The position numbers were made by a program, and so were the translations under genes. Positions 1-64,000 of a DNA stretch of 64,000 nucleotides are shown here, piece after piece; positions within the stretch are counted from its first letter, which is position 1, and every line of letters starts with the position of its first letter. Below the pieces are notes generated by a model. That model made no database searches and was not told the DNA's origin. It saw only the letters and a program-made list of their open reading frames with translations. The stretch spans positions 1,488,001-1,552,000 of the forward strand of contig NZ_AP025516.1 of the NCBI RefSeq assembly GCF_023169885.1, in the 5' to 3' direction. The stretch is from Desulfofustis limnaeus (GTDB lineage: Bacteria > Desulfobacterota > Desulfobulbia > Desulfobulbales > Desulfocapsaceae).

Positions 1-1
1 A

Positions 2-238
2 CCATTGGTCGAGATTCAGAAGATGCTGCGGCACGGCTCGATCCAGACGACCGCCCGTTACATTCATTCACTGCAGGACGGCTCGCGCGAAGCGCTCGAA
101 GCCTTGCCGAAACTGGAGGATCAGTCGGTGTGGAAGGTGTTTGAACAAGACGTCCGGAAAAATGAAAAACCCACAGACAACCCACACTGGCGGGTGGGAG
201 TGTGTCTGCGGGCCTCAGAACAGTCACTAAGTAACTGA
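2..238 (+). CDS. Tyrosine recombinase/integrase, C-terminal fragment (runs off left edge)
   Basis: Only the last 78 codons are in the window. The piece LVEIQKMLRHGSIQTTARYI is the C-terminal catalytic end of a phage-type or Xer-type tyrosine recombinase. The LxHxSxxTTxxYIH pattern supplies the second histidine-region residue and the nucleophilic tyrosine at RYIHS. A long tail of about 55 residues follows the tyrosine, longer than in XerC/XerD, which favours a mobile-element integrase. The frame closes 8 nt before the CCA end of a tRNA-Glu gene, the usual position of an integrase next to its attachment site. The DNA at about 170-222 can fold as an imperfect hairpin. The N-terminal part cannot be judged. 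Confidence 0.72.
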   Translation, partial: PLVEIQKMLRHGSIQTTARYIHSLQDGSREALEALPKLEDQSVWKVFEQDVRKNEKPTDNPHWRVGVCLRASEQSLSN

Positions 239-245
239 TATTATT

Positions 246-321
246 TGGTGACCCCAAGGGGACTCGAACCCCTGTTCCCGGCGTGAGAGGCCGGTGTCCT
301 AGGCCACTAGACGATGGGGCC
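246..321 (-). tRNA. tRNA-Glu (anticodon CTC)
   Basis: On the minus strand the sequence starts GGCCCCATCGTCTAGTGG and folds as a cloverleaf. It has a 7-bp acceptor stem, an anticodon stem CCGGC/GCCGG around the loop CTCTCAC (anticodon CTC), and a T-arm AGGGG-TTCGAGT-CCCCT. The 3' CCA is encoded at 246-248. The gene is 76 nt. Its 3' end faces the recombinase fragment, so it is a plausible integration target. Confidence 0.96.
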
Positions 322-395
322 ATGTGGCGAGATCGAATCATTTACCGAAATGGCCAGGGAATGTCAAGCGATAGTTCCCGGCCGGTTGTTTTTCC

Positions 396-1952
396 TCAGC
401 GGCCGAATCGTTGGGTGATTTCTCTGGTCCGGGACGCCAGGTCGTTACTCAGGAATTCTGCGGCGCAGCGCCAGCGCCAGTTACCCTCGGGGACGCCGGG
501 GGTGTTCATGCGGCAATCCGAACCGAAGCCGAGCAGATCCTGCAGCGGTGTGACGGCCAGGGCCGCAACCGAGGAGAGGGCGAGGTAGAGCAGGTCCTCG
601 TGGATTGGGCTGTGGTCGTGCATCTCCCGATTGGCAAAGCGCTTGATGCGCTGCTGGTCGTTTTCGGTGAGGCGTTCGGAGAGGAACCAGCCGAGGGTGG
701 TGTCGTTGTCGTGGGTACCGGTGTAGACGACGCAGCGGGGCGAGGTGAAATTGTAGGGCAAAAACGGGTTGGCTGGGTTGCCGTCGAAGGCGAACTGCAG
801 CACCTTCATGCCGGGCAGGTCCAGGTTGTCGCGCAGGGCGATGACTTCTGGGGAGATGTCGCCCAGGTCCTCGGCGATGATGTCCAGTGGCCCGAGGCGG
901 TCGTGTACGGCGTGGAAGAAGGTGGCTCCGGGGCCGGGTTCCCAGGTTCCGTTGAGAGCCGTCTCTTCGTCAGCCGGTACCGCCCAGTAGGATTCGAAGG
1001 CGCGGAAATGGTCGATGCGCACCACGTCCACCAGATCGAAAACGCACCTGAGGCGGGAGACCCACCAGTCGATGAGGTGTTTTTGCACGTCGCGATCAGT
1101 GCTGTGCCAGCGATAGAGAGGGTTGCCCCACCGTTGCCCGGTGGCGCTGAAGTAATCGGGCGGCACACCGGCGACGCGCAATGGCTGCAGGGTTTTGGGG
1201 TGCAATTCGAAGAGATCGGTATGGGCCCAGACATCGGCGCTGTCGAGACCGATATAGATGGGGATGTCGCCAATCAGGCGGATCTTGCGTTGTGCCGCCC
1301 CCTTTTTCAGGCGGGACCATTGGGCCAGAAACAAGCGCTGCTCGAACAGGTAGTACTCGATGCGGCTCCGATAGGCGGCCCGGGCCTTGGTGAGCGCTTT
1401 AGGTTCCCGCCGGGCCAGACCCCTGGGCCAGGAAAACCAAGGGGCGTTGCGGTGGGCTTCCTTGATTGCCATGAACAGGGCGAAGTCTTGCATCCACGGC
1501 TCCGGTCCCGGTTGGTCGGCGAACAGGTCGGCGTGTCTGCTGCTGCGGGAGAATCGGTGAAAGGCCTGATCCAACAGCTGCGATTTGAAGCGGGCCACCC
1601 GCTGATAGTCGACCAGATAGGGGGAGAAATCGCCACCGGCGGCCAGCTCCGCCGTGGTGATCAGTCCTTGATCATGGAGCAGCTGCGGTGCCAGCAGCAG
1701 CGGCGACCCGGCACGGGCCGAGGTGCTCATGTAGGGTGAATTGTCAAACACCGGGTTGGTCGGGCAGGTCGGCAGGATCTGCCAGTAGCGTTGACCGGCG
1801 GCAGCCAAAAAATCGAGAAACGCCAACGCGGCCGGACCGATGTCGCCGATGCCGAACGGTCCCGGCAATGAGGTCAGGTGGGCGAGAATGCCGCTGGCGC
1901 GTTCGTCGTGGAGAAAGGTTCTGGCGGCTGGAACGGGGGGGCGCGTGGACAT
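396..1952 (-). CDS. malQ: 4-alpha-glucanotransferase (amylomaltase, GH77)
   Basis: This 518-residue protein matches the GH77 family in length and motifs. It transfers alpha-1,4-glucan segments between maltooligosaccharides in the cytoplasm, in glycogen or maltodextrin turnover. The N-terminus carries SGILAHLTSLPGPFGIGDIG and a substrate-site stretch around NSPYMSTSARAGSPLLL. The catalytic aspartate lies in RIDHFRAF near residue 312, the acid/base glutamate in IIAEDLGDI near 359, and the third acidic residue in GTHDNDTT near 410. It stands alone, transcribed away from rpoD, and ends 74 nt before the tRNA-Glu gene. No other glycogen gene is visible here. Confidence 0.95.
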   Translation of the reverse strand: MSTRPPVPAARTFLHDERASGILAHLTSLPGPFGIGDIGPAALAFLDFLAAAGQRYWQILPTCPTNPVFDNSPYMSTSARAGSPLLLAPQLLHDQGLITTAELAAGGDFSPYLVDYQRVARFKSQLLDQAFHRFSRSSRHADLFADQPGPEPWMQDFALFMAIKEAHRNAPWFSWPRGLARREPKALTKARAAYRSRIEYYLFEQRLFLAQWSRLKKGAAQRKIRLIGDIPIYIGLDSADVWAHTDLFELHPKTLQPLRVAGVPPDYFSATGQRWGNPLYRWHSTDRDVQKHLIDWWVSRLRCVFDLVDVVRIDHFRAFESYWAVPADEETALNGTWEPGPGATFFHAVHDRLGPLDIIAEDLGDISPEVIALRDNLDLPGMKVLQFAFDGNPANPFLPYNFTSPRCVVYTGTHDNDTTLGWFLSERLTENDQQRIKRFANREMHDHSPIHEDLLYLALSSVAALAVTPLQDLLGFGSDCRMNTPGVPEGNWRWRCAAEFLSNDLASRTREITQRFGR

Positions 1953-2018
1953 GGTCAGACTCCCAAATGCGGCTGTGCCGGGATGTGCAAAGAGTCGGAA
2001 AAAATAATACCGGTTGTC

Positions 2019-2046
2019 TTGTTTCTGCCGTTTTCGATGCTATAAT
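2019..2046 (+). promoter_or_regulatory. Candidate sigma-70 promoter in the malQ/rpoD gap
   Basis: TTGTTT (2019-2024), a 16-bp spacer and a perfect TATAAT (2041-2046) point rightwards. The promoter lies 260 bp before the chosen rpoD start. A terminator-like hairpin at 2190-2236 lies between them, so it may serve a short transcript rather than rpoD. Confidence 0.45.
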
Positions 2047-2189
2047 GTTCTGACAGGATACAAGTGACCAGTCGACGGGGCAAGCGCTACCTTCAGTTCG
2101 CCGTGCTGCACGGGACAGGTCAGGCACGGGATAGCTAGGTATTGCGTTTTGTTTCTAACGATGTATATTACGCTGTTTGTGTCAGCATT

Positions 2190-2236
2190 AAACAAAATAT
2201 GCAGGTGGCACCACGCCGCTTGCATATTTTTTGTTT
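2190..2236. terminator. A/T-rich hairpin, possible bidirectional terminator
   Basis: The arm AAACAAAATATGCA (2190-2203) is complementary to TGCATATTTTTTGTTT (2221-2236), around a 17-nt loop. The 7-bp core ATATGCA/TGCATAT is flanked by A-rich and T-rich sides, so it could stop transcription in either direction. It sits between divergent genes, where no gene terminator is expected. The rest of the 353-bp gap (1953-2305) shows no convincing coding sequence. Confidence 0.4.
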
Positions 2237-2305
2237 CATAGTGTTGTAACATATCTTTCAGACTGCCATATAACGTGCTGCGAAATTTTCTTGTGGTGCG
2301 GTTCC

Positions 2306-3685
2306 ATGCGCGATTTGTCATTCAAACCGAGTAATGGAGATAATTCACCGGTGCTTTCCGAACTCAAAGAAAACCTGCTCAAGGCTGGAAAAACAGAAGG
2401 GTGCATCAGTTTTGACGATCTCAACGACCTGTTGCCGGAGGATATAAAGGATCCGCGCGATATCGAAAAAATTTTTAATTTTCTCGGGGACCACAACATA
2501 GAGATCGTCACCGAGGAAAAATCAGGCGAGAAGCGTACGCTGTCCGGGGAAATCTGGGAAAAGAAGGACGACGAAGGTGGCGACGACCTGCAGGACGACG
2601 AGCCCATGCTCGGGTTGTCCGAAGACGACGAGCACGACGCCGAAGAGACCACCACCACCTACCTCCGGGAGATGGGGCGGTTTGACCTGCTCACCCCGGA
2701 AGAGGAAGCCAAATACAGCAAGACCATACGCCAGGGATTCGAGTCGATTATCAAGGCGATCCGTGAAGATGCCTCCGGCACCCGTGAGATTACCTTGTTG
2801 TGCGAACGCATCGATCTCTGGGAGAAACGCGATCCGACCCTGAAGCCGAAGAAACAGCAACTCAACTTCATGCGCTACAATGTCACCAGCGCCGCCAAAA
2901 AATACCCGGAGATCCGGGAGCTGTTCGAACTGCAGGCGAAAATGGAGGCCTACAGCCGTTCCATCGAGGTGGCCAAGGACACCATGATCCGGGCCAACCT
3001 GCGGCTCGTGGTTTCCATCGCCAAACGCTATATGCACCAGGGACTGACCCTGGCCGACCTGATCCAGGAAGGCAACCTCGGTCTGATGCGGGCGGTCTTC
3101 CGGTTTGACTACACTAAGGGCAACAAGTTCTCCACCTACGCCAGCTGGTGGATTCGCCAGGCGATCACCCGGGCCATTCTCGATAAGACCCGCACCATCC
3201 GGTTGCCGGTGCATTTTCTCGAGCTGCGCAGCCAATTCTTCAAAGCTTTTTACGCACTGTACAAGGAGCTGGGTCGGGAACCGACACCGTTGGAGATCTC
3301 CAAGGCGACCAATCTACCCATGGACAAGATCCTCTCCATCCTCGAGGCCTCGCGCGAGCCGATCTCGCTGGAGACACCGGTGGGTGACGACGATTCGACG
3401 CTTGGTGATTTCCTGGAGAACCAGGAATCGCAATCTCCCTACGAGGCGGTGCAGACCAGGGAACTTGCGGGTCGCGTCAAGGAAATTTTGTCGACCCTGT
3501 CGGAACGAGAGGAAAAGATCATCCGGTTGCGTTTCGGCATCGGCGAAAAGGCCGAATACACCCTCGAAGAGATCGGCAAGCGGTTCAACGTCTCCCGCGA
3601 GCGGATCAGACAGATCGAAAAAAAGGCGCTCAATCGTCTCCGCCATTCCAGCCGGCGGGAGAAGCTGAAGTATTTCATCGACTGA
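2306..3685 (+). CDS. rpoD: RNA polymerase primary sigma factor (sigma-70/RpoD)
   Basis: This 459-residue protein has the full primary-sigma layout. A region 1.1-like segment covers about residues 15-65 (LSELKENLLKAGKTEGCISF), followed by an acidic stretch. Region 1.2 is at TYLREMGRFDLLTPEEE, region 2 at 229-290 (IAKRYMHQGLTLADLIQEGN, ASWWIRQAI), then region 3. Region 4 is at about 420-447 with the helix-turn-helix NVSRERIRQIEKKALNRLR. It is shorter than the roughly 600-residue E. coli protein because the non-conserved region is nearly absent. The ATG at 2306 has no clear ribosome-binding site. An in-frame GTG at 2351 preceded by TGGAGA is a real alternative. It is not next to dnaG. A strong terminator follows. 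Confidence 0.95.
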   Translation: MRDLSFKPSNGDNSPVLSELKENLLKAGKTEGCISFDDLNDLLPEDIKDPRDIEKIFNFLGDHNIEIVTEEKSGEKRTLSGEIWEKKDDEGGDDLQDDEPMLGLSEDDEHDAEETTTTYLREMGRFDLLTPEEEAKYSKTIRQGFESIIKAIREDASGTREITLLCERIDLWEKRDPTLKPKKQQLNFMRYNVTSAAKKYPEIRELFELQAKMEAYSRSIEVAKDTMIRANLRLVVSIAKRYMHQGLTLADLIQEGNLGLMRAVFRFDYTKGNKFSTYASWWIRQAITRAILDKTRTIRLPVHFLELRSQFFKAFYALYKELGREPTPLEISKATNLPMDKILSILEASREPISLETPVGDDDSTLGDFLENQESQSPYEAVQTRELAGRVKEILSTLSEREEKIIRLRFGIGEKAEYTLEEIGKRFNVSRERIRQIEKKALNRLRHSSRREKLKYFID

Positions 3686-3712
3686 GCGGAAATTCCCGAC
3701 AACTCATGGTCC

Positions 3713-3741
3713 AGCCGGTTCCCGGTAACCGGCTTTTTTTT
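3713..3741 (+). terminator. Rho-independent terminator after rpoD
   Basis: A perfect 8-bp stem AGCCGGTT/AACCGGCT (3713-3720 with 3727-3734) has a 6-nt loop and runs into eight T residues (3734-3741). The start codon of mqnE is at 3745, only 3 nt beyond, so there is no room for a separate promoter or ribosome-binding site for that operon. Confidence 0.88.
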
Positions 3742-3744
3742 GTT

Positions 3745-4860
3745 ATGGATAAGCGAATCGAGCAAGCCGGCCTGACCGGAATCCACGAAAAGGTCCGGGC
3801 CGGCCAGCGGCTCGATGGCGACGATGCCGTGCGGCTCTATCGCTGCTCGGACATCCTGGCTGTTGGGTATCTGGCCAACCTGGTGCGGGAGCGGATCAAC
3901 GGCGATCGTGCCTATTTCATCTACAACCAGCATATCAACTACTCCAATATCTGCACCAATCTCTGCTCGTTCTGTGCTTTTGGTCGGAAGAAGGGAGATG
4001 CGCTCGCCTACGAGATGAGTGTCGACGAGGTCCGGGAGAAGGTCCGGGCCCGGCTCGACGAGCCGATTGTCGAGATCCACATGGTCGGCGGCATTCATCC
4101 GGATAAGCCGTTCGATTATTATCTGGATCTGTTGCGCGCCATCAAGGAGGTGCGGCCCGAGGTCCATATCCAGGCCTTTACTTGCGTGGAGATCGCCCAC
4201 CTGGCTGCACTGCAGGGCTCGACCCCGGAAGAGACCCTGACCGTGCTACGCCAAGCCGGACTGGGCTCGCTGCCCGGAGGCGGAGCCGAGGTGTTCAGCC
4301 CGCGGATCAGGGAGCAGACCTGCAAGGATAAATTGCCGGGCGATCAGTGGCTGGAGGTGGCCAAGACCGCCCATCGGCTCGGGCTGAACACCAATGCCAC
4401 CATGCTCTACGGCCATCTGGAGACGATCGAGGAACGGGTCGAACACCTGCTGGCCCTCCGCCAGGCACAGGATGAGACCGGCGGCTTCCTGGCCTTCATC
4501 CCGCTCGCCTTCCACCCGCGCAATACCGAGTTGAGTGGCCTCACAGGGCCTACCGGCATGGATGATTTGAAAAATATCGCCGTGGCCCGGTTGATCCTCG
4601 ACAACTTCCCGCATATCAAGGCCTACTGGGTGATGATCGGCCCCAAGCTGGCTCAGCTCGCTCTTTCCTTCGGCGCCGACGATATGGACGGCACGGTCAA
4701 GGAGGAGGTGATCACCCACATGGCCGGCGCCGAGACCGATCAGGCCATCGGCAGCACCACGCTGATCGAGCTGATCCGCGAGGCCGGCCGGGTGCCGGTG
4801 GAGCGGACCACCCTGTACGAGACCATTGCGGTTCACGGCGTTGAGGCGGCGACACGATGA
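3745..4860 (+). CDS. mqnE: Aminofutalosine synthase (radical SAM)
   Basis: This is a 371-residue radical SAM enzyme of the futalosine menaquinone pathway. It joins 3-(1-carboxyvinyl)oxybenzoate to the adenosyl moiety of SAM to give 6-amino-6-deoxyfutalosine. The 4Fe-4S cluster cysteines are C70, C74 and C77 (NICTNLCSFCAFGR), followed by MVGGIHPDKPFDYY and SLPGGGAEVF, all typical of the MqnE/MqnC group. The start at 3745 gives the usual short lead before the conserved DILAVGYLANLVRER. A frame from 3706 would translate the rpoD terminator and was rejected. No Shine-Dalgarno sequence is visible. The stop overlaps the mqnC start by 4 bp (ATGA). Confidence 0.93.
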   Translation: MDKRIEQAGLTGIHEKVRAGQRLDGDDAVRLYRCSDILAVGYLANLVRERINGDRAYFIYNQHINYSNICTNLCSFCAFGRKKGDALAYEMSVDEVREKVRARLDEPIVEIHMVGGIHPDKPFDYYLDLLRAIKEVRPEVHIQAFTCVEIAHLAALQGSTPEETLTVLRQAGLGSLPGGGAEVFSPRIREQTCKDKLPGDQWLEVAKTAHRLGLNTNATMLYGHLETIEERVEHLLALRQAQDETGGFLAFIPLAFHPRNTELSGLTGPTGMDDLKNIAVARLILDNFPHIKAYWVMIGPKLAQLALSFGADDMDGTVKEEVITHMAGAETDQAIGSTTLIELIREAGRVPVERTTLYETIAVHGVEAATR

Positions 4861-5927
4861 AGCTCTCAGCTATTTTAGTGGCGGCGGCAGCCGGTGAGCG
4901 AATCGACGATGCCGGGTTCATGCTGGCGGCGGAGCGGGCCGATCTCTACGAGTTGGCCTTCTGCGCCGACGCCATTCGCCGGCGGCTGCACCCGGGCAAC
5001 GTGGTCACCTATGTGATCGACCGCAATATCAACTATACCGATATCTGCATCTCCGGCTGTACCTTCTGCGCCTATTACAAGGCGCCGGGGCAGGGCGGCT
5101 CGGTACTGCCGCGCCAGGAACTGCTGGCCAAGATCGAAGAAACCAAACAACTCGGCGGTACCCAGATCCTGCTCCAGGGCGGCCTTCATCCAGATCTGCC
5201 ACTGGAGTGGTACGAAGATCTGGTACGCTGCATCAAGGCCACCGGTATTCACCTGCACGGGTTTTCCCCACCGGAGATCCAGCATCTGTCTCACTTGTCC
5301 GGCCTGGAGATCGACGAGGTACTGGGCCGGCTCATCGGTGCCGGCCTGGATTCCATCCCCGGCGGTGGGGCCGAGATCCTCAGCGACCGGGTACGGTCCC
5401 GTATCGCCCCGCGCAAATGCAGTGCCGACCAGTGGCTGGCGGTGATGGAAGCGGCGCATCGGCAGGGTCTGCGAACCACGGCGACGATGATGTTCGGCCA
5501 TATCGAAACCATGGCTGAACGGCTGGAGCACCTGCGCCGACTGCGTGACCTGCAGGATCGCACCGGTGGCTTCACCGCCTTCATACCCTGGCCGTTCCAG
5601 GCCGATAACACTGTGCTTGGCAGCCAGCAGCGCTTTGCTACCAGTGGGCTGGCGTATTTAAGGATGCTCGCCCTGTCACGCATCTATCTGGACAATATTG
5701 CCAACCTCCAGGCCTCCTGGGTCACCCAGGGGCCGAAGATCGCCCAAGTGTCTCTGTTCTTTGGGGCCAACGATTTCGGCAGCACGATGATCGAAGAAAA
5801 CGTGGTGGCGGCTGCTGGGGTCAGTTTTCGTCTCGGTGAGGAGGAGATTCGTCGTCTCGTGGCTGATGCCGGGTTTACGCCGCGACAGCGGCTCATGGAT
5901 TACCGGATGGTTGAGAAGTCGCTATGA
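4857..5927 (+). CDS. mqnC: Cyclic dehypoxanthinyl futalosine synthase (radical SAM)
   Basis: This 356-residue radical SAM enzyme cyclises dehypoxanthinyl futalosine in menaquinone synthesis. The cluster motif is at C64, C68 and C71 (DICISGCTFCAYYK). It is followed by GGTQILLQGGLHPDLPLEWY, the characteristic MqnC signature, and SIPGGGAEIL. It is clearly related to the upstream mqnE product, but each matches its own subfamily at the positions following the cluster. Start and stop both overlap neighbours by 4 bp, so translation is probably coupled along the operon. Confidence 0.94.
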   Translation: MKLSAILVAAAAGERIDDAGFMLAAERADLYELAFCADAIRRRLHPGNVVTYVIDRNINYTDICISGCTFCAYYKAPGQGGSVLPRQELLAKIEETKQLGGTQILLQGGLHPDLPLEWYEDLVRCIKATGIHLHGFSPPEIQHLSHLSGLEIDEVLGRLIGAGLDSIPGGGAEILSDRVRSRIAPRKCSADQWLAVMEAAHRQGLRTTATMMFGHIETMAERLEHLRRLRDLQDRTGGFTAFIPWPFQADNTVLGSQQRFATSGLAYLRMLALSRIYLDNIANLQASWVTQGPKIAQVSLFFGANDFGSTMIEENVVAAAGVSFRLGEEEIRRLVADAGFTPRQRLMDYRMVEKSL

Positions 5928-6775
5928 GTGAAATAGTTTCACAAACGGTACGCATCGGGATGGTGCGTTACATCAACACCGCCCCGATTCATTGCATCTG
6001 GCAGGAACGGCAGCATCCCGAGGGATGGCTGATGATCGAGGACCATCCGGCGGCGCTGTGCGCCAAGCTCGGTGCCGGCGAGATCGATCTTGGTTTTGTC
6101 TCCTCCTACGAATACGGCATCAGGCCGGAGCGGTACCGGATTCTCGGCGATCTCTCCATCAGTGCCAACGGGCCGGTGGGCTCGGTGTTCCTTTTTTCCC
6201 GGATGAAGCCGGAAAAGCTTGGCGGCCAGACGGTGTTGTTGAGCGCCCAGTCAAAGACCTCGGTCTGCCTGGTGCGCATCGTCCTCGAGCGGTTCTTCTC
6301 CATTGAGCCGGTCTATTGCTGTGGCGATGTGGCCGACGCCCTGCGCCTCGACGCCCAGGGCATCCTGGCCATCGGTGACGATGCGTTGCGCTTGAAACTG
6401 GAAGGATCGTACCAATATTGTCTGGATCTCGGTGAGGCGTGGCAGGTCCATACCGGTCTGCCGTTTGTCTTCGCCGTTTGTGCGGTGCGCGAGGAGTTCT
6501 GCCGCTCACAACCGGACCTGATGGCCCGGGTGCAACGCGAGCTCATCTCCTGCCGTGACGAGGGGCTTCGCCAGTTGCCGCGCATCTGCTCGCTGGCGGC
6601 ACCGCGGATACCGATGGCGGTGGATGGTTGTTATTCGTATCTGCAGGCGATCCAGTACGATCTGGACGAGAAAAAACGGCAGGCGTTGGAGACCTTTTTT
6701 CGCTATCTGGTGGAGTTTAACGAGGCCTCGCCGACAGCCCTGCCGCTGAAGATCGTCGAGCCCGAACAAGCGTGA
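5924..6775 (+). CDS. mqnA: Chorismate dehydratase (menaquinone biosynthesis)
   Basis: This 283-residue protein of the periplasmic-binding-protein fold performs the first committed futalosine step, dehydration of chorismate to 3-(1-carboxyvinyl)oxybenzoate. Family features are the opening IGMVRYINTAPIH, then HPAALCAKLGAGEIDLGFVSSYEY, GPVGSVFLFSR and LSAQSKTSVCLVRI. The related 1,4-dihydroxy-6-naphthoate synthase MqnD has a different start and is not found in this window. The gene overlaps mqnC by 4 bp and is followed 18 nt later by the prenyl-flavin synthase gene. Confidence 0.93.
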   Translation: MSEIVSQTVRIGMVRYINTAPIHCIWQERQHPEGWLMIEDHPAALCAKLGAGEIDLGFVSSYEYGIRPERYRILGDLSISANGPVGSVFLFSRMKPEKLGGQTVLLSAQSKTSVCLVRIVLERFFSIEPVYCCGDVADALRLDAQGILAIGDDALRLKLEGSYQYCLDLGEAWQVHTGLPFVFAVCAVREEFCRSQPDLMARVQRELISCRDEGLRQLPRICSLAAPRIPMAVDGCYSYLQAIQYDLDEKKRQALETFFRYLVEFNEASPTALPLKIVEPEQA

Positions 6776-6793
6776 TACACCGGTGAGCGTGAG

Positions 6794-7363
6794 ATGAACC
6801 GACCAAGCGGAAAAATCCTGGTTGCCCTTACCGGAGCCTCGGGCATGCTTTATCTCCGCGGTTTTCTCGAGGTCTGCGCCGGTGTGCCCGATCTGGAATT
6901 GCACGGTATCAGCTCTGCTGCCGGGGTCAAGGTGCTGCGGTTGGAAGAGGGGGTAGCGCCGGCCCAACTAACCGGGATTTCCCGCTGGTTCGCCGCTGAT
7001 GATTTTACCGCGCCGCCTGCCTCCGGTTCGAGCGATTACCGGGCCATGGTGATCTTGCCCTGCTCCATGGGGACGCTTGCCGCCATCGCCTCGGGGCTCT
7101 CCGCTAATCTGATTCATCGCAGCGCCGATGTCATGCTCAAGGAACGGCGCACAGTGGTTCTGGCGGTTCGGGAAACGCCGTTGAACCGCACCCATCTGCT
7201 CAATATGCTGGCGGCGCACGATGCGGGGGCGGTGATCTGCCCACCGATGCCGGGATTTTACCTCAAACCTGCCGATCTGGCCGAGTCGGCCCGTTATTAT
7301 GCCTGGCGGGTGCTGGATCAGCTTGGCATCGATGTCCCGGATCGAAAACGCTGGGGAGGGTGA
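6794..7363 (+). CDS. ubiX: UbiX-family flavin prenyltransferase (MqnM-type)
   Basis: This 189-residue protein has the UbiX fold signature ILVALTGASGMLYLRGFLE, with MVILPCSMGTLAAIASG and LVLAVRETPLNRTHL-type segments. UbiX enzymes make prenylated FMN, the cofactor for UbiD-type decarboxylases. Lying between mqnA and a UbiA-type prenyltransferase, it most likely serves the decarboxylase that acts on 1,4-dihydroxy-6-naphthoate (the role called MqnM), but the partner decarboxylase is not in the window. It is followed 4 nt later by the next gene. Confidence 0.9.
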   Translation: MNRPSGKILVALTGASGMLYLRGFLEVCAGVPDLELHGISSAAGVKVLRLEEGVAPAQLTGISRWFAADDFTAPPASGSSDYRAMVILPCSMGTLAAIASGLSANLIHRSADVMLKERRTVVLAVRETPLNRTHLLNMLAAHDAGAVICPPMPGFYLKPADLAESARYYAWRVLDQLGIDVPDRKRWGG

Positions 7364-7367
7364 GACG

Positions 7368-8222
7368 GTGTTCGGCAAGCTGGCCATTTTGCTGGAGATG
7401 ATCAAGTTCAAATTGACCGTTTTCGCTCTGCCGTTCGCGTTCACCGGGGCCTTTCTCGCCGCCCGGGGAGTGCCCCGGTGGCCGACTTTTTTCTGGATCG
7501 TCGTCGCCATGGTCGGTGCCCGGACCTGCGCCATGGCCTTTAACCGGATCGTCGACCACCGTTTCGATGCCGCCAATCCACGCACCGCCGAGCGGGCGCT
7601 GCCCACCGGTGCGGTCAAACGGGGCGAAGCCTGGTTGCTGACGTTTGGCTCGGGTGTGCTGTTTTTTCTGGCCTGCTGGAACCTCAACCGGCTGACCTTG
7701 CAACTGGCGCCACTGGCTCTGTCGCTGACTCTGGTCTATTCCCTGACCAAGCGCTTCACCGCTTTGTGCCATTTGATTCTCGGCCTGGCGCTGTCTTTTG
7801 CGCCGCTGGGCGGTTGGGTGGCGGTAACCGGCTCCCTGTCAGGCTATCCGTGGGCACTGTCGTTGGGGGTGATCTTCTGGGTGGCCGGCTTCGATACCGT
7901 GTACGCCTGCCTCGATGCCGATTTCGACCGGCAGACCGGTCTCCATTCGCTGCCGTCACGGCTCGGCCGCAAGAACGCCTTCCGGCTGGCCGGGGTCTTT
8001 CATTTCCTCGCTTTCCTGCTTTTCTTCGCCACCGGCTGGCAGCAGGATCTGAACGCTTGGTACTTCGCCGGTCTGGCGGTAACGGCCGGGGCCCTGCTCT
8101 ACCAACACCTGATCGTCAGCCCCACCGATTTGTCACGGATCCACGCCTCGTTCTTCTCCATGAACGGGCTCATCTCCATCGCCATCTTCTGTGCCACCTG
8201 GCTGGCGCTGGCGACCGGCTGA
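7368..8222 (+). CDS. mqnP: UbiA-family prenyltransferase, futalosine menaquinone pathway (MqnP-type)
   Basis: This 284-residue multi-pass membrane protein of the UbiA superfamily has both aspartate-rich motifs: NRIVDHRFD at 59-67 and CLDADFD near 181-187. It probably attaches the polyprenyl tail to the naphthoate head group at the inner membrane. The GTG start at 7368 follows GGGGAGGG at 7 nt. An upstream ATG in the same frame at 7299 would overlap ubiX and lacks such a site. The operon position supports MqnP over 4-hydroxybenzoate prenyltransferase. Confidence 0.88.
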   Translation: MFGKLAILLEMIKFKLTVFALPFAFTGAFLAARGVPRWPTFFWIVVAMVGARTCAMAFNRIVDHRFDAANPRTAERALPTGAVKRGEAWLLTFGSGVLFFLACWNLNRLTLQLAPLALSLTLVYSLTKRFTALCHLILGLALSFAPLGGWVAVTGSLSGYPWALSLGVIFWVAGFDTVYACLDADFDRQTGLHSLPSRLGRKNAFRLAGVFHFLAFLLFFATGWQQDLNAWYFAGLAVTAGALLYQHLIVSPTDLSRIHASFFSMNGLISIAIFCATWLALATG

Positions 8223-8225
8223 ACC

Positions 8226-9116
8226 ATGATGACACGAGCATCGATTCTGGTCGTCCTTCAACTGATGCTCGCTTGTTCCCTTTCGCTGGCGGTTGCCGAG
8301 GAGCCGTCGCCTGAGCGATCAATTGAGCAGATTCCGCGCGGCCGGATTGACCCGGCGTTGATTCCCACCGCCTATGCCGGCACCGAGTCGTTCCGCTTCG
8401 ATGTCTCCTACACCGGCGGACTCAAGCTCGGGGAACTGCATATGGAGCTGAGCAGGTTGGAAGAGCGGCCCGACGCTTTTCAGATCCATTCCCGGGTGAC
8501 CACCGAAGACGGCTTGTTCTCTGCCATCTATCCGATCGAGGATGTCCACCTGACCAAGGTTGCCGGGCCGCAGCGGCTGCCCTATTATTACGAGGTTTGG
8601 CAGAAGGAGGGGTTCAGTTACGAAGCCCATCGGATCACGAAATACGACCAGAAGCGCGGCAGAATCGCTTACTGGCATAACGACAAGCCGGCCGAGATCT
8701 ACGAGGTGGGCGGCGGTATCCAGAACGAGTTTTCCTCTTTTTTTGCCAGCCGAATCATGCCGCTCGAACCGGGCCAGCCGTTCATCGTCTCTACGTTTGC
8801 CGATCACCAGCGTAATGAAGTGGTCGTCATGGTCCGAACCAGGGAACAATTGGAAGAGACCCTGTTCGACACGGTGGATACGGTGGTGGTCGAGCCGATC
8901 ATGAAATTCAGCGGGCTTTACGACAAACGGGGCGATACGGTAATCTGGTATACCGATGACGAATGCCGGGTTCCGGTGCTGGTCAACTCGAAATTGCTCA
9001 TCGGTTCGCTGACCGCGAAGCTGGTGGCTTATCATAACCCAGCCTGTCCACAGTATGACAATACGGTGCTGGAAAAATATCAAAAACAATACCCAAACCA
9101 TACGCCAAGGCCATGA
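8226..9116 (+). CDS. Exported DUF3108-family protein
   Basis: This 296-residue protein has an N-terminal signal peptide (about residues 1-25, MMTRASILVVLQLMLACSLS, cut near AVAEE) and a DUF3108 body. The body includes FRFDVSYTGGLKLGELHMEL, PYYYEVWQKEGFSYEAHR and LYDKRGDTVIWYTDDECRVPV. The family is predicted to be periplasmic and beta-rich, and its function is unknown. It begins 4 nt after mqnP without its own ribosome-binding site, so it looks translationally coupled to the menaquinone operon. A palindromic repeat starts 12 nt after its stop. Confidence 0.82.
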   Translation: MMTRASILVVLQLMLACSLSLAVAEEPSPERSIEQIPRGRIDPALIPTAYAGTESFRFDVSYTGGLKLGELHMELSRLEERPDAFQIHSRVTTEDGLFSAIYPIEDVHLTKVAGPQRLPYYYEVWQKEGFSYEAHRITKYDQKRGRIAYWHNDKPAEIYEVGGGIQNEFSSFFASRIMPLEPGQPFIVSTFADHQRNEVVVMVRTREQLEETLFDTVDTVVVEPIMKFSGLYDKRGDTVIWYTDDECRVPVLVNSKLLIGSLTAKLVAYHNPACPQYDNTVLEKYQKQYPNHTPRP

Positions 9117-9128
9117 GGGGAGCTTGAA

Positions 9129-9271
9129 GGGAACCTTGAAAAATTGCCATTTCGCCCAATCTCATCGTTGCGCAAGAGAATTTTATCCTCGGAATATCAT
9201 GTATATGCCTGCGGTAAAATTCTCTTGCGCGCCTCGATCTTGAACGAAATTTCGAATTTTTCAAGGCCCCC
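9129..9271. repeat. Palindromic dispersed repeat, copy 1 (143 bp)
   Basis: This is a near-complete inverted repeat. The ends GGGAACCTTGAAAAATTGCC (left) and, read inward on the other strand, GGGGGCCTTGAAAAATTCGA (right) are complementary. An inner 16-bp perfect stem pairs 9170-9185 with 9215-9230. Two further copies of the same length lie at 32099-32240 and 53385-53527. No coding capacity is visible. It sits between the DUF3108 gene and purC, ending 66 nt before the purC start. In size and symmetry it resembles MITE or ERIC-type elements. Confidence 0.85.
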
Positions 9272-9337
9272 TGAAGAATATGAGATATCACATTTTTCCA
9301 GGTTCCGAAAAGGCTGGACGCAGAGGAGGAGCACACC

Positions 9338-10228
9338 ATGACTGAAGCTGTATTGAACACCGATTTCTCCGGGCTGCAACTGATCCATCGCGGCAAGGTC
9401 CGTGATATGTATGCCATCGCCGGCCACGACGACAAGCTGCTGATGGTGGCCACCGATCGCATCTCTGCCTATGACGTGGTGATGAGCGATCCCATTCCGG
9501 GTAAGGGCAAGGTCTTGACCGCATTGTCCCTGTTCTGGTTCGACCTGCTCGGGGACATCGTCGAGAATCACCTGATCAGCGCCGACCCGGCCGAATACCC
9601 GGAGGCCTGCCGGCCCCACGCCGCGATCCTGGCTGGTCGTTCCATGCTGGTCAAGAAGACCCGGCCGCTGCCGGTGGAATGCATCGTCCGCGGTTATCTG
9701 TCCGGCTCCTTCTGGAGCGCTTACAAGAAAGATACTACCGTCTGCGGGTTCAAGCTGCCGGCCGGCATGAGAGAGTCCGACCGTTTCCCCGAACCATTGT
9801 TCACCCCGTCCACCAAGGCGGAGATCGGTGATCATGACGAAAACATCTCGCTGGAGCGGCTGCAACAGATCGTCGGCGATCAGCAAGCCAAGGATCTGGC
9901 CGATATCAGCGTGCATCTTTATCAAAAAGCGGCCGACTATGCCTTGACCAAGGGGATCATCATCGCCGACACCAAGTTCGAGTTGGGCGAGCTGGACGGC
10001 CGGCTGATCCTCATCGATGAGGTGCTGACCCCCGATTCCTCACGATTCTGGCCGCTGGACGAATATCGTCCCGGCGCCGGGCAGCCGAGTTTCGACAAAC
10101 AGTTTCTCCGCGACTATCTCAGTTCGCTTACCTGGGATAAAAATCCGCCGCCACCGGCCTTGCCGCAGGATATCCTCGACAAGACGAGGCAGCGCTACGA
10201 AGAGGCGCTGGCGCGAATCACCGGCTAA
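9338..10228 (+). CDS. purC: Phosphoribosylaminoimidazole-succinocarboxamide synthase
   Basis: This 296-residue SAICAR synthetase of purine biosynthesis condenses CAIR with aspartate using ATP. Recognisable segments are HRGKVRDMYAI near the start, ATDRISAYDVVM, the substrate-binding VECIVRGYLSGSFW, FTPSTKAEIGDHDENIS, IIADTKFELG and LIDEVLTPDSSRFWP. The length matches the longer PurC subfamily. A strong site, GAGGAGGAG, lies just before the ATG. The repeat at 9129-9271 precedes it, so its promoter may lie in or beyond that element. No other purine gene is adjacent. Confidence 0.95.
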   Translation: MTEAVLNTDFSGLQLIHRGKVRDMYAIAGHDDKLLMVATDRISAYDVVMSDPIPGKGKVLTALSLFWFDLLGDIVENHLISADPAEYPEACRPHAAILAGRSMLVKKTRPLPVECIVRGYLSGSFWSAYKKDTTVCGFKLPAGMRESDRFPEPLFTPSTKAEIGDHDENISLERLQQIVGDQQAKDLADISVHLYQKAADYALTKGIIIADTKFELGELDGRLILIDEVLTPDSSRFWPLDEYRPGAGQPSFDKQFLRDYLSSLTWDKNPPPPALPQDILDKTRQRYEEALARITG

Positions 10229-10244
10229 GCATTCCCTGCTGGTT

Positions 10245-10280
10245 GCCGTGACCGGGCCGGATGCGGGTCCAGGTCACGGC
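10245..10280. terminator. Hairpin between convergent purC and TIGR01777 gene
   Basis: A 9-bp perfect stem GCCGTGACC/GGTCACGGC (10245-10253 with 10272-10280) lies in the 68-bp gap between converging genes. No long T run follows, so termination strength is uncertain. The position suits a shared terminator. Confidence 0.55.
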
Positions 10281-10296
10281 GGTTCCATGATTCTTC

Positions 10297-11181
10297 TCAG
10301 GCGAGGCAGGAGCGCAGCGCCTGTTCCAGTTCCGGCTGCTGGAACTGGTAGCCGGCTTCTTCGAGAACCTGCGGCTTGACGCGGGTGGAGGAGAGGATCA
10401 GTTCGTCGGCCATCTGGCCGAAGACGGTTCGGGCCACGAAAGCCGGCATTTTCATCACCGTCGGTCGGCCCAGGATGGCACCGAGCGTCTTGGTGAACGC
10501 CCGGTTGGTTACCGCTTGAGGGGCGACCAAGTTGACCGGCCCGCCGATGTCGTCACCTTCCAGCACAAACAGGATCATCCGCACCAGATCGTCGATCCCG
10601 GTCCAGCTGACGTATTGTTCGCCGCTGCCGACGATACCGGCGATCCCCATCTTGAAAGAGGGCAGCATGGTCTGCAGGGAACCGCCCTTGCCGCTGAGTA
10701 CCATGCCGATGCGGCCGTGAACCACCCGGATACCGGCTTCCCGCGCCGGGTCGGCCGCCTGTTCCCAGGCACGGCAGACCTCGGCAACGAAATTGGAGCC
10801 GCTGGCGCTGGTCTCGGTGACGATCTCGGTGCCCCGATTACCGTAATACCCGATTGCCGAGGCGGAGAAGAAGACTTTTGGCTTGTTTGTCAATCCTGCC
10901 AGGTAGCGTGCCAGTTCCGTGGTTCCGTCAATCCGACTGTTGAGTATCCGCTTTTTCTTGCCGGTGGTCCAGCGTCCGGTGGCGATATTTTCACCGGCCA
11001 GGTGCACGACGGCGTCAAACGGTTCCGTCTGGTCGGCAGTGAGCCGCTCGAAGTTCCAGAATCGGCCGGAGGCCTTGTTTTGGTCGCGCTGCAGGCTGAA
11101 GAACGAATGTCCAGCGGCGAAAAGAAACTCGGCCAGGGCGCTGCCCACCAGGCCGGATGCACCGGTAATAAGGATGTTCAT
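10297..11181 (-). CDS. TIGR01777/YfcH-family NAD-dependent epimerase
   Basis: This 294-residue extended-SDR-like protein begins with the dinucleotide-binding MNILITGASGLVGSALAEFL. It contains the family marks DAVVHLAGENIATGRWT, FFSASAIGYYGNRG and the C-terminal DUF1731-like end (FGQMADELILSSTRVKPQVL). Its homologues, such as YfcH, bind NADP(H), but their substrate is unknown. The start has a good site, GGAAGGAG. It lies downstream of the shikimate kinase gene on the same strand with a gap of about 78 bp, and nothing ties the two functionally. Confidence 0.85.
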   Translation of the reverse strand: MNILITGASGLVGSALAEFLFAAGHSFFSLQRDQNKASGRFWNFERLTADQTEPFDAVVHLAGENIATGRWTTGKKKRILNSRIDGTTELARYLAGLTNKPKVFFSASAIGYYGNRGTEIVTETSASGSNFVAEVCRAWEQAADPAREAGIRVVHGRIGMVLSGKGGSLQTMLPSFKMGIAGIVGSGEQYVSWTGIDDLVRMILFVLEGDDIGGPVNLVAPQAVTNRAFTKTLGAILGRPTVMKMPAFVARTVFGQMADELILSSTRVKPQVLEEAGYQFQQPELEQALRSCLA

Positions 11182-11259
11182 ATGGTTTCTCCTTCCTGCT
11201 GGTTGTTTTGTAATCGCTGAGCGGTGGGGTTCGCTACGAGCGCACTGGGTTGCCTTTGC

Positions 11260-11790
11260 TCATCGTTGCGCGTCATGGTCGGTTAAGCCCTCCAGTCTGG
11301 CAACAATGGTCTGGCATACCTGCTCCTGATCGGTGTCGTTGCAGTCGATGGTGATATCGGCATAGCGCGTGTACAGCTCGAACCGTTCCTGAAAAAGATC
11401 GGAAAAGCTCTGCTCGGGCCGTTTGGCGAGCCCGCGGGTGTCATAGTTGTGGATGCGCCGGCGCAGTGTGTCGAGGCTGGCATCGAGGAAAATGACGATG
11501 CCGTTATGGCGCAGGTGGTTCATGGCTTGTTCGCTGTAGGCGGCACTACCGCCGGTGGCGATCACATGATTGTCGCATTGGATACCGAGCAGGACCCGCT
11601 CTTCGATGTCGCGCAGGACCAGATAACCATCCTGGTCGACGATCTCCTGCAATGATCGTTTTTCGGTCAGTTGGATCAGGATGTCACTGTCCAGGTAGGG
11701 ACGGCTGAGCTGCTTGGCGAGGATGACCCCGACCGTGCTCTTGCCCGATCCCGGCATGCCGATCAGCACCAGATTAGGACTTTTTTGCAT
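11260..11790 (-). CDS. aroK: Shikimate kinase
   Basis: This 176-residue P-loop kinase phosphorylates shikimate at the 3-position in aromatic amino acid synthesis. The Walker A GMPGSGKST is at residues 11-19, the shikimate-binding DSD follows, and ATGGSAAYS replaces the usual GGG-type loop. The lid region carries RRRIHNYDTRGLAKRP. Length is typical. GGAGG lies 5 nt before the start. The chorismate made downstream of this step also feeds the futalosine pathway, although the genes are not linked. Confidence 0.88.
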   Translation of the reverse strand: MQKSPNLVLIGMPGSGKSTVGVILAKQLSRPYLDSDILIQLTEKRSLQEIVDQDGYLVLRDIEERVLLGIQCDNHVIATGGSAAYSEQAMNHLRHNGIVIFLDASLDTLRRRIHNYDTRGLAKRPEQSFSDLFQERFELYTRYADITIDCNDTDQEQVCQTIVARLEGLTDHDAQR

Positions 11791-11886
11791 GAATTCCTCC
11801 CGGATAATGAGTTACCGGTTATGGTAACAACGATCGGTCGATCTGTGAATGGTCCGCGCTTGGTATATCGTTCGACCGGGCAGCTC

Positions 11887-13035
11887 TCACCCCTCATGAC
11901 GGGCCAACTGGCCGGAGATCAATTGTACCAGCAACAGCGAAATCAGACTCATGGCGGCGCCGGCGAAGAAGACCAGGCGATAATCGACCAGCCAGAGAAG
12001 CCCGCCAAGGACCGGCAGAAAGACGGCGGCGATATGGTTGATGGTGAAGCCCACCGCCATGCTCGGGGCGATGTCCTGGGGATCGCTGATTTTCTGGAAG
12101 AAAGTGCGGATGGCGATGGCGAAATTGAAAAAGATGTGATCGAGAATGTAGAGACAGGCGATTATCACCTTCGAATCGGCCAGGGCGTAGGCGATGAAGA
12201 TGATAATCAGACTGAAGTACTCGAGGCTCAGGACCTTTCGCTCGCCAAACCGGACGATGCAGTGACCGATGAGCCGGCTCAGAAAGAAATTGACCAGATT
12301 GTTCACCAGAAAGAGCAGGGCGATTTCGGAGACGGAAAACGAGAACTTCTTGACCATCAAAAATACCGCGAAGGCGACGAAGATCTGGCGGCGGGCGCCG
12401 GCCATGAAGGTCAGAGCGTAGTAGAGCCAGTAGCGGCGGCGGAACACCATGTTCTTGTGCTGCGGCGGCAGGGTATGGTCGGTCGGGTTTTGCAGCAGGG
12501 CCCAGCAGGAGGCGGCGATGATGAACAGGCCGAACAGCAGGTAGAGCTGGTCGAACGCCAGGCGCGGCGACAGCGCCAAGATAGCCAGGCCGACGACGAC
12601 ATTGGTCGCCGCCGTGGAGCTGCGCAAACGGCCGAAAATCAGCGGCGCCGTCTGTTTGTCGAAATACTGCAGGGTCAGCGACTGGTTGGTGGTCTCAAAG
12701 TAGTGAAAGCCGAAACTCATCACCAGGGTGGTCAGGATAACCCCGGCAAAGGTCGGCAGCAGCCCGGTGAGCGACACGCCGATACCGAGCAGCAGCACCG
12801 ACAAGGCGGACAACCGATGTTCCCTGATGATCAGCAGCAGGTAAACGACCAGCAGTGACAGCAGCCCGGGAATCTCCCGCACCGACTGGATAATGCCGAT
12901 GTGATGACCCTGCAGGTGCACCACATGGACCGCAAAGTTGTCAAAGAGCGTCTGCCAGACCTGCAAACCCGCCGTATTGCAGATGGTCAGCACGAGCAGA
13001 AACACGTACATGCGGTGTTGGGCAAGTCGGGGCAT
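11887..13035 (-). CDS. MFS-type membrane transporter, substrate unknown
   Basis: This protein of about 382 residues has roughly twelve hydrophobic segments and the general layout of a major facilitator. Short charged loops include IIREHRLSALS and FGERKVLSLEY. No motif names a substrate. The start at 13035 (MPRLAQHRMYVFLL) puts the first membrane segment at the N-terminus. The longer frame to 13128 adds a hydrophilic, unlikely leader. It is divergent from the small membrane-protein gene at 13378. Confidence 0.7.
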   Translation of the reverse strand: MPRLAQHRMYVFLLVLTICNTAGLQVWQTLFDNFAVHVVHLQGHHIGIIQSVREIPGLLSLLVVYLLLIIREHRLSALSVLLLGIGVSLTGLLPTFAGVILTTLVMSFGFHYFETTNQSLTLQYFDKQTAPLIFGRLRSSTAATNVVVGLAILALSPRLAFDQLYLLFGLFIIAASCWALLQNPTDHTLPPQHKNMVFRRRYWLYYALTFMAGARRQIFVAFAVFLMVKKFSFSVSEIALLFLVNNLVNFFLSRLIGHCIVRFGERKVLSLEYFSLIIIFIAYALADSKVIIACLYILDHIFFNFAIAIRTFFQKISDPQDIAPSMAVGFTINHIAAVFLPVLGGLLWLVDYRLVFFAGAAMSLISLLLVQLISGQLARHEG

Positions 13036-13377
13036 GGTCCTTCGGTCCTCGAACGTCGGGTGGGTGCAGCGGCAGCGGTTACTAAACGAGAATCCAAGAA
13101 TTCCGTCAAATGAAAAAACGATCCCCATTGGTCCGGCAGGGGCAACGGTAGCGGTGTGGATCGATGTTCGTTGGGAAGGAAATTATTGAGTATTTGGCAA
13201 AAGTTTACTAAAGATTTATTCATGGGAAAAAAGTATGCTTTTCCACGATGTATCGGTCAGTCGAGTTACTCAAGATGCGGCAAATCCTGTGCAAATCGTC
13301 TGGTTGGCGCCCCGCTTCCCCGATGAGGGGACGGCAGGGCCGGTGAACAGCAGTCAGCTTGGGGAGAATCCGTTCTG
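13036..13377. other. Noncoding gap of 342 bp between divergent membrane-protein genes
   Basis: No open frame with coding character was found on either strand. The middle, about 13175-13240, is A/T-rich compared with its surroundings and is the likely promoter zone for both flanking genes. I could not pick a convincing -35/-10 pair. A ribosome-binding site GGGGAG at about 13361 belongs to the following gene. Confidence 0.5.
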
Positions 13378-13710
13378 ATGGATGGTTTTATCGACAAGAT
13401 CATGGGCTTTCTCGAATCGACCCGACTGATCGACCAGGTCAGGGACGTCGATTATGTGGGGTTGTTCACTAATCCCTGGTTTCTTGTGCCGTTCATTGCG
13501 TTGGTCGGCTATTTCCTGTATAAGCAGAAGTGGCGCGACCTGATATTTGTGGCCATTTTCATAGGTATCTGGTGGGTGAGCGGCACCCACTATATGCAGA
13601 CGCTGGTGGTAGGTGACGAATTGCAGGTCTCCAAGGTTCTGCCGGTGCTTTTCGGTGGTGCTGTTGTGCTTGGCATTGTCATCTACCTGATCTTCGGCCG
13701 CTCCGATTAG
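13378..13710 (+). CDS. Small three-helix membrane protein, unknown
   Basis: This 110-residue protein has an amphipathic N-terminus (MDGFIDKIMGFLESTRLIDQ) and three predicted membrane helices. They lie near residues 33-48 (WFLVPFIALVGYFLY), 55-68 (LIFVAIFIGIWWVS) and 88-106 (VLPVLFGGAVVLGIVIYLIF). GGGGAG lies before the ATG, which supports translation. It is followed 57 bp later by a CRP-domain/DUF4388 regulator on the same strand and may form an operon with it. I do not recognise a family. Confidence 0.65.
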   Translation: MDGFIDKIMGFLESTRLIDQVRDVDYVGLFTNPWFLVPFIALVGYFLYKQKWRDLIFVAIFIGIWWVSGTHYMQTLVVGDELQVSKVLPVLFGGAVVLGIVIYLIFGRSD

Positions 13711-13767
13711 CACGTCGTGGCCGGGCAAGGCTACTCATCTCTCAACGATCTGTGAGAACTGCATTCC

Positions 13768-14841
13768 ATGCGTTTTCGTGACGGTATCTTCATCATCACC
13801 GAGGAAAACAATTGCCCCCTCTACAACGTCGGCGAGGAGATGGAGGTCATCGAAGGGGCGTTGAAGATGCCCGCCGGAAAGACCACCTGCCTGGTGTTGG
13901 CTAAAGATATTATCGATCTTACCACCGAAGATGTGCCCTATGAGACCCTGCACCAGGGGACGAGCGAGAAAACCAAGTTCGAGTGTGGTGGCTGCACCGG
14001 CATCATTCGTTTTGAATTCAAGAAGGAGAAAGGTTACGCTACCTTGCAGATGAATCTGCTGGCGGCCGCCGAGCGCAAAGAAAAAATTAGAGAAGTTGCC
14101 CAGTATGCGGTCACCTTGCGCTCCATCAGCTTGTTCAGCGCCCTCTCCGACGATGATCTTCTCGATCTTTCCACCTTGCTCGAGTTCGAGGATTATGACT
14201 GGGGGTTTCCCATCGCTCAGAAGGGTGATCCCGGCCTGAAGCTCTACGTGATCATCTCCGGTAAGGTGGACGTGGTCGATGACGACGGTGTCGTGCTGGC
14301 CGAGATGGGCACCGGCGACGTGTTCGGCGAGATGAGCCTGCTTTCCGGTGGACCGGTGACGACCACCATCCAGGCCGCCGCGCCCTGCAAAATCGCCACC
14401 CTCAGTCAGAAGAATTTCCGTCATGTGCTCAACCGCTATCCGGCCCTGCAGGTCTTTTTCTACAAGCTGCTGGTCAGCCGCATCACCAAGATCAACGAGC
14501 AGCGGGCCGAAGAGCTGTCCTCCGGTATGGTCGGGCAGCTCTCCGATATCTCAGCCGTCGAGCTCTGCCAGATGATCAATACCAGCCAGAAGACCGGTCA
14601 CCTGAAGATCGAGACCAACGAGATCAACGGTCGTATCCTGTTCAACGAGGGTGAGGTGGTCAAGGCCGATTTCGGGTTCAAACAGGGCAAGGAGGCCTTC
14701 TATGAGGTACTCGCCTTGACCGAAGGTCGCTTCAAATTCACCCAGGGGCTTACCAGCAATGATCGCAAGCTGCCGGTTATCGGTGGTTTCATGGCGATGT
14801 TGATGGAGGGAATGAAACGTCTCGACGACCTCCGCCACTGA
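13768..14841 (+). CDS. Cyclic-nucleotide-binding domain protein with C-terminal DUF4388
   Basis: This 357-residue, probably cytoplasmic regulator has three parts. Residues 1-95 hold an uncharacterised domain with several cysteines, including CGGC near residue 74. Residues 115-240 form a CRP-type cyclic-nucleotide-binding domain (LFSALSDDDLLDLS, GDPGLKLYVIISGKVDVV, GDVFGEMSLLSGGPVTTTI). Residues 250-355 match DUF4388 (GQLSDISAVELCQMINTSQ, GRILFNEGEVVKADFG). There is no DNA-binding helix-turn-helix, so it is more likely a signalling or motility regulator than a transcription factor. Confidence 0.82.
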   Translation: MRFRDGIFIITEENNCPLYNVGEEMEVIEGALKMPAGKTTCLVLAKDIIDLTTEDVPYETLHQGTSEKTKFECGGCTGIIRFEFKKEKGYATLQMNLLAAAERKEKIREVAQYAVTLRSISLFSALSDDDLLDLSTLLEFEDYDWGFPIAQKGDPGLKLYVIISGKVDVVDDDGVVLAEMGTGDVFGEMSLLSGGPVTTTIQAAAPCKIATLSQKNFRHVLNRYPALQVFFYKLLVSRITKINEQRAEELSSGMVGQLSDISAVELCQMINTSQKTGHLKIETNEINGRILFNEGEVVKADFGFKQGKEAFYEVLALTEGRFKFTQGLTSNDRKLPVIGGFMAMLMEGMKRLDDLRH

Positions 14842-14927
14842 TTTATCTCACGCTCCCTACTTTTCAGGCCTTGCTTGGGCGGGGCCGCTTCAATGCGATC
14901 CGAAACACGAGTGCATAGAGGTGATTC

Positions 14928-15695
14928 ATGACCAGCCGGCGCCAGCAGCTGAAGGGCACGGTCATACATCTGCTTCGGGATACGCCTTTTGCCGGATTGG
15001 CGGATGCTCTGACGGTCTTTTCTGCACGGGAACTGGTCAATCCGCTCTTTTCCTTCCTCTGTCATCCCGAGGAAATCGTGCGCTGGCGGGCGGTCAGTGC
15101 ATTTGGGCTGATAGTTGCCCGTATCGCCGCCGAGGATATGGAGCAGGCCCGGGTGATCATGCGGCGTTTTCTCTGGATGCTCAACGATGAGTCAGGCGGG
15201 ATCGGCTGGGGGGTGCCGGAGGCCATGGGCGAGGTGCTGGCCAACCAGCGGCAGCTTGCCGACGAATACCTGCACCTGTTGGTTTCCTATACCCTCGACG
15301 ACGGAGCGGCAGCCTTTCAACACGGCAACCTGCTGGAACACGAGATCCTCCAAGAGGGCGTGCTCTGGGGCCTGGGTCGGGTTGCCCCGCTGTACCGCGA
15401 GCGCCTGTTGGAAGCAGGGTTGGCCGCTCAGATCGAGCGCTATTTCGATGCTGCGCGAAACGGGGTCAGAGGGCTAGCCTGCCGCCTCTGCGGCCAGCTG
15501 GTCGTGGGCGCCTATCGGCCTCGTTTGGTGAAGCTGCTCCAGGATCAGGGCTGTCTCCGTCTGTACCGGGATGGCGACCTGCATGACCTGCTTGTTGCCG
15601 ATCTGGCCCGGGAGGCGCTGGCGATGCTTGACCGGGATCAGGGGGCGAGGACGCCGGGCGGCAGCGGGGCAACCGCTTCGCCGCCGAGGCAATAA
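14928..15695 (+). CDS. HEAT-repeat-like protein (resembles DVU0298-type proteins of sulfate reducers)
   Basis: This 255-residue, largely helical protein has repeated helical pairs such as FSFLCHPEEIVRWRAVSAFG and EILQEGVLWGLGRVAPLYRE that look like HEAT/Armadillo units. WMLNDESGGIGWGVPEAMGE is a strongly conserved-looking segment. It resembles proteins known from sulfate-reducing bacteria under the DVU0298 name, whose function is unknown to me. The last 58 bp overlap the end of the convergent SDR gene, so its glycine- and proline-rich C-terminal tail is coded on both strands. Confidence 0.6.
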   Translation: MTSRRQQLKGTVIHLLRDTPFAGLADALTVFSARELVNPLFSFLCHPEEIVRWRAVSAFGLIVARIAAEDMEQARVIMRRFLWMLNDESGGIGWGVPEAMGEVLANQRQLADEYLHLLVSYTLDDGAAAFQHGNLLEHEILQEGVLWGLGRVAPLYRERLLEAGLAAQIERYFDAARNGVRGLACRLCGQLVVGAYRPRLVKLLQDQGCLRLYRDGDLHDLLVADLAREALAMLDRDQGARTPGGSGATASPPRQ

Positions 15696-16474
15696 CCGCC
15701 GTCGGCGCGAATGGTGGCCCCGGTCAGAAATCCGGCCTGCATCGCTACGAAGTGGACCAGTTCCGCCACTTCGTTCGGGGTGCCGGTACGGCGCAGCAGG
15801 GTGTGATCGAGCAGGGCCCGGCGCTGGGCATCGCTCAGCAGACTCCAGCCCCGTGTCGATTCACCGTGACGGCCGTCGACGAGGCCAAGCATCACCTCGT
15901 TGACCCGGACCGTTGGCGCACCTTCCCGTGCCCATTGTTCGGTAAGCGTGCCGATGGCCCGGTTGGCGGCGGCGTAACCTTCGGCAAAGAGCAGCGAGGC
16001 GGGCCCTGAGCGACCCACCAGCCCGGCGATGGAGCTGATGGTGACCACCGATCCGTTGCCGCTTGCCTTGAGCAGCGGCAAGGTGTGGCGAAACAACAGA
16101 AATTTGGCGTGCAGGGTGGTCTCCACCTCCAGCTGCCACTGGTGGCGGTTGACTTCTTGGTGGTAACCACCGTGTACCACCGGCATGCCGCCCCGTTCGA
16201 TGTTGTTGATCACGACTTGCAGGCTGCCGTAGGTGTCAGCGACGAATCGACAGAGCTCAACGACGTCGGCCGGTTTGGTCAGGTCGCAGGGCCGGAAGTG
16301 GAACCGGTAGCCAGCAGTGCTGAACTCCTCTTCCATCTCGGCGGTTGATTCCGGCCAGTCAGAAAAAACGGGGAGGATCAGGACGGCACCGTTCGCTCCG
16401 AAACGACGGGCGATGGCTCGGCCGATCGGACGGCTGGCCCCGGGCACCAGGACGACGAGACGCTCAGCGGCCAT
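15638..16474 (-). CDS. SDR-family oxidoreductase with altered catalytic motif
   Basis: This 278-residue short-chain dehydrogenase/reductase has a modified nucleotide motif (VPGASRPIGRAIARRFG), NNIERGG in place of the usual NNAG, the serine region TISSIAGLVG, and a C-terminal FLTGATIRADGGYCL. The expected YxxxK reads YAAAN, so the catalytic lysine is replaced by asparagine. It may therefore be inactive as a dehydrogenase or use another mechanism. Its start overlaps the upstream methyltransferase by 11 bp, suggesting a two-gene operon. Its end overlaps a convergent gene by 58 bp. Confidence 0.8.
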   Translation of the reverse strand: MAAERLVVLVPGASRPIGRAIARRFGANGAVLILPVFSDWPESTAEMEEEFSTAGYRFHFRPCDLTKPADVVELCRFVADTYGSLQVVINNIERGGMPVVHGGYHQEVNRHQWQLEVETTLHAKFLLFRHTLPLLKASGNGSVVTISSIAGLVGRSGPASLLFAEGYAAANRAIGTLTEQWAREGAPTVRVNEVMLGLVDGRHGESTRGWSLLSDAQRRALLDHTLLRRTGTPNEVAELVHFVAMQAGFLTGATIRADGGYCLGGEAVAPLPPGVLAP

Positions 16475-17186
16475 CTGATCCCTCCTTTCGTGTTATCCGT
16501 TGGTCGGCCAAGGCCCTATTCAGCAGCACCAGGCTGTTGTTCAGGGAAAGACCTGCGGCCGTGACATCCACTGCACAGCACAGGCAGCACCGGCCAAACG
16601 GGCGGCTGATCACGTCGGCGCCGCTGCCCTGGCCGCCAATGAACGATTCCAGGGCGCCATTTTCCATCCACCGCCGGTAATGACGGTAATGGTCGCGTCC
16701 CGCCAGACGTTCCACCAGCGGGATGGCCAGATGTCCATAGACAAACCCCTTGAGACCTGCCGGTACCTGACTGAAATCGGCAAGGACGATGGCGCCCCCC
16801 GGCCGGACCAGGCGCCAGGCGTTCTCATAGACGGCCCGGGCGGCGGCGGGATGTTTTTCGTGCAGCGCGAAAGAGATGATAGCGCAATCGAAGGTATTGG
16901 TCGAAAAAGTCGTCTGCTCCGCATCGAGCAGGTGATATTCGATGGATTCCGGTCCGCGCTGTTTGGCCTGGGCGAGCATGGCCAGTGAATTGTCAATGCC
17001 GCACAACGTTCGTTCCTGGCCGACCAGTAGGCGCAATTGCTCTCCGGTGCCACAACAGAGGTCGATGACCGAGCGGAACTGTCGATAGCCGATGTAAGTG
17101 GCGATATCCCGGCGGATTGTTCGCAGCAGCGGTGAAAGCACTCGGTCGTAGAGTGGGGCGATGGCACGGTAGGGATCGACGGTCAT
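16464..17186 (-). CDS. Class I SAM-dependent methyltransferase (UbiE-like)
   Basis: This 240-residue methyltransferase has motif I VIDLCCGTGEQL, the acidic residue of the SAM site in LCGIDNSLAML, LLDAEQTTF, and the post-motif WRLVRPGGAIVLADF. The N-terminus YRAIAPLYDRVLSPLLR resembles UbiE/COQ5-type enzymes. No quinone-specific feature can be proven. In a menaquinone-making organism a quinone role is possible, but the gene is 8 kb from the mqn operon and pairs with an SDR gene instead. The cysteine pair FGRCCLCC near the C-terminus is unusual. Confidence 0.78.
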   Translation of the reverse strand: MTVDPYRAIAPLYDRVLSPLLRTIRRDIATYIGYRQFRSVIDLCCGTGEQLRLLVGQERTLCGIDNSLAMLAQAKQRGPESIEYHLLDAEQTTFSTNTFDCAIISFALHEKHPAAARAVYENAWRLVRPGGAIVLADFSQVPAGLKGFVYGHLAIPLVERLAGRDHYRHYRRWMENGALESFIGGQGSGADVISRPFGRCCLCCAVDVTAAGLSLNNSLVLLNRALADQRITRKEGSDGR

Positions 17187-17449
17187 CTGATGGTCGCTAA
17201 CGGGAAGATCGGGGAGCGGTCGGCGTCGTCTGCATGGTTTGATAGTAAATGGCGGCGCCGGTTTTGCAAAGGAGAAACTGGACGGTGTCAGTCTTGTCCC
17301 TTGTGCTTTTGCACCCTGGATATACCGTATGATTTAATGACGGCAGCCTGAACCTGTCAGCGCACACGCCCCAGCACGAAGCACGATTCTGTGGTTGCCA
17401 TGAGCTGCATCTGGAAACAAACACGGTTCCCATAAGCTAACCAAGAGCT

Positions 17450-20341
17450 ATGTTACGTATCATTTTCCTCGTTATCGTTTTCACCGTCGTCAACCAGGGG
17501 AGCTGGCTGTCTGCCGTTCAAGCCGAATCGGCCGCAGGAACAACCGAGAGCTGCTTTTCTACCGCCTGGCCGCATGAGCACAGTGAGCTGACCGTTGATC
17601 CGAGCCTGCATTTCGGTCGACTTGACAATGGTTTGCGTTATGTCCTGCGGAAGAATAGCGAGCCGCGCGAGCGGACCGCCATCTATCTCGGGATACTGGC
17701 CGGATCGGTGCAGGAACGCGATGACCAGCGGGGCCTGGCGCATTTTGTCGAACATATGGTGTTCAACGGTTCCACCCATTTCGCGCCGGGCGAGCTGATC
17801 GATTACTTCCAGTCCATCGGTATGAGTTTTGGCGGTGATACCAATGCGTTGACCGCCTATGACCGGACGGTCTACAAGATCATTCTGCCCAACTCGGCCC
17901 GGCAGGATCTCCAGCAGGGCCTGCTGGTGATGAGCGATTTCGCCCGCGGGGCAACGTTCGATCCTGGCGAAGTGGATCGGGAACGGGGTGTGATCCTGGC
18001 CGAGATGACCGCCCGCGATTCGGCCGACTATCGTGCCTTCGTGGCCGAATCGGCGTTCACCCTGCGTGGCACCAGAGCGGCCGAGCGAATGCCCATCGGG
18101 GTGATGGAGGTGCTCAACCAAGCCGGCAGCGAAGATCTTCGTGCCTTTTACGATGCCTGGTATCGGCCGGAGAACATGATCTTGGTGCTGGTGGGAGATT
18201 TCGACACCGCCGAGGCTGAAGCATTGGTGCAGAGCCACTTCGCGTCGCTCCACGGGCGGGGGGAGGCGCCGTCGTGCCCCGATCTGGGCCGACTGGCCCA
18301 TCGGGATGTCGATGCCTTTTACCATTTTGAACCGGAACTCGGATCCACCGAGGTGGTGCTTGAGACGGTGAGCGGCAAACAGCCCGAACACGATTCTTTG
18401 GAGCTGCAGCGGCGCTCGTTGTATCGGTTGCTGGTCGGGCGGATGCTCAATCATCGCCTCGGCAGATTGGTGGAGGATCCGGCAACGGTGATCAATACGG
18501 CAGGCTATTACGAGACAACCCTGTTGGACCGGTTTCGGATTGCCGGTGTCCGCGCCAAGGTCGAGGCTGAGCAGTGGCAACAGGGGCTTGCCGAGACCGA
18601 CCGGGTCATACGCCAGGCACTGACTTATGGATTCACCCCGTCCGAAATGGATCGGGTCAAGCGGCAGCTGCTTGCCGAGCTGGATCAAGCGGTACAGACC
18701 AGCCAGACGAGAGACTCGGTGACGTTGGCTACTACCGTGTTGTCGCATCTCCAGGTTGACCGGGTGATGATGTCGCCGGAGCAGGAACGCGATCTCTACA
18801 CACCGATGCTCGAAGCCGTGACAGCGGAAGAACTGGCGACCTTGTTCCAGGATGAATGGGGACGTGGTACCGTGCTCGTCAAGGTTATCGGGGCCACCGA
18901 ACTGCCACTGGCCGACGCGCCGCAGCAGATTCTGGCCGCCTATCGGACCCTCCAGGAAGCCGCGGTGGCGCCTCCGGAGGCCCCGGAAGCGTTAGCTTTT
19001 CCCTACCTGCCAGTGCCCGATGTCGGACCGTCACCATCTGAACAGGAAACGTTCGGTGATATTGGGGCGGTACGCTACCGTTTCGGTGACGAACTGGTGG
19101 TCACTGTCAAACGCACCGATTTTCAGAAAGAGACGGTGGTTGTCTCCGTCCAGTTCGGTCAGGGAAAGAAAGGCCTGCCGCGCCCCGGGCTCGATCTGCT
19201 GGCGGCGGCGGTGGTCAATAATTCCGGCAGTGGCCGCTATCGGGCCACAGAGTTGCAGCAGATTTTGGCCGGCAGCTCGGTGCAGTTCAGGTTCCAGATC
19301 GGTGAGGAAGCATTTTCCTGGGAGGGGCAGGCGCTGCAGTCCGACCTGGAGAAGCTCCTGCAGATGATCCAGACGGTGCTGGTCGATCAAGGCTTCCGGC
19401 AGGATGCCTATGAGCGGGCCATGGAAAACTTCGCCCTGATGTATCGGCAGTTGCCGAAGAGTGTGGAAGGGGCGGTGCGGCTTTTTCTGGAACCGTTCTT
19501 TGCCGGTGGCGTGCCGGGGTTCGGCCTGCCTGATTGGGACGTGTTTTCCCAGCTGCAGTTGGCTGATGTGGTCGGTTGGCTGGAACCCTCGTTTCACCAT
19601 GCGCCGCTTGAGATATCGGTGGTGGGCGACATCGATCCGGAGCAGGTGCGCGACCTGGTCGCCCGCTATTTCATCGGTCGGCCTGTCCAGGAGATGGATC
19701 GTTTACCGCCGACCAAGCCGCGATTTCCGGCTGGCGAAACCCTGCAGGAGTCGGTTGCCACCAGTATCGACAAGGCGGTCGTCAGAACGGCTTGGCTGAC
19801 CGAGGATTTTTGGGATATTTCGCGTTCCCGGCGGTTGCACGTGCTGGCGGCGGTCTTCGAAGACCGGCTGCGCCGGGAGGTGCGGGAGCGGCTCGGAGCC
19901 AGCTATTCCCCCGGCGTCTACAGCTACACCAGCAGGTCTTACGAGGGGTACGGCATGGTGGTGGCCGAGGTGGTGGCGGAGAGCGGCCGAGTCGAGACGG
20001 TCGGCGAGGCTATCGAGGCCGTTGCCGCCTCACTGCGGAACGCGGTGATCGATGATGCGGAACTGGAGCGGGCCAAGAACCCGTTGGCCACTTCACTGAA
20101 ACAGTCGGTCCGCAGCAATAGGTACTGGCTCCATTCGGTCCTTGCCCTGTCCTCGCGCCACCCGGAGCAGCTCCGTTGGCCGTTGACCATGGTCGATGAC
20201 TTCGCGGCGGTGACCGGAGAAGAGGTGCGAACGCTGGCTGATCGTTACCTGGTGCCGCAACGCCGGGCCGTCGGTATCGTCAAGCCGGCGGCACCGGTGC
20301 ACGAGACCTCGGAGACGGTACTGGAGGAAGCGCTCAATTGA
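17450..20341 (+). CDS. M16-family zinc metalloprotease (pitrilysin-like), exported
   Basis: This 963-residue protein starts with a signal peptide (MLRIIFLVIVFTVVNQGSWL, cut near AVQAE). The inverted zinc motif HFVEH is at residues 98-102, with the third ligand expected in the LAEMTARDSADYRAF region. Two further M16 C-type domains give the four-domain length of a full pitrilysin/PqqL-type peptidase. LGASYSPGVYSYTSRSYEGY near the C-terminus is the R/Y substrate-positioning region. It probably acts in the periplasm. The stop overlaps the convergent cbiL gene by 8 bp. Confidence 0.9.
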   Translation: MLRIIFLVIVFTVVNQGSWLSAVQAESAAGTTESCFSTAWPHEHSELTVDPSLHFGRLDNGLRYVLRKNSEPRERTAIYLGILAGSVQERDDQRGLAHFVEHMVFNGSTHFAPGELIDYFQSIGMSFGGDTNALTAYDRTVYKIILPNSARQDLQQGLLVMSDFARGATFDPGEVDRERGVILAEMTARDSADYRAFVAESAFTLRGTRAAERMPIGVMEVLNQAGSEDLRAFYDAWYRPENMILVLVGDFDTAEAEALVQSHFASLHGRGEAPSCPDLGRLAHRDVDAFYHFEPELGSTEVVLETVSGKQPEHDSLELQRRSLYRLLVGRMLNHRLGRLVEDPATVINTAGYYETTLLDRFRIAGVRAKVEAEQWQQGLAETDRVIRQALTYGFTPSEMDRVKRQLLAELDQAVQTSQTRDSVTLATTVLSHLQVDRVMMSPEQERDLYTPMLEAVTAEELATLFQDEWGRGTVLVKVIGATELPLADAPQQILAAYRTLQEAAVAPPEAPEALAFPYLPVPDVGPSPSEQETFGDIGAVRYRFGDELVVTVKRTDFQKETVVVSVQFGQGKKGLPRPGLDLLAAAVVNNSGSGRYRATELQQILAGSSVQFRFQIGEEAFSWEGQALQSDLEKLLQMIQTVLVDQGFRQDAYERAMENFALMYRQLPKSVEGAVRLFLEPFFAGGVPGFGLPDWDVFSQLQLADVVGWLEPSFHHAPLEISVVGDIDPEQVRDLVARYFIGRPVQEMDRLPPTKPRFPAGETLQESVATSIDKAVVRTAWLTEDFWDISRSRRLHVLAAVFEDRLRREVRERLGASYSPGVYSYTSRSYEGYGMVVAEVVAESGRVETVGEAIEAVAASLRNAVIDDAELERAKNPLATSLKQSVRSNRYWLHSVLALSSRHPEQLRWPLTMVDDFAAVTGEEVRTLADRYLVPQRRAVGIVKPAAPVHETSETVLEEALN

Positions 20342-21083
20342 CCAGGATCCGAGCGGTGATTGGTTGTTTGCGGACGATGATGGTCGAGTAATAGTGGGGT
20401 TGATCGACAATCTCATCGAGCCGCAGCCGGATCGATTCCCGGCCGGTGCCCGCCCGTTCCACGAGTACCGCCTGGTCGAGCAGGTTGCAGGAGCGGAGCA
20501 GGTCGATCAAACGGGGCAGCACCCGGTGAACCTTCATCAGCACGATCGTGTCGAAGCCGTTCAGCACCTCGGTTAAACGGTTGTCGGAAAACGTGGCCGG
20601 GACCACCGCCACCATCTCGTCGCCGAGGCAGATGGGTTGGGCCAGTGCCGCCGAACAACTACTCATCGCCGCGACGCCGGGAACGAAGCGAACACGGACG
20701 TCAGAGCGCAGACCGCAGAGCGTCTCATACAAATAGTAGCCGGTGGAATAGATGGCGGGGTCCCCCAAGGTCGGGAAGCAGACGTCGTTGCCTCTGTCAA
20801 GGTGGTGCAGGACGGTCTGGGCGGCGTGGTGCCAGGCCACCAGCACGTCCGGGTCCGGCTCCCGGCCGGAATGGATTTTCTTCATGGGGAAGTGCACTTC
20901 CACCACCTGTTTGGCGCCAAGGTCGACCGCTTGAGAGAGGATGGCCAGGGCGGTGGAGGTACCGTTCTCGGAACCGCGGGGTGACACGATCACCGGGCAG
21001 GCGGCGGCGGTCTTGACGGCCTTGACGGTGAGCAGATCCGGATCTCCCGGTCCGGTACCGATGATGTAGAGCGTTGCGGTCAT
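20334..21083 (-). CDS. cbiL: Precorrin-2/cobalt-factor II C20-methyltransferase
   Basis: This 249-residue tetrapyrrole methylase of corrin-ring synthesis uses SAM to methylate C20. It has the family P-loop start LYIIGTGPGDPDLLTVKAV, the CobI/CbiL-specific VIVSPRGSENGTSTA, and FPTLGDPAIYSTGYYLYE followed by VRFVPGVAAMSSCSAAL. It is the last gene of the riboswitch-controlled btuC-btuD-btuF-cbiL operon, 25 nt after btuF. Sequence alone does not separate the aerobic CobI from the anaerobic CbiL. The anaerobic route is inferred from the overall gene content. Confidence 0.9.
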   Translation of the reverse strand: MTATLYIIGTGPGDPDLLTVKAVKTAAACPVIVSPRGSENGTSTALAILSQAVDLGAKQVVEVHFPMKKIHSGREPDPDVLVAWHHAAQTVLHHLDRGNDVCFPTLGDPAIYSTGYYLYETLCGLRSDVRVRFVPGVAAMSSCSAALAQPICLGDEMVAVVPATFSDNRLTEVLNGFDTIVLMKVHRVLPRLIDLLRSCNLLDQAVLVERAGTGRESIRLRLDEIVDQPHYYSTIIVRKQPITARILVN

Positions 21084-21107
21084 GGCGGTTCCCTTTGGTT
21101 GAAGTGT

Positions 21108-22094
21108 TCAGGGATAGAGCAATCGGTTGAGCAGCTCGATGCCTTCGAGCAGCCGTGGAGTGGGCCGGGCCACCACGTCCTCGTCGATGAGGTGGACACG
21201 GCCGTTGCGGATCGCTTTGATGGCCCCGAAACCGGGCTCGTTGATCAGTTCTTCGACGGTGATCCGGTTCATCCGGCCTGATTGGGCCAGAAAGACATCG
21301 ATGAGGTCGGCCTTGGCGAGGATTCGTTCCTTGCTGTAATCGGCGATATTGGTGCCCCGCCTTGCTACTGCATCGTCGGCGATGTTGACGCCGCCGGCGG
21401 CCTCCAGACAGAACAGGGCGATCGACTGCGGGGAAAAGGTGCGCATGCGTTGATGAATGGCCTCGAAATAGACGCGCGGCCGTTGTTCGTGCGGTATGGC
21501 TGCTGTTCTGCGGCGCAGCTCCGCCAGGGCGTCGGTAAAGCGCTCGATCATCCGGTCTGCCTCCCGGCTACGACCGCTCAGCGTGCCCAACGCCTGCCAG
21601 TAGGTATACAGCTCTTTTGCCGTGGTCGGTTGCAGGGAGATGACGGCGATGCCGTAGCGCTGCAGTTGCTGTACCAGGTTCGGCTTGCTGTGCTTGATCA
21701 TGGGCCGGATAAGGAGGCAGTCCGGCTCGGCGGCGATGAATTTTTCCGCCGTGTCGTGCATGGAAAAGCGGGCTTTGCCGAGGATCGATGGTGGTTCGGT
21801 ATCGCTGGTGGATATGCCCAGCAGAGCGTCGGCCGCTCCCATTGCCGCGAGGTTTTCCGTATGGGCCGGATAGAGTGAGATGATGCGGCTGCAGGTACGC
21901 TCCAGCCGGTGGCTGATGCCGTCGTCGTCGGTCACCTGCACGGCGGCGAGAACCCCGGCGGGCAGCAAAAACGTGCAGCACCAGAGCAGCAGGGCAGTCC
22001 AGGCCTTCTGCCCGGCGCCGGCGGCAACCCGACTAAACGTCGGCCACGACGGAGGTGCAGGGGTAATCTGCTGCGGGGATGGCGGCTGGGTCAT
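21108..22094 (-). CDS. btuF: Corrinoid/cobalamin ABC transporter substrate-binding protein
   Basis: This 328-residue periplasmic binding protein of the BtuF/FecB class has a long N-terminal lead and a hydrophobic export segment around residues 32-50 (AWTALLLWCCTFLLPAGVLA). The binding-domain marks are RIISLYPAHTENLAAMGA, DALLGIS and the C-terminal NGRVHLIDEDVVARPTPRLL. It probably captures corrinoids for the BtuCD complex encoded just upstream, since the operon is controlled by a B12 riboswitch. It overlaps btuD by 4 bp. Confidence 0.85.
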   Translation of the reverse strand: MTQPPSPQQITPAPPSWPTFSRVAAGAGQKAWTALLLWCCTFLLPAGVLAAVQVTDDDGISHRLERTCSRIISLYPAHTENLAAMGAADALLGISTSDTEPPSILGKARFSMHDTAEKFIAAEPDCLLIRPMIKHSKPNLVQQLQRYGIAVISLQPTTAKELYTYWQALGTLSGRSREADRMIERFTDALAELRRRTAAIPHEQRPRVYFEAIHQRMRTFSPQSIALFCLEAAGGVNIADDAVARRGTNIADYSKERILAKADLIDVFLAQSGRMNRITVEELINEPGFGAIKAIRNGRVHLIDEDVVARPTPRLLEGIELLNRLLYP

Positions 22095-22888
22095 GGCTGC
22101 GGTTGTTCCTGATAGTGAAAACTGATGTGGGCGCTACGGCTGCAGGGCCGGCAGAGTTCGGCGTCGATCCCGTAGAGCTGTTTCACCAGAGTCGGTGAAA
22201 TGGTCGTGGTCGCCGGACCGAATCCGTGCAGCCTGCCGTCCCGCAGAACGATCACCCGATCACAGAAGGCCAGGGCCAGATTCAGATCGTGCAGGGCGGC
22301 GACGACGGTTCGGCCGTCCCGGGTGAGCCGTGCCACGAGCCGCATGATGGCCAGGCTATGGTTGAGATCGAGATTGGCGGTCACCTCGTCGAGGAGCAGG
22401 TAGGCGGTATCCTGGGTCAAGGCCCGGGCGATCATCACCCGTTGTTTCTCGCCGCCGGACAGCCGGCGTACCGAGCGGTGGCGAAAGAGCTCGATCTCCA
22501 TGGCCGCCATCGACTCCTCGACCAGGGCCAGATCCTCCTCGGTCGGCTGGGCAAACCGGGATAGGTAGGGATGACGGCCCATCAGCACCACATCATGGAC
22601 GGAAAAGTCGAAATTGAGCGAGAAACTCTGCGGTACAACGGTCAGCAGGCGGGCCCGTTGCGCCGTCGAATACCGGTTGAGCGCCTGGCCGTCCAGCGCG
22701 ATGGAGCCGCCGGAAGGGGTCAGCTGGCCGGCGAGCAGGCTGAGCAGGGTGGTCTTGCCGCTGCCGTTGGGACCGATCAGGCCGTAGAAACGGCCCGGTT
22801 CCAGGTCCAGCGAGATGTGCTGCAGCGACATCTGTGACCCGTAGGCGAAGCGTAAGTCCCGGATATGAAAGCCTTTGGTGCCGGTCAT
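22091..22888 (-). CDS. btuD: Corrinoid ABC transporter ATP-binding protein
   Basis: This 265-residue ATPase has Walker A GPNGSGKTT (39-47), the Q-loop VVPQSFSLNFDFSVHDVVL, the signature RRLSGGEKQRVMIARAL, and Walker B AYLLLDEVTANLD with the H-loop ALHDLNLAL. It is of the FecE/BtuD class that energises vitamin B12 or siderophore import. The start at 22888 overlaps the permease stop by 1 nt. The frame is open further upstream, but that stretch is antisense-type sequence inside the permease gene and was excluded. Confidence 0.9.
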   Translation of the reverse strand: MTGTKGFHIRDLRFAYGSQMSLQHISLDLEPGRFYGLIGPNGSGKTTLLSLLAGQLTPSGGSIALDGQALNRYSTAQRARLLTVVPQSFSLNFDFSVHDVVLMGRHPYLSRFAQPTEEDLALVEESMAAMEIELFRHRSVRRLSGGEKQRVMIARALTQDTAYLLLDEVTANLDLNHSLAIMRLVARLTRDGRTVVAALHDLNLALAFCDRVIVLRDGRLHGFGPATTTISPTLVKQLYGIDAELCRPCSRSAHISFHYQEQPQP

Positions 22889-23961
22889 CAGCGCCACTGC
22901 TCCAATTGACTCTTGCGGAAGATGTAGCAAAAGAACGGACCGCCGATCAGCGCGGTCAGCACCCCGATAGGCAGCTCTGTCGGCAGGAGCACCCGGGTCA
23001 CGGTATCCGCACAGAGCAGCAGCAGGCAGCCGCAGAGAAAGCTGCAGGGCAGCAGCAGCCGGTTGGCGGGGCCGAGGAGCAGGCGGACGAAATGGGGAAC
23101 GATCAGGCCGATGAAACCGATGATGCCGGAGACGCTGACGCAGGCGGCGGTGGCCAGCGAGGAGGTGATGAGCAGGCGGCGGCGCACGGTGCGGGTATCG
23201 ATGCCCAGTGCGTCGGCGGTCCGGTCGCCCAGCGACATGATGTCCAACTCCCGGGCATGCACCATGATCAGGGCGCAACAGGGAATCACCAGCAGCAGCA
23301 GGATCAGGACATCGAGCCAGCTTCTGCCGACGAAACTGCCCATCAGCCAGAAGATGATGGCGTTCACCTGCTCATCGGCGAGAAATTTGATCAGACTGAT
23401 GCCGGCCGAGAGGATGGCGGCGATGATGATGCCGGACAGGATCAGGCTGTTTGATGACAGGCGGGCGGAAGGCGCCGCCAGGGCGAAGACGCCGTACAGG
23501 GTGGCGACCGCGCCGCCAAAGGCGCAGAGCGGAATGAGCAGCGTTCCCGGCAGGCTGAGGCCGAGCATTAACAGCAGGATGGCCAGCGATGCCCCGAAGG
23601 CGGCGCCCGAGGAGATGCCAAGAGTGTACGGGTCAGCCAGCGGATTTTGCAGCAGCGATTGGAACACGCAGCCGGCCACCGCCAGGCCGCCGCCGACCAG
23701 CGTGGCGCAGAGAATCCGGGGCAGCCGTACTTCCATGATGACAAAGGGGTGGCTGTCCGGGATGGTGGCGGGGAGGCTGCCACCCCACTGTCCGAAGAGG
23801 ATGTGCAGGATCTCCAGCGGGCCGATCCGGATGTAGCCCAGACCGGTGGCGACGACGATCGCCACCAGCAGGGTGACGCTCAACGCGACGAGCAGGCCGA
23901 CACGCGCGAGGCGTCGTGGTTCGTCGGGCGCGGCTGTCTTGACGGTGGTGCGGCTGGTCAT
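22888..23961 (-). CDS. btuC: Corrinoid ABC transporter permease (BtuC/FecCD family)
   Basis: This protein of about 357 residues has around ten membrane helices typical of FecCD permeases, with PRILCATLVGGGLAVAGCVF, QNPLADPYTLGISSGAAFGA, and the C-terminal GFIGLIVPHFVRLLLGP that couples to the ATPase. It is the first gene after the cobalamin riboswitch, so B12 specificity is likely. The ATG at 23961 is preferred over a TTG at 23973. The terminator stem of the riboswitch ends only 11 nt before this start. Confidence 0.9.
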   Translation of the reverse strand: MTSRTTVKTAAPDEPRRLARVGLLVALSVTLLVAIVVATGLGYIRIGPLEILHILFGQWGGSLPATIPDSHPFVIMEVRLPRILCATLVGGGLAVAGCVFQSLLQNPLADPYTLGISSGAAFGASLAILLLMLGLSLPGTLLIPLCAFGGAVATLYGVFALAAPSARLSSNSLILSGIIIAAILSAGISLIKFLADEQVNAIIFWLMGSFVGRSWLDVLILLLLVIPCCALIMVHARELDIMSLGDRTADALGIDTRTVRRRLLITSSLATAACVSVSGIIGFIGLIVPHFVRLLLGPANRLLLPCSFLCGCLLLLCADTVTRVLLPTELPIGVLTALIGGPFFCYIFRKSQLEQWR

Positions 23962-23971
23962 TGGCAGGTCC

Positions 23972-24007
23972 AAAAAAAATCCCCGGATCCAGTGATGATC
24001 CGGGGAT
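23972..24007 (-). terminator. Riboswitch-controlled terminator before btuC
   Basis: On the minus strand an 11-bp perfect stem ATCCCCGGATC/GATCCGGGGAT with a 6-nt loop is followed by an unbroken run of eight or more T. It lies between the cobalamin aptamer and btuC and is the expected expression platform. With B12 bound the stem should form and stop transcription. Confidence 0.9.
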
Positions 24008-24067
24008 GCCCTGTTTTTTCCACGTATCGTCTGCCGGCTTCCTGTTCCACGGGGAGCCTATCGGTCG

Positions 24068-24237
24068 CTCAGGCAGGTCTTCTGACTTCCGGTTCACTCT
24101 ACTGATTGCGCCTTCCCGGCCGGATTCGGCCAGTGACATCGTGCAACGTTCGTCCCGGTTACAGCGGCGGGCCCGTCTCCGATTCGCACGGAGTTCCCTA
24201 TTAAACCCGGTCGGTGACAGAACCGGGTACCTGAGGT
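24068..24237 (-). promoter_or_regulatory. Cobalamin riboswitch (AdoCbl class aptamer)
   Basis: On the minus strand the hallmark elements occur in order. These are GGGAACTCCGTGCGAATCGG (the conserved core), CCCGCCGCTGTAACCGGGA, then GTCACTGGCC...GGGAAGGCGC, and the terminal B12-box part GAAGTCAGAAGACCTGCC. The kissing-loop and core segments are intact. It directly precedes the terminator and the btuC-btuD-btuF-cbiL operon, so high cobalamin should switch off import and one corrin-synthesis step together. Confidence 0.95.
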
Positions 24238-24244
24238 CTTCTTT

Positions 24245-24273
24245 CTTCTACCGCCCCTGGCCCTATTTGTCAA
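24245..24273 (-). promoter_or_regulatory. Promoter for the riboswitch operon
   Basis: On the minus strand TTGACA (24273-24268), a 17-bp spacer and TAGAAG (24250-24245) lie just upstream of the aptamer. The -35 matches consensus perfectly and the -10 is moderate. Confidence 0.65.
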
Positions 24274-24318
24274 CGATGCATCGAAAACGAAGCTCCACCA
24301 CGGATGCTGACCGTGGGT

Positions 24319-25290
24319 TCAGGCGGCGGTGACGACGATATAGATGGCGGCGGCAAGAGCCAGGCTGACGACGCGGAACAATTGATTGTAGACGATCAGG
24401 GCCACCGCCAGCTTTGGCTTGAAGATACCGGCGTAATAGGGGAGCTGATGGCGGACGGCGCGCAGCGGCGAGGAGAGGATGTTGCCGATCAGCAGGGCGA
24501 TGATGATCTCCCGGTGAGAGAGGACGTTGTCCTGCAGGAGCGCTCCGGCGGCGGCCAGGCCGGCGGTCAGTTCGGCGGCCATCTGCAGGACGATGATGCC
24601 GATTGCCTGCGGTGAAAGCCAGGGCAGGAAGGAGAGGTAACCGGCCACCTGCTCTTCCAGCCAGGCGAAAAAGGCCATCCGGTTCATGATGAAAATGACG
24701 ATATAGATGGGCACCGTGAACAGGGTGATCTTGCGTATCCGCTTCTTGAAGCGGCGCCATGCCTTCCGGCCCACGTCCTGCCAATTGGTCGGTTTGGCGG
24801 CGGGGGGAGTCAGGGCCGTCGAGGCGTGCGTCGGGTTGAGCAGCCATCGGCCGACGGCGACGATGGTCAGGGTACGCAACAAGGCGGCGACAAAGGTGAT
24901 GCCCACGTAGATGAAGGCCGCACCTTTGATCAACGGCAGGGTGATGAAGATCATGGTCGGCAGGTGTAAAAAATAGGTGGGCAGGCTGTTGAACAGATTG
25001 GCCAGAATCAATTCCTTCCGGTCGATCTCGCCACGATCGTAGGCCTCGGCAAGCATGGTGTTGGCTGCCACTCCGGAGATCAGGGCCATGACGAACGCGG
25101 CTCCGACCCGTTCGGAGAACCGGCCCCAGACGATCAGGGGGCGGGCGATTCGAGCGACTTTAGCGGTCCAGTTCAGCGACTCCAGGACGTTGGCGACCAG
25201 CAGGCCGACGGAAATGAAGAAGAGCAATCTGATCAGCGGCCAGACCAGCTGCGACCAGAGCATGGCCAAGGTGTCGACGGATAATTCCAT
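24319..25290 (-). CDS. Nucleoside-recognition (Gate) domain membrane protein
   Basis: This 323-residue integral membrane protein has about eight hydrophobic helices. The two Gate-like halves are seen as ERVGAAFVMALISGVAANTM and IIVLQMAAELTAGLAAAGAL, resembling the SpmA/SpmB and nucleoside-recognition family. The family's substrates are mostly undefined. It lies just upstream of the B12 riboswitch on the same strand. It precedes the riboswitch promoter and so is not under its control. A metal or corrinoid link is therefore only suggested by position. Confidence 0.72.
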   Translation of the reverse strand: MELSVDTLAMLWSQLVWPLIRLLFFISVGLLVANVLESLNWTAKVARIARPLIVWGRFSERVGAAFVMALISGVAANTMLAEAYDRGEIDRKELILANLFNSLPTYFLHLPTMIFITLPLIKGAAFIYVGITFVAALLRTLTIVAVGRWLLNPTHASTALTPPAAKPTNWQDVGRKAWRRFKKRIRKITLFTVPIYIVIFIMNRMAFFAWLEEQVAGYLSFLPWLSPQAIGIIVLQMAAELTAGLAAAGALLQDNVLSHREIIIALLIGNILSSPLRAVRHQLPYYAGIFKPKLAVALIVYNQLFRVVSLALAAAIYIVVTAA

Positions 25291-25362
25291 GGGCGGTACC
25301 GGGTCAGCGGCTGTGTCGTCGCCGGGTGAGAAACGCCCAGAGATAAAGCGGTTCAGGACGGT

Positions 25363-27243
25363 TCATCGTCTGGACAGCCAACCGCCCCGGTCGTTGTCGG
25401 GCATCTGCAGCAGGCAGTGGGCATAGAGATGGTTCGGGTCGCTGAACAGCGGCAAGGAAACCACAGCCGGCGACAGGTGGGAAAGACCGGCCAACACCTC
25501 CGCGAATAGGGGGATCTGGGCGACCAGAGCCAGGGTCTTGCTGCCCAGCCGCTGAAAGAAACGCTCTTGCAGGGACAGGGGTTCCGCCAGGGTGGTGACC
25601 CGGTAATCGACGAGGTCGGCGCGGGCCGCGGCGGCGTGCACGGTCTGCTCCAGGGAGCCGAGCGAGTCGACCAGATCCAGCTCCTGGGCGACTCGGCCGG
25701 AATAGACACGTCCCTGAGCCAAATGTTCCACCCTCTGTGGGTCCAGGTTTCGCCCTTCGGCAACGATGGTGCGGAAGGTCTTGTAACCATGCTCCAGGGT
25801 AAGTTGAATGGCTTCCTTGAGTTCCGGCGACAGGGGCTGGCTCAGATCGAAACCGACGGCGAGATTGGCGGTGCCGACACCATCGCGGCGGATACCGGCG
25901 GCGGCCAGGGCCTGTTCGAAGGTCGGCACGGCCATAAAGATGCCGATGGATCCGGTGATGGTGCTCGGCGCTGCCCAGATTTCGTCGGCGTTGGCGGCGA
26001 TCCAATAGGCTCCGGAGGCGGCCACGCCTCCCATCGAGACCAACACCGGTTTACCGCTTTGCCGGACCTGGAGGATCTCCTGCCTGATCACCTCCGACGC
26101 GAAAGCGGAGCCGCCGCCGCTGTCGATGCGCAGCACGACGGCCTTGATTGAGGAGGTGGCACGGGCCTGGCGCAACAATGCGGTGATGGACTCCGCACCG
26201 ATCGTTCCCGGGCCACTGTGACCCGGCATGATCGTGCCCTGGGCAACGATCAGGGCGACGGCGTCCTGATCCCCGGTGTTATCCTGATAGGACCGGTCGA
26301 CCCCTTTGAGGTAGGTGGACAGGGAGACGGTGCGCACCGTGCCGTCTGAATCTCTTGCCGCCAGCGTCCCGAGGTAACGTTCGATTTCGTGGCGGGGCTG
26401 AACCTGGTCCACCAGCCCGCTATCCTTGGCGAGACGGGCCAGGTCGCCGTCAGCCTGGCGGAGGTTGGCGGGTATTTTGTTGATATAGGCGTTGAGCCCC
26501 TCCGGAGTCAGCTGCCGCTGGGCGGCAACGGTCGCCACGTACTGCTGCCACAGTTCGCCGAGCCACTCCCGGGATTGGCTGCGGTCCTCGGCAGACATGG
26601 AACTCCTGGTCAAGGGTTCGGTGGCGGATTTGTAATCGCCCACCTGGAAGACGTGGAAATTGATCTTGAGCTTTGCCAGCAGTTCCTGGAAATAGAAGCG
26701 ATAGAGGCCGAAACCGTGCAGGTTGACGCCGCCCATGGGGTTGAGAAAAATGGTGTCGGCATGGGCGGCCAGGAAGTACTGGTCCTGATCATAGTAGTCC
26801 TCCATGGCTACCACCGGCTTGCCGCTCTGCTTGAAGCGGATCAGGGCCGAGCCGATCTCCTGGAGCTGGTTGAACCCGGCCCCGCCCATCGGCTGCAGAT
26901 CGAGCACCACGGCCCTAATGGCCTCGTCGTTACGAGCCTGCTCAAGGGCGTCGAAGATGTCCTGGAGCAGTGTTTCCCGCGGTTCCTCGGAAAAACCGAG
27001 CAGGTCCGAGAGGTAGCCGTCGATCGAGTCGTCGAGGCGGCGTTGTTCGACGATATCGCCGGAGATGGTGAGCTTGAGGATGCTGTTGAGGGGGATGGTG
27101 GGCTCGGGACGGGAGAGAAAAGCGATGACGATCACGGCGATCAACCCCAAGAAAAGCAGATTGAACACGATCGTCCAGGCGACCGAAATAACTTTGGCGC
27201 ATCCTCTGAAGATGTTGAAGATGGCTCGAAAGAGATTTTTCAT
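25363..27243 (-). CDS. sppA: Signal peptide peptidase SppA, 67-kDa type
   Basis: This 626-residue inner-membrane serine protease degrades cleaved signal peptides. An N-terminal anchor (WTIVFNLLFLGLIAVIVIAF) is followed by two tandem ClpP-fold domains. The first carries FKQSGKPVVAMEDYYDQDQYFLAAHAD, where the general-base lysine is expected. The second has IDSGGGSAFASEVIRQEI and VSMGGVAASGAYWIAANADE with the nucleophilic serine. The length matches the double-domain E. coli type rather than the short SppA. Nothing nearby is clearly co-transcribed. Confidence 0.92.
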   Translation of the reverse strand: MKNLFRAIFNIFRGCAKVISVAWTIVFNLLFLGLIAVIVIAFLSRPEPTIPLNSILKLTISGDIVEQRRLDDSIDGYLSDLLGFSEEPRETLLQDIFDALEQARNDEAIRAVVLDLQPMGGAGFNQLQEIGSALIRFKQSGKPVVAMEDYYDQDQYFLAAHADTIFLNPMGGVNLHGFGLYRFYFQELLAKLKINFHVFQVGDYKSATEPLTRSSMSAEDRSQSREWLGELWQQYVATVAAQRQLTPEGLNAYINKIPANLRQADGDLARLAKDSGLVDQVQPRHEIERYLGTLAARDSDGTVRTVSLSTYLKGVDRSYQDNTGDQDAVALIVAQGTIMPGHSGPGTIGAESITALLRQARATSSIKAVVLRIDSGGGSAFASEVIRQEILQVRQSGKPVLVSMGGVAASGAYWIAANADEIWAAPSTITGSIGIFMAVPTFEQALAAAGIRRDGVGTANLAVGFDLSQPLSPELKEAIQLTLEHGYKTFRTIVAEGRNLDPQRVEHLAQGRVYSGRVAQELDLVDSLGSLEQTVHAAAARADLVDYRVTTLAEPLSLQERFFQRLGSKTLALVAQIPLFAEVLAGLSHLSPAVVSLPLFSDPNHLYAHCLLQMPDNDRGGWLSRR

Positions 27244-27469
27244 AGTGTTGGCCTGTTGCCGACCAGGTGACAGGGGATGTGGGTCACTTCCTTCATCCGG
27301 CTGAGATGAGTGACGTTAGCCGGTGGGCATATTCCGGTTATCAGAGCAGGCGGCGCGGGTCACGACGGCGTGCCTGCCAGGTTTCTTGTAATTCGCTGAG
27401 ATAATAGCAACCAAAGACGGGCAAGTAAATATGGCGGCTGGAAATAGTTTCTCCCAACTCCGGCGCGTA

Positions 27470-28570
27470 TCAGCCTGTTTTGTCGTGATCGTGCCGTGAG
27501 ATAAACGGCAGAAGCAGCTGGCGCGGACGAGTCGTCGCGCGTGGTGATAGATTGGAGACGGAAATGCCGAGCAACCGCACCTTGCGTTTGCCGGCCTCCG
27601 TTCGGCCAAGCAGGAAACGGACGGCGGATAAGAGGTGAGCCGGATCGGCTGAGGGGACGGACCCGGTCACCGACCGGGTTACGGTGGTGAAATCGGCATA
27701 GCGTACCTTCAGGGTTACAGTCGTGCCGACTAGGTGTTTGCGGTGCAGGGTGTGGCCGACCCGTTGGGCCAGCCGCGCCAGGATGGCGTCGATCCGATCC
27801 GGGTCTTTGGTGTCGTGTTCCAGGGTGGTCTCAGCGCCGATTGATTTCCTCGCCCGTTCCGATTGGACCGGTCGATGGTCATGTCCCCGGACGATATGGT
27901 AGAGAAAGACGCCCTGTTTGCCGAAACGCTCGGATAGCTCTGCCAGCGATAGTTTGAGCAGGTCGGCACCGCAGCAAATACCCTGCTGGCGCATGCGCCG
28001 TTCGGTAACGGCCCCGACCCCGAAAAACGAACCGATGGGCAGGGTGGCCAGAAAGGAAGCGGCCATCTCCGGTCGGATGACGCTGAGGCCGTCTGGTTTA
28101 TTGAGATCCGAAGCGATCTTGGCGATAAACTTGTTGAACGATACCCCGGCCGAAGCGGTAAGGCCGGTCTCTTCGCGGATCTGGCGGCGGATCTGTTCGG
28201 CCAGCATGGTGGCGGAAGGTTCGTGCCGCTTATTGACGGTCACGTCGAGGAACGCCTCGTCGAGCGAGAGCGGCTCGACCAGATCGGTGTAGGAGCGAAA
28301 AATGGTCATGATCCGCGTCGATACCTCGCGGTACCGATCGAGTCGCGGATGAATGAATACCGCCTCGGGACAGCGGGCGTAGGCGCGGGAACAGGGCATG
28401 GCCGATTTGATGCCGAAGGTGCGTGCTTCATACGAGCAGGCGGCGACGACGCCACGCGAGTCGGGACGTCCGCCGACGATCACCGGCCGGCCGAGCAGTT
28501 CAGGATTGTCAAGCTGCTCGATGGAGGCGTAGAACGCATCCATGTCCACGTGGATGATTTTTCTCTGCAT
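27470..28570 (-). CDS. dinB: DNA polymerase IV (Y-family translesion polymerase)
   Basis: This 366-residue DinB homologue has the metal-binding IHVDMDAFYASIEQLDNPEL at the start, YEARTFGIKSAMP, the catalytic PLSLDEAFLDVTV, and the helix-hairpin-helix region GVGAVTERRMRQQG. It copies past DNA lesions and is prone to error. The start at 28570 (MQRKIIHVDMD) is the family start, and a longer frame to 28633 was not used. A 50-bp repeat (28612-28661) lies directly upstream. I could not identify a LexA box with confidence. Confidence 0.94.
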   Translation of the reverse strand: MQRKIIHVDMDAFYASIEQLDNPELLGRPVIVGGRPDSRGVVAACSYEARTFGIKSAMPCSRAYARCPEAVFIHPRLDRYREVSTRIMTIFRSYTDLVEPLSLDEAFLDVTVNKRHEPSATMLAEQIRRQIREETGLTASAGVSFNKFIAKIASDLNKPDGLSVIRPEMAASFLATLPIGSFFGVGAVTERRMRQQGICCGADLLKLSLAELSERFGKQGVFLYHIVRGHDHRPVQSERARKSIGAETTLEHDTKDPDRIDAILARLAQRVGHTLHRKHLVGTTVTLKVRYADFTTVTRSVTGSVPSADPAHLLSAVRFLLGRTEAGKRKVRLLGISVSNLSPRATTRPRQLLLPFISRHDHDKTG

Positions 28571-28611
28571 AGTCGTGAGGAGCTGGTCGGGGGGCACGGA
28601 ATTTACCGTGA

Positions 28612-28661
28612 TACCCTTCGTCTCCCCGGTCACAGATCCGTACGTTTGAGTCGGGTGAACC
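28612..28661. repeat. 50-bp dispersed repeat, copy A
   Basis: This stretch aligns without gaps to 53292-53341 at 42 of 50 positions, starting TACCCTTCGT and ending GTGAACC here and ATGAACC in the other copy. It lies in the gap between divergent dinB and the CRP/FNR gene. No coding sense is evident. Confidence 0.6.
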
Positions 28662-28687
28662 CGAAATGTTGTTCTTCATCGGTTCAC
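28655..28687. promoter_or_regulatory. Inverted repeat between dinB and the CRP/FNR gene
   Basis: GTGAACC (28655-28661) and GGTTCAC (28681-28687) are perfect inverted arms separated by 19 bp. The placement between divergent promoters suits an operator or a hairpin. The left arm is also the end of the 50-bp repeat. Confidence 0.35.
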
Positions 28688-28752
28688 TATGGTAGACTCC
28701 CCTGTTCCCAGGAGTCGATCCGTCAACCCGCATGCCAGAAGGATACCATACC

Positions 28753-29424
28753 ATGACCAGTCCGAAAATCAGAGATCACCTCGCCGCCGTTTCCCTGTTT
28801 CATGGGCTACCGGACCAGCAGTTGGAAGCCATTGCCGCCCTGACCCGGGAAAAGCACTATAATCGTGGCGAGACGATCTTTTTCGAGGGAGACCCGGGCG
28901 ACGGTTTTTACCTGATCGTCTCCGGGCAGGTCAAGGTCTTTAAAATGAACCTCATGGGCAAAGAGCAGATCCTCCATATCTTCGGGGCCGGCGAGCCGAT
29001 CGGTGAGGTGGCGGTCTTTCACGGCCAGCCGTTTCCGGCAAGCGCTGAAACCCTGATGAAGAGCACGCTGCTTTTCCTGCCGCGCCGGGAATTCGTGCAG
29101 CTGATCGAGCGTCATGCGGGCATCGCCCTGAACATGCTGGCAGTGCTTTCCCTGCGACTCAGGCAGTTTACCGCCCAGATCGAAAACCTGTCGCTGAAGG
29201 AGGTTCCGGCCCGGCTGGCCGGTTATCTACTGGTTGCCTCCGAAGAACAACAGAACGGGGACGTGGTGGAACTGGAGATATCCAAAGGGCAGTTGGCTAG
29301 CTTGTTGGGGACGATTCCCGAGACGTTGTCACGGATTTTTGCCCGGATGAGCGAGGATGGTCTGATCCGGGTGGACGGCCGGACCATCACTATCCTTGAT
29401 CGAGACGGCCTGGCCGAGCTTTGA
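28753..29424 (+). CDS. CRP/FNR-family transcriptional regulator
   Basis: This 223-residue regulator has an N-terminal cyclic-nucleotide-binding-type beta-barrel (LFHGLPDQQLEAIAALT, GDPGDGFYLIVSGQVKVFK, GEPIGEVAVFHGQPFPASAE). A long dimer helix follows, then a C-terminal winged helix with ISKGQLASLLGTIPETLSRI for DNA binding. The N-terminal cysteines of FNR are absent, so it is not an oxygen-sensing iron-sulfur FNR. The ATG at 28753 is preceded by AGAAGGA. It is divergent from dinB. The effector and targets are unknown. Confidence 0.9.
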   Translation: MTSPKIRDHLAAVSLFHGLPDQQLEAIAALTREKHYNRGETIFFEGDPGDGFYLIVSGQVKVFKMNLMGKEQILHIFGAGEPIGEVAVFHGQPFPASAETLMKSTLLFLPRREFVQLIERHAGIALNMLAVLSLRLRQFTAQIENLSLKEVPARLAGYLLVASEEQQNGDVVELEISKGQLASLLGTIPETLSRIFARMSEDGLIRVDGRTITILDRDGLAEL

Positions 29425-29466
29425 ACAGCCGCTACCGCGTGGTGCCCATTCGTGTGCTCGGTTGGA

Positions 29467-30120
29467 TCAGTAGAAGATCCGGTTGACCAGGGGTTCCTCC
29501 GGTTTTTTGATGTCGGTATCGTCACCGGCGGTACGCAGGCCGAACATGGCCAGCACGTTCTTGTCCATATAGAGGCGATAGGTTCCGGCCGACAGGATGT
29601 CGGCCGTGGTGGGGTTGACCAGGCGGGCCGAGATGTACATGGTCCGCTGGCTGATGGAGAGGGTGCCGACCAGGAGGGCCTGGGCCGGCTGGATGTCCTT
29701 GAGCAGATCCAATCGTCGGGACAGGATCGTCTCGCCCGACTGCGGTTCGATCACCAGTTCGGAGCGCAGTTTGATCTCCTTGACCGCATAGCCGTTGCGA
29801 ACGAAGCGGGCTGTGATGTGTTCCTGCAGCAGTCTGCCGAAATGCGAGGTCTTTTCCAGTTGGTTGTTGTCCACGAAGGTGGTGGTGAGGATCGGCAACT
29901 GCGGTTGGCGTGGCAGCAACGGCGGGAACGCCTCGCGAACCAGGTCATCGGCGATGTCGTTGGCGAATTCGATCAGGTTCACTTCCCGACCGAGTTGGTC
30001 TTCCAGTCTGGTCTCATTGAAGGCGGCACAGCCGGAGAGCAGCAGGACCACTAGAACCAGAGTCGACAACCGGGAGTGGAGCTGTGATCGAGCGGTGGAT
30101 GAAGGGCGTTGAATGTGCAT
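29467..30120 (-). CDS. FlgO-family outer-membrane lipoprotein
   Basis: This 217-residue protein has a lipoprotein signal, with a hydrophobic run ending in LLLSGCAAF (lipobox cysteine near residue 31), and a FlgO-type domain. The domain marks are IADDLVREAF, TTTFVDNNQLEKTSHFGRLL and QALLVGTLSISQRTMYISAR. FlgO proteins were described in Vibrio as flagellum-associated surface proteins. Here no flagellar gene is nearby, so the name describes the fold only. It lies directly downstream of a second lipoprotein gene (24-nt gap), and the pair probably acts together at the outer membrane. Confidence 0.78.
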   Translation of the reverse strand: MHIQRPSSTARSQLHSRLSTLVLVVLLLSGCAAFNETRLEDQLGREVNLIEFANDIADDLVREAFPPLLPRQPQLPILTTTFVDNNQLEKTSHFGRLLQEHITARFVRNGYAVKEIKLRSELVIEPQSGETILSRRLDLLKDIQPAQALLVGTLSISQRTMYISARLVNPTTADILSAGTYRLYMDKNVLAMFGLRTAGDDTDIKKPEEPLVNRIFY

Positions 30121-30143
30121 GGGTGGGGTCTCCGCGGGTTTTG

Positions 30144-30920
30144 CTAGATACCGGTGGTGCTGTCCAGGGGTTCCAGGTGCTGGGCTTGCGGCACTGCCGG
30201 CGGGGCGTCCGGTTCCTGGGGGGCGGTCGGCGCTCGATTGTCTCCGCGGATCAGTTTGATTTCCGCCGGTTTTGCCGCCGTATTGTAATGCCAGGAGTCG
30301 TCTGAGTTGATGTAGTAGATGCTCGTGTCTCGATACAGAAAACGATCCTTGACGATCATTGAGGTGGTGACCACCACCTCATAACGGTCAAGGGATGTGT
30401 AGGCGGCGTTGATTGCGTCGATGCCGCCGGCGATGGCCATGGTTGCCAGTTCCCACGGTGCGTTGCGCAAGACGATGATGCCGGCCGAGATGGAGGTCAG
30501 CAAGCCCGGTTTGAGCGTGCGCATCCGATAGGCGTGATGGTAGACCGGTTGCGCCTTGTAATGGACGACAATGGTCTCCGGGTCGGGTACCGATCGGGTG
30601 GGGACGCCGAGATCCACTAGCCGCGTGATCAGCAGATCGCGAAACGCCTCGTCGAAGGTGGATGTCTCAGCCGGTGTGCAGGGGGTGTCCTCGCTGCCGC
30701 AGGTGGGCCGCACATAGACCGGGGCGTCGACATGACCGCCAAGAACCAGGGCCTTGTTGATCTCCGTTGCGATGTCGGTGGCCAAAACGTCCCAGTGGTG
30801 GCCGGACTGCATTTTTTGTTGGTGGGTATAGTCGTAGGTGGCCGGTTCCGGCACCCTGCTGCAGCTGGTGAAGACGAGGGCCGACAGCGTGATGACGACG
30901 GCGACAATCGGAGCTTTCAT
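30144..30920 (-). CDS. Predicted lipoprotein, unknown function
   Basis: This 258-residue protein starts MKAPIVAVVITLSALVFTSC with a lipobox cysteine at residue 20, and GAGGTGG lies 3 nt before the ATG. Segments such as WDVLATDIATEINKALVLGG and FDEAFRDLLITRLVDLGVPT suggest a FlgO/TolB-N-like alpha/beta fold. A hydrophobic central stretch (SISAGIIVLRNAPWELATMA) follows, and the C-terminal tail is rich in proline and alanine. I do not know a named family. It is the first gene of a pair with the FlgO-like lipoprotein. Confidence 0.7.
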   Translation of the reverse strand: MKAPIVAVVITLSALVFTSCSRVPEPATYDYTHQQKMQSGHHWDVLATDIATEINKALVLGGHVDAPVYVRPTCGSEDTPCTPAETSTFDEAFRDLLITRLVDLGVPTRSVPDPETIVVHYKAQPVYHHAYRMRTLKPGLLTSISAGIIVLRNAPWELATMAIAGGIDAINAAYTSLDRYEVVVTTSMIVKDRFLYRDTSIYYINSDDSWHYNTAAKPAEIKLIRGDNRAPTAPQEPDAPPAVPQAQHLEPLDSTTGI

Positions 30921-31248
30921 GACCACCTCTAAACGGCTATGAAAAAAATGTGGGGTTCGTTCCCGCCGGTTTACCGGGCCGGCGGTGATAACAGGGTGTT
31001 GCTTGACCAAGTAAATCGGGCGCAGCGGGTATGGTCTTTATATCGGCAGCTTCCGGAAAAACTATAGCCCGGTTGCGCCGGAACCACGAAAACCGCCGGT
31101 GGCCGATGGTGCCTCCGGTACGTGAGCGATACTTCGCGTTGCTCCGGGGGGCAACAGCACTTATGATGTAGACTGGCCGGCCGGTATCCTCCGCCCGGGT
31201 GAGTGGCCGCAAGAGGCTGCCTTTTGTTGTATGGTGCAAGGATGTCCG
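30921..31248. other. Noncoding gap of 328 bp between divergent genes
   Basis: No coding frame is convincing. A small hairpin GTTGC/GCAAC (31138-31155) and a C/G-rich stretch are present. The start region of the following gene carries AAGGA. No clear promoter was picked. Confidence 0.4.
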
Positions 31249-32109
31249 ATGCTTGATCTTCACCTTCACTCCACGTTCAGTGACGGTACCTACCGCCCGC
31301 GGGGACTGGTGGAGCTGGCGCGGCAGCGTCAGCTGCAACTCGTTGCCGTGACCGATCACGACACCGTTGACGGCACCGCCGAAGCCATGGCTGCCGGCCG
31401 GCGCTTCGGGGTGCGGGTATTGTCCGGGCTCGAGTTGAGCGTGTACTGGCAGTCCTACCATTTTCATCTGCTTGCTTACGACTTCAACTGGCAGGACAGG
31501 AATTTGTGCAGCGGCTTACAAGAGTTGCAGGACGCTCGTGAGCAGCGCAACAAGAAGATCGTGCAGATCTTGGCGGGCCTTGGCATCGCCATCGACTACG
31601 ACGAGGTGCGCACCATCTCCGCCGACGGCCAAACCGGTCGACCGCATATCGCCCGGTTGCTCGTCGGCAAAAAGGTGGTGGCGTCCATCGATCAAGCCTT
31701 CGAGCGGTACCTGCGCCGCGGGGGCTGTGCCTACGTGCCGCGCTTCCTCTATACGGTGAACCAAGCCATCGCTTTGATTCACGGCGCCGGCGGGGTTGCC
31801 GTGTTGGCCCATCCGGGGCAGCTGGCGTTGCCGCTGGACGAACTGGAGCATCTGGTGGGCGCTTTAAAGGAGTGTGGGCTGGACGGCATCGAGACCTTCT
31901 ATCCCACCCAGAAGGGCAAACAACTGCGGCAATTACGGGCGTTGGCCCACCACTTTCAATTGCTGGAGACGGGGGGAAGCGATTATCATGGCGATCTCAG
32001 ACCCGGGACCGGGATGGCCGGTGGCCCCCAGTTCAGCATTCCCGGCGAGGTGTTTCTTGGCCTGCAGCACCGATGGAACGGAGCTCATCACGACATAAGG
32101 GAACCGTGA
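31249..32109 (+). CDS. PHP-domain phosphoesterase (RNase AM/YciV-like)
   Basis: This 286-residue PHP protein has all metal-binding motifs: HLHSTFSDGTYRP at the N-terminus, AVTDHDTVDG, GLELSV, LAHPGQ and GGSDYHGDLRPG. The family includes YciV-type enzymes that act on nucleoside 3',5'-bisphosphates and RNA ends. The start at 31249 follows AAGGA at 6 nt. An ATG 18 nt earlier is less likely. The final codons (REP, stop) lie inside repeat copy 2, so insertion of that element probably replaced the original C-terminus. Confidence 0.88.
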   Translation: MLDLHLHSTFSDGTYRPRGLVELARQRQLQLVAVTDHDTVDGTAEAMAAGRRFGVRVLSGLELSVYWQSYHFHLLAYDFNWQDRNLCSGLQELQDAREQRNKKIVQILAGLGIAIDYDEVRTISADGQTGRPHIARLLVGKKVVASIDQAFERYLRRGGCAYVPRFLYTVNQAIALIHGAGGVAVLAHPGQLALPLDELEHLVGALKECGLDGIETFYPTQKGKQLRQLRALAHHFQLLETGGSDYHGDLRPGTGMAGGPQFSIPGEVFLGLQHRWNGAHHDIREP

Positions 32110-32240
32110 AAAGTGCCATTTCGCCTAATCTCATCGTTGCGCAATCACCTTTTGTCCTCGGAATATCATGTATATGCCTGTGGTAAAAGGTCCGTGCATG
32201 CCTCGATCTTGAATGAAATTTCGAATTTTTCAAGCTCCCC
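32099..32240. repeat. Palindromic dispersed repeat, copy 2 (142 bp)
   Basis: This is the same element as 9129-9271. It begins GGGAACCGTGAAAAGTGCC and ends CAAGCTCCCC. Compared with copy 1, the inner stem differs on both arms in a way that keeps pairing (ACCTTTTG with TAAAAGGT). It overlaps the last codons and stop of the PHP gene and ends 21 nt before the start of the NtrC-type regulator. Confidence 0.85.
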
Positions 32241-32260
32241 ATAAAAAGGATGGATGACTG

Positions 32261-33655
32261 ATGACGATGCATACCATATTGGTGGTTGACGACGAGCCGA
32301 ACTATTTGATCGTGCTCTCCGAACTGCTGCGTGATGAGGGATTTGAGGTCCTTACCGCGCCGGGGGGCGAGGAGGCGCTTGCCACCGTCAAGGAGGCCGA
32401 TCTGGATGTGGTGCTGACCGACATGCAGATGCCGGGCATGGACGGCATGACCCTGCTGGGCGAGATCAAGAAAAGCTATTCGGATCTGCCGGTGGTGATC
32501 ATTACCGCCTATGCCGAGATCGACAAGGCGGTGGCCGCCATGCAGGCCGGGGCTTACAGCTATCTCGCCAAACCGTTTTCCAACGATGAGCTGATCGTCA
32601 CCATCGGCAACGCCGTCAGCCATTATTCACTGATCCGGGAAAACACCCGGTTGCGTCGGGAGATGCAGCAGCGGGACGGGTTCAGCGGCCTGGTCGGCAA
32701 GAATCCGAAGATGCGGCAAATTTACGAGCTTATCGAGAAGGTGGCCCCGACCCCGGCCTCGGTCCTGATCAGCGGTGAGAGCGGCACCGGCAAGGAGCTG
32801 GTGGCCAAGGCGATTCACCTGCACAGCCCGCGTGAGGCCAAGCCGTTCATCACCTTCAACTGTGGAGCGCTCGACGAAAATCTCCTGGAGATCGAGCTGT
32901 TCGGCCAGGAGAAAGGCGGTTTCACCGGTGCTGCGGCGTTGCGCAAGGGACGCCTCGAACAGGCTCACCAGGGCACGTTGTTTCTCGACGAGATCGGCGA
33001 TATTCCGTTGTCCCTGCAGACGAAACTACTCCGTGTCCTGCAGGATCGGAGTTTTGAGCGGGTCGGCGGCAATCGGACCCTGCAGGTCGATGTGCGGATC
33101 CTCAGCGCCACCGTCAAGGATCTCAAGGAGGAAGTGCAACAGGGGCGCTTTCGCGAAGACCTTTTTTATCGGCTCAATGTCATTCACCTGGCGTTGCCGC
33201 CGCTACGCGAGCGGATGGATGACATCCCCCTGCTGGTGGACAGCTTCCTCCAGCGTTTTGCGGTAAAACTGGGCTATGAACGTCTGGAAATCGCTCCGGA
33301 GGCCTTGCGGCTGCTCATCAACCTGCCATGGGAAGGAAATGTGCGGGAGCTGGAAAATACCATCGAGCGTGCGGCGATCCTCTGCGGTGGGGAACTCATC
33401 AAACCGGAAGACGTGCAGCCGGAATCGATAACCGTCGACCGGGATGCCCAATGGACCCGGGAGATAGATATCCTGCGTTTGATACCCGACTCGGTGCAGC
33501 TCAACGACGTGCTCTATGCGGTTGAAGAGCAGCTGCTCAATCGTGCTCTCGAGGAGGCCGGCCAGGTCCAGGCCCGGGCGGCGGAGCGGCTCGGCATCAC
33601 CAAGAGCCTGCTGCAGTACAAGATGAAGAAGTATGGGATCAAAAAGCAGAAATAG
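32261..33655 (+). CDS. NtrC-family sigma-54 response regulator with variant GAFTGA loop
   Basis: This 464-residue regulator has an N-terminal receiver (phospho-acceptor D54, conserved DDE, T and K) and an AAA+ domain with GESGTGKE (172-179) and Walker [11 protein letters not shown] short C-terminal Fis-type helix-turn-helix ([20 protein letters not shown]) follows. The sigma-54-contacting loop reads GGFTGA (219-224) instead of GAFTGA, an unusual change. No histidine kinase is adjacent. It is closely followed by a palindrome at 33660-33677. Confidence 0.92.
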
Positions 33656-33659
33656 GGCC

Positions 33660-33677
33660 GAGCCCGGATCCGGGCTC
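33660..33677. terminator. 18-bp perfect palindrome between convergent genes
   Basis: GAGCCCGGATCCGGGCTC is self-complementary and lies 4 nt after the regulator stop, before the convergent DUF2959 gene. It is a likely bidirectional terminator stem, although no T run follows. Confidence 0.55.
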
Positions 33678-33692
33678 GGGACCCCGAGCCGC

Positions 33693-34355
33693 TTACTGAT
33701 TCTGCTGCATGCCGGCGATGAAGGCGTCGGATGACTCGATGGCCTCGTTCATCCGGGCCAGAAGCTCGTCGATCTGTGTTTGCAGAGTCCCGAATTCCTG
33801 GCGCAGCGAGCCGATCGCCTGGGCGTTGAGGTTGTGCTTGAGAAAGAGCACGTTGTCCCGAAAGATGACCAGCACCGGGTCCATGCTCTTCTCGGCTCGT
33901 TTCATCCGTCCCAGCATATCTCGATAGTTTCGTTGCGTGGCCTGGAGCTGAGCCCGGCTGGAGCGGGCCATCTCCCGATTCTGATAGAGGTCGATCTCCG
34001 CTTCCCATTCGTCGAACAAGGCTTCCGCCACTGATTCAATGCTGTCGATCCGGGACGAGACCTTGTCGGCAATCGCCACGCACGCCTCGTACTCACCGTT
34101 GAGTCGATCGTAGGCCTTTTTCAGGTCGGTCTCGCGCAGGTGGACGACACTGGCGAATTGTTCGAGAGCGGACTTGAACTGCTCCTGTGCCTGCTCCTGC
34201 GAGCTGCGCGCCTCGGCGACCCGATCTACCATGATATCGCGCTTGTGGATACCGGCCTTTTCCATGGCGGCATAGTAGGTGGTGCTGCAGCCGGCCAGGA
34301 GCGCGGCAGTCAACAGGCTGAGAAGGGTCGCGGTCATCGAGAGTGGTGGGGTCAT
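33693..34355 (-). CDS. DUF2959-family lipoprotein
   Basis: This 220-residue protein has a lipoprotein signal (LLSLLTAALLAGCSTTYYAA, cysteine near residue 23). A mostly helical, coiled-coil-prone body follows with AEARSSQEQAQEQFKSALEQ and RNYRDMLGRMKRAEKSMDPV. This matches DUF2959, a family of unknown function widespread in Gram-negative bacteria. It is probably anchored in the periplasm. It is downstream of the NAD kinase gene on the same strand with a 55-bp gap. Confidence 0.82.
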   Translation of the reverse strand: MTPPLSMTATLLSLLTAALLAGCSTTYYAAMEKAGIHKRDIMVDRVAEARSSQEQAQEQFKSALEQFASVVHLRETDLKKAYDRLNGEYEACVAIADKVSSRIDSIESVAEALFDEWEAEIDLYQNREMARSSRAQLQATQRNYRDMLGRMKRAEKSMDPVLVIFRDNVLFLKHNLNAQAIGSLRQEFGTLQTQIDELLARMNEAIESSDAFIAGMQQNQ

Positions 34356-34410
34356 CGTTGCTGGTTCGGTGTGGTGGAGAAGCTTGGGAGAGCGGCCGAA
34401 TTGCCGCTTC

Positions 34411-35235
34411 TCAGGCGCTGCCCCATTTCAGTTTGTTTCTGAGAATAGTAAAATAATCCCGCCTCGTCGAGGAAATGAGCTGTAAAAAATGTTCCGATTG
34501 CCGGACCTCGAGGATATCGCCCGGTTGCATGTCCCAGATCCGCTGACCGTCGACGATGACTTTGGCGCGCGAATGGTGCTCATGGGAGACGAATTCGGAG
34601 GTGAGGACCACGTCCGGGGGAACGATGACGGGGCGGCTGCTGAGCATGAACGGGCAGATCGGGGTCACCAGGACCGCCTGCAATTCCGGATGAACCAGCG
34701 GTCCGCCGGCGGAGAGGTTGTAGGCCGTCGAACCGGTGGGGGTGGAAAAGACCAGGCCGTCGGCCTGGTAGGTGGTGATGGTGTCGCCGTTGGCATTGGT
34801 GGTCAAGTAGAGTAAGCGATCGGTGGCGTTCTTGGTGACGACGATGTCGTTGAGCGCATGACGGTACTCGTCATGTCTGCCGTTTCTCAACAAGCGCGCT
34901 TTGATCATCATTCGCCGTTCCATGATTATCGAGCCGGCGATGATCTCCTCCAGGGCCGACTCGCTCTCGGATCGGGTCAGTTCGGTGAGAAAGCCAAGAT
35001 TGCCGAGATTGACGCCGATGACCGGGATGTCGAGGCGAGCTGCCTTTTCGGCCACATGGAGCAGTGTTCCGTCGCCGCCGAGGATGATCAGCAGATCGAG
35101 ATGCGGACGGATCTCGTCGAGGCGCGTTTCGATGGCGCGGTCTTGCAGCCAGCGGCGCAGATGAGCCGCATAGTCCGCCGCTTCCGGAGCGTCTTTCTTG
35201 GTGATGATCCCGACCTGCTGTATCTGTTTATTCAT
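34411..35235 (-). CDS. nadK: NAD kinase
   Basis: This 274-residue ATP-NAD kinase converts NAD to NADP. It shows the diagnostic LLIILGGDGTLLHVAEKAAR with the GGDG motif, NLGNLGFLTEL, ADGLVFSTPTGSTAYNLSAG and the C-terminal VIVDGQ. The start at 35235 (MNKQIQQVGIITK) is the family start. The frame continues upstream for 111 codons without family similarity and was trimmed. It sits between proC and the DUF2959 gene on the same strand. Confidence 0.94.
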   Translation of the reverse strand: MNKQIQQVGIITKKDAPEAADYAAHLRRWLQDRAIETRLDEIRPHLDLLIILGGDGTLLHVAEKAARLDIPVIGVNLGNLGFLTELTRSESESALEEIIAGSIIMERRMMIKARLLRNGRHDEYRHALNDIVVTKNATDRLLYLTTNANGDTITTYQADGLVFSTPTGSTAYNLSAGGPLVHPELQAVLVTPICPFMLSSRPVIVPPDVVLTSEFVSHEHHSRAKVIVDGQRIWDMQPGDILEVRQSEHFLQLISSTRRDYFTILRNKLKWGSA

Positions 35236-35320
35236 GATCCGACCACCAGGATGGTTTTGGCTATCCCTCGGCAATGATACTGTCTTATGCGGGCAGCGGA
35301 CAAAGCTCGGAGCGAGCGGT

Positions 35321-36127
35321 TCAGGAGCCGCCCAACTCCTTCGAACGTTTGACCGCAGCCTCCACGGCGACCATGACCGTTCCTCTGAAACCGGCCTCTT
35401 CCATGGTTTGCAGCCCGCTGATGGCGGTACCGCCGGGGGAGGTGACCCGGGCGCGGAGTTCTGCCGGATGTTCCCCCGAAACTTGCGCCAGCAGCGCCGT
35501 TCCGAATACGGTCTGGATGGCCAATTGGCGGGCTGTTCGCTGATCCAGACCGACCTTAATGCCGCCATCCATCAAGCCTTCGATAAAAGTGAGAAGAAAC
35601 GCCGGTCCGGAGCCGCTCAAGCCGGTTACGGCGTCCATCAGCCGTTCTTCGACAACCGTGGTGGTTCCCACCGAGTCGAACAGCTTCTCCGCTTCGGCCA
35701 ATTGTTCATCGGTGACCTGCTGGTTGCGACACAGCACTGAGGCGCCGGCCAGCACTAGGGTGGCAATGTTCGGCATGACCCGAATCACCGGTACCTGATC
35801 ACCAACATAAGAGGCGTAAAACGACAGCGGCAGGCCGGCCGCGACGGTGATTACCAGACGATCGGTCAGCTGATCCTTGAGATCGGCAAGGACACCGCCC
35901 ATGACTTGCGGTTTCACCGCAAGGATGACGGTTTGCGCTGCAGCCGGCAACGGTGCTCCCGGTTCGGCAGTGGTAACGTGAAACAGGGTCTCCAGGTGTG
36001 AGCGCCGTAGCGGGTCGGGCTCGACGACGTAGATTGTGTCCGGTGTCGCCTCTTGTGACTGGAGGAGTCCCTTGATAAATGCTTCGGCCATCTGGCCGCC
36101 GCCGACAAATACAATCGATTTCCCCAT
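35321..36127 (-). CDS. proC: Pyrroline-5-carboxylate reductase
   Basis: This 268-residue enzyme performs the last step of proline synthesis, NAD(P)H-dependent reduction of pyrroline-5-carboxylate. It has the nucleotide-binding IVFVGGGQMAEAFIKGLL, ILAVKPQVMGGVL, VIRVMPNIATLVLAGAS and the C-terminal TGLSGSGPAFLLTFIEGLMD and SPGGTAISGLQTMEEAG. The ATG at 36127 follows AAAGGA at 7 nt and gives the usual start. A longer frame to 36175 was rejected. Confidence 0.94.
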   Translation of the reverse strand: MGKSIVFVGGGQMAEAFIKGLLQSQEATPDTIYVVEPDPLRRSHLETLFHVTTAEPGAPLPAAAQTVILAVKPQVMGGVLADLKDQLTDRLVITVAAGLPLSFYASYVGDQVPVIRVMPNIATLVLAGASVLCRNQQVTDEQLAEAEKLFDSVGTTTVVEERLMDAVTGLSGSGPAFLLTFIEGLMDGGIKVGLDQRTARQLAIQTVFGTALLAQVSGEHPAELRARVTSPGGTAISGLQTMEEAGFRGTVMVAVEAAVKRSKELGGS

Positions 36128-36288
36128 GACTGTGTCCTTTCCCATGCTTTTTATACCATTATGCATTAGAGTCATGAATCTACCATGTCGATTTTTTTTG
36201 GTCTACATGAGTATGCGTTACCGCCGGTATCACGTGCCGGTCGAAGGGTTTCCCAGCACTTAATTATCTGAAACGAGAAGAGGGGCGA

Positions 36289-36480
36289 ATGGTTCATCAA
36301 GATCTTCTGGATATTCTGGCCTGCCCGCAATGTAAAGGCCCGGTTCAGCTTGTGGCCGACCAGAGCGGCCTGGTCTGTCGTCACTGTCGGTTACTCTATG
36401 ACATCGTCGACGATATACCGGTAATGCTGATCGACAAGGCGCATGAACTGGCAGTCGACGATCGGCGTCTGAGCGAATGA
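36289..36480 (+). CDS. Trm112-family small zinc-ribbon protein (YcaR-like)
   Basis: This 63-residue protein opens LLDILACPQCKGPVQLV and contains CRHCRLLYDIVDDIPVML, two CxxC pairs forming a zinc ribbon, the hallmark of the Trm112/YcaR group. Eukaryotic Trm112 activates methyltransferases, while the bacterial role is unclear. GAGAAGAGGGG lies before the start. It is followed 33 bp later by a phosphohexomutase gene, possibly in the same operon. Confidence 0.85.
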   Translation: MVHQDLLDILACPQCKGPVQLVADQSGLVCRHCRLLYDIVDDIPVMLIDKAHELAVDDRRLSE

Positions 36481-36513
36481 AGAGGGCGGTGATCCGCTCG
36501 CGGAGGAACGACG

Positions 36514-38238
36514 GTGGACCGACAGCAGCGTTTGCAGCAGGCGTGGGAAGAGCTTTCCCGGCGCCATATCATCAGTGGCGATCACGCTGGCAGCGACTAT
36601 TTTCCGGTAATCAAAGGGCTGCTGGCCCGGCGTGACGAGTTCGGCGCCGAGATCGACGGATACCTCGATCGGGTTTATGGGCTGGTGCACGATGAGATTG
36701 TGACGGGGCATGACCGTCCGCGAACCGAGATCTCGTTTGGTACGTCCGGGTGGCGCGGTATCCTCGGCAAAGACATCTACGCCGGTTCGGTTCGCTGTGT
36801 CACCGCGGCGATCTGCAGGATGTATCGGCACTTGGACGATGACGACGGCCTGGCCACCCATCTCGGCGTCGCCTCCTTGACCGAGGCGCGATTGCGCGGC
36901 TGCCTGGTCGGTCATGACAACCGCTTCGCCGGTGACGCGTTGGCCCGGACCGTGACCGATGAGCTGCTGGCCCAAGGATTCCGAGTCTTTTTCTGCGGCG
37001 AGACGACGACCGGTGTCTTGTCCGCCGCTCTGCTGAAACTGGGTGCTGCCTTTTCCATCAACCTGACTCCCTCCCATAACCCGCTTGATTACGGCGGCTA
37101 CAAATACAACGCTGCCGACGGCGGGCCTGCCGCCGCCGAGCTTACCGGAACCATTACCCGCTATGCGCGGGAGGCGATCAGCCAACCGGATGGTGGTTCA
37201 GCCGGCAACGAACCACGGGGCGAACTGGTGAATGTCGATTCCCTGGCCCTGTGGCAGCAATGGGTCCGCGACCATGCGGAGGCTCATGGTCTGGATTACG
37301 ATGGACTGGTGTCCCGGGCGGCGGCCCGAGACGATCTGCAGATCGTCGTCGACGCTGTCCACGGTGCCAGCCGGCTGCATATCGAACGTCTGCTCGGGCC
37401 GGCCCGGTCTCGATTGCAGGTGTTGCGCGGCAGTGACGATGTGACCTTCGGCGGCATTGCGCCGGAACCCTCATCCGCCAACCTGGGCGGGGTGAGTCGG
37501 GCCCTGGCGGCGTCCTCGTCGCGGCTGCGGCTGGGAGCGATCATCGATCCCGATGGAGACCGGATCCGGTTTACCGATGGCAGCACCGAAATCGGCATGA
37601 ATCAGTTCGGCGCCCTGGCTTATTATTTCATCCATGAACGTAAAGGGAAAAAGGGGCTGGTGGCCAAGACGGTGGCTACCTCCAATCTGGTCAACGCCGT
37701 TGCCCGCGGGCTCGGGGAAGAGGTCTTTGAAACCAGGGTCGGCTTCAAGGAGTTCAAGCCGGTGATCGGCCAGGCGCTGGTCTGTTTCGAGGAGTCGGAC
37801 GGCATTTCCATCATCGGCCATACGCCGGAGAAGGACGCCTATATCGGGCTGCTCCTGGCCATCGATATGATGCTCAGTGAAAACAAAAACCTCGGTGAAC
37901 TGCTGCAGGAACTGACGCACCTCTTCGGCGCCTTTTATCCCGATCGCGACGGCGTGACGGTCAGCACGAGCGGGGCGGAACTTGATCGGGTCCTGGCCGG
38001 GCTCAATTCGTATCGGCCCGGCGTGGTCATGCGTATCGGTGACCGGGATCGGACCATCAGCGAAGTCATCGCCATCGACGGGCGCAAGATGATCTTCGAC
38101 GATGGCTCCTGGCTGATGATACGGCCTTCCGGCACCGAACCGAAAGTCCGTTTCTACGTGGAATCGCGCTCTGCCGACGGTACCGGCCACCTGGTCGCGG
38201 CCGCTCGGGCCCTGCTTGCCGATCTGGGGTTGTTATAG
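36514..38238 (+). CDS. Phosphoglucomutase/phosphomannomutase family enzyme
   Basis: This 574-residue alpha-D-phosphohexomutase has EISFGTSGWRG near residue 73 and the phosphoserine loop TPSHNPLDYGGYKYN (S187). The metal loop is IIDPDGDRIRF, the sugar loop CFEESDGISI, and the phosphate-binding MIRPSGTEPKVRFYVE is at the C-terminus. It interconverts hexose 1- and 6-phosphates, supplying sugar nucleotides or glycogen. Which sugar is preferred cannot be decided by eye. The GTG start at 36514 follows CGGAGGA. Confidence 0.9.
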   Translation: MDRQQRLQQAWEELSRRHIISGDHAGSDYFPVIKGLLARRDEFGAEIDGYLDRVYGLVHDEIVTGHDRPRTEISFGTSGWRGILGKDIYAGSVRCVTAAICRMYRHLDDDDGLATHLGVASLTEARLRGCLVGHDNRFAGDALARTVTDELLAQGFRVFFCGETTTGVLSAALLKLGAAFSINLTPSHNPLDYGGYKYNAADGGPAAAELTGTITRYAREAISQPDGGSAGNEPRGELVNVDSLALWQQWVRDHAEAHGLDYDGLVSRAAARDDLQIVVDAVHGASRLHIERLLGPARSRLQVLRGSDDVTFGGIAPEPSSANLGGVSRALAASSSRLRLGAIIDPDGDRIRFTDGSTEIGMNQFGALAYYFIHERKGKKGLVAKTVATSNLVNAVARGLGEEVFETRVGFKEFKPVIGQALVCFEESDGISIIGHTPEKDAYIGLLLAIDMMLSENKNLGELLQELTHLFGAFYPDRDGVTVSTSGAELDRVLAGLNSYRPGVVMRIGDRDRTISEVIAIDGRKMIFDDGSWLMIRPSGTEPKVRFYVESRSADGTGHLVAAARALLADLGLL

Positions 38239-38370
38239 CGCTCGGAGAGGATTATTGTTCGACGTGGCCGATGGGGTGTGTCGAGGTCGGTCGACCAGTG
38301 GTGGAAAGGTCGCGCAGATTGTAGATCCTGCCGATCTTTCCGTATTTATTACGTTTCAGGAGTACACACT

Positions 38371-39204
38371 ATGTGGGAATACACAGATACGGTTACGGAG
38401 CACTTCCAGAATCCACGCAATGTCGGTGAAATCGAGAACGCCGACGGGGTCGGCGATGTCGGCTCGCTGGCCTGCGGCGATGCACTGCGATTGACGCTTA
38501 AGATCGAAGGCGACCGGATCGTTGATGCCAAATTCAAGACCTTCGGCTGCGCCAGCGCCATCGCCTCGTCGTCGGCGCTGACCGAGATGATCAAAGGGAT
38601 GACCATCGCCGAGGCGGAAAAGATCACCAACGAGGACATCGCCACCTATCTCGGTGGTTTGCCGCGGGAAAAAATGCACTGCTCGGTAATGGGCCGGGAG
38701 GCCCTGGAGGCGGCATTGGCCAACTACCGAGGCCTGACGCTGCCCCAGGCGGAAGGCGAGGTGGTTTGTGAGTGTTTCGGGGTTACCGATGTGGAGATCG
38801 TGCGGGCCATCAAAGAATCGAACCTGCGCTCGGTCGAGGAAATAACCAATTTTACCAAAGCGGGCGGTGGTTGCGGCAAGTGTGAGGAAAAGCTGCAGGA
38901 ACTGCTGCGCCAGACCGTATCCGAAGGATTGCGGGTGATTCCCCTGAAAAAGCCGGTGCAGCGGATGACCACGCTGCAGAAGATCAAAAAGATCGAAGAG
39001 GTGCTGGAACGGGAAATCAGACCGGGCCTGCGTTTGGACGGCGGCGATATCGAACTGATCGACGTGGATGGGGATTTTGTCATGGTGGCGCTGCGGGGGC
39101 AGTGCACAAGTTGTTTCAAGTCGCAGACGACCATCAAGGAGTTCGTGGAAAAAAAATTGCGGGAACAGGTGCTGGATAGCCTAGTGGTGGAGGAGGTCAA
39201 ATGA
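38371..39204 (+). CDS. nifU: NifU-type iron-sulfur cluster scaffold (three-domain)
   Basis: This 277-residue scaffold has the full NifU layout. An IscU-like domain carries cysteines C35 (SLACGDA), C60 (FGCASA) and C104 (MHCSVMG). A central [2Fe-2S] BFD-like domain has VCECFGVTD and GGGCGKCEEK. The C-terminal Nfu domain has CTSCFKSQTT. It builds clusters from sulfur delivered by the adjacent NifS. The ATG at 38371 follows TCAGGAG, and longer upstream reading is not family-like. The stop overlaps nifS by 4 bp. No nitrogenase genes are here, so it is probably the general cluster system. Confidence 0.94.
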   Translation: MWEYTDTVTEHFQNPRNVGEIENADGVGDVGSLACGDALRLTLKIEGDRIVDAKFKTFGCASAIASSSALTEMIKGMTIAEAEKITNEDIATYLGGLPREKMHCSVMGREALEAALANYRGLTLPQAEGEVVCECFGVTDVEIVRAIKESNLRSVEEITNFTKAGGGCGKCEEKLQELLRQTVSEGLRVIPLKKPVQRMTTLQKIKKIEEVLEREIRPGLRLDGGDIELIDVDGDFVMVALRGQCTSCFKSQTTIKEFVEKKLREQVLDSLVVEEVK

Positions 39205-40385
39205 CGAATCAAGCAAACAGAGTCATCTACCTAGACAACAACGCCACCACCCGGGTGGCCCCGGAAGTCCTCGAGGCGATGCTCCCGTATCTCACCGATC
39301 TGTACGGCAACCCTTCGAGCATGCACACCTTCGGCGGCCAAGTGGGCAGCGCCGTGCGGGAGGCGCGGGAACGGGTCGCCCGGTTCATCGGCTGTGAACC
39401 AGACGAGGTCATCTTTACCAGTTGCGGCACGGAGAGTGACTCCACGGCCATTCTCTCGGCACTGCGGGCCAACCCTGAACGGCGGCACATCATCACCACC
39501 CGGATCGAACACCCGGCGGTGAAAAATCTCTGCGAGAACATCGCCACGCTGACCGGGCACAAATACCGGGTGACCATGCTCAAGGTCAACGAGGAGGGCC
39601 TGATCGACATGGACGAGTACCTCGACGCCCTCAGCGAGGATACCGCCGTGGTCAGTGTCATGTGGGCCAACAACGAGACCGGTGTTATCTTGCCGGTTGA
39701 GGAGATGGCTCGATTGGCCAAAGAGCGGGGCATCTTCTTCCATACCGATGCGGTGCAGGCGGCCGGGAAGATCCCGATCAACCTCCGCGAGCTGGCCATC
39801 GATTATCTCTCCATGTCCGGGCACAAACTGCATGCCCCCAAGGGGATTGGCGTCTTATACGTGCGGCGCGGGACACCGTATGTTCCCTTTCTGGCCGGTG
39901 GTCACCAGGAACACGGTCGACGCGCCGGTACCGAAAACGTGGCCTCGATTGTCGGTTTGGGACGGGCCTGCCAGCTTGCCGACGAAAAGCTGGTGGAAGA
40001 GAACAGCCGGGTCAAGGCCCTGCGAGACCGTCTGGAGGACGGGTTGTTGCAGACCATTCCCCGCTCCTTGCTGAACGGACATCGTATCGAGCGGTTACCC
40101 AACACCTGTAATATCAGCTTCGAATACGTCGAGGGAGAGTCGATCCTGCTGCACATGAACCGTCATGGCATCTGTGCCTCCTCGGGATCGGCCTGTACGT
40201 CCGGGTCGTTGGAGCCGTCTCACGTGTTGCGGGCGATGGGGGTGCCATTTACCGCGGCGCATGGCTCGATCAGGTTCTCGCTCAGTGTCTACAACACTGC
40301 CGAGGAAATCGATTTCGTTCTGGAAAAAATGCCTGAAATCATCGCCCGACTCAGGCAGATGTCACCCTTCTGGCCGGGAGACTGA
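39201..40385 (+). CDS. nifS: Cysteine desulfurase, NifS type
   Basis: This 394-residue PLP enzyme removes sulfur from cysteine for iron-sulfur assembly. It has the N-terminal IYLDNNATTRVAPEVLEAML, VSVMWANNETGVI, the PLP lysine in SMSGHKLHAPKGIGVLY, and the catalytic cysteine loop ASSGSACTSGSLEPSHVL, short as in NifS/IscS class I enzymes. It overlaps nifU by 4 bp and is followed 1 nt later by thyX, so the three genes are one transcription unit. Confidence 0.95.
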   Translation: MTNQANRVIYLDNNATTRVAPEVLEAMLPYLTDLYGNPSSMHTFGGQVGSAVREARERVARFIGCEPDEVIFTSCGTESDSTAILSALRANPERRHIITTRIEHPAVKNLCENIATLTGHKYRVTMLKVNEEGLIDMDEYLDALSEDTAVVSVMWANNETGVILPVEEMARLAKERGIFFHTDAVQAAGKIPINLRELAIDYLSMSGHKLHAPKGIGVLYVRRGTPYVPFLAGGHQEHGRRAGTENVASIVGLGRACQLADEKLVEENSRVKALRDRLEDGLLQTIPRSLLNGHRIERLPNTCNISFEYVEGESILLHMNRHGICASSGSACTSGSLEPSHVLRAMGVPFTAAHGSIRFSLSVYNTAEEIDFVLEKMPEIIARLRQMSPFWPGD

Positions 40386-40386
40386 T

Positions 40387-41313
40387 ATGCTGATTGTCCC
40401 TCCTTCGTTTACGATTCAAGACGACTTGGATCAGGCCCCGCTGGTGGTGCGACTGGAAGCCTGCGGGCGTATCTGTTACAAGAGCGAGGAACTGATCACC
40501 GCTGATTCGGCCCTGCCTTTCGTGCGCAAGATCGCTGCCCACGGGCACAACTCGGTGCTGGAGATGGCGGCCGTCACCCTCCGCATCGTCTGCGACCGAG
40601 TCTTGGATGATCGTCTGTTCGCCTTGCAGCCGCGCTATCTGCAGATCGACCGGACCGATCGCGAGCTGTTGGTGACTGGTTCGGTCCGGGCGTTTCGGGA
40701 ATTGTGTCAGCAGGCTCCGGATAACGAACTGGTGTCTGCCGTCGGCGGATTTCTTGCCCGCCGCCACCCCTATCTCTTCGAAGGAGTATTCGATCCGGCT
40801 CAAGCGGTTGCGGTGGACTCCGCCATCGCGGTGGAAAAATTGCCGCTGGACCTGGTGGAGAACCTGCCGGAGTCGCTGCTTTTCCGCCATCGTTATCTGG
40901 GCGTCACGTTCATCACCAATCGGGCCGTCACCCATGAGCTGGTGCGCCATCGGCCCTGCTCGTTTCTGCAGGAGAGCCAACGGTATTGCCGCTATAGCCA
41001 GGATAAATTCGGCAATCAGGTGACTTTTATCAAGCCGCTGTTCTTTGCTGACGGGTCACCTGAATACCGGCTCTGGGCCCAGGCCATGGAAGAGACGGAA
41101 AAAATCTATCTGCAGCTGCTGGCAACCAGCACCCCTCAGGCCGCCCGCACGGTCTTGCCCAATTCCTGCAAGACCGAGATCATCGTCTACTGCAACCTCC
41201 TGCAGTGGCGCCACATCTTCAGCCTTCGCACCATTGCCGCCGCGGAGCCATCCATGCGCGAGCTTATGATCCCGCTGGCCGACGAGCTCAGACGACGGTA
41301 TCCGGGGCTGTGA
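40387..41313 (+). CDS. thyX: Flavin-dependent thymidylate synthase
   Basis: This 308-residue protein carries the ThyX signature RHRX7S (RHRPCSFLQES, R187 to S197) followed by QRYCRYS, and a preceding FITNRAVTHELV. ThyX makes dTMP from dUMP using FAD and methylenetetrahydrofolate. It is longer than the usual 220-250 residues because of extra sequence between the N-terminal GHNSVLEMAAVTLRI region and the signature. Only one nucleotide separates it from nifS, an unusual pairing. Folate chemistry also links it to fhs downstream. Confidence 0.9.
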   Translation: MLIVPPSFTIQDDLDQAPLVVRLEACGRICYKSEELITADSALPFVRKIAAHGHNSVLEMAAVTLRIVCDRVLDDRLFALQPRYLQIDRTDRELLVTGSVRAFRELCQQAPDNELVSAVGGFLARRHPYLFEGVFDPAQAVAVDSAIAVEKLPLDLVENLPESLLFRHRYLGVTFITNRAVTHELVRHRPCSFLQESQRYCRYSQDKFGNQVTFIKPLFFADGSPEYRLWAQAMEETEKIYLQLLATSTPQAARTVLPNSCKTEIIVYCNLLQWRHIFSLRTIAAAEPSMRELMIPLADELRRRYPGL

Positions 41314-41349
41314 CCGGATGCGCCGCTCCGTTGTTATCAGAATAGATGA

Positions 41350-41389
41350 AACCGCCGACCAGCACTATTGACGTGACGGTCCGGCGGTT
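41350..41389 (+). terminator. Hairpin after thyX
   Basis: AACCGCCGACC and GGTCCGGCGGTT can pair with one bulge in the gap after thyX, before the fhs promoter. There is no T run, so this is a weak terminator call. Confidence 0.4.
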
Positions 41390-41408
41390 GCTCGATTATG
41401 ATAACGTC

Positions 41409-41436
41409 TTGACATGGCAGACTGAATGGATATAAG
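41409..41436 (+). promoter_or_regulatory. Promoter for fhs
   Basis: A consensus TTGACA (41409-41414), 16-bp spacer and TATAAG (41431-41436) lie 69 bp before the fhs start codon. It separates fhs transcription from the nifU-nifS-thyX unit. Confidence 0.75.
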
Positions 41437-41504
41437 GTTCATCTGTCAGGCCGTTCCTGAAGTAAGTCGCCACATCTAACCACTTGATCAAAGGGAGGTA
41501 TTCA

Positions 41505-43268
41505 ATGGTGCTCGATCCGACTAAACATGCTGATTGGGAAATCGCGCAGGAAGCCGAAAGCAGGATGAAAACGGTGTACCAAATCGGGGAGGAACTGGGC
41601 CTGGAGAAGGAGGAGTTGCTGCCGTACGGACATTATGTTGCCAAGTTGGACTATCGAAGAATCCTTGATCGGCTCGGCGACAAACCGGACGGCAAATATG
41701 TGGACGTGACGGCCATCACCCCGACCCCCCTCGGCGAAGGGAAATCCACCTCGGCCATGGGGCTGGTCGAGGGATTGGGTAAGCGCAACAAGTCGGTGAT
41801 CGGGGCGATCCGTCAACCGTCGGGCGGGCCGACCATGAACATCAAAGGCTCGGCAGCCGGCGGCGGCCTGGCGCAATGCATCCCGCTCAACGAGTTTTCC
41901 CTTGGTCTGACGGGCGACATCAACGCCATCATGAACGCGCATAACCTGGGAATGGTGGCGCTCACCTCGCGCATGCAGCACGAGGCGAATTACACCGACG
42001 AACAGTTGGCCAAGAGGAACCTGAAACGGCTGGATATTCATCCGAAAAAAGTAGAATTTCGCTGGATCATCGATTTCTGTGCCCAGGCCCTGCGCAATAT
42101 CACCATCGGCATCGGCGGCAAGTCCGACGGCTTCACCATGCAGTCCAGCTTCGGTATCGCCGTCTCTTCCGAGATCATGGCCATTCTTGCGGTGGCCACC
42201 GATCTTGCCGACATGCGCCGGCGTATCGGTAAGATCGTTGTTGCCTATGACAAGCAGGATCGTCCGATCACCACCGCCGACCTGGAAGTGGACGGAGCGA
42301 TGACCGCCTGGATGGTGCAGGCCATCAACCCGAACCTCATGCAGACCATCGAAGGCCAGCCAGTGCTTGTCCATGCCGGACCGTTTGCCAACATCGCCAT
42401 CGGTCAGTCTTCGGTCATCGCCGACCGGGTCGGCCTAAAGCTGGCCGATTACAACGTTACCGAATCCGGTTTCGGTGCCGATATCGGTTTTGAGAAATTC
42501 TGGAACCTCAAGTGCCGTTATTCCGGTAACAAACCCAATTGCGCGGTGGTGGTGGCGACCATCAGGGCTTTGAAATGCCACGGCGGCGCGCCGATTCCGA
42601 TTCCGGGCAAACCGATGCCGCAAGAGTACAAGAGCGAGAACGTCGCCTGGGTCGAGGCCGGCACCCAGAACCTGCTGCATCATATCCAAACGGTGAAAAA
42701 GGCCGGGATCAATCCGGTGGTCTGCATCAACGCCTTCTATACCGATACCGACAACGAAATCAAGGCGGTACGGCGCCTTTGCGAGGATGCCGGAGCACGG
42801 GTCGCCGTCTCCAAGCACTGGGAGTTAGGTGGTGAGGGCGCGCTCGAATTCGCCGATGCAGTCATCGATGCCTGCGAGGAACCGAACGACTTCAAATTCC
42901 TCTACGAACTCGACACGCCGCTGGAAAAGAGGATCGAATTGATCGCCAAGGAAGTGTACGGCGCCGATGGGGTCAGCTATTCAGCCGATGCGGCAGCGAA
43001 GCTGAAGCGGCTCTCCGCCGATCCGGACATGGCCACCATGGGTACCTGCATGGTCAAGACCCACCTGTCACTCTCTCATGACCCGAAAGTCAAGGGGGTT
43101 CCGAAAGGATGGACCTTGCCGGTCAGTGATATTCTGACCTACAAAGGGGCCGGGTTTGTCGTGCCGGTTGCCGGAGCGATCAGCCTGATGCCGGGAACCG
43201 GTTCGGATCCTGCCTATCGCCGAGTCGATGTGGACCTGGAGTCGGGACGAGTCACCGGTGTCTTCTAA
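41505..43268 (+). CDS. fhs: Formate-tetrahydrofolate ligase
   Basis: This 587-residue enzyme makes 10-formyltetrahydrofolate from formate, THF and ATP. That is the first step of the methyl branch of the Wood-Ljungdahl route and a purine/formyl-Met precursor step. It shows [19 protein letters not shown] (P-loop), REPSGGP-like [33 protein letters not shown] and the C-terminal [16 protein letters not shown]. It is about 30 residues longer at the N-terminus than many homologues. The start follows AAAGGGAGG, and an ATG 21 nt earlier is less likely. Confidence 0.95.
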
Positions 43269-43363
43269 CCTGACGCACAGAAAACCGTATGGATGGCCTC
43301 GCAGGTGTTGTATAGTGACACTGATAGTCATTTCTAATCGCTAACCGCAAAGACGAAAGGCGT

Positions 43364-45610
43364 ATGGCAACATCTGCAACCATGCCCCGCAAGTCTTCCA
43401 TCCGGAAGACGGTCAAGGACCAGTCGGGGGCCGGCAGGATCAAGCTGGGCGAGCTGATGAGCAAGGCGGGCTATATCACCGCCACCCAGTTCGAAACCGC
43501 CAAACGTGAAGTACAGAAGAACGGCGCCCGGATGGGCGCCGTTCTTCGCCAGCTCGAGTACATCGACGAGGATACGGTTTTCAACTTCCTCAGTCGCCAG
43601 CACAACTATCCACCGGCGGTCATCAAGAACGAGCCGCCGAGCCCCGAAGCCATCAAGCTCATGACCTATGAGCTGGCCAAAAAATACATGGCTTTTCCGC
43701 TGCGCATGGCCGGCAACACCTTGCAGGTCACCATGGCCGAGCCGTCCGATGCCACGGCGGTGGAAGAGCTGCAGGACGAATTGGGCAAAGAGTTGTCGGT
43801 CTGCGTCTCGACCGAGCGGGATATCGTCGAGGCGTACAAGAAGTATTACGGAATCGACGACGAAGAAGCCAAAAGCTTTTTTGCCGGCGAAGATGCCCAC
43901 GAAGAAATCTCGATCACCGAGGTCGACGACTTCGGCGCCATTGTCGCCGAAGCGGCGGATACCTTCGAGATCGAGACCGGTGAGGATGATCTCGGCCTCG
44001 ACCAGTTCAACGCCTCGGATGCCCCCATCATCAAGCTGGTGAACGGTATCCTGGTCAAGGCCGTTCAAGAGGGCGTATCCGATATCCACGTCGAACCTTA
44101 CGAGCGGAGCATGCAGGTCCGCTATCGTAAAGACGGTTCGTTGTACAAATCGATGAACCTGCCGTTGACCATCAAGAACGCGATGATCGCCCGCGTCAAG
44201 ATCCTTTCCGGCCTGGATATCACCGAGCGGCGGATCCCCCAGGACGGCAGGATCAAGATGCGCATGGGCAAGAACCGGTCGGTTGATTTTCGCGTATCTT
44301 CCCTGCCGACTCTGTTTGGAGAATCGGTGGTTCTGCGAATTCTCGACAAGAGTTCGTTGAACGTGGATCTGACTCAGCTCGGTTTCGAAAAAAACACCTT
44401 CGAGATGCTCAAACGTTGTCTCGCCCGACCGCAGGGGCTGCTGCTGGTCACCGGTCCGACCGGATCGGGTAAGACGGTTACCCTTTATTCGGCCCTGAAC
44501 TCCCTGAACAGCGAGGATATCAAGATCCTGACGGCCGAAGATCCGGTCGAATTCAACTTTAAAGGCATCAACCAGGTCAACGTCCACCAGGAAGTGGGCA
44601 TGACCTTCGCCGCAGCCCTCAAGGCCTTTCTCCGCCAGGATCCCGACATTATCATGGTCGGTGAGATCCGAGATTACGAGACGGCCGAGATCGCCATCAA
44701 GGCGGCCATGACCGGCCATCTGGTCTTTTCCACCCTGCACACCAACGACAGTGCCGCAACCATTGGTCGTCTGGTGGATATTGGGGTGCCGCCGTACATG
44801 ATCGCCTCGTCGGTGACCATGGTCTTGTCGCAGCGACTCGGTCGCCGGCTCTGCCAGAAATGCAAGCGGGTGATGGAACATGACCCCAAGGAGCTGGTGC
44901 GGGCCGGATTCCGCGAAGATGAATTGGCGGGGCTGACCATTTACGGCGCGGTCGGGTGTCCCGAGTGCAACGGCCTCGGTTATCGAGGCCGGGTCGGTTT
45001 TTTCGAGCTGATGGAGGTCACCGAGGAGGTTGCCAAGGCCATCAGCGCTGAGGTGCCGGAAGATCAACTGCGCAAAATCGCCATCCAGGAAGGGATGACA
45101 CCGTTGCGTCAGGCTGCTTTACTCAAGGTGAAGCAGGGGATCACCAGTGTAGAGGAGGCCTTGCGTCGGACGGTCGCGCACGAAGAGAGTATGCCGGCCT
45201 ATCTGATCAATCCCGATGTCGAAGAATACGAGGACGGCGATGTGATTATCCGGGAGGGAAACCGGGATATTGATTTTTTCAAGCTGATCCGGGGGGCGCT
45301 CACCGTCGTCAAGGGCGGCAAGAAGATTGCCGAGTTGACTGAGCCGGGTGAATATTTCGGGGAAATGGCCGCCATCTCAGGGGAACAGCGGACTGCCTCG
45401 ATCATTTCCCAGGGCAGAAGCACTATCAAGCGATTTCCCGGGGACAAGCTGGACGAGATTATTCACAAGTATCCGGAGGTCTCGTCACATCTGTTCAAGA
45501 CCATGACGACACGGCTGCATAAATCAAATCAGATTATCGTCAAATTGGCCGGTGGCGGTCAGAGAAAACCCCCGCCTCCCGGCTCTTCACCCCGGCCGGC
45601 GGGAACGTGA
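43364..45610 (+). CDS. PilB/GspE-type secretion ATPase with fused C-terminal cyclic-nucleotide-binding domain
   Basis: This 748-residue protein has three modules. Residues about 25-165 form an MshEN/GspE-N domain with two repeats that resemble the c-di-GMP-binding pattern (KLGELMSKAGYITATQFE and RMGAVLRQLEYIDEDTVF). Residues 220-600 are the secretion ATPase with Walker A GPTGSGKT (364-371), the Asp and His boxes, Walker B QDPDIIMVGEIRD and the zinc tetracysteine CQKCKR...CPEC. Residues about 618-725 are a CRP-like domain (GEYFGEMAAISGEQRTASII). It probably powers a type IV pilus or type II-like system, but no pil or gsp gene is adjacent. The final residues are proline-rich. Confidence 0.9.
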   Translation: MATSATMPRKSSIRKTVKDQSGAGRIKLGELMSKAGYITATQFETAKREVQKNGARMGAVLRQLEYIDEDTVFNFLSRQHNYPPAVIKNEPPSPEAIKLMTYELAKKYMAFPLRMAGNTLQVTMAEPSDATAVEELQDELGKELSVCVSTERDIVEAYKKYYGIDDEEAKSFFAGEDAHEEISITEVDDFGAIVAEAADTFEIETGEDDLGLDQFNASDAPIIKLVNGILVKAVQEGVSDIHVEPYERSMQVRYRKDGSLYKSMNLPLTIKNAMIARVKILSGLDITERRIPQDGRIKMRMGKNRSVDFRVSSLPTLFGESVVLRILDKSSLNVDLTQLGFEKNTFEMLKRCLARPQGLLLVTGPTGSGKTVTLYSALNSLNSEDIKILTAEDPVEFNFKGINQVNVHQEVGMTFAAALKAFLRQDPDIIMVGEIRDYETAEIAIKAAMTGHLVFSTLHTNDSAATIGRLVDIGVPPYMIASSVTMVLSQRLGRRLCQKCKRVMEHDPKELVRAGFREDELAGLTIYGAVGCPECNGLGYRGRVGFFELMEVTEEVAKAISAEVPEDQLRKIAIQEGMTPLRQAALLKVKQGITSVEEALRRTVAHEESMPAYLINPDVEEYEDGDVIIREGNRDIDFFKLIRGALTVVKGGKKIAELTEPGEYFGEMAAISGEQRTASIISQGRSTIKRFPGDKLDEIIHKYPEVSSHLFKTMTTRLHKSNQIIVKLAGGGQRKPPPPGSSPRPAGT

Positions 45611-45688
45611 TTCTTTGTTCGGGAGCGTGTACCGACCGCGTTGCCGTATTCCCTGTAGCAGAATATAGGATCGGAGACAGTATCCTTC

Positions 45689-46642
45689 ATGGAGAAGGTG
45701 CGCGTTGCATTGGTAACCGACCGCCGACCGGGGCACGAGAAGCAGTCACGAGGAGTGGTTCAGGCCCTGCGCCGGTATCTCCGCGTTGACCTGACCGAGT
45801 GCGCGGTGGCACGACCCTCTCCCGCTCGAAACCTGCTCCTTTTTGCCCGGTATTGGTGCGGCGGTTCTCCGGGGGGGGCGGACGTGAACGGCTGCGATCT
45901 GGTTATCGGCAGCGGCTCGCCCACTCACCTGCCCGTTTTGGCTCTGGCTCGGCAGCACCAGGCGCGATCGGTCATCTGCATGACTCCGCCGTGGCCGCTG
46001 CGCGACCGCTTCGACCTCTGTCTGTCGCCTATTCATGACCGGGTCCGACCGGCCGAAAACATCTTTTTCACCATCGGTCCACCCACCAGCGCTCAGGCTA
46101 CCGATACTCACGATTGTGCAAAGGGATTGATTTGTATCGGTGGCAGCGACCCGGCGTCGCACGTCTGGGATGAGAAACGGATCGTAGCCGACGTGAAGAC
46201 CCTGATTCAGCGGTCCCGGCAGATCCGGAGCTGGACGCTGGCCAGTTCACCGAGAACGCCGAAGAGCACCGAGTACCTGCTGGCCATGCTGGCCCAGGAG
46301 ACGGCCGAGGTGAGATTTGTGCCTTTCAGCCAGACGGAACCGGGATGGATCGAGCAGCAGTATCGGCAGCATCAGATCGTCTGGATCACCGCCGATTCGA
46401 TTTCCATGGTCTATGAAGCATTATCATCGGGATGCCGGGTGGGGCTGATACCGGTTGCCTGGAGAAAGAAGAACTGCAAATTTCGTTATAGTGAAGCGTA
46501 TCTCGTGTCGCGGCGACTGATCAGGCCATTGTCCGCCCAACTGGACGACACCGGAACGTGGGAAAAGAGGCAACCGCTGGACGAGGCGGATCGATGTGCG
46601 AGGGAAATAGTCAAGCGATGGTGGCCAAACAGTTTACGATAG
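45689..46642 (+). CDS. ELM1/DUF1022-family protein, LPS or glycan associated
   Basis: This 317-residue protein matches the bacterial relatives of mitochondrial fission protein ELM1, with LVTDRRPGHEKQSRGVVQAL, CDLVIGSGSPTHLPVLAL, and the nucleotide-sugar-like C-terminal half WITADSISMVYEALSSGCRVGL. The fold resembles GT-B glycosyltransferases. Bacterial members are found in LPS-core regions, where a glycosyltransferase role is suspected. Its 3' end overlaps the start of the tandem GT4 gene by about 49 bp, supporting co-translation. Confidence 0.8.
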   Translation: MEKVRVALVTDRRPGHEKQSRGVVQALRRYLRVDLTECAVARPSPARNLLLFARYWCGGSPGGADVNGCDLVIGSGSPTHLPVLALARQHQARSVICMTPPWPLRDRFDLCLSPIHDRVRPAENIFFTIGPPTSAQATDTHDCAKGLICIGGSDPASHVWDEKRIVADVKTLIQRSRQIRSWTLASSPRTPKSTEYLLAMLAQETAEVRFVPFSQTEPGWIEQQYRQHQIVWITADSISMVYEALSSGCRVGLIPVAWRKKNCKFRYSEAYLVSRRLIRPLSAQLDDTGTWEKRQPLDEADRCAREIVKRWWPNSLR

Positions 46643-48951
46643 TGCAGGTTGTGCCGGAGATGGACGAGGGCGGTGTTGAAGGTGAAACCCTTGATTTTGC
46701 TGTCTATCTGGCCCGTCACGGACATCGATCGATGGTCATCTCGGGCGGCGGGCGTTTGGTGCGCCAACTGGAGGAGAGCGGCGTTACCCACATCCACTGG
46801 CGGGATATTGGCTCCAAGAGTCTCCGCTGCCTGAAATATATCCGTAAGCTGCGATGCCTTCTGGCGCGTGAGCACGTGGATGTGCTGCACCTGCGTTCCC
46901 GTTTGCCTGCCTGGATCGGCTACGTGGCCTGGAAAGGCATGAACCCGCTGACCCGCCCGGCGCTGGTTACCAGTTTTCACGGTTTTTACTCGGTCAACTC
47001 CTACTCGACGATCATGACCAGGGGTGAGCGGGTCATTGCCGTTTCCGATACCATTCGTGATCATATCATCAGTAACTACAAGGTGGACCCGGCTCGTATC
47101 GAATTGATCTACGGCGGGTATGACACCAGCGCCTTCGATCCCGCCCGGGTGTCCCGGGATCGGGTCGAAACCGTACGCCGGCGGTGGAATCTTCTTGAAT
47201 CTTCGGTACCGGTGATCATGCTGCCCGGCAGGATCACCGGGTGGAAAGGGCAGGACGTCTTCGTCTCAGCCCTCGAGCAGATCAAGGATCTGCCGTATTA
47301 TGCCCTTTGTGTCGGCGATACCGAGGAGAATCCATCCTTTACCAAGCGTCTCAAGGAACAGATTGGTGCCGCGCACCTCGAGGATCGGATCAGACTGGTC
47401 GGGCATTGCGACGACATGCCGGCGGCTCTGCTGGTCGCCGATCTGGTGGTGTCGGCCTCCTCCAGTCAGCCCGAGGCCTTCGGCAAGGTGGCCATCGAGG
47501 CGATGGCCATGGCGCGGCCGATCATTGCCACGCGGCAGGGGGGAAGCCTGGAGACCATCCGGGAGAATGAGACCGGCTGGTTCGTGGAACCGTCTGATCC
47601 GGATGATCTGGCCCGTTGCCTCAGGCTGGCCTTGGCGGACCGTGACCGGCTAACGGTCGTCGGTCGGGAAGGACAGCGGTGGGTGCAGGCCCACTTCACT
47701 GCTCAGCGCATGTGCGAGAAGACCATTGGGTGTTATCGGCGCGTGCTCGAAGAAAAAGAAAAGCGCCGGACCGGCCAGATTCTCTCCGTCGTGCAGATGC
47801 TTCCGGAACTCGACAGTGGCGGCGTCGAGCGCGGGACTCTGGAGATCGGCCGGTATCTGGCCGAGCACGGGCACCGATCATTGGTCATTTCCGGCGGCGG
47901 CAGGCTGGTCAAACAGCTGGAAGCCGAAGGAAGCACGCATTTTGACTGGGACGTGGGAGCCAAAAGCCCGTTCACCATCCGCTATGTGCTGCCGCTTCGC
48001 CGATTGCTGCAGCAGGAGCAGGTCGATGTTTTGCATCTGCGTTCCCGGATGCCCGCCTGGGTCGGTTACCTGGCCTGGAAATCGTTGCCGAAAAAACGGC
48101 GGCCGGTGCTGGTGACCACCTTCCACGGCTTCTATTCGGTTAACCGGTACAGTGCCATCATGACCAAAGGCGAAGGTATCATTGCCATCTCGCGCAGCAT
48201 CGAGCAGCACATTCGCGAAGCGTACCGGGTTAAGAAAGATATTAGACTTATTTTTCGCGGGGTTGATAAGGACATTTTCGATCCACACGCCGTTGATCCG
48301 GCGCGGGTGGCGCATTTGCGCAGCGGCTGGGGAGTCAACGGCGCGGTACCGGTGGTCGTGTTGCCGGGCCGGTTGACCAGACTCAAGGGCCAGGATGTTT
48401 TCGTCAAGGCGCTGGGCTTGCTGAAGCATGCGGAATATCAGGCCTTGCTCATCGGCGACACCGAAGATAACCCCGGTTTTACCGAAGAGTTGCGGGAGTT
48501 AGCTAGGCAGAACGGGCTGGAGGATCGCCTCTCGTTTGTCGGTTATTGCGACGATATGCCGGCCGCCCTGCTGCTTGCCGATATCGTGGTGTCAGCTTCG
48601 TCCAACGAGCCTGAGGCCTTTGGCCGCACCACCATCGAGGCCATGGCCATGGGCAAACCGGTTGTTGCCACTGCCCATGGCGGCAGCATGGAGACGGTTA
48701 CCCCCGGCCTGAACGGCTGGCTGGTGCGGCCGGGTGATCCCCAGGATCTCGCCCGTGCCCTGGATGAAGCGCTGGAACTTCCGGCGCGGCGGCATTCCTT
48801 TGGTCAGGCCGGCCGAGAATTGGTGAACCACCGCTTTACCATGCAGCAAATGTGTGAAGAAACGGAGGCGTTTTACCGGGAACTGGTAGGTGCCCGGAGG
48901 CGAAAGCTGGTCGACTCGATCGCCAGGTGCCCAGTCGAAACGCGGGGATGA
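46594..48951 (+). CDS. Tandem-fused GT4 glycosyltransferase (two complete units)
   Basis: This 785-residue protein consists of two full GT-B glycosyltransferases of family GT4 in a row: unit 1 about 12-375, unit 2 about 395-775. Paired blocks include VDVLHLRSR, FHGFYSVN, GDTEENP/GDTEDNP, DDMPAALL and VVSASS. Both keep the EX7E motif (EAFGKVAIE; EAFGRTTIE). The N-terminal acceptor loop differs: GGVEGETLDF in unit 1, GGVERGTLEI in unit 2. It resembles LPS-core sugar transferases. The start at 46594 follows GAGG. A later ATG at 46618 is possible. The gene converges on the O-antigen ligase. Confidence 0.9.
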   Translation: MCEGNSQAMVAKQFTIVQVVPEMDEGGVEGETLDFAVYLARHGHRSMVISGGGRLVRQLEESGVTHIHWRDIGSKSLRCLKYIRKLRCLLAREHVDVLHLRSRLPAWIGYVAWKGMNPLTRPALVTSFHGFYSVNSYSTIMTRGERVIAVSDTIRDHIISNYKVDPARIELIYGGYDTSAFDPARVSRDRVETVRRRWNLLESSVPVIMLPGRITGWKGQDVFVSALEQIKDLPYYALCVGDTEENPSFTKRLKEQIGAAHLEDRIRLVGHCDDMPAALLVADLVVSASSSQPEAFGKVAIEAMAMARPIIATRQGGSLETIRENETGWFVEPSDPDDLARCLRLALADRDRLTVVGREGQRWVQAHFTAQRMCEKTIGCYRRVLEEKEKRRTGQILSVVQMLPELDSGGVERGTLEIGRYLAEHGHRSLVISGGGRLVKQLEAEGSTHFDWDVGAKSPFTIRYVLPLRRLLQQEQVDVLHLRSRMPAWVGYLAWKSLPKKRRPVLVTTFHGFYSVNRYSAIMTKGEGIIAISRSIEQHIREAYRVKKDIRLIFRGVDKDIFDPHAVDPARVAHLRSGWGVNGAVPVVVLPGRLTRLKGQDVFVKALGLLKHAEYQALLIGDTEDNPGFTEELRELARQNGLEDRLSFVGYCDDMPAALLLADIVVSASSNEPEAFGRTTIEAMAMGKPVVATAHGGSMETVTPGLNGWLVRPGDPQDLARALDEALELPARRHSFGQAGRELVNHRFTMQQMCEETEAFYRELVGARRRKLVDSIARCPVETRG

Positions 48952-48954
48952 TGA

Positions 48955-50247
48955 TCAGTGGGGGCCAGCCATGGAGTCTTTTTCGACCGCATCGGTTGGG
49001 ACGGGGGGCTCGACACCGGTCGCCATCAGCGCGGCAGACATGAAGAGATAGAAATGTCCCTGATGGGAATCGAACATGAGCGAATTCATCAGTGAACCGG
49101 CGTATAAAGCGGTCAGCACTCCCTGCATGAGGTTCTTTTTCTCTGGTGGCAAACGCAGCCCTTCCCGCCATTGACACAACAGTATCGCCAGGAACAGCGC
49201 CAGGCCCGGGATGCCAACTTGAACGGCCAGGAAGAGGTATTCGTTATGCGGGTTATTGCTCGGTTGCATGTCGCTTCCCCATTTCTGCTGCTGCTGGGCG
49301 GCCAGAAAGGAACCGGTGCCGTGACCCAGCAGCGGCCGTTCGGCGATCAAATGAAGGCTCGCCATCCACCAATCAAACCGCTGGCCGATCGATGAGCGTG
49401 CTTGGCCCGGCTGATAGGCGGCAATCTCTTGTGCCACCAGTTCAATTCTCTGGGAAAAATTGGCGGAGGTGCAATAAAAGCCGATCAGAGCGATGACCAG
49501 TAGGGCGATGGCGCTTAGGCGCTTCCAGCGGCTCAACCGTTGCATGATGAAGAGGAGCATCAGGCACAGGTAGACGAACATGCCGGTTCGGCCCGGTGCG
49601 ATGTAGAACAGATTGGCCGTGGCCGCCAAAAAAACAGCGATCCACAAGAGACGACGGCTCTGTCGATTCACGGCATAGATCAGTGCCCAGTAGGCGAGAA
49701 CGGCCATGAAGAAGCTATGGGTGATGTGAAACAGCAACGAATTGCCATAGCGTTCTGAAGGAACGAGGTTCAGGGCCATGGCCCAAGAGATCAGCATCAA
49801 CGTCAGGCAGCCGGCCACGAAGAACTGCTCGGCCCGCTGCCCCGCCAGTCGATGCATGGAAAGCAAGGAGACCATAACCGGCAGGAGGAGTAATTCCCGA
49901 TATTTCTTCAGTGCATCCAGGGCGTCGGCAGGTTCAGCGGCCGAATAACCGAGGCCGATGGCGAGCAAAGCGAAGAGCAGCAGGGCGAACAGCAACGCTG
50001 GATGACGTTTGCACGCAGCCGGCACCTGGCGGAAGCTGCCGGAGAGCAGCCAGCAGAGCGTGGCGAGACCGGAAAACAGGCCCAGCAGGGAAGTGGACAG
50101 CGGGATGCAGAAACAGGCCGCCCATGCACACCAGACGCCTGCCCGGCGCAACCGATCGGGGATTTGTCGGCTGGTGGCGCTGAAATGCTGTTTGGCTTCA
50201 GACCGGTAAGTCGTATCAGTTGAACTGCATGGTGTAGAGTTGCTCAT
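48955..50247 (-). CDS. O-antigen ligase family protein
   Basis: This protein of about 430 residues has ten or more hydrophobic segments and the Wzy_C/WaaL signature around QARSSIGQRFDWWMASLHLI, ERPLLGHGTGSFLAA, and NNPHNEYLFLAVQVGIPGLA, whose histidine is typical of the family. It probably joins O-antigen or another glycan to a lipid or core in the periplasm. The start is uncertain. The ATG at 50247 overlaps the end of msbA by 32 bp and has a poor ribosome-binding site, and a TTG at 50151 is an alternative. It is downstream of msbA. Confidence 0.82.
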   Translation of the reverse strand: MSNSTPCSSTDTTYRSEAKQHFSATSRQIPDRLRRAGVWCAWAACFCIPLSTSLLGLFSGLATLCWLLSGSFRQVPAACKRHPALLFALLLFALLAIGLGYSAAEPADALDALKKYRELLLLPVMVSLLSMHRLAGQRAEQFFVAGCLTLMLISWAMALNLVPSERYGNSLLFHITHSFFMAVLAYWALIYAVNRQSRRLLWIAVFLAATANLFYIAPGRTGMFVYLCLMLLFIMQRLSRWKRLSAIALLVIALIGFYCTSANFSQRIELVAQEIAAYQPGQARSSIGQRFDWWMASLHLIAERPLLGHGTGSFLAAQQQQKWGSDMQPSNNPHNEYLFLAVQVGIPGLALFLAILLCQWREGLRLPPEKKNLMQGVLTALYAGSLMNSLMFDSHQGHFYLFMSAALMATGVEPPVPTDAVEKDSMAGPH

Positions 50248-51952
50248 ATTCACCGTGTCTGGCCAACAGGGTATCGTGGGTGCCGTCCTCGACGATTCTG
50301 CCGTTCTTGATGACGATGATCCGGTCGGCGTTCCTGATGGTGGAGAGTCGATGGGCAATGACGAAGGTGGTGCGATTCTTCATCAGATTCTCCAGAGCGC
50401 TCTGTACTTCCCGTTCAGATTCCGTGTCCAGGGCCGAAGTGGCTTCATCGAGAATGAGGATCGGGGCGTCCTTGAGCAGGGCTCTGGCGATGGAAATGCG
50501 TTGTCGCTGCCCGCCCGACAGCCTGGTTCCTCCCTCGCCGATAACGGTATCAAAGCCCTTGGGTAATTCGTTGATGAACTTCAGGGCGTGGGCGGCTTCG
50601 GCGGCTTCCAGAATGGCCTCATCGGTGCAATCGAACTTGCCATAGGCGATATTGTTGCGAATGGTGTCATTGAACAGGATGGTCTGCTGGGTGACGATGG
50701 CTATCTGATCCCGCAATGAATGTAAGGTCACCTGGCGCAGGTCATGGCCGTCAACGGTGATGCTCCCGGAGCTGACATCGAGAAAGCGTGGGATGAGATT
50801 GGTCAGGGTGGTCTTGCCACCGCCGCTGTGACCGACGATGGCCAGCGTCTGGCCGGCCGGGACGCTCAGATTGATGTCGCGTAACGCCTGGGTCTCGTCC
50901 TCGTAGGTGAGGGAGACGTTGCGAAACTCGATACTGCCGTGGAACGGCGGCAGGTCCACGGCATCTTCGCGGTTGCCGATTTCCGGCTTGATGTCGAGGA
51001 TGGCAAAGATTCTGGTGGCGGCGGCGAGGCCCTGCTGGATGGCGGAATTGACTTTACCGATACGCTTTACCGGATCGTAGGCGACGATCAGCGAGGTCAT
51101 CAAAGCGAAAAATTCACCCGGCGTCATGGTGCCGTTGATCACCAACCGGCCGCCGAACCAGATGAACAACGAAAGGGCGAGACCGCCGATGAACTCCATC
51201 AACGGGTGCTGCAGGCAACGGAATTTAGCATCCTGGACGGTGACCCGGAAGAGGGTATCCAACTGTCCGGTAAAGCGAGTGTTTTCGTGCTCCTCCATGT
51301 TGAACGCCTTGACGATCCGGTTGCCGGTGATCGTCTCGTAGAGCACGTTGGAGCAATTCGCCGTCTCTTCTTGGGCCTTGGTGCTGAGTCTTCGGAAAAT
51401 TTTACCGAAGGCGACGATCGGGTAAGCGGCCAGCGGCAAGATGGCAAAGCAGAAGAGAGCCAGATGCCAATTGAGATAAAAAACCACGCCGAGCAGGACG
51501 ATGATGGACAGAAAGTCACGCAGGATCCCCACCAGTGAACTCGAGACCGCATATTGAATCAAGGCCACGTCGGCAATGACCCGGGAGATGAGGGTGCCGG
51601 TCGGATAGCGGTGAAAGAACGACAGCGGCTGGAGATGGATATGGCGAAAGACGAGTGCGCGAAAATCCTTGATTATCGAGAGCCCCACCTTTTCCAGCAA
51701 AAAATTGTAGGTGTAATAAAAGAGCCCCTTAACGCCAAAAACAACGACCACGGCGATGGTCAGCGCATACAGGTAATAGGCGTTTTTTTCGATGAAAATC
51801 TTGTCCAGCAGGTCTTTGACCATATAGGTCTGAACCCCGGTAAGCAAGGCAACGAAGACCATGGCGAACATCGAAACGATCAGTTTGGATCGATACGGCC
51901 GAAGAAAGCCCAGCAGCCTGGTGAGGATTTCTTTATTGGACATGCGTAGCAT
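50216..51952 (-). CDS. msbA: Lipid A export ABC transporter (MsbA-type)
   Basis: This 578-residue half-transporter has a six-helix membrane domain followed by an ATPase with Walker A VGHSGGGKTTLTNL, signature RLSGGQRQRISIARAL, Walker B PILILDEATSALD and the H-loop FVIAHRLSTI. Length and layout match MsbA, which flips lipid A core across the inner membrane. The context, an lpxL-like gene upstream and an O-antigen ligase downstream, supports that role. The start could be the ATG at 51952 or the one at 51943. Neither has a strong ribosome-binding site. Confidence 0.9.
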   Translation of the reverse strand: MLRMSNKEILTRLLGFLRPYRSKLIVSMFAMVFVALLTGVQTYMVKDLLDKIFIEKNAYYLYALTIAVVVVFGVKGLFYYTYNFLLEKVGLSIIKDFRALVFRHIHLQPLSFFHRYPTGTLISRVIADVALIQYAVSSSLVGILRDFLSIIVLLGVVFYLNWHLALFCFAILPLAAYPIVAFGKIFRRLSTKAQEETANCSNVLYETITGNRIVKAFNMEEHENTRFTGQLDTLFRVTVQDAKFRCLQHPLMEFIGGLALSLFIWFGGRLVINGTMTPGEFFALMTSLIVAYDPVKRIGKVNSAIQQGLAAATRIFAILDIKPEIGNREDAVDLPPFHGSIEFRNVSLTYEDETQALRDINLSVPAGQTLAIVGHSGGGKTTLTNLIPRFLDVSSGSITVDGHDLRQVTLHSLRDQIAIVTQQTILFNDTIRNNIAYGKFDCTDEAILEAAEAAHALKFINELPKGFDTVIGEGGTRLSGGQRQRISIARALLKDAPILILDEATSALDTESEREVQSALENLMKNRTTFVIAHRLSTIRNADRIIVIKNGRIVEDGTHDTLLARHGEYEQLYTMQFN

Positions 51953-52076
51953 TGCGTAGTGCCGATGGTCGGCGATTGATCACGGGGGCGCCGGCAGCCT
52001 GGGCGACAACGAATGGTGGCGGGCGACGCAATTCACCACGGTTGTACACCAGGGCAGGGGGAAAACAAAGGAATTT

Positions 52077-53015
52077 TTACCGGTCGGAAGCGATGAGATC
52101 TGAAAAAGATCTCCTTATTTTAAAAGGATAGCCGGTTTTTTTCCAAAGCCGGTGAAACAGGCTGAACCATTGGTCGGGATAGGCGCGGATGGTCTTCTCG
52201 TAGAGTTGGATGGCTCGGTTGCTGATATCTTTGATGGCCTCGTCGGTTATATCCGGATAGGACGGCAGCTGTACCGGTTCGAAGTCGATATGCAACCGAC
52301 CGTCCTTGAGGTAATAGACGCTGGTCAGGACCGGCGCACCGGTTCTCAGGTGCAGCAGGGCGGAGCCTCGGGCACAGGTGAACTCTTTGTCGAAAAAACG
52401 CACCGGCGTACCGTTGTCGGTGTAATTCTGATCGAGGCTGACGATCAGGATGCGGTTGCGCCGCAGAGCCTCTTCATAGACGTGCAGCTTCTCCAGGCTG
52501 TGAATATGTTCCAGGTTGCTGCCGTAGCGTTGCCGCTGCCTGACAAAAAAGGCGTCGCAGAGCGGATTGTTCTGTTGCTGGTAGATCAAGCTGGTGGGTC
52601 GGTTTCCCTGACTGAACCAGGCGAAGTATGCCTCGAACCAGCAGCCATGGTAGGTGGTGAGGATGACCCCTTTGTTCTGCGCCAGGGCCCGATCGAGACA
52701 ATCCAGTCCGGAGATCTGGGCGTTTTTGATCAGGCCGGTGTTCTGCGGCCGATTGATGACCAGAATCAGGCCGGCAGCGGTAATGAATTGCCGATAGGCT
52801 TTGCGCAGCAGCGCCAGTTTCTGGGCATGTGGCATATCGGGAAAAACGGTGCTGATATTGTCATAGGCAACGGGCATTCGGAAAGGAAACGCCATCCACA
52901 CTAGCCGACTGAGGCCGGTTGTCAGTCCGTTGATCAGGGGCAGCGGCATGCTGTTGATCAGGCCGACCGTGGCCCGCAGGGCAGCATATTCAAGGCGGTG
53001 TTTTACGGTTGTCAT
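52077..53015 (-). CDS. Lipid A biosynthesis acyltransferase (LpxL/HtrB-like)
   Basis: This 312-residue membrane-associated acyltransferase has the catalytic HX4E motif in TTYHGCWFEAYFAWF, VSLDQNYTDNGTPVRFF-type substrate regions, and the C-terminal FSLFHRLWKKTGY that corresponds to the HRRWK end of the family. It probably adds a secondary acyl chain to lipid A, in keeping with msbA downstream. Which chain it adds cannot be told. A 777-bp gap separates it from the next gene. Confidence 0.88.
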   Translation of the reverse strand: MTTVKHRLEYAALRATVGLINSMPLPLINGLTTGLSRLVWMAFPFRMPVAYDNISTVFPDMPHAQKLALLRKAYRQFITAAGLILVINRPQNTGLIKNAQISGLDCLDRALAQNKGVILTTYHGCWFEAYFAWFSQGNRPTSLIYQQQNNPLCDAFFVRQRQRYGSNLEHIHSLEKLHVYEEALRRNRILIVSLDQNYTDNGTPVRFFDKEFTCARGSALLHLRTGAPVLTSVYYLKDGRLHIDFEPVQLPSYPDITDEAIKDISNRAIQLYEKTIRAYPDQWFSLFHRLWKKTGYPFKIRRSFSDLIASDR

Positions 53016-53291
53016 AGGGTCAAAGCAGAGGTGCCGGTTGTCTGTTGATCCGGCTAGCGGCTCGGATTGCCAAGGTCGATGACACTCAGGTGGATACTGA
53101 ACGACATGAGCAGGCGTGCATGGTCAATCGGGTTGAGCGTACTTGTTGTCGTTATGGGCAAATGACTCGGCGAAGGGCATCGCTTTCAAACGCTGCTCTT
53201 CGGCCCGATCGTCGTCACGCCACGGCTGACAGACGGGCCTCCATAGCTTGCCGTGGCACGCCGGCAACCTCCGCGAACCGTTTTCCAGCAC
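53016..53291. other. Noncoding stretch upstream of the repeats
   Basis: This first part of a 777-bp gap has short open frames only, none with recognisable family similarity. No terminator or tRNA was found. It may be remnant sequence, as two repeats follow immediately. Confidence 0.4.
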
Positions 53292-53341
53292 TACCCTTCG
53301 TCCCCCTGGTCGCAGATACGTATGCGTGAGTCGGATGAACC
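53292..53341. repeat. 50-bp dispersed repeat, copy B
   Basis: This aligns without gaps to 28612-28661 at 42 of 50 positions. It lies 43 bp before the third palindromic repeat, so two unrelated repeats share this gap. Confidence 0.6.
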
Positions 53342-53384
53342 ACTTTTATTATAGCAAGGTGTCACGGTATCGGCACGGATAAAG

Positions 53385-53527
53385 AGTACCCTGAAAAAAT
53401 GCCATCTCGCCCAATCTCATCGTTGCGCAACCACCTGTTATCCTCTGAATAGTATCTAAATGCCTGCGGTAATCTTTGTTCGGGGCGCCTCCATCTCGAA
53501 CGAGGTCTCGAACTTCTCAAGCTTCTC
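53385..53527. repeat. Palindromic dispersed repeat, copy 3 (143 bp, diverged)
   Basis: This has the same length and block order as copies 1 and 2, including CTCATCGTTGCGCAA near the left arm and ATGCCTGCGGTAA on the right. The inner stem has more mismatches and the outer arm reads CTCGAACTTCTCAAGC, so this copy looks older or decaying. It lies about 100 bp before the promoter at 53628. Confidence 0.75.
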
Positions 53528-53627
53528 AAAAAGCCACCGGCAGGAGAGGTGGTGCAGCGAGAGCAAAGAATCTTTCTAAAAACCGAAAATTCCGCAAAAG
53601 GCATCTCTTTTCGATACGTAAGAATTA

Positions 53628-53656
53628 TTGAAAAAGAAAAACTCAAGGAGTATAGT
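53628..53656 (+). promoter_or_regulatory. Promoter for the exported propeller/SGNH operon
   Basis: TTGAAA (53628-53633), a 17-bp spacer and TATAGT (53651-53656) form a near-consensus sigma-70 promoter. The start codon is 137 bp downstream, leaving a long untranslated leader. Confidence 0.75.
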
Positions 53657-53792
53657 AGCCCGCGTTGTCAGGCGCGGTTCGGTTGCTCTAACCCGTGCTG
53701 CTGATATCACGTGACTTCGGCGGGAAAGGGATGGTGCTCAGAACCGCCTTCTGTCCGATTCCAGCTGCTTTTATCCTCACCAGGTGAGAAAG

Positions 53793-54554
53793 ATGATGAT
53801 TTTAAGAAAAGGTACATTCCTGTTGGCCGGCATGCTGTCCCTGCATTTATATGCCGGTGCGGCGGCCTTGGCCGTGGAGCAGGCGGAGCCGGTCGAGATT
53901 GATGCGGTATGGTCCGAGGCCAGAGATGGTCGGCATGAAATATTTCATACCATGCGCCGTGGCGGTCAGTGGAGCGATCCGGAGATGGTGACCGACGATT
54001 ATTTCGACAACCAGCAACCGGCCATCGACCGGGACAGCCAAGGGCGGATCTGGCTGGTGTGGACCGCCTACGCCAGTCAACGCAAGGAGCTGCGCTATAC
54101 CGTCGGGGATGGAGGGGTATGGCAGGAAAGCAAACCGATCGAGGTGGAGACGACAACCAATAATGCCCCGTCCCTCGCGGTGGACGGTGACAACGTGGCA
54201 TGGTTGGTGTGGGCCGGCAACAATGGCGGTGACGACGATATCTACTACGCTTTCAGCACCAATGGCCAGTGGTCCGAGCCGGCCTTGGTGCATGGCCCCA
54301 ATGACCGGGTAGACGTCTTACCGGTGTTGGCCCTTGCGTCCGATGGCCGGCCGGTGGTTTCCTGGCAGGCGATGGTGGATGGCAATTATGTGACGCTGTC
54401 CAGCAGCTATGGTGACGGCAAGTGGAGCGAAGAGGAGCCGATAGCAGAAGGGGACGAGGACGAGGCCGATGATGGAGCCATCGAGGAGATTGCACTGCCG
54501 TCCTTCATCGATGACAACAAGGCGTTGTTTCTGCGTCTGTATCATTCATTTTGA
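53793..54554 (+). CDS. Exported sialidase/beta-propeller-like protein
   Basis: This 253-residue protein has a signal peptide (MMILRKGTFLLAGMLSLHLY, cut near AAALA). Four or so similar units of about 45 residues follow, each with a W at its end: QWSDPEMV, VWQESKPI, QWSEPALV and KWSEEEPI, with matching SQGRIWLVW/GDNVAWLVW/SDGRPVVSW strands. This is the look of a sialidase or BNR-type propeller, with no catalytic residues identified. The tail is acidic. The start at 53793 uses AGGTGA. An SGNH hydrolase gene follows 36 bp later. Confidence 0.72.
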   Translation: MMILRKGTFLLAGMLSLHLYAGAAALAVEQAEPVEIDAVWSEARDGRHEIFHTMRRGGQWSDPEMVTDDYFDNQQPAIDRDSQGRIWLVWTAYASQRKELRYTVGDGGVWQESKPIEVETTTNNAPSLAVDGDNVAWLVWAGNNGGDDDIYYAFSTNGQWSEPALVHGPNDRVDVLPVLALASDGRPVVSWQAMVDGNYVTLSSSYGDGKWSEEEPIAEGDEDEADDGAIEEIALPSFIDDNKALFLRLYHSF

Positions 54555-54590
54555 AGGATTGCGAGACAGATGAACGAAAGGAGTCACACC

Positions 54591-55655
54591 ATGTGGCGGA
54601 CACTGGCTATCACCCTTGCCCTGCTGATCCTTGGCCCGGCCTATCCGGCTTTTTCCCTCGATCTGAGTAGCGTCCTGCCGGATGGGGGAGGGAGCGATAC
54701 CACCACCTCGCCTCCGGGCACGAGACCCGTCTCGAGTCAGGAAACACTGCGCATCGTAACCTTCGGAGACTCCATTACCGAGGGGTACAAGGCCACACCC
54801 TATTCGGTCTACCTGCAGCAGATGCTGACCGCCAGCGGATGCAACGCCACCGTCAACAATCAGGGCAAGGGTGGCGAGACCACCATCAACGGCATCGAGC
54901 GGATTAGCAGCGTACTCGGGAAAACGATGCCCCATTACATCATCATCATGGAAGGGGCCAACGACGTCAAGATCGGCCTGTCCGCGCAGGCGGTGGTCGG
55001 TAACCTGGGAGGCATGGTCGACAAGGCACTGCTTGCAGGTTCTCGGCCGATCGTCGCGGCGATAACGCCCAACACCATGAACGGTGCCGAGATCCGCGAA
55101 ATCCCCGAGATCTACAACCCGGGGATCGCCAACATGGCGGCCGGCAAAGGCGTCAGTTTTGTCGACACCTATACGGCTCTGGCCGGAGACGCCTGGGACA
55201 GCTATACCTTCGACGGTATCCATATGACCAACCAGGGGGCACAGGTCCTCGCGCAGCAATTCATGGCTGCCATCTCCTGCGGCAAGGGAGGTGGCGGCGG
55301 TGGCGGCGGTGGCGGCGGCGGTGGAAGCGGGGGCTGTTTCATTGCCACGGCCGCTTTCGGGACACCGCTTGATCCCTATGTGGTAGTGCTCAAAGAGTTC
55401 CGGGATCGATACCTGCTGAGCAACGATCTGGGACGAGCCTTCGTGGATCGCTATTATACCTACTCTCCGTCGGTAGCCGCGTTTATCAGTAACCATGAAG
55501 CGGCGAAAGCAGTAGTCCGAGTGATGCTCCTGCCGCTCATCGGGCTTGCGTATCTACTGGTCAACGGTTACGGCTTGCTGGTGGCGGCAGGGCTTGGCAG
55601 CCTCTTGCTGGTCGCCCCTACCTATCGGCGGTTGCGGATGGTTTCACGGTCATAA
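54591..55655 (+). CDS. Exported SGNH/GDSL hydrolase with poly-Gly linker and CFI-box C-terminus
   Basis: This 354-residue protein has a signal peptide ([20 protein letters not shown]) and an SGNH esterase domain. The nucleophile is in [13 protein letters not shown], the block III residue in [11 protein letters not shown], and the catalytic DxxH in [12 protein letters not shown] run of thirteen glycines follows. The C-terminal module starts [18 protein letters not shown], continues [20 protein letters not shown], and ends in hydrophobic helices and RR, a CFI-box type sorting/anchoring tail. The start at 54591 follows AAAGGAG. Substrate may be an acylated envelope glycan. Confidence 0.85.
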
Positions 55656-55684
55656 GCCTGGTATCACCCGTCAAAAATTTTTTT

Positions 55685-55717
55685 AAACCGGTCTGAATTC
55701 TCGGCCGGTTTTTTTTT
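55685..55717 (+). terminator. Rho-independent terminator after the SGNH gene
   Basis: Stem AAACCGG/CCGGTTT (55685-55691 with 55705-55711) is followed by an unbroken T run to 55717. The asnB start lies only 18 nt further on, with no promoter visible between. Confidence 0.8.
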
Positions 55718-55734
55718 CAAACGGATACGTCGAC

Positions 55735-57603
55735 ATGTGCGGAATCTGCGGTTTTAATTGGAACGACGAACAGCTCGTTCGCCGAATGGCCGATACCCTG
55801 GTGCATCGCGGCCCGGACCAGGAAGGAGTGTATTGCACCGATCAAGTGTCACTGGCGCATCGGCGTCTGTCGATCATCGATCTCAGTGAGAACGGCCGGC
55901 AGCCAATGTTCAACGAGGACGGTACGGTGAGTGTCGTCTTCAACGGAGAGATTTATAACTTTCTCGAACTGCGCAAGGAATTGGCCGGCAAAGGGCACCA
56001 TTTTGCCAGCCGTTCGGATACCGAAGTCATCCTGCATGCTTACGAGGAATGGGGCACCGATTTCATTCACCGGCTACGCGGCATGTTCGCCTTTGCGCTC
56101 CATGATCAGACGCGCCATCGCTTGCTTCTGGCCCGCGACCGAATTGGCATCAAACCGCTGTACTACTATCATGCCGGCCCGAAATTCATATTTGCCTCGG
56201 AGGTCAAGGCCATCCTCGAAGATCAGACGGTGGACCGGAGAATCAACTATCAGGCGCTTTACGATTATCTCGGTTTCGAATTTGTGCCGGCGCCGGAAAC
56301 CATGTTTGCCGACATCTACAAAGTGCCGGCCGGCCACTTGCTGATTCTCGAGAAAGACACTCTACGGGTGGAATCGTATTGGGATCTGTCGTTTAACAAC
56401 CAGGAGTGCCCGAAAAACTTCGATGAGGCGGTCGAGAAAATGCGGGAGCATCTCGACTTTGCAGTGCAATCGCACTTGATCAGCGATGTGCCGCTGGGTG
56501 TCTTTCTCTCCGGAGGGCTTGATTCCAGTTGTATCGTTGCGCTGATGAGGAAACACATCAGCGGCTCGCTCAAGACCTTTACCATCGGTTACGAGGATCG
56601 CTCCTTCAGTGAACTTGATTACGCCGACATCGTTGCCCGACACTGTCAGACGGATCATCATGTCCTGATGCTGGATACGCTGCGTCCGGAATACGTGGAA
56701 CAAACCCTCTATCATCTAGATGAACCGATGACCGATCTGTCCACGGTGCCGCTCTATCTCTTGTGCCGACAGGCGAAAAAGCACGTGACTGTCTGCCTGT
56801 CCGGCGAGGGGGCCGACGAGAGTTTCGCCGGCTATGACCGGTTCAAGGCCAGTCGTCTCAATCGCTGGTTCAGCGTCCTTCCCTCCCTGATCCGCCGTGA
56901 CCTGATCGGCCCGGTGGTGGCCCTGCTTCCCGATCAGCCACAAAAAAAAGGCGCGATCAACACCCTTAAACGATTTGTGGAAGGTGCCAATCTGCCGGCT
57001 GACGGATACCACCTGCGCTGGCAGTATTTCCTCAACCGATCGTTGGAAGAGCGTTTGTTTCAGAAAGGGTTCCAACAACGGATCGATCGCGATCCGTTCA
57101 AACTCATCAGGGACTACGCCCGTCGCTGCGATGCCGGCGACGATACGCTGAACCGGGAGATCTATCTGGACATGCGATTCATGATGACGGATTCGGTGTT
57201 GATGAAAGTCGACCGGATGTCCATGGCCAGTTCCCTCGAGATTCGGGTACCCCTGCTCGACCACGTCCTCGTCGAATATATGGCGTCGTTGCCCGGGGAC
57301 TGGAAATTACGGAAGATGACGACCAAGTACATCTTCCGGGCGGCGTTGGCCGGCTTGCTCCCCGAGAAAGTTGTCTATCGGGGCAAGCAGGGGTATAGTC
57401 TGCCGGTGAAGCATCTGTTGCGCGGCGAATTGAAGGATTACATGGTGGCTCTGCTCAAGGATTCCCCGGTGATCAGGGAAAACATGAACGAATCGGCCGT
57501 GGACGCCTTGATTAACGAACACCTGACCATGAAACACAACCATAACCACATCCTGTGGGCACTGATCAACGTGGCTATCTGGCACCATCGGTTTTTCTCT
57601 TGA
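55735..57603 (+). CDS. asnB: Asparagine synthase (glutamine-hydrolysing)
   Basis: This 622-residue class II amidotransferase has the catalytic Cys2 (MCGICGF), glutaminase features (LVHRGPDQEG, AHRRLSIIDLSENGRQPM, VVFNGEIYNF, SDTEVILHAYEEWG) and the synthetase P-loop GVFLSGGLDSSCIVALM, with LSGEGADESFAGYDRF. In glycan clusters, AsnB homologues often amidate a sugar acid or modify a polymer rather than serve asparagine supply. The position before an acyltransferase and glycosyltransferases suggests that here. The start has no clear ribosome-binding site. Confidence 0.93.
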   Translation: MCGICGFNWNDEQLVRRMADTLVHRGPDQEGVYCTDQVSLAHRRLSIIDLSENGRQPMFNEDGTVSVVFNGEIYNFLELRKELAGKGHHFASRSDTEVILHAYEEWGTDFIHRLRGMFAFALHDQTRHRLLLARDRIGIKPLYYYHAGPKFIFASEVKAILEDQTVDRRINYQALYDYLGFEFVPAPETMFADIYKVPAGHLLILEKDTLRVESYWDLSFNNQECPKNFDEAVEKMREHLDFAVQSHLISDVPLGVFLSGGLDSSCIVALMRKHISGSLKTFTIGYEDRSFSELDYADIVARHCQTDHHVLMLDTLRPEYVEQTLYHLDEPMTDLSTVPLYLLCRQAKKHVTVCLSGEGADESFAGYDRFKASRLNRWFSVLPSLIRRDLIGPVVALLPDQPQKKGAINTLKRFVEGANLPADGYHLRWQYFLNRSLEERLFQKGFQQRIDRDPFKLIRDYARRCDAGDDTLNREIYLDMRFMMTDSVLMKVDRMSMASSLEIRVPLLDHVLVEYMASLPGDWKLRKMTTKYIFRAALAGLLPEKVVYRGKQGYSLPVKHLLRGELKDYMVALLKDSPVIRENMNESAVDALINEHLTMKHNHNHILWALINVAIWHHRFFS

Positions 57604-57625
57604 TCACCAGAAACAGGCATCTCTC

Positions 57626-58357
57626 ATGAAAAAAACCCATGCCGCCGTGACCGGTGAAGGTTCAGCCTGGACCAAGTATCTCCACGTCGTCGTTGGTAGT
57701 TCGTCATTTTTGTACTTTCTCTATTTTGAGTGGTGCCAGTTGCTTGCCTTTATTCCCGGAGCGGTCGGCATGGTGTTGCGCAAATGGTTCTGGCCGCGGC
57801 TCTTTGCCGCCTGTGGGCCGGGAACGGTCTTCGGCTACGGTGTCGTGGTGCGACACCCCTGTCGCATGAGAATCGGGGCAAAGGTGGTCATCAGTGAATA
57901 TTGCATTCTCGACGGCAGACACTCCGCACAGGAGGTGACCATCGAGATCGGAGACGAGACGATCCTGTCGAACAACGTCATGCTGTCCTGCAAGGACGGA
58001 TTCATTAAACTTGGCGACCGGGTGGGAGTGAACGCGCAGACGGTAATCCAGTCTACCAACCACAATCCGGTCCAGGTGAACGACGATTGTGTTATCGGGC
58101 AGCGGTGCCTGATCATAGCCGGTGGCACCTATGATGTCGGCCCTCGTGACGAGCTGGTCAGGGAGCGGCCGATCAAGGCCGACGGGGGGGTGAGCGTCCA
58201 GAACAATGTGTGGCTCGGGGCCAATGTCACCGTACTCGGGGGGGTGGTGGTCGGTGAGGGGAGTGTGGTCGGTGCCGGGGCGGTGGTTACCACATCGGTA
58301 CCGACCTTTTCGGTATGCATGGGAGTTCCCGCCCGCGTGGTAAAAGAGCGTCAGTGA
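57626..58357 (+). CDS. Hexapeptide-repeat acyltransferase (LbetaH fold)
   Basis: This 243-residue protein has an N-terminal hydrophobic stretch (residues about 25-50) and a left-handed beta-helix of hexapeptide repeats: RIGAKVVISEYCILDG, IEIGDETILSNNVMLS, VWLGANVTVLGGVVVGEG and VVGAGAVVTTSVP. It belongs to the CapG/maltose O-acetyltransferase group. It probably acetylates a sugar of the surface glycan. Its 3' end is 1 nt from the next gene. Confidence 0.85.
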   Translation: MKKTHAAVTGEGSAWTKYLHVVVGSSSFLYFLYFEWCQLLAFIPGAVGMVLRKWFWPRLFAACGPGTVFGYGVVVRHPCRMRIGAKVVISEYCILDGRHSAQEVTIEIGDETILSNNVMLSCKDGFIKLGDRVGVNAQTVIQSTNHNPVQVNDDCVIGQRCLIIAGGTYDVGPRDELVRERPIKADGGVSVQNNVWLGANVTVLGGVVVGEGSVVGAGAVVTTSVPTFSVCMGVPARVVKERQ

Positions 58358-58358
58358 C

Positions 58359-59357
58359 ATGCAGCGCATCCTAACGGTGAGCCTCAAGCTTGGCGTCAGT
58401 GCGGGGTTGCTGTATCTGCTCTATCGACAGACACCGTTGGTCGAGATGCAGGCGTTGATCGCTTCCATTAATCTGAGCTATCTGCTGCCGATCGGGCTGC
58501 TGCTCTTCGTCAATACCGTTATCAGTGCCTGGAAATGGCAGCTTTTCCTTAGGGCCGACGGCGTCGTTCTGCCGTTGCACCAGTTGGTCACGTCCTATAT
58601 GAGCGGAACCTTCTGCAATCTGTTTCTTCCCTCGAATATCGGCGGCGATTCGTACCGGATCTATGACATCGCCAAGGCCAGCCGGGATGGAGCGCGATCG
58701 GCCGCCTCGGTATTTGCCGATCGCTTTTCCGGATTTCTCGCCCTGGTTGTGTTGAGCCTGCTTTCGTCTTTTTACGTCGCCGCTCAATTTGATTCCCTGG
58801 TTTTCCTGATGATTCCCTTGGCGCTACTGCTGTTTTTCCTCGGGATCCTCTGGGTCTTTTCCCGGCAGACCCGTTTCCAGCGTTTGCTCGTGTTTTCCGG
58901 GCTGAGTCGAATCGGTGCGGTGGCGCGGATTGCCGATAAGCTGCTGCTCTCCTTTTCCTGTTATGGGGCAAACAAATCGCTGTTGACCAAGGTAATGAGC
59001 CTCTCCTTTCTCTTTCAGGGGTCCTTGATCACGGTTGTGTTCCTGATGGCCAGGTCGCTCGGGGTCCAGACCGGTTTTTTTTATTTCAGTGCCTTTGTGC
59101 CGTTGATCACCCTGATGGAGGCCCTGCCCATCTCCATCTACGGGCTCGGGATTCGTGACTACGGATATGTATTTTTCTTTACCCGTGCCGGGATGAGCGA
59201 TATCGAGACCAGGACCTTGGCTTTGTTTTTCCTGGTGGTGGCGGTGTGCTATTCGCTGATCGGCGGCCTTTTTTTTCTCTATCGCCTCTGGGCAGGACCG
59301 TCCGGAAAAGGCAGCGGTGGCGCGAGAGCTGGGGAACCTGGTCCTGAAACAAGATGA
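58359..59357 (+). CDS. Flippase-like (UPF0104 / LPG-synthase transmembrane) protein
   Basis: This 332-residue membrane protein has about eight hydrophobic helices and family marks FLPSNIGGDSYRIYDIAKAS near residue 90 and LPISIYGLGIRDYGYVFF near 255. These place it in the lysylphosphatidylglycerol synthase TM/UPF0104 group without the catalytic domain. Members occur in glycan and lipid clusters, where a lipid-linked substrate transport role is suspected. It sits between the acyltransferase and the first GT2 gene. Confidence 0.82.
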   Translation: MQRILTVSLKLGVSAGLLYLLYRQTPLVEMQALIASINLSYLLPIGLLLFVNTVISAWKWQLFLRADGVVLPLHQLVTSYMSGTFCNLFLPSNIGGDSYRIYDIAKASRDGARSAASVFADRFSGFLALVVLSLLSSFYVAAQFDSLVFLMIPLALLLFFLGILWVFSRQTRFQRLLVFSGLSRIGAVARIADKLLLSFSCYGANKSLLTKVMSLSFLFQGSLITVVFLMARSLGVQTGFFYFSAFVPLITLMEALPISIYGLGIRDYGYVFFFTRAGMSDIETRTLALFFLVVAVCYSLIGGLFFLYRLWAGPSGKGSGGARAGEPGPETR

Positions 59358-59396
59358 ACAACGTGTAGCGTGATTTGATCAACTGGAGGAGTGCTC

Positions 59397-60368
59397 GTGA
59401 AAATATCTGTGGTCATACCCGCGTATAACGAAGAACAGAACATTCGCCTGCTCTATGAAGAGACCACGAGTGTCCTGCAAGGGATGGCGTGCCCCTATGA
59501 GCTGCTTTTTATCGACGACGGCAGCACCGACCGCACCCTGGCGGTACTGCAGACCATCCAGGCGGCTGATGAACAGGTGGTGGTTATCGTCTTTCGCCGC
59601 AATTTCGGTCAGACGGCGGCGATGTCCGCCGGGTTCGATTATGCCACGGGTGATGTGATCATCACCATGGACGGCGACCTGCAGAACGACCCACACGATA
59701 TACCGCAGCTGATACAGAAGATTCGGGAGGGCTACGACGTGGTCACCGGCTGGCGGTTCGATCGGAAAGACGCATTCCTCAATCGTCGGCTCCCTTCGAT
59801 AATCGCCAACAAGATCATCTCCTGGACCACCCGGGTGGCGCTGCATGATTATGGCTGCACCCTCAAGGCGTTTCGTCGGGAGGTGATCAAGAACATCCGG
59901 TTATACGGGGAAATGCATCGTTTTATCCCGGCCATCGCCAGCGGCATGGGGATTTCCTATACCGAGATCAAGGTCAATCATCGGCCCCGGCGTTACGGTA
60001 CCTCGAAATACGGCATCTCCCGTACGATCCGGGTCGTCCTCGATCTGATCACCGTGAAATTCCTGCTGAGTTTTGCCACCAGACCCATCCAGGTCTTTGG
60101 GCTTCTCGGCGTCGTTTCCGGGGCGACCGGTTTTTTCATCGCCCTGATCATGACCATCCAACGCCAGTTTTTCGATATCCCGCTCTCCGATCGTCCGTTG
60201 CTGTTGCTGGCCATCCTACTCATTTTTATCGGCATCCAGTTTGTCTCGCTCGGCCTGATCGCCGAACTGCAGGCCCGCACCTATCATGAATCGCAACAAA
60301 AAGCGATCTACCACGTCAAAGAGGTCTACAGTGCCCAGAAATGCGGACCGGACCCGGGGTGTCCATGA
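59397..60368 (+). CDS. GT2 glycosyltransferase with C-terminal membrane anchors (GtrB/DPM1-like)
   Basis: This 323-residue enzyme has the GT2 nucleotide motif VVIPAYNEEQNIRLLYEE, FRRNFGQTAAMSAGFDYATG, the DxD in ITMDGDLQNDP, and two C-terminal membrane segments. That layout is typical of enzymes that load sugars on polyprenyl phosphate. The GTG at 59397 follows GGAGG at 8 nt. An earlier GTG at 59391 is too close to that site. The stop overlaps the next gene by 4 bp. Confidence 0.88.
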   Translation: MKISVVIPAYNEEQNIRLLYEETTSVLQGMACPYELLFIDDGSTDRTLAVLQTIQAADEQVVVIVFRRNFGQTAAMSAGFDYATGDVIITMDGDLQNDPHDIPQLIQKIREGYDVVTGWRFDRKDAFLNRRLPSIIANKIISWTTRVALHDYGCTLKAFRREVIKNIRLYGEMHRFIPAIASGMGISYTEIKVNHRPRRYGTSKYGISRTIRVVLDLITVKFLLSFATRPIQVFGLLGVVSGATGFFIALIMTIQRQFFDIPLSDRPLLLLAILLIFIGIQFVSLGLIAELQARTYHESQQKAIYHVKEVYSAQKCGPDPGCP

Positions 60369-61414
60369 GCGTTTCGCCGGACCTCGAGATCGATGTGGTC
60401 ATTCCCCACTGGAACGGTTGGGAGCTGTTGCGTACCTGTTTGCTTTCCCTGCAGGGTCAAACGAATCGCCGGTTTCGGACCATCGTTGTCGACAACGGTT
60501 CCACAGACGGTTCGCCGCGGTTGATCAGGGACCAGTTCCCCTGGGTGGATGTGGTGACGTTGCCGGAGAACCGAGGCTTCAGCGCCGCGGTCAACCGTGG
60601 TATCCGCGCCGGCGACAACCCTTTGATATTGCTGTTGAACAACGATGTGGAGGTGCAATCCGACTGCCTGCAGGAGCTGCAGACCCAGTGTCGGCGGCAT
60701 CCGGAATATGAGTTTTTCGCCCTGAAGATGTGCGCTTTTCACCAGCGGCAGGTGATCGACGGTGCCGGTGACGGGGTGCTACGTGGCGGGGTTGGGTACC
60801 GGCTGGGCACGCTCGAGCCCGACGGGCCCGATTTCGCCATGAGCCGAGAGGTGTTCGGGGCCTGTGCCGGGGCCGCGCTGTATCGGCGGGATCTCTTCGA
60901 TCGGGTCGGCCTCTTCGATGAAAACTTCTTCGCCTACCTCGAGGATGTGGATTTCAACCTGCGTGCGGTTCGCGCCGGAGCGCGTTGCCGTTACCTGCCG
61001 GAAGCGGTCGTCTACCACATTGGCAGCGCCAGCTCCGGGTCCAAGGTCAATCCCTTCGTGATCAGGCTCTCGACACGCAACAATGTCTATGTGATTGCCA
61101 AACATTATTCGCCGGCTCTGCTGGTTCGCTTTGCTCCCGCTTTGCTGATCTATCAGTTTTTCTGGTTCCTGTTTGTCGTCAAGAAGCGACAGTTTCCCGC
61201 CTACTTAGTTGGACTTGCGGAGTCGCTGCGGGAAGTGGCGAAAATGAGACGACGACGACTGGCAAACCGCCGGCTGGCCCGACTCTCGGAGCGAGATTTT
61301 GCCGGCAGGATTGTGGCCGCAGAAAGAGACGTGATCCGGTCGATCATATCCCGTCGACGCCACCAGGGAAAAGGCAACCGCATTTTCGATTTTTACCTGC
61401 GCCTGTTCTGTTGA
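60365..61414 (+). CDS. GT2 glycosyltransferase
   Basis: This 349-residue protein has an N-terminal GT2 domain (VVIPHWNGWELLRTCLLSLQ, TIVVDNGSTDGSP, LPENRGFSAAVNRGIRAG, LLLNNDVEVQSD) of the rhamnosyltransferase-like type. A C-terminal hydrophobic and basic tail (LLIYQFFWFLFVVKK, then MRRRRLANRRLARL) probably holds it to the membrane. The ATG at 60365 overlaps the preceding stop by 4 bp, and a longer frame from 60341 is less likely. The sugar cannot be named. Confidence 0.85.
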   Translation: MSVSPDLEIDVVIPHWNGWELLRTCLLSLQGQTNRRFRTIVVDNGSTDGSPRLIRDQFPWVDVVTLPENRGFSAAVNRGIRAGDNPLILLLNNDVEVQSDCLQELQTQCRRHPEYEFFALKMCAFHQRQVIDGAGDGVLRGGVGYRLGTLEPDGPDFAMSREVFGACAGAALYRRDLFDRVGLFDENFFAYLEDVDFNLRAVRAGARCRYLPEAVVYHIGSASSGSKVNPFVIRLSTRNNVYVIAKHYSPALLVRFAPALLIYQFFWFLFVVKKRQFPAYLVGLAESLREVAKMRRRRLANRRLARLSERDFAGRIVAAERDVIRSIISRRRHQGKGNRIFDFYLRLFC

Positions 61415-61441
61415 TACAGAAGGGCCCAGAAGAGCCGAACC

Positions 61442-62251
61442 ATGGTTACCGTTATCATCGTCACCCACAATTCCCAGACGGTGCTGCCACGCTGCCTTGC
61501 AGCCCTGGCTGAACAGACCCGGCGGCCGGAGCAGGTCGTTCTGGTGGATAGCGGCTCCGCCTCAAAGGCCTATCTGCAGCAGTACCGGGAACAGGATGGT
61601 ATCCTGGTGCACCATGCCGACAATCGTGGTTTCGGAGCTGCCAACAATATCGGGGTCAAGCTTGCCGGCGGCGGTCAAAGCTTTCTGTTGTTCCTCAACC
61701 CCGACGCTTATCTCCTGCCGACAGCGTTAGATACGGCCATCGAGGTCATGGAAAGACAGCAAAGAGCAGCGGTGCTCGGCGGACGGCTGCTTGGCTATGA
61801 CCATGATGCCGGTACTCCCACCGGCCGTCTCGACTCCGCCGGGGTATTTCGGACCTGGTACGGCCGTTGGTACGACCGCGGCCAAGGCGAGCCGGACGAT
61901 AGCCGCTATGGTCGGCAGCAGCAGGTGCCGGCACTCTGTGGCGCCTTTCTGCTTTGTCGTTGGGAAGCGCTGGCGCCTCTCTTGCCGTCCGTCTTCGACG
62001 AAACCTTCTTTCTCTACAAGGAGGACATCGATCTTTGTCTCCGTCTGACCAAGGCCGGCTGGAACTGCCTGTACGCTCCGCAGGTGCAGGTCTATCACTG
62101 CCGAGGTTGGAATCCCGATCGCCGCAGCATGACTCGCGCGGCACGCCTGATGGCGGCGCGCAGCGAGCTGCATTTGACGCTGAAGCATCGGTCTCCCTAT
62201 CTGTTATGGGCCGTGATGAAATATCTCCTGGTCCGCATCGCTGACTCCTGA
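61442..62251 (+). CDS. GT2 glycosyltransferase
   Basis: This 269-residue GT2 enzyme has VTVIIVTHNSQTVLPRCLAA, VLVDSGSASKAYLQQY, ADNRGFGAANNIGVKLAGGG and the DxD equivalent LFLNPDAYLLPTA. It resembles WbbL-type rhamnosyltransferases. It lies 27 bp after the previous glycosyltransferase gene and 10 bp before the next, all on one strand, so the four GT2 genes are probably one operon building a repeat unit. Confidence 0.86.
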   Translation: MVTVIIVTHNSQTVLPRCLAALAEQTRRPEQVVLVDSGSASKAYLQQYREQDGILVHHADNRGFGAANNIGVKLAGGGQSFLLFLNPDAYLLPTALDTAIEVMERQQRAAVLGGRLLGYDHDAGTPTGRLDSAGVFRTWYGRWYDRGQGEPDDSRYGRQQQVPALCGAFLLCRWEALAPLLPSVFDETFFLYKEDIDLCLRLTKAGWNCLYAPQVQVYHCRGWNPDRRSMTRAARLMAARSELHLTLKHRSPYLLWAVMKYLLVRIADS

Positions 62252-62261
62252 GAGCGACTCG

Positions 62262-63233
62262 ATGGTTCCTCACGCATATGGTGCAGAATGCGGCGACCGG
62301 CCGCAGGCAACGATCTCGGTTATCATCCCCACCCGCAACGGTGCCGAAACGTTGCGTGAACTGCTGGCCGGGCTGCGGCTGCAGGGCCGACAACCGGATG
62401 AGATTGTCGTCATCGACTCCGCGTCCACCGATACCACCGTTCAGGTGGCCCATGAGTACGGGGCAACAGTGGTGCCGATCCCGCTGGCGGAGTTTGATCA
62501 CGGCGGTACCCGGACGCTGGGCGCAACCATCGCCCGCGGGGAATTCCTGGTGTTTTTCACCCAGGATGCGTTACCCGCGGGGCGGCACCTGCTGGCACGG
62601 CTGGTGGCGCCATTCGACGCTGATGGCGCTATCGGGATGAGCTATGGCAGGCAATTGCCCGCTTTCGATGCCGACCTCCTGGCCGCTCACCTGCGACAAT
62701 TCAATTACCCCGAGCAATCGGCCGTCAGAAGTTTTGACGACCGCACCCGGTACGGACTGGGGACCGTTTTTGCCTCGAATTCCTGTGCCGCTTATCGGCG
62801 TGAGGTACTCGCCGAAGTGGGGTATTTTCCCAAGGGACTGATCTTCGGAGAGGATACCTGGGTAGCGGGAAAGGTGTTGCAACGGGGAAAAAAAATCGCC
62901 TATGTCGCCGAAGCGGCAGTGTATCATTCGCACAACTACCAGCCGTACGAGGAATTGCAGCGCTACTTCGATATCGGCGTCCTCCATCGCAGCCAGTCTT
63001 GGCTCATCGAAACGTACGGCAGCTCCACCGGCCGCGGTTTGACGTATCTCCGCTCGGGGCTTAGGTATGTGAGGCAACAGGGTTGCTCTAGTGCCATGGG
63101 TGATTTTATGGTAAGAGTTGCGCTGAAATGGATCGGTTACCAGCTGGGGCGTCGCTATCGGATACTGCCCCGCTCGCTGGCCGAACGATTAAGCTTACAT
63201 AAAAACTGGTGGGTCGAGTTGTCCGGTCGTTGA
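62262..63233 (+). CDS. GT2 glycosyltransferase (rhamnosyltransferase-like)
   Basis: This 323-residue GT2 enzyme has ISVIIPTRNGAETLRELLAG, IVVIDSASTDTTVQVAHEYG, and GGTRTLGATIARGEFLVFFT followed by QDALPAG, where QDA stands for the metal-binding DxD. ASNSCAAYRREVLAEVGYFP and FGEDTWVAGKVLQRGKKIAY are typical of O-antigen rhamnosyltransferases. It is followed by the initiating sugar-phosphate transferase. Donor and acceptor are not determinable by eye. Confidence 0.86.
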   Translation: MVPHAYGAECGDRPQATISVIIPTRNGAETLRELLAGLRLQGRQPDEIVVIDSASTDTTVQVAHEYGATVVPIPLAEFDHGGTRTLGATIARGEFLVFFTQDALPAGRHLLARLVAPFDADGAIGMSYGRQLPAFDADLLAAHLRQFNYPEQSAVRSFDDRTRYGLGTVFASNSCAAYRREVLAEVGYFPKGLIFGEDTWVAGKVLQRGKKIAYVAEAAVYHSHNYQPYEELQRYFDIGVLHRSQSWLIETYGSSTGRGLTYLRSGLRYVRQQGCSSAMGDFMVRVALKWIGYQLGRRYRILPRSLAERLSLHKNWWVELSGR

Positions 63234-63283
63234 ACCTCCAACCGGCACTAGCGTCCCAGACAGATGGGATACGTTCATAAACC

Positions 63284-64000
63284 ATGATTTCGACGAATCT
63301 GCGCGAGCAGAGTTCACTGATGGCCAGGATGCTGCACCTGGTGGACTGCCTGCTGGTGGTGGGCTACCTCTGGGTGCTGGTCACCTGGTACCGGGTGCCG
63401 TGGAGTGAGCACTATACTCGCCTGGCCGTGATCAGCTTCTGTTTGTCCCTCTTCTTTTTTCAGTCCTTTCAGCTGTACCGATCATGGCGAGGATGGAAGT
63501 TCTATCAGGAATTTTACGTAATCATCAAGGCGTGGGCGACCGTCATCGGTATCCTGCTCTTTTATTTCTTCATTTTCAAGATCTCCATCGCTTACTCCCG
63601 ATTGGTGTTTCTCATCTGGTCCCTATCCACGCCGCTGCTGATTTTTCTGGTGCATGCGACGGCCCGCCGGGTACTTCGCTATTATCGTCAGCGAGGCCGC
63701 AATATTCGCCGCGCAGTCATTGCCGGAGCCGGTGATCTGGGCATCAGCCTGGCCAAGGAGTTGGAGACGATCCCCTGGGCAGGGATCGAGATCATGGGGT
63801 TCTTCGACGACAAGATTGCCGAAGAACCGGAACTGACCGCCATGGGAAAACCGGTTCTGGGGGAAATCGCCAAACTCCCCGACTATCTGGCAACAAACGA
63901 TATCGATTACGTCTATATCGCCTTGCCGATGCGGGCCGAGCGAAAGATCTTCATGATCTTGCGCGAGTGCCGTTCCCTCGGGTCCCGCATCTACCTGGTC
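63284..64000 (+). CDS. Undecaprenyl-phosphate sugar phosphotransferase, N-terminal part (runs off right edge)
   Basis: The first 239 codons are present and open to the window end. Four hydrophobic helices (LHLVDCLLVVGYLWVLV, LAVISFCLSLFFFQSF, VIGILLFYFFIF, LVFLIWSLSTPLLIFL) are followed by a Rossmann-like CoA_binding_3 domain (RRAVIAGAGDLGISLAKELE, IEIMGFFDDKIAEEPEL, IDYVYIALPM). This is the N-terminal half of WbaP/WcaJ-type enzymes that start repeat-unit assembly on undecaprenyl phosphate. The catalytic C-terminal half lies outside. No strong ribosome-binding site precedes the ATG. Confidence 0.85.
   Translation, partial: MISTNLREQSSLMARMLHLVDCLLVVGYLWVLVTWYRVPWSEHYTRLAVISFCLSLFFFQSFQLYRSWRGWKFYQEFYVIIKAWATVIGILLFYFFIFKISIAYSRLVFLIWSLSTPLLIFLVHATARRVLRYYRQRGRNIRRAVIAGAGDLGISLAKELETIPWAGIEIMGFFDDKIAEEPELTAMGKPVLGEIAKLPDYLATNDIDYVYIALPMRAERKIFMILRECRSLGSRIYLV

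Follow-up and report, generated by a model that had tools for sequence, protein, structure and literature searches.

The 64,000-nucleotide stretch of Desulfofustis limnaeus DNA analysed here (the window) carries three dispersed copies of a palindromic element, as proposed in the initial annotation, and a search at E values up to 1 returned these three as the sole members of the repeat family (D1) within the window. Copy 1 (9129-9271, forward strand; 143 bp) occupies the spacer that separates a DUF3108 gene from a SAICAR synthetase gene, starting 12 bp past the stop codon of the upstream gene, and is bracketed by a TGAA target duplication (9125-9128 on the left, 9272-9275 on the right). Its left terminal inverted repeat, an IS5-type end, spans 9129-9145 and has its counterpart at 9255-9271 on the reverse strand; between them, the central part of the core, TTTTATCC...GGTAAAA (9181-9219, forward strand), is the stretch that is most conserved across genomes. 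Copy 2 (32099-32240, forward strand; 142 bp) lies at the 3' end of a PHP-domain gene and upstream of a sigma-54 response regulator gene, between ATAA duplications at 32095-32098 and 32241-32244; the reading frame of the PHP-domain gene (31231-32109) now terminates within this copy. Copy 3 (53384-53527, forward strand) is old and decayed, its duplication degraded to TAAA on one side and AAAA on the other; the end that had been assigned to it stands, but its start moves one base to the left of 53385. Elsewhere in the window are a cobalamin riboswitch (24055-24249, reverse strand; Rfam RF00174, 120 bits) and a tRNA-Glu gene (246-321, reverse strand).

All three copies had been described as folding on themselves almost end to end. 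This is true of copy 1, which forms a near-perfect end-to-end hairpin (folding z of -8.3 on the forward and -10.7 on the reverse strand), but was overstated for the other two: copy 2 folds weakly (z of -1.8 and -2.1 on the two strands), and copy 3 folds no better than shuffled sequence (z of +1.05 and +0.91). The perfection of the copy 1 stem is due in part to a private two-base change. Compared with its nearest sister, copy 1 differs at positions 48 and 49 only, and both changes bring the left arm into match with the right arm; GA at these positions is present in one of 94 aligned copies of the same genome, namely copy 1, and TC in 71. The compensatory differences noted between copies 1 and 2 exist as three adjacent inner-stem pairs that are changed on both sides and are still Watson-Crick (two A-T to C-G and one G-C to A-T), but copy 2 lacks the next three pairs outward.

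The family is far larger than its representation in the window. A DNA search of the D. limnaeus genome, with 40 of 122 candidates scored, returned 55 rows that correspond to at least 40 places, and a covariance model built from 32 copies returned 131 rows, from which 29 same-place, opposite-strand rows were removed. The element thus occupies at least 102 distinct places in its own genome, a number that is a lower bound because 150 of 1,397 candidates were scored in the covariance-model search. At 93 of the 102 places its length is 141-145 bp, and copy 1, with its 143 bp, contains no transposase gene. Exact 4-bp target duplications flank 39 of the 102 places, compared with a mean of 2.5 and a maximum of 7 in 1000 permutations, and exact duplications of 5 to 8 bp were found at none of them; the 39 duplicated targets are 85% A+T, as opposed to 41% for the window. 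Among 94 copies of 139-146 bp, those with an exact duplication are closer to the consensus (identity 0.917, n=37) than those without one (0.865, n=57). The copy 2 site, in turn, is empty in a same-genus genome (G001), one site in one genome: the flanking genes are separated there by 38 bases, the length of the D. limnaeus spacer minus the element and its duplication, and the joined flanks score 122 against 73 for the occupied version, with the target bases themselves having diverged. In 10 other genomes, the empty form of this site fits better in 2, the occupied form in 2, and the two are equal in 6. Both the target duplications and the empty site that the initial annotation had proposed looking for are present.

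According to a simple codon-usage gene caller, 87 of the 102 copies sit between predicted ORFs, and of the 57 neighbouring genes with their stop towards a copy, 18 terminate no more than 9 bp away. Among the 63 copies with both neighbours called, the 4 orientations of the neighbouring genes are represented 19, 17, 14, and 13 times, with no clear preference. The genome also holds two 43-bp derivatives (3828854-3828896 and 1184174-1184216) that retain little beyond the two ends, the core being gone, and the former is flanked by a perfect TTAA duplication; loss of the core after insertion explains this duplicated derivative equally well. Two further end matches, at 2837577 and 2273170, were considered as IS ends and rejected, as they are truncated copies.

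The same genome harbours a resident insertion sequence with matching ends. A 1,334-bp IS that adjoins one element copy shares the outer ends of the element and encodes a 337-aa protein recognised as an IS5-family transposase (NF033581, 280 bits, cut-off 140). This transposase has 20 protein matches in the genome (17 identical, two others at 98% and 93% identity, and one fragment), of which 19 are near-full; the nearest is located about 3.6 kb to the left of the window, and near-full matches are found in 18 other places. Both IS ends, GGGNNCCTTGAAWAAT, were found at 18 of the 20 loci, one of which is a 2,676-bp span over two copies, and 13 loci of the resident IS display an exact 4-bp duplication. 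At one location (about 3100689-3102169; L030:1501-2981), an element and an IS5-family IS are inserted 4 bp apart, both with TTAA duplications. Given its 4-bp duplications, the empty copy 2 site, and a resident IS with the same terminal inverted repeats, the element, about 141-143 bp long, is identified as a non-autonomous transposable element (MITE), as the initial annotation had suggested among its readings. Because the outer ends and the 4-bp duplications match those of the resident IS, the IS5-family transposase is likely to be the mobiliser of the element in this genome, judging from sequence.

Only about 17 bp at each end is clearly similar to the IS. Beyond this, 19 of 20 comparisons between element arms and IS ends (ten arm/IS-end pairs per arm) were no better than shuffles, at least 49 of 300 shuffles being as good, and the remaining comparison was marginal (13 of 300). 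For the resident IS5-family ends, 57-261 of 300 shuffles were as good over the first and last 80 bp, so that derivation of the element from the resident IS by simple internal deletion is not supported.

The element is widespread in the phylum. It was detected in 44 of 58 searched relatives with a first model (E up to 0.001) and in 35 of 198 genomes sampled from across the phylum with a second model of 94 chosen copies (E up to 1e-6); both counts include D. limnaeus itself. A pattern scan of a genome collection returned at least 119 stretches; among the 80 listed, most belong to Desulfobulbus, Desulfocapsa, Desulfofustis, Desulfogranum, Desulfosarcina, Desulfobulbaceae, and unclassified Deltaproteobacteria, and one record is named Pseudomonadota. 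Plasmid and phage collections, each searched with one query, and viral contigs, searched with one exact pattern, yielded no match to the element.

Across these genomes, the same core recurs with other ends. About six end types (A-F) can be distinguished, and the core is common to all six: core identity among 94 copies is nearly as high between end types (0.743) as within them (0.776), whereas outer-end identity drops from 0.81 within to 0.52 between types, with 6 unassigned rows treated as a separate type. Autonomous elements with matching ends are available for three types, with A corresponding to the IS5, E to the IS1182, and C to the ISNCY family. The type E partner is an IS1182-family IS of Desulfosediminicola flagellatus (384 bits, cut-off 270) that adjoins two tandem elements with the same GAGGCTGTCC ends. 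In this array (L150:4323-6448), the IS is followed by the two elements, joined via CTAG, which suggests that insertions recur at junctions created by earlier insertions. The type C partners are ISNCY-family elements of 1,675-1,700 bp in Desulfosarcina widdelii, D. alkanivorans, and Desulfogranum marinum, with a partner scoring above the cut-off in 3 of 9 genomes searched; no such partner was found in one genome (G058) despite its 371 C-type end matches. The ends of these IS, GTG...ATCCA/GTCCA, were both found at 8 of 30 loci, where the duplications measure 6 bp (5 loci) or 7 bp (3 loci), and the two ends of a given IS agree with each other at only 9-12 of 16 positions. Type B is represented by degenerate IS copies only, without a matching duplication, and no partner IS was identified for types D and F; a PF01609 search for partners of types C, D, and F hit 3 of 4 genomes, and all 4 of its matches lacked matching ends.

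The ISNCY-type ends accompany a different duplication length. With ends fixed, 92 copies from 80 loci were considered, 87 of them typed: A-type copies display 4-5-bp duplications in 24 cases and 6-7-bp duplications in none, with no duplication found in 11, and C-type copies display 6-7-bp duplications in 12 cases and 4-5-bp ones in none, with no duplication found in 8 (Fisher 8e-10 for A versus C). Duplications of 4-5 bp flank 8 of 15 B-type copies, an exact 4-bp duplication only 1 of 9 E-type copies, and a 6-bp duplication 1 of 6 D-type copies; the two F-type copies have none. A looser search with movable ends returned some apparent 5-6-bp duplications for A-type copies and one of 4 bp for a C-type copy, off-type lengths that arise because terminal bases can enter the repeat.

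Mapped on a tree of the core (108 columns, with many forks unsupported), the end types require at least 18 changes, compared with a minimum possible of 5 and a shuffled mean of 41.5, and, judged by the starred branches, A and C must each have changed at least 4 times. A single genome holds more than one end type for 8 of 39 genome name-keys, some of which may split one genome. Both ends could be typed in 86 of 94 elements, and none of these is a hybrid; by eye, the A and B ends include mosaic intermediates. Full-length copies measure about 141 bp whatever their end type, in an alignment that took only copies of about 138-146 bp. One MAG (L193:1450-1590, L180, L163, L265) contains a diverged core lineage of which three copies have B-like ends and one has C-type ends with a 6-bp duplication; this is a candidate for a recent end switch within a genome.

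Across genomes, the inner stem covaries strongly. With the ends excluded, 96.0% of inner cells are paired, compared with 83.5% after shuffling, and 15 of the 19 inner pairs have changed on both sides; the covariation score of 0.339, against 0.104 for shuffled data, was reached in 0 of 500 shuffles, and slid registers gave at most 0.083. On visual inspection, two irregularities of the stem are conserved and always face the same way: an internal loop (TC against TGC) and an A-G mismatch. By contrast, copies that reside in the D. limnaeus genome decay nearly as if neutral. Their divergence is uncorrelated with cross-genome conservation (rho -0.07, p 0.39), apart from a slight difference in old copies between the columns of highest (0.158) and lowest (0.186) conservation, and old copies keep 68.6% of their inner pairs, where 67.0% is expected under independent decay. 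At paired positions, 820 one-sided changes break a pair and 66 two-sided changes keep it. At mismatched pairs, pairing is restored by 148 of 359 one-sided changes where one third would be expected (p 0.001), a weak signal of arm restoration because C-to-T changes account for much of it, and 9 of 12 adjacent double changes have one allele that pairs at both positions and another that pairs at neither, only 2 of these 9 being pairing gains in the copy examined. Nothing in the inserted copies points to a function of their own; they decay, and a locus-level role is not supported. The earlier proposal that the folded form is selected for, or mechanistically retained, is borne out for the lineage that propagates across genomes, as seen in its covariation, but not for the individual copies inserted in this genome; we read this as selection acting on what propagates and not on the copies sitting in the chromosome.

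Our preferred reading, to which we assign a probability of about 0.7, is that the element is a MITE with a hairpin core that is kept by selection on propagation and that borrows the ends of several transposases, two of its end types matching, respectively, IS1182 and ISNCY elements in other genomes of the phylum. We infer that the palindromic core is retained because it helps the element to propagate. The short DNA might fold via its palindrome so that its two ends meet or, alternatively, the core might bind a host factor, and the mobilising transposase would be set by whichever ends are carried at the time. A new end gained on one arm could be copied to the other through template switching between the arms, a process that would homogenise the arms, hold the length constant, and change both ends together; once inserted, copies decay. 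Template switching at inverted repeats has been described in yeast (PMC8604942). The broader generalisation, that this is a phylum-wide selfish DNA with a conserved DNA-level hairpin core, which has repeatedly changed transposase by swapping both terminal repeats and amounts to a DNA-based bacterial equivalent of the conserved SINE domains and their interchangeable tails, stands in our estimate at even odds.

Several observations sit uneasily with the preferred reading: the core-less 43-bp derivatives, one with a perfect TTAA duplication, the small number of type C partners, the rarity of E-type duplications, the lack of a partner for types D and F and of intact ones for type B, the shortness of the core tree with its unsupported forks, the strand asymmetry of A-C and G-T states at the outer ends, the slightly lower divergence of old copies at the most conserved columns, and the ten genomes with no clear preference at the copy 2 site. 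Moreover, the three partner families are related, as the IS5 protein is also picked up by the IS1182 and ISNCY models, and part of the end diversity could stem from slow co-divergence with one transposase superfamily. A rival that fits this cross-scoring is an ordinary MITE family, an ancient IS-derived miniature the ends of which slowly co-diverged with a single superfamily, with core conservation reflecting recent interspecies spread rather than function. The near-neutral decay of resident copies, the clustering of end types on the core tree (18 changes rather than 41.5), and the mosaic A and B ends would all be at home in this scenario. However, it leaves the two-sided covariation of the inner stem far above shuffles, the repeated changes forced on the starred branches for both A and C, the coexistence of end types in 8 of 39 name-keys, and the core that beyond 17 bp has no clear similarity to the tested IS ends without a ready account, and we regard it as rather unlikely. 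Slightly better placed, although still doubtful, is a stronger and overlapping form of the preferred reading, in which the module that actually drives propagation is the core, for instance as a single-stranded hairpin to which a protein or host factor binds, the ends of DDE transposases being a replaceable vehicle. The persistence of one core and one length of about 141 bp under every end type speaks for such a module, as does the constant polarity of the internal loop and the A-G mismatch; however, no protein is linked to the core, duplications follow the ends and not the core, and the plasmid, phage, and viral collections, with one query or pattern each, gave no match.

The structured RNA offered in the initial annotation fares worse. 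A structured RNA or regulatory hairpin that is kept because it serves the host wherever it sits, as a terminator, mRNA stabiliser, or small RNA, and that spread as a mobile element could be invoked for the strong hairpin of copy 1, the family-wide covariation with its conserved asymmetric loop, and the location of 87 of 102 copies between predicted ORFs. Yet the inner pairs include 19 G-T and 25 A-C cells, and because the two are about equal, neither strand stands out as RNA. The outer ends show a strand asymmetry, with 61 A-C and 31 G-T cells. Old copies lose pairs at the rate expected by chance, the neighbouring genes of the 63 copies show no clear orientation preference, and known RNA families can be set aside, as no Rfam match at the element reached the gathering score (best sub-threshold match 21.6 bits versus 80). 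We therefore consider this explanation highly improbable; what the strong covariation records is probably selection on the propagation of DNA and not on an RNA, and the case serves as a caution for RNA discovery by covariation.

MITEs are usually regarded as arising by deletion from, and as bound to, a single parent IS. The present core has no clear similarity to the tested IS ends and persists across a phylum in combination with ends matching at least three transposase families, and what maintains a MITE core becomes a directly testable question. Our searches of open-licence papers turned up none that we recognised as a description of the element, an earlier record being possible in the multicopy-sequence tables of Geobacter and Pelobacter genomes. 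IS5-family derived MITEs are similarly short and numerous and likewise share terminal inverted repeats and duplications with a resident IS; unlike in those, only about 17 bp per end is clearly IS-like here, and the interior is an independently conserved, covarying core that is also found under the ends of other families. Another known system with an evident likeness is ERIC (enterobacterial repetitive intergenic consensus), an imperfect palindrome of a length similar to that of the element. ERIC is also intergenic and present in many copies, and a review places copies in E. coli. The ERIC-like identity suggested earlier is not supported, as blastn (E up to 1) found no match to the element in 20,395 E. 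coli records, and, in contrast to ERIC, partner transposases and target duplications are identified here. The Chunjie MITE of Geobacter uraniireducens folds, in likeness to the element. According to a review, it too is a many-copy MITE with inverted ends and direct repeats, set apart by a length of 178-235 bp as opposed to 141-143 bp. REP/REPIN sequences, associated with RAYT (Y1) transposases, are palindromes dispersed in bacterial genomes as well, but the partners of the present element are DDE-type IS, and target duplications are present. SINEs and MER6 are eukaryotic, and SINEs are RNA-mediated; the element differs from them in being bacterial and DNA-level, with palindromic arms and varied terminal repeats. 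Nevertheless, a conserved internal domain carried by different mobilisers is reported for SINEs with highly conserved domains and for a DNA MITE that one of these domains entered, MER6 with its V domain (PMC6887750). The MITE is the nearest known kind to the element, and the conserved domain of some SINEs, one internal domain under different mobilisers, is the closest idea.
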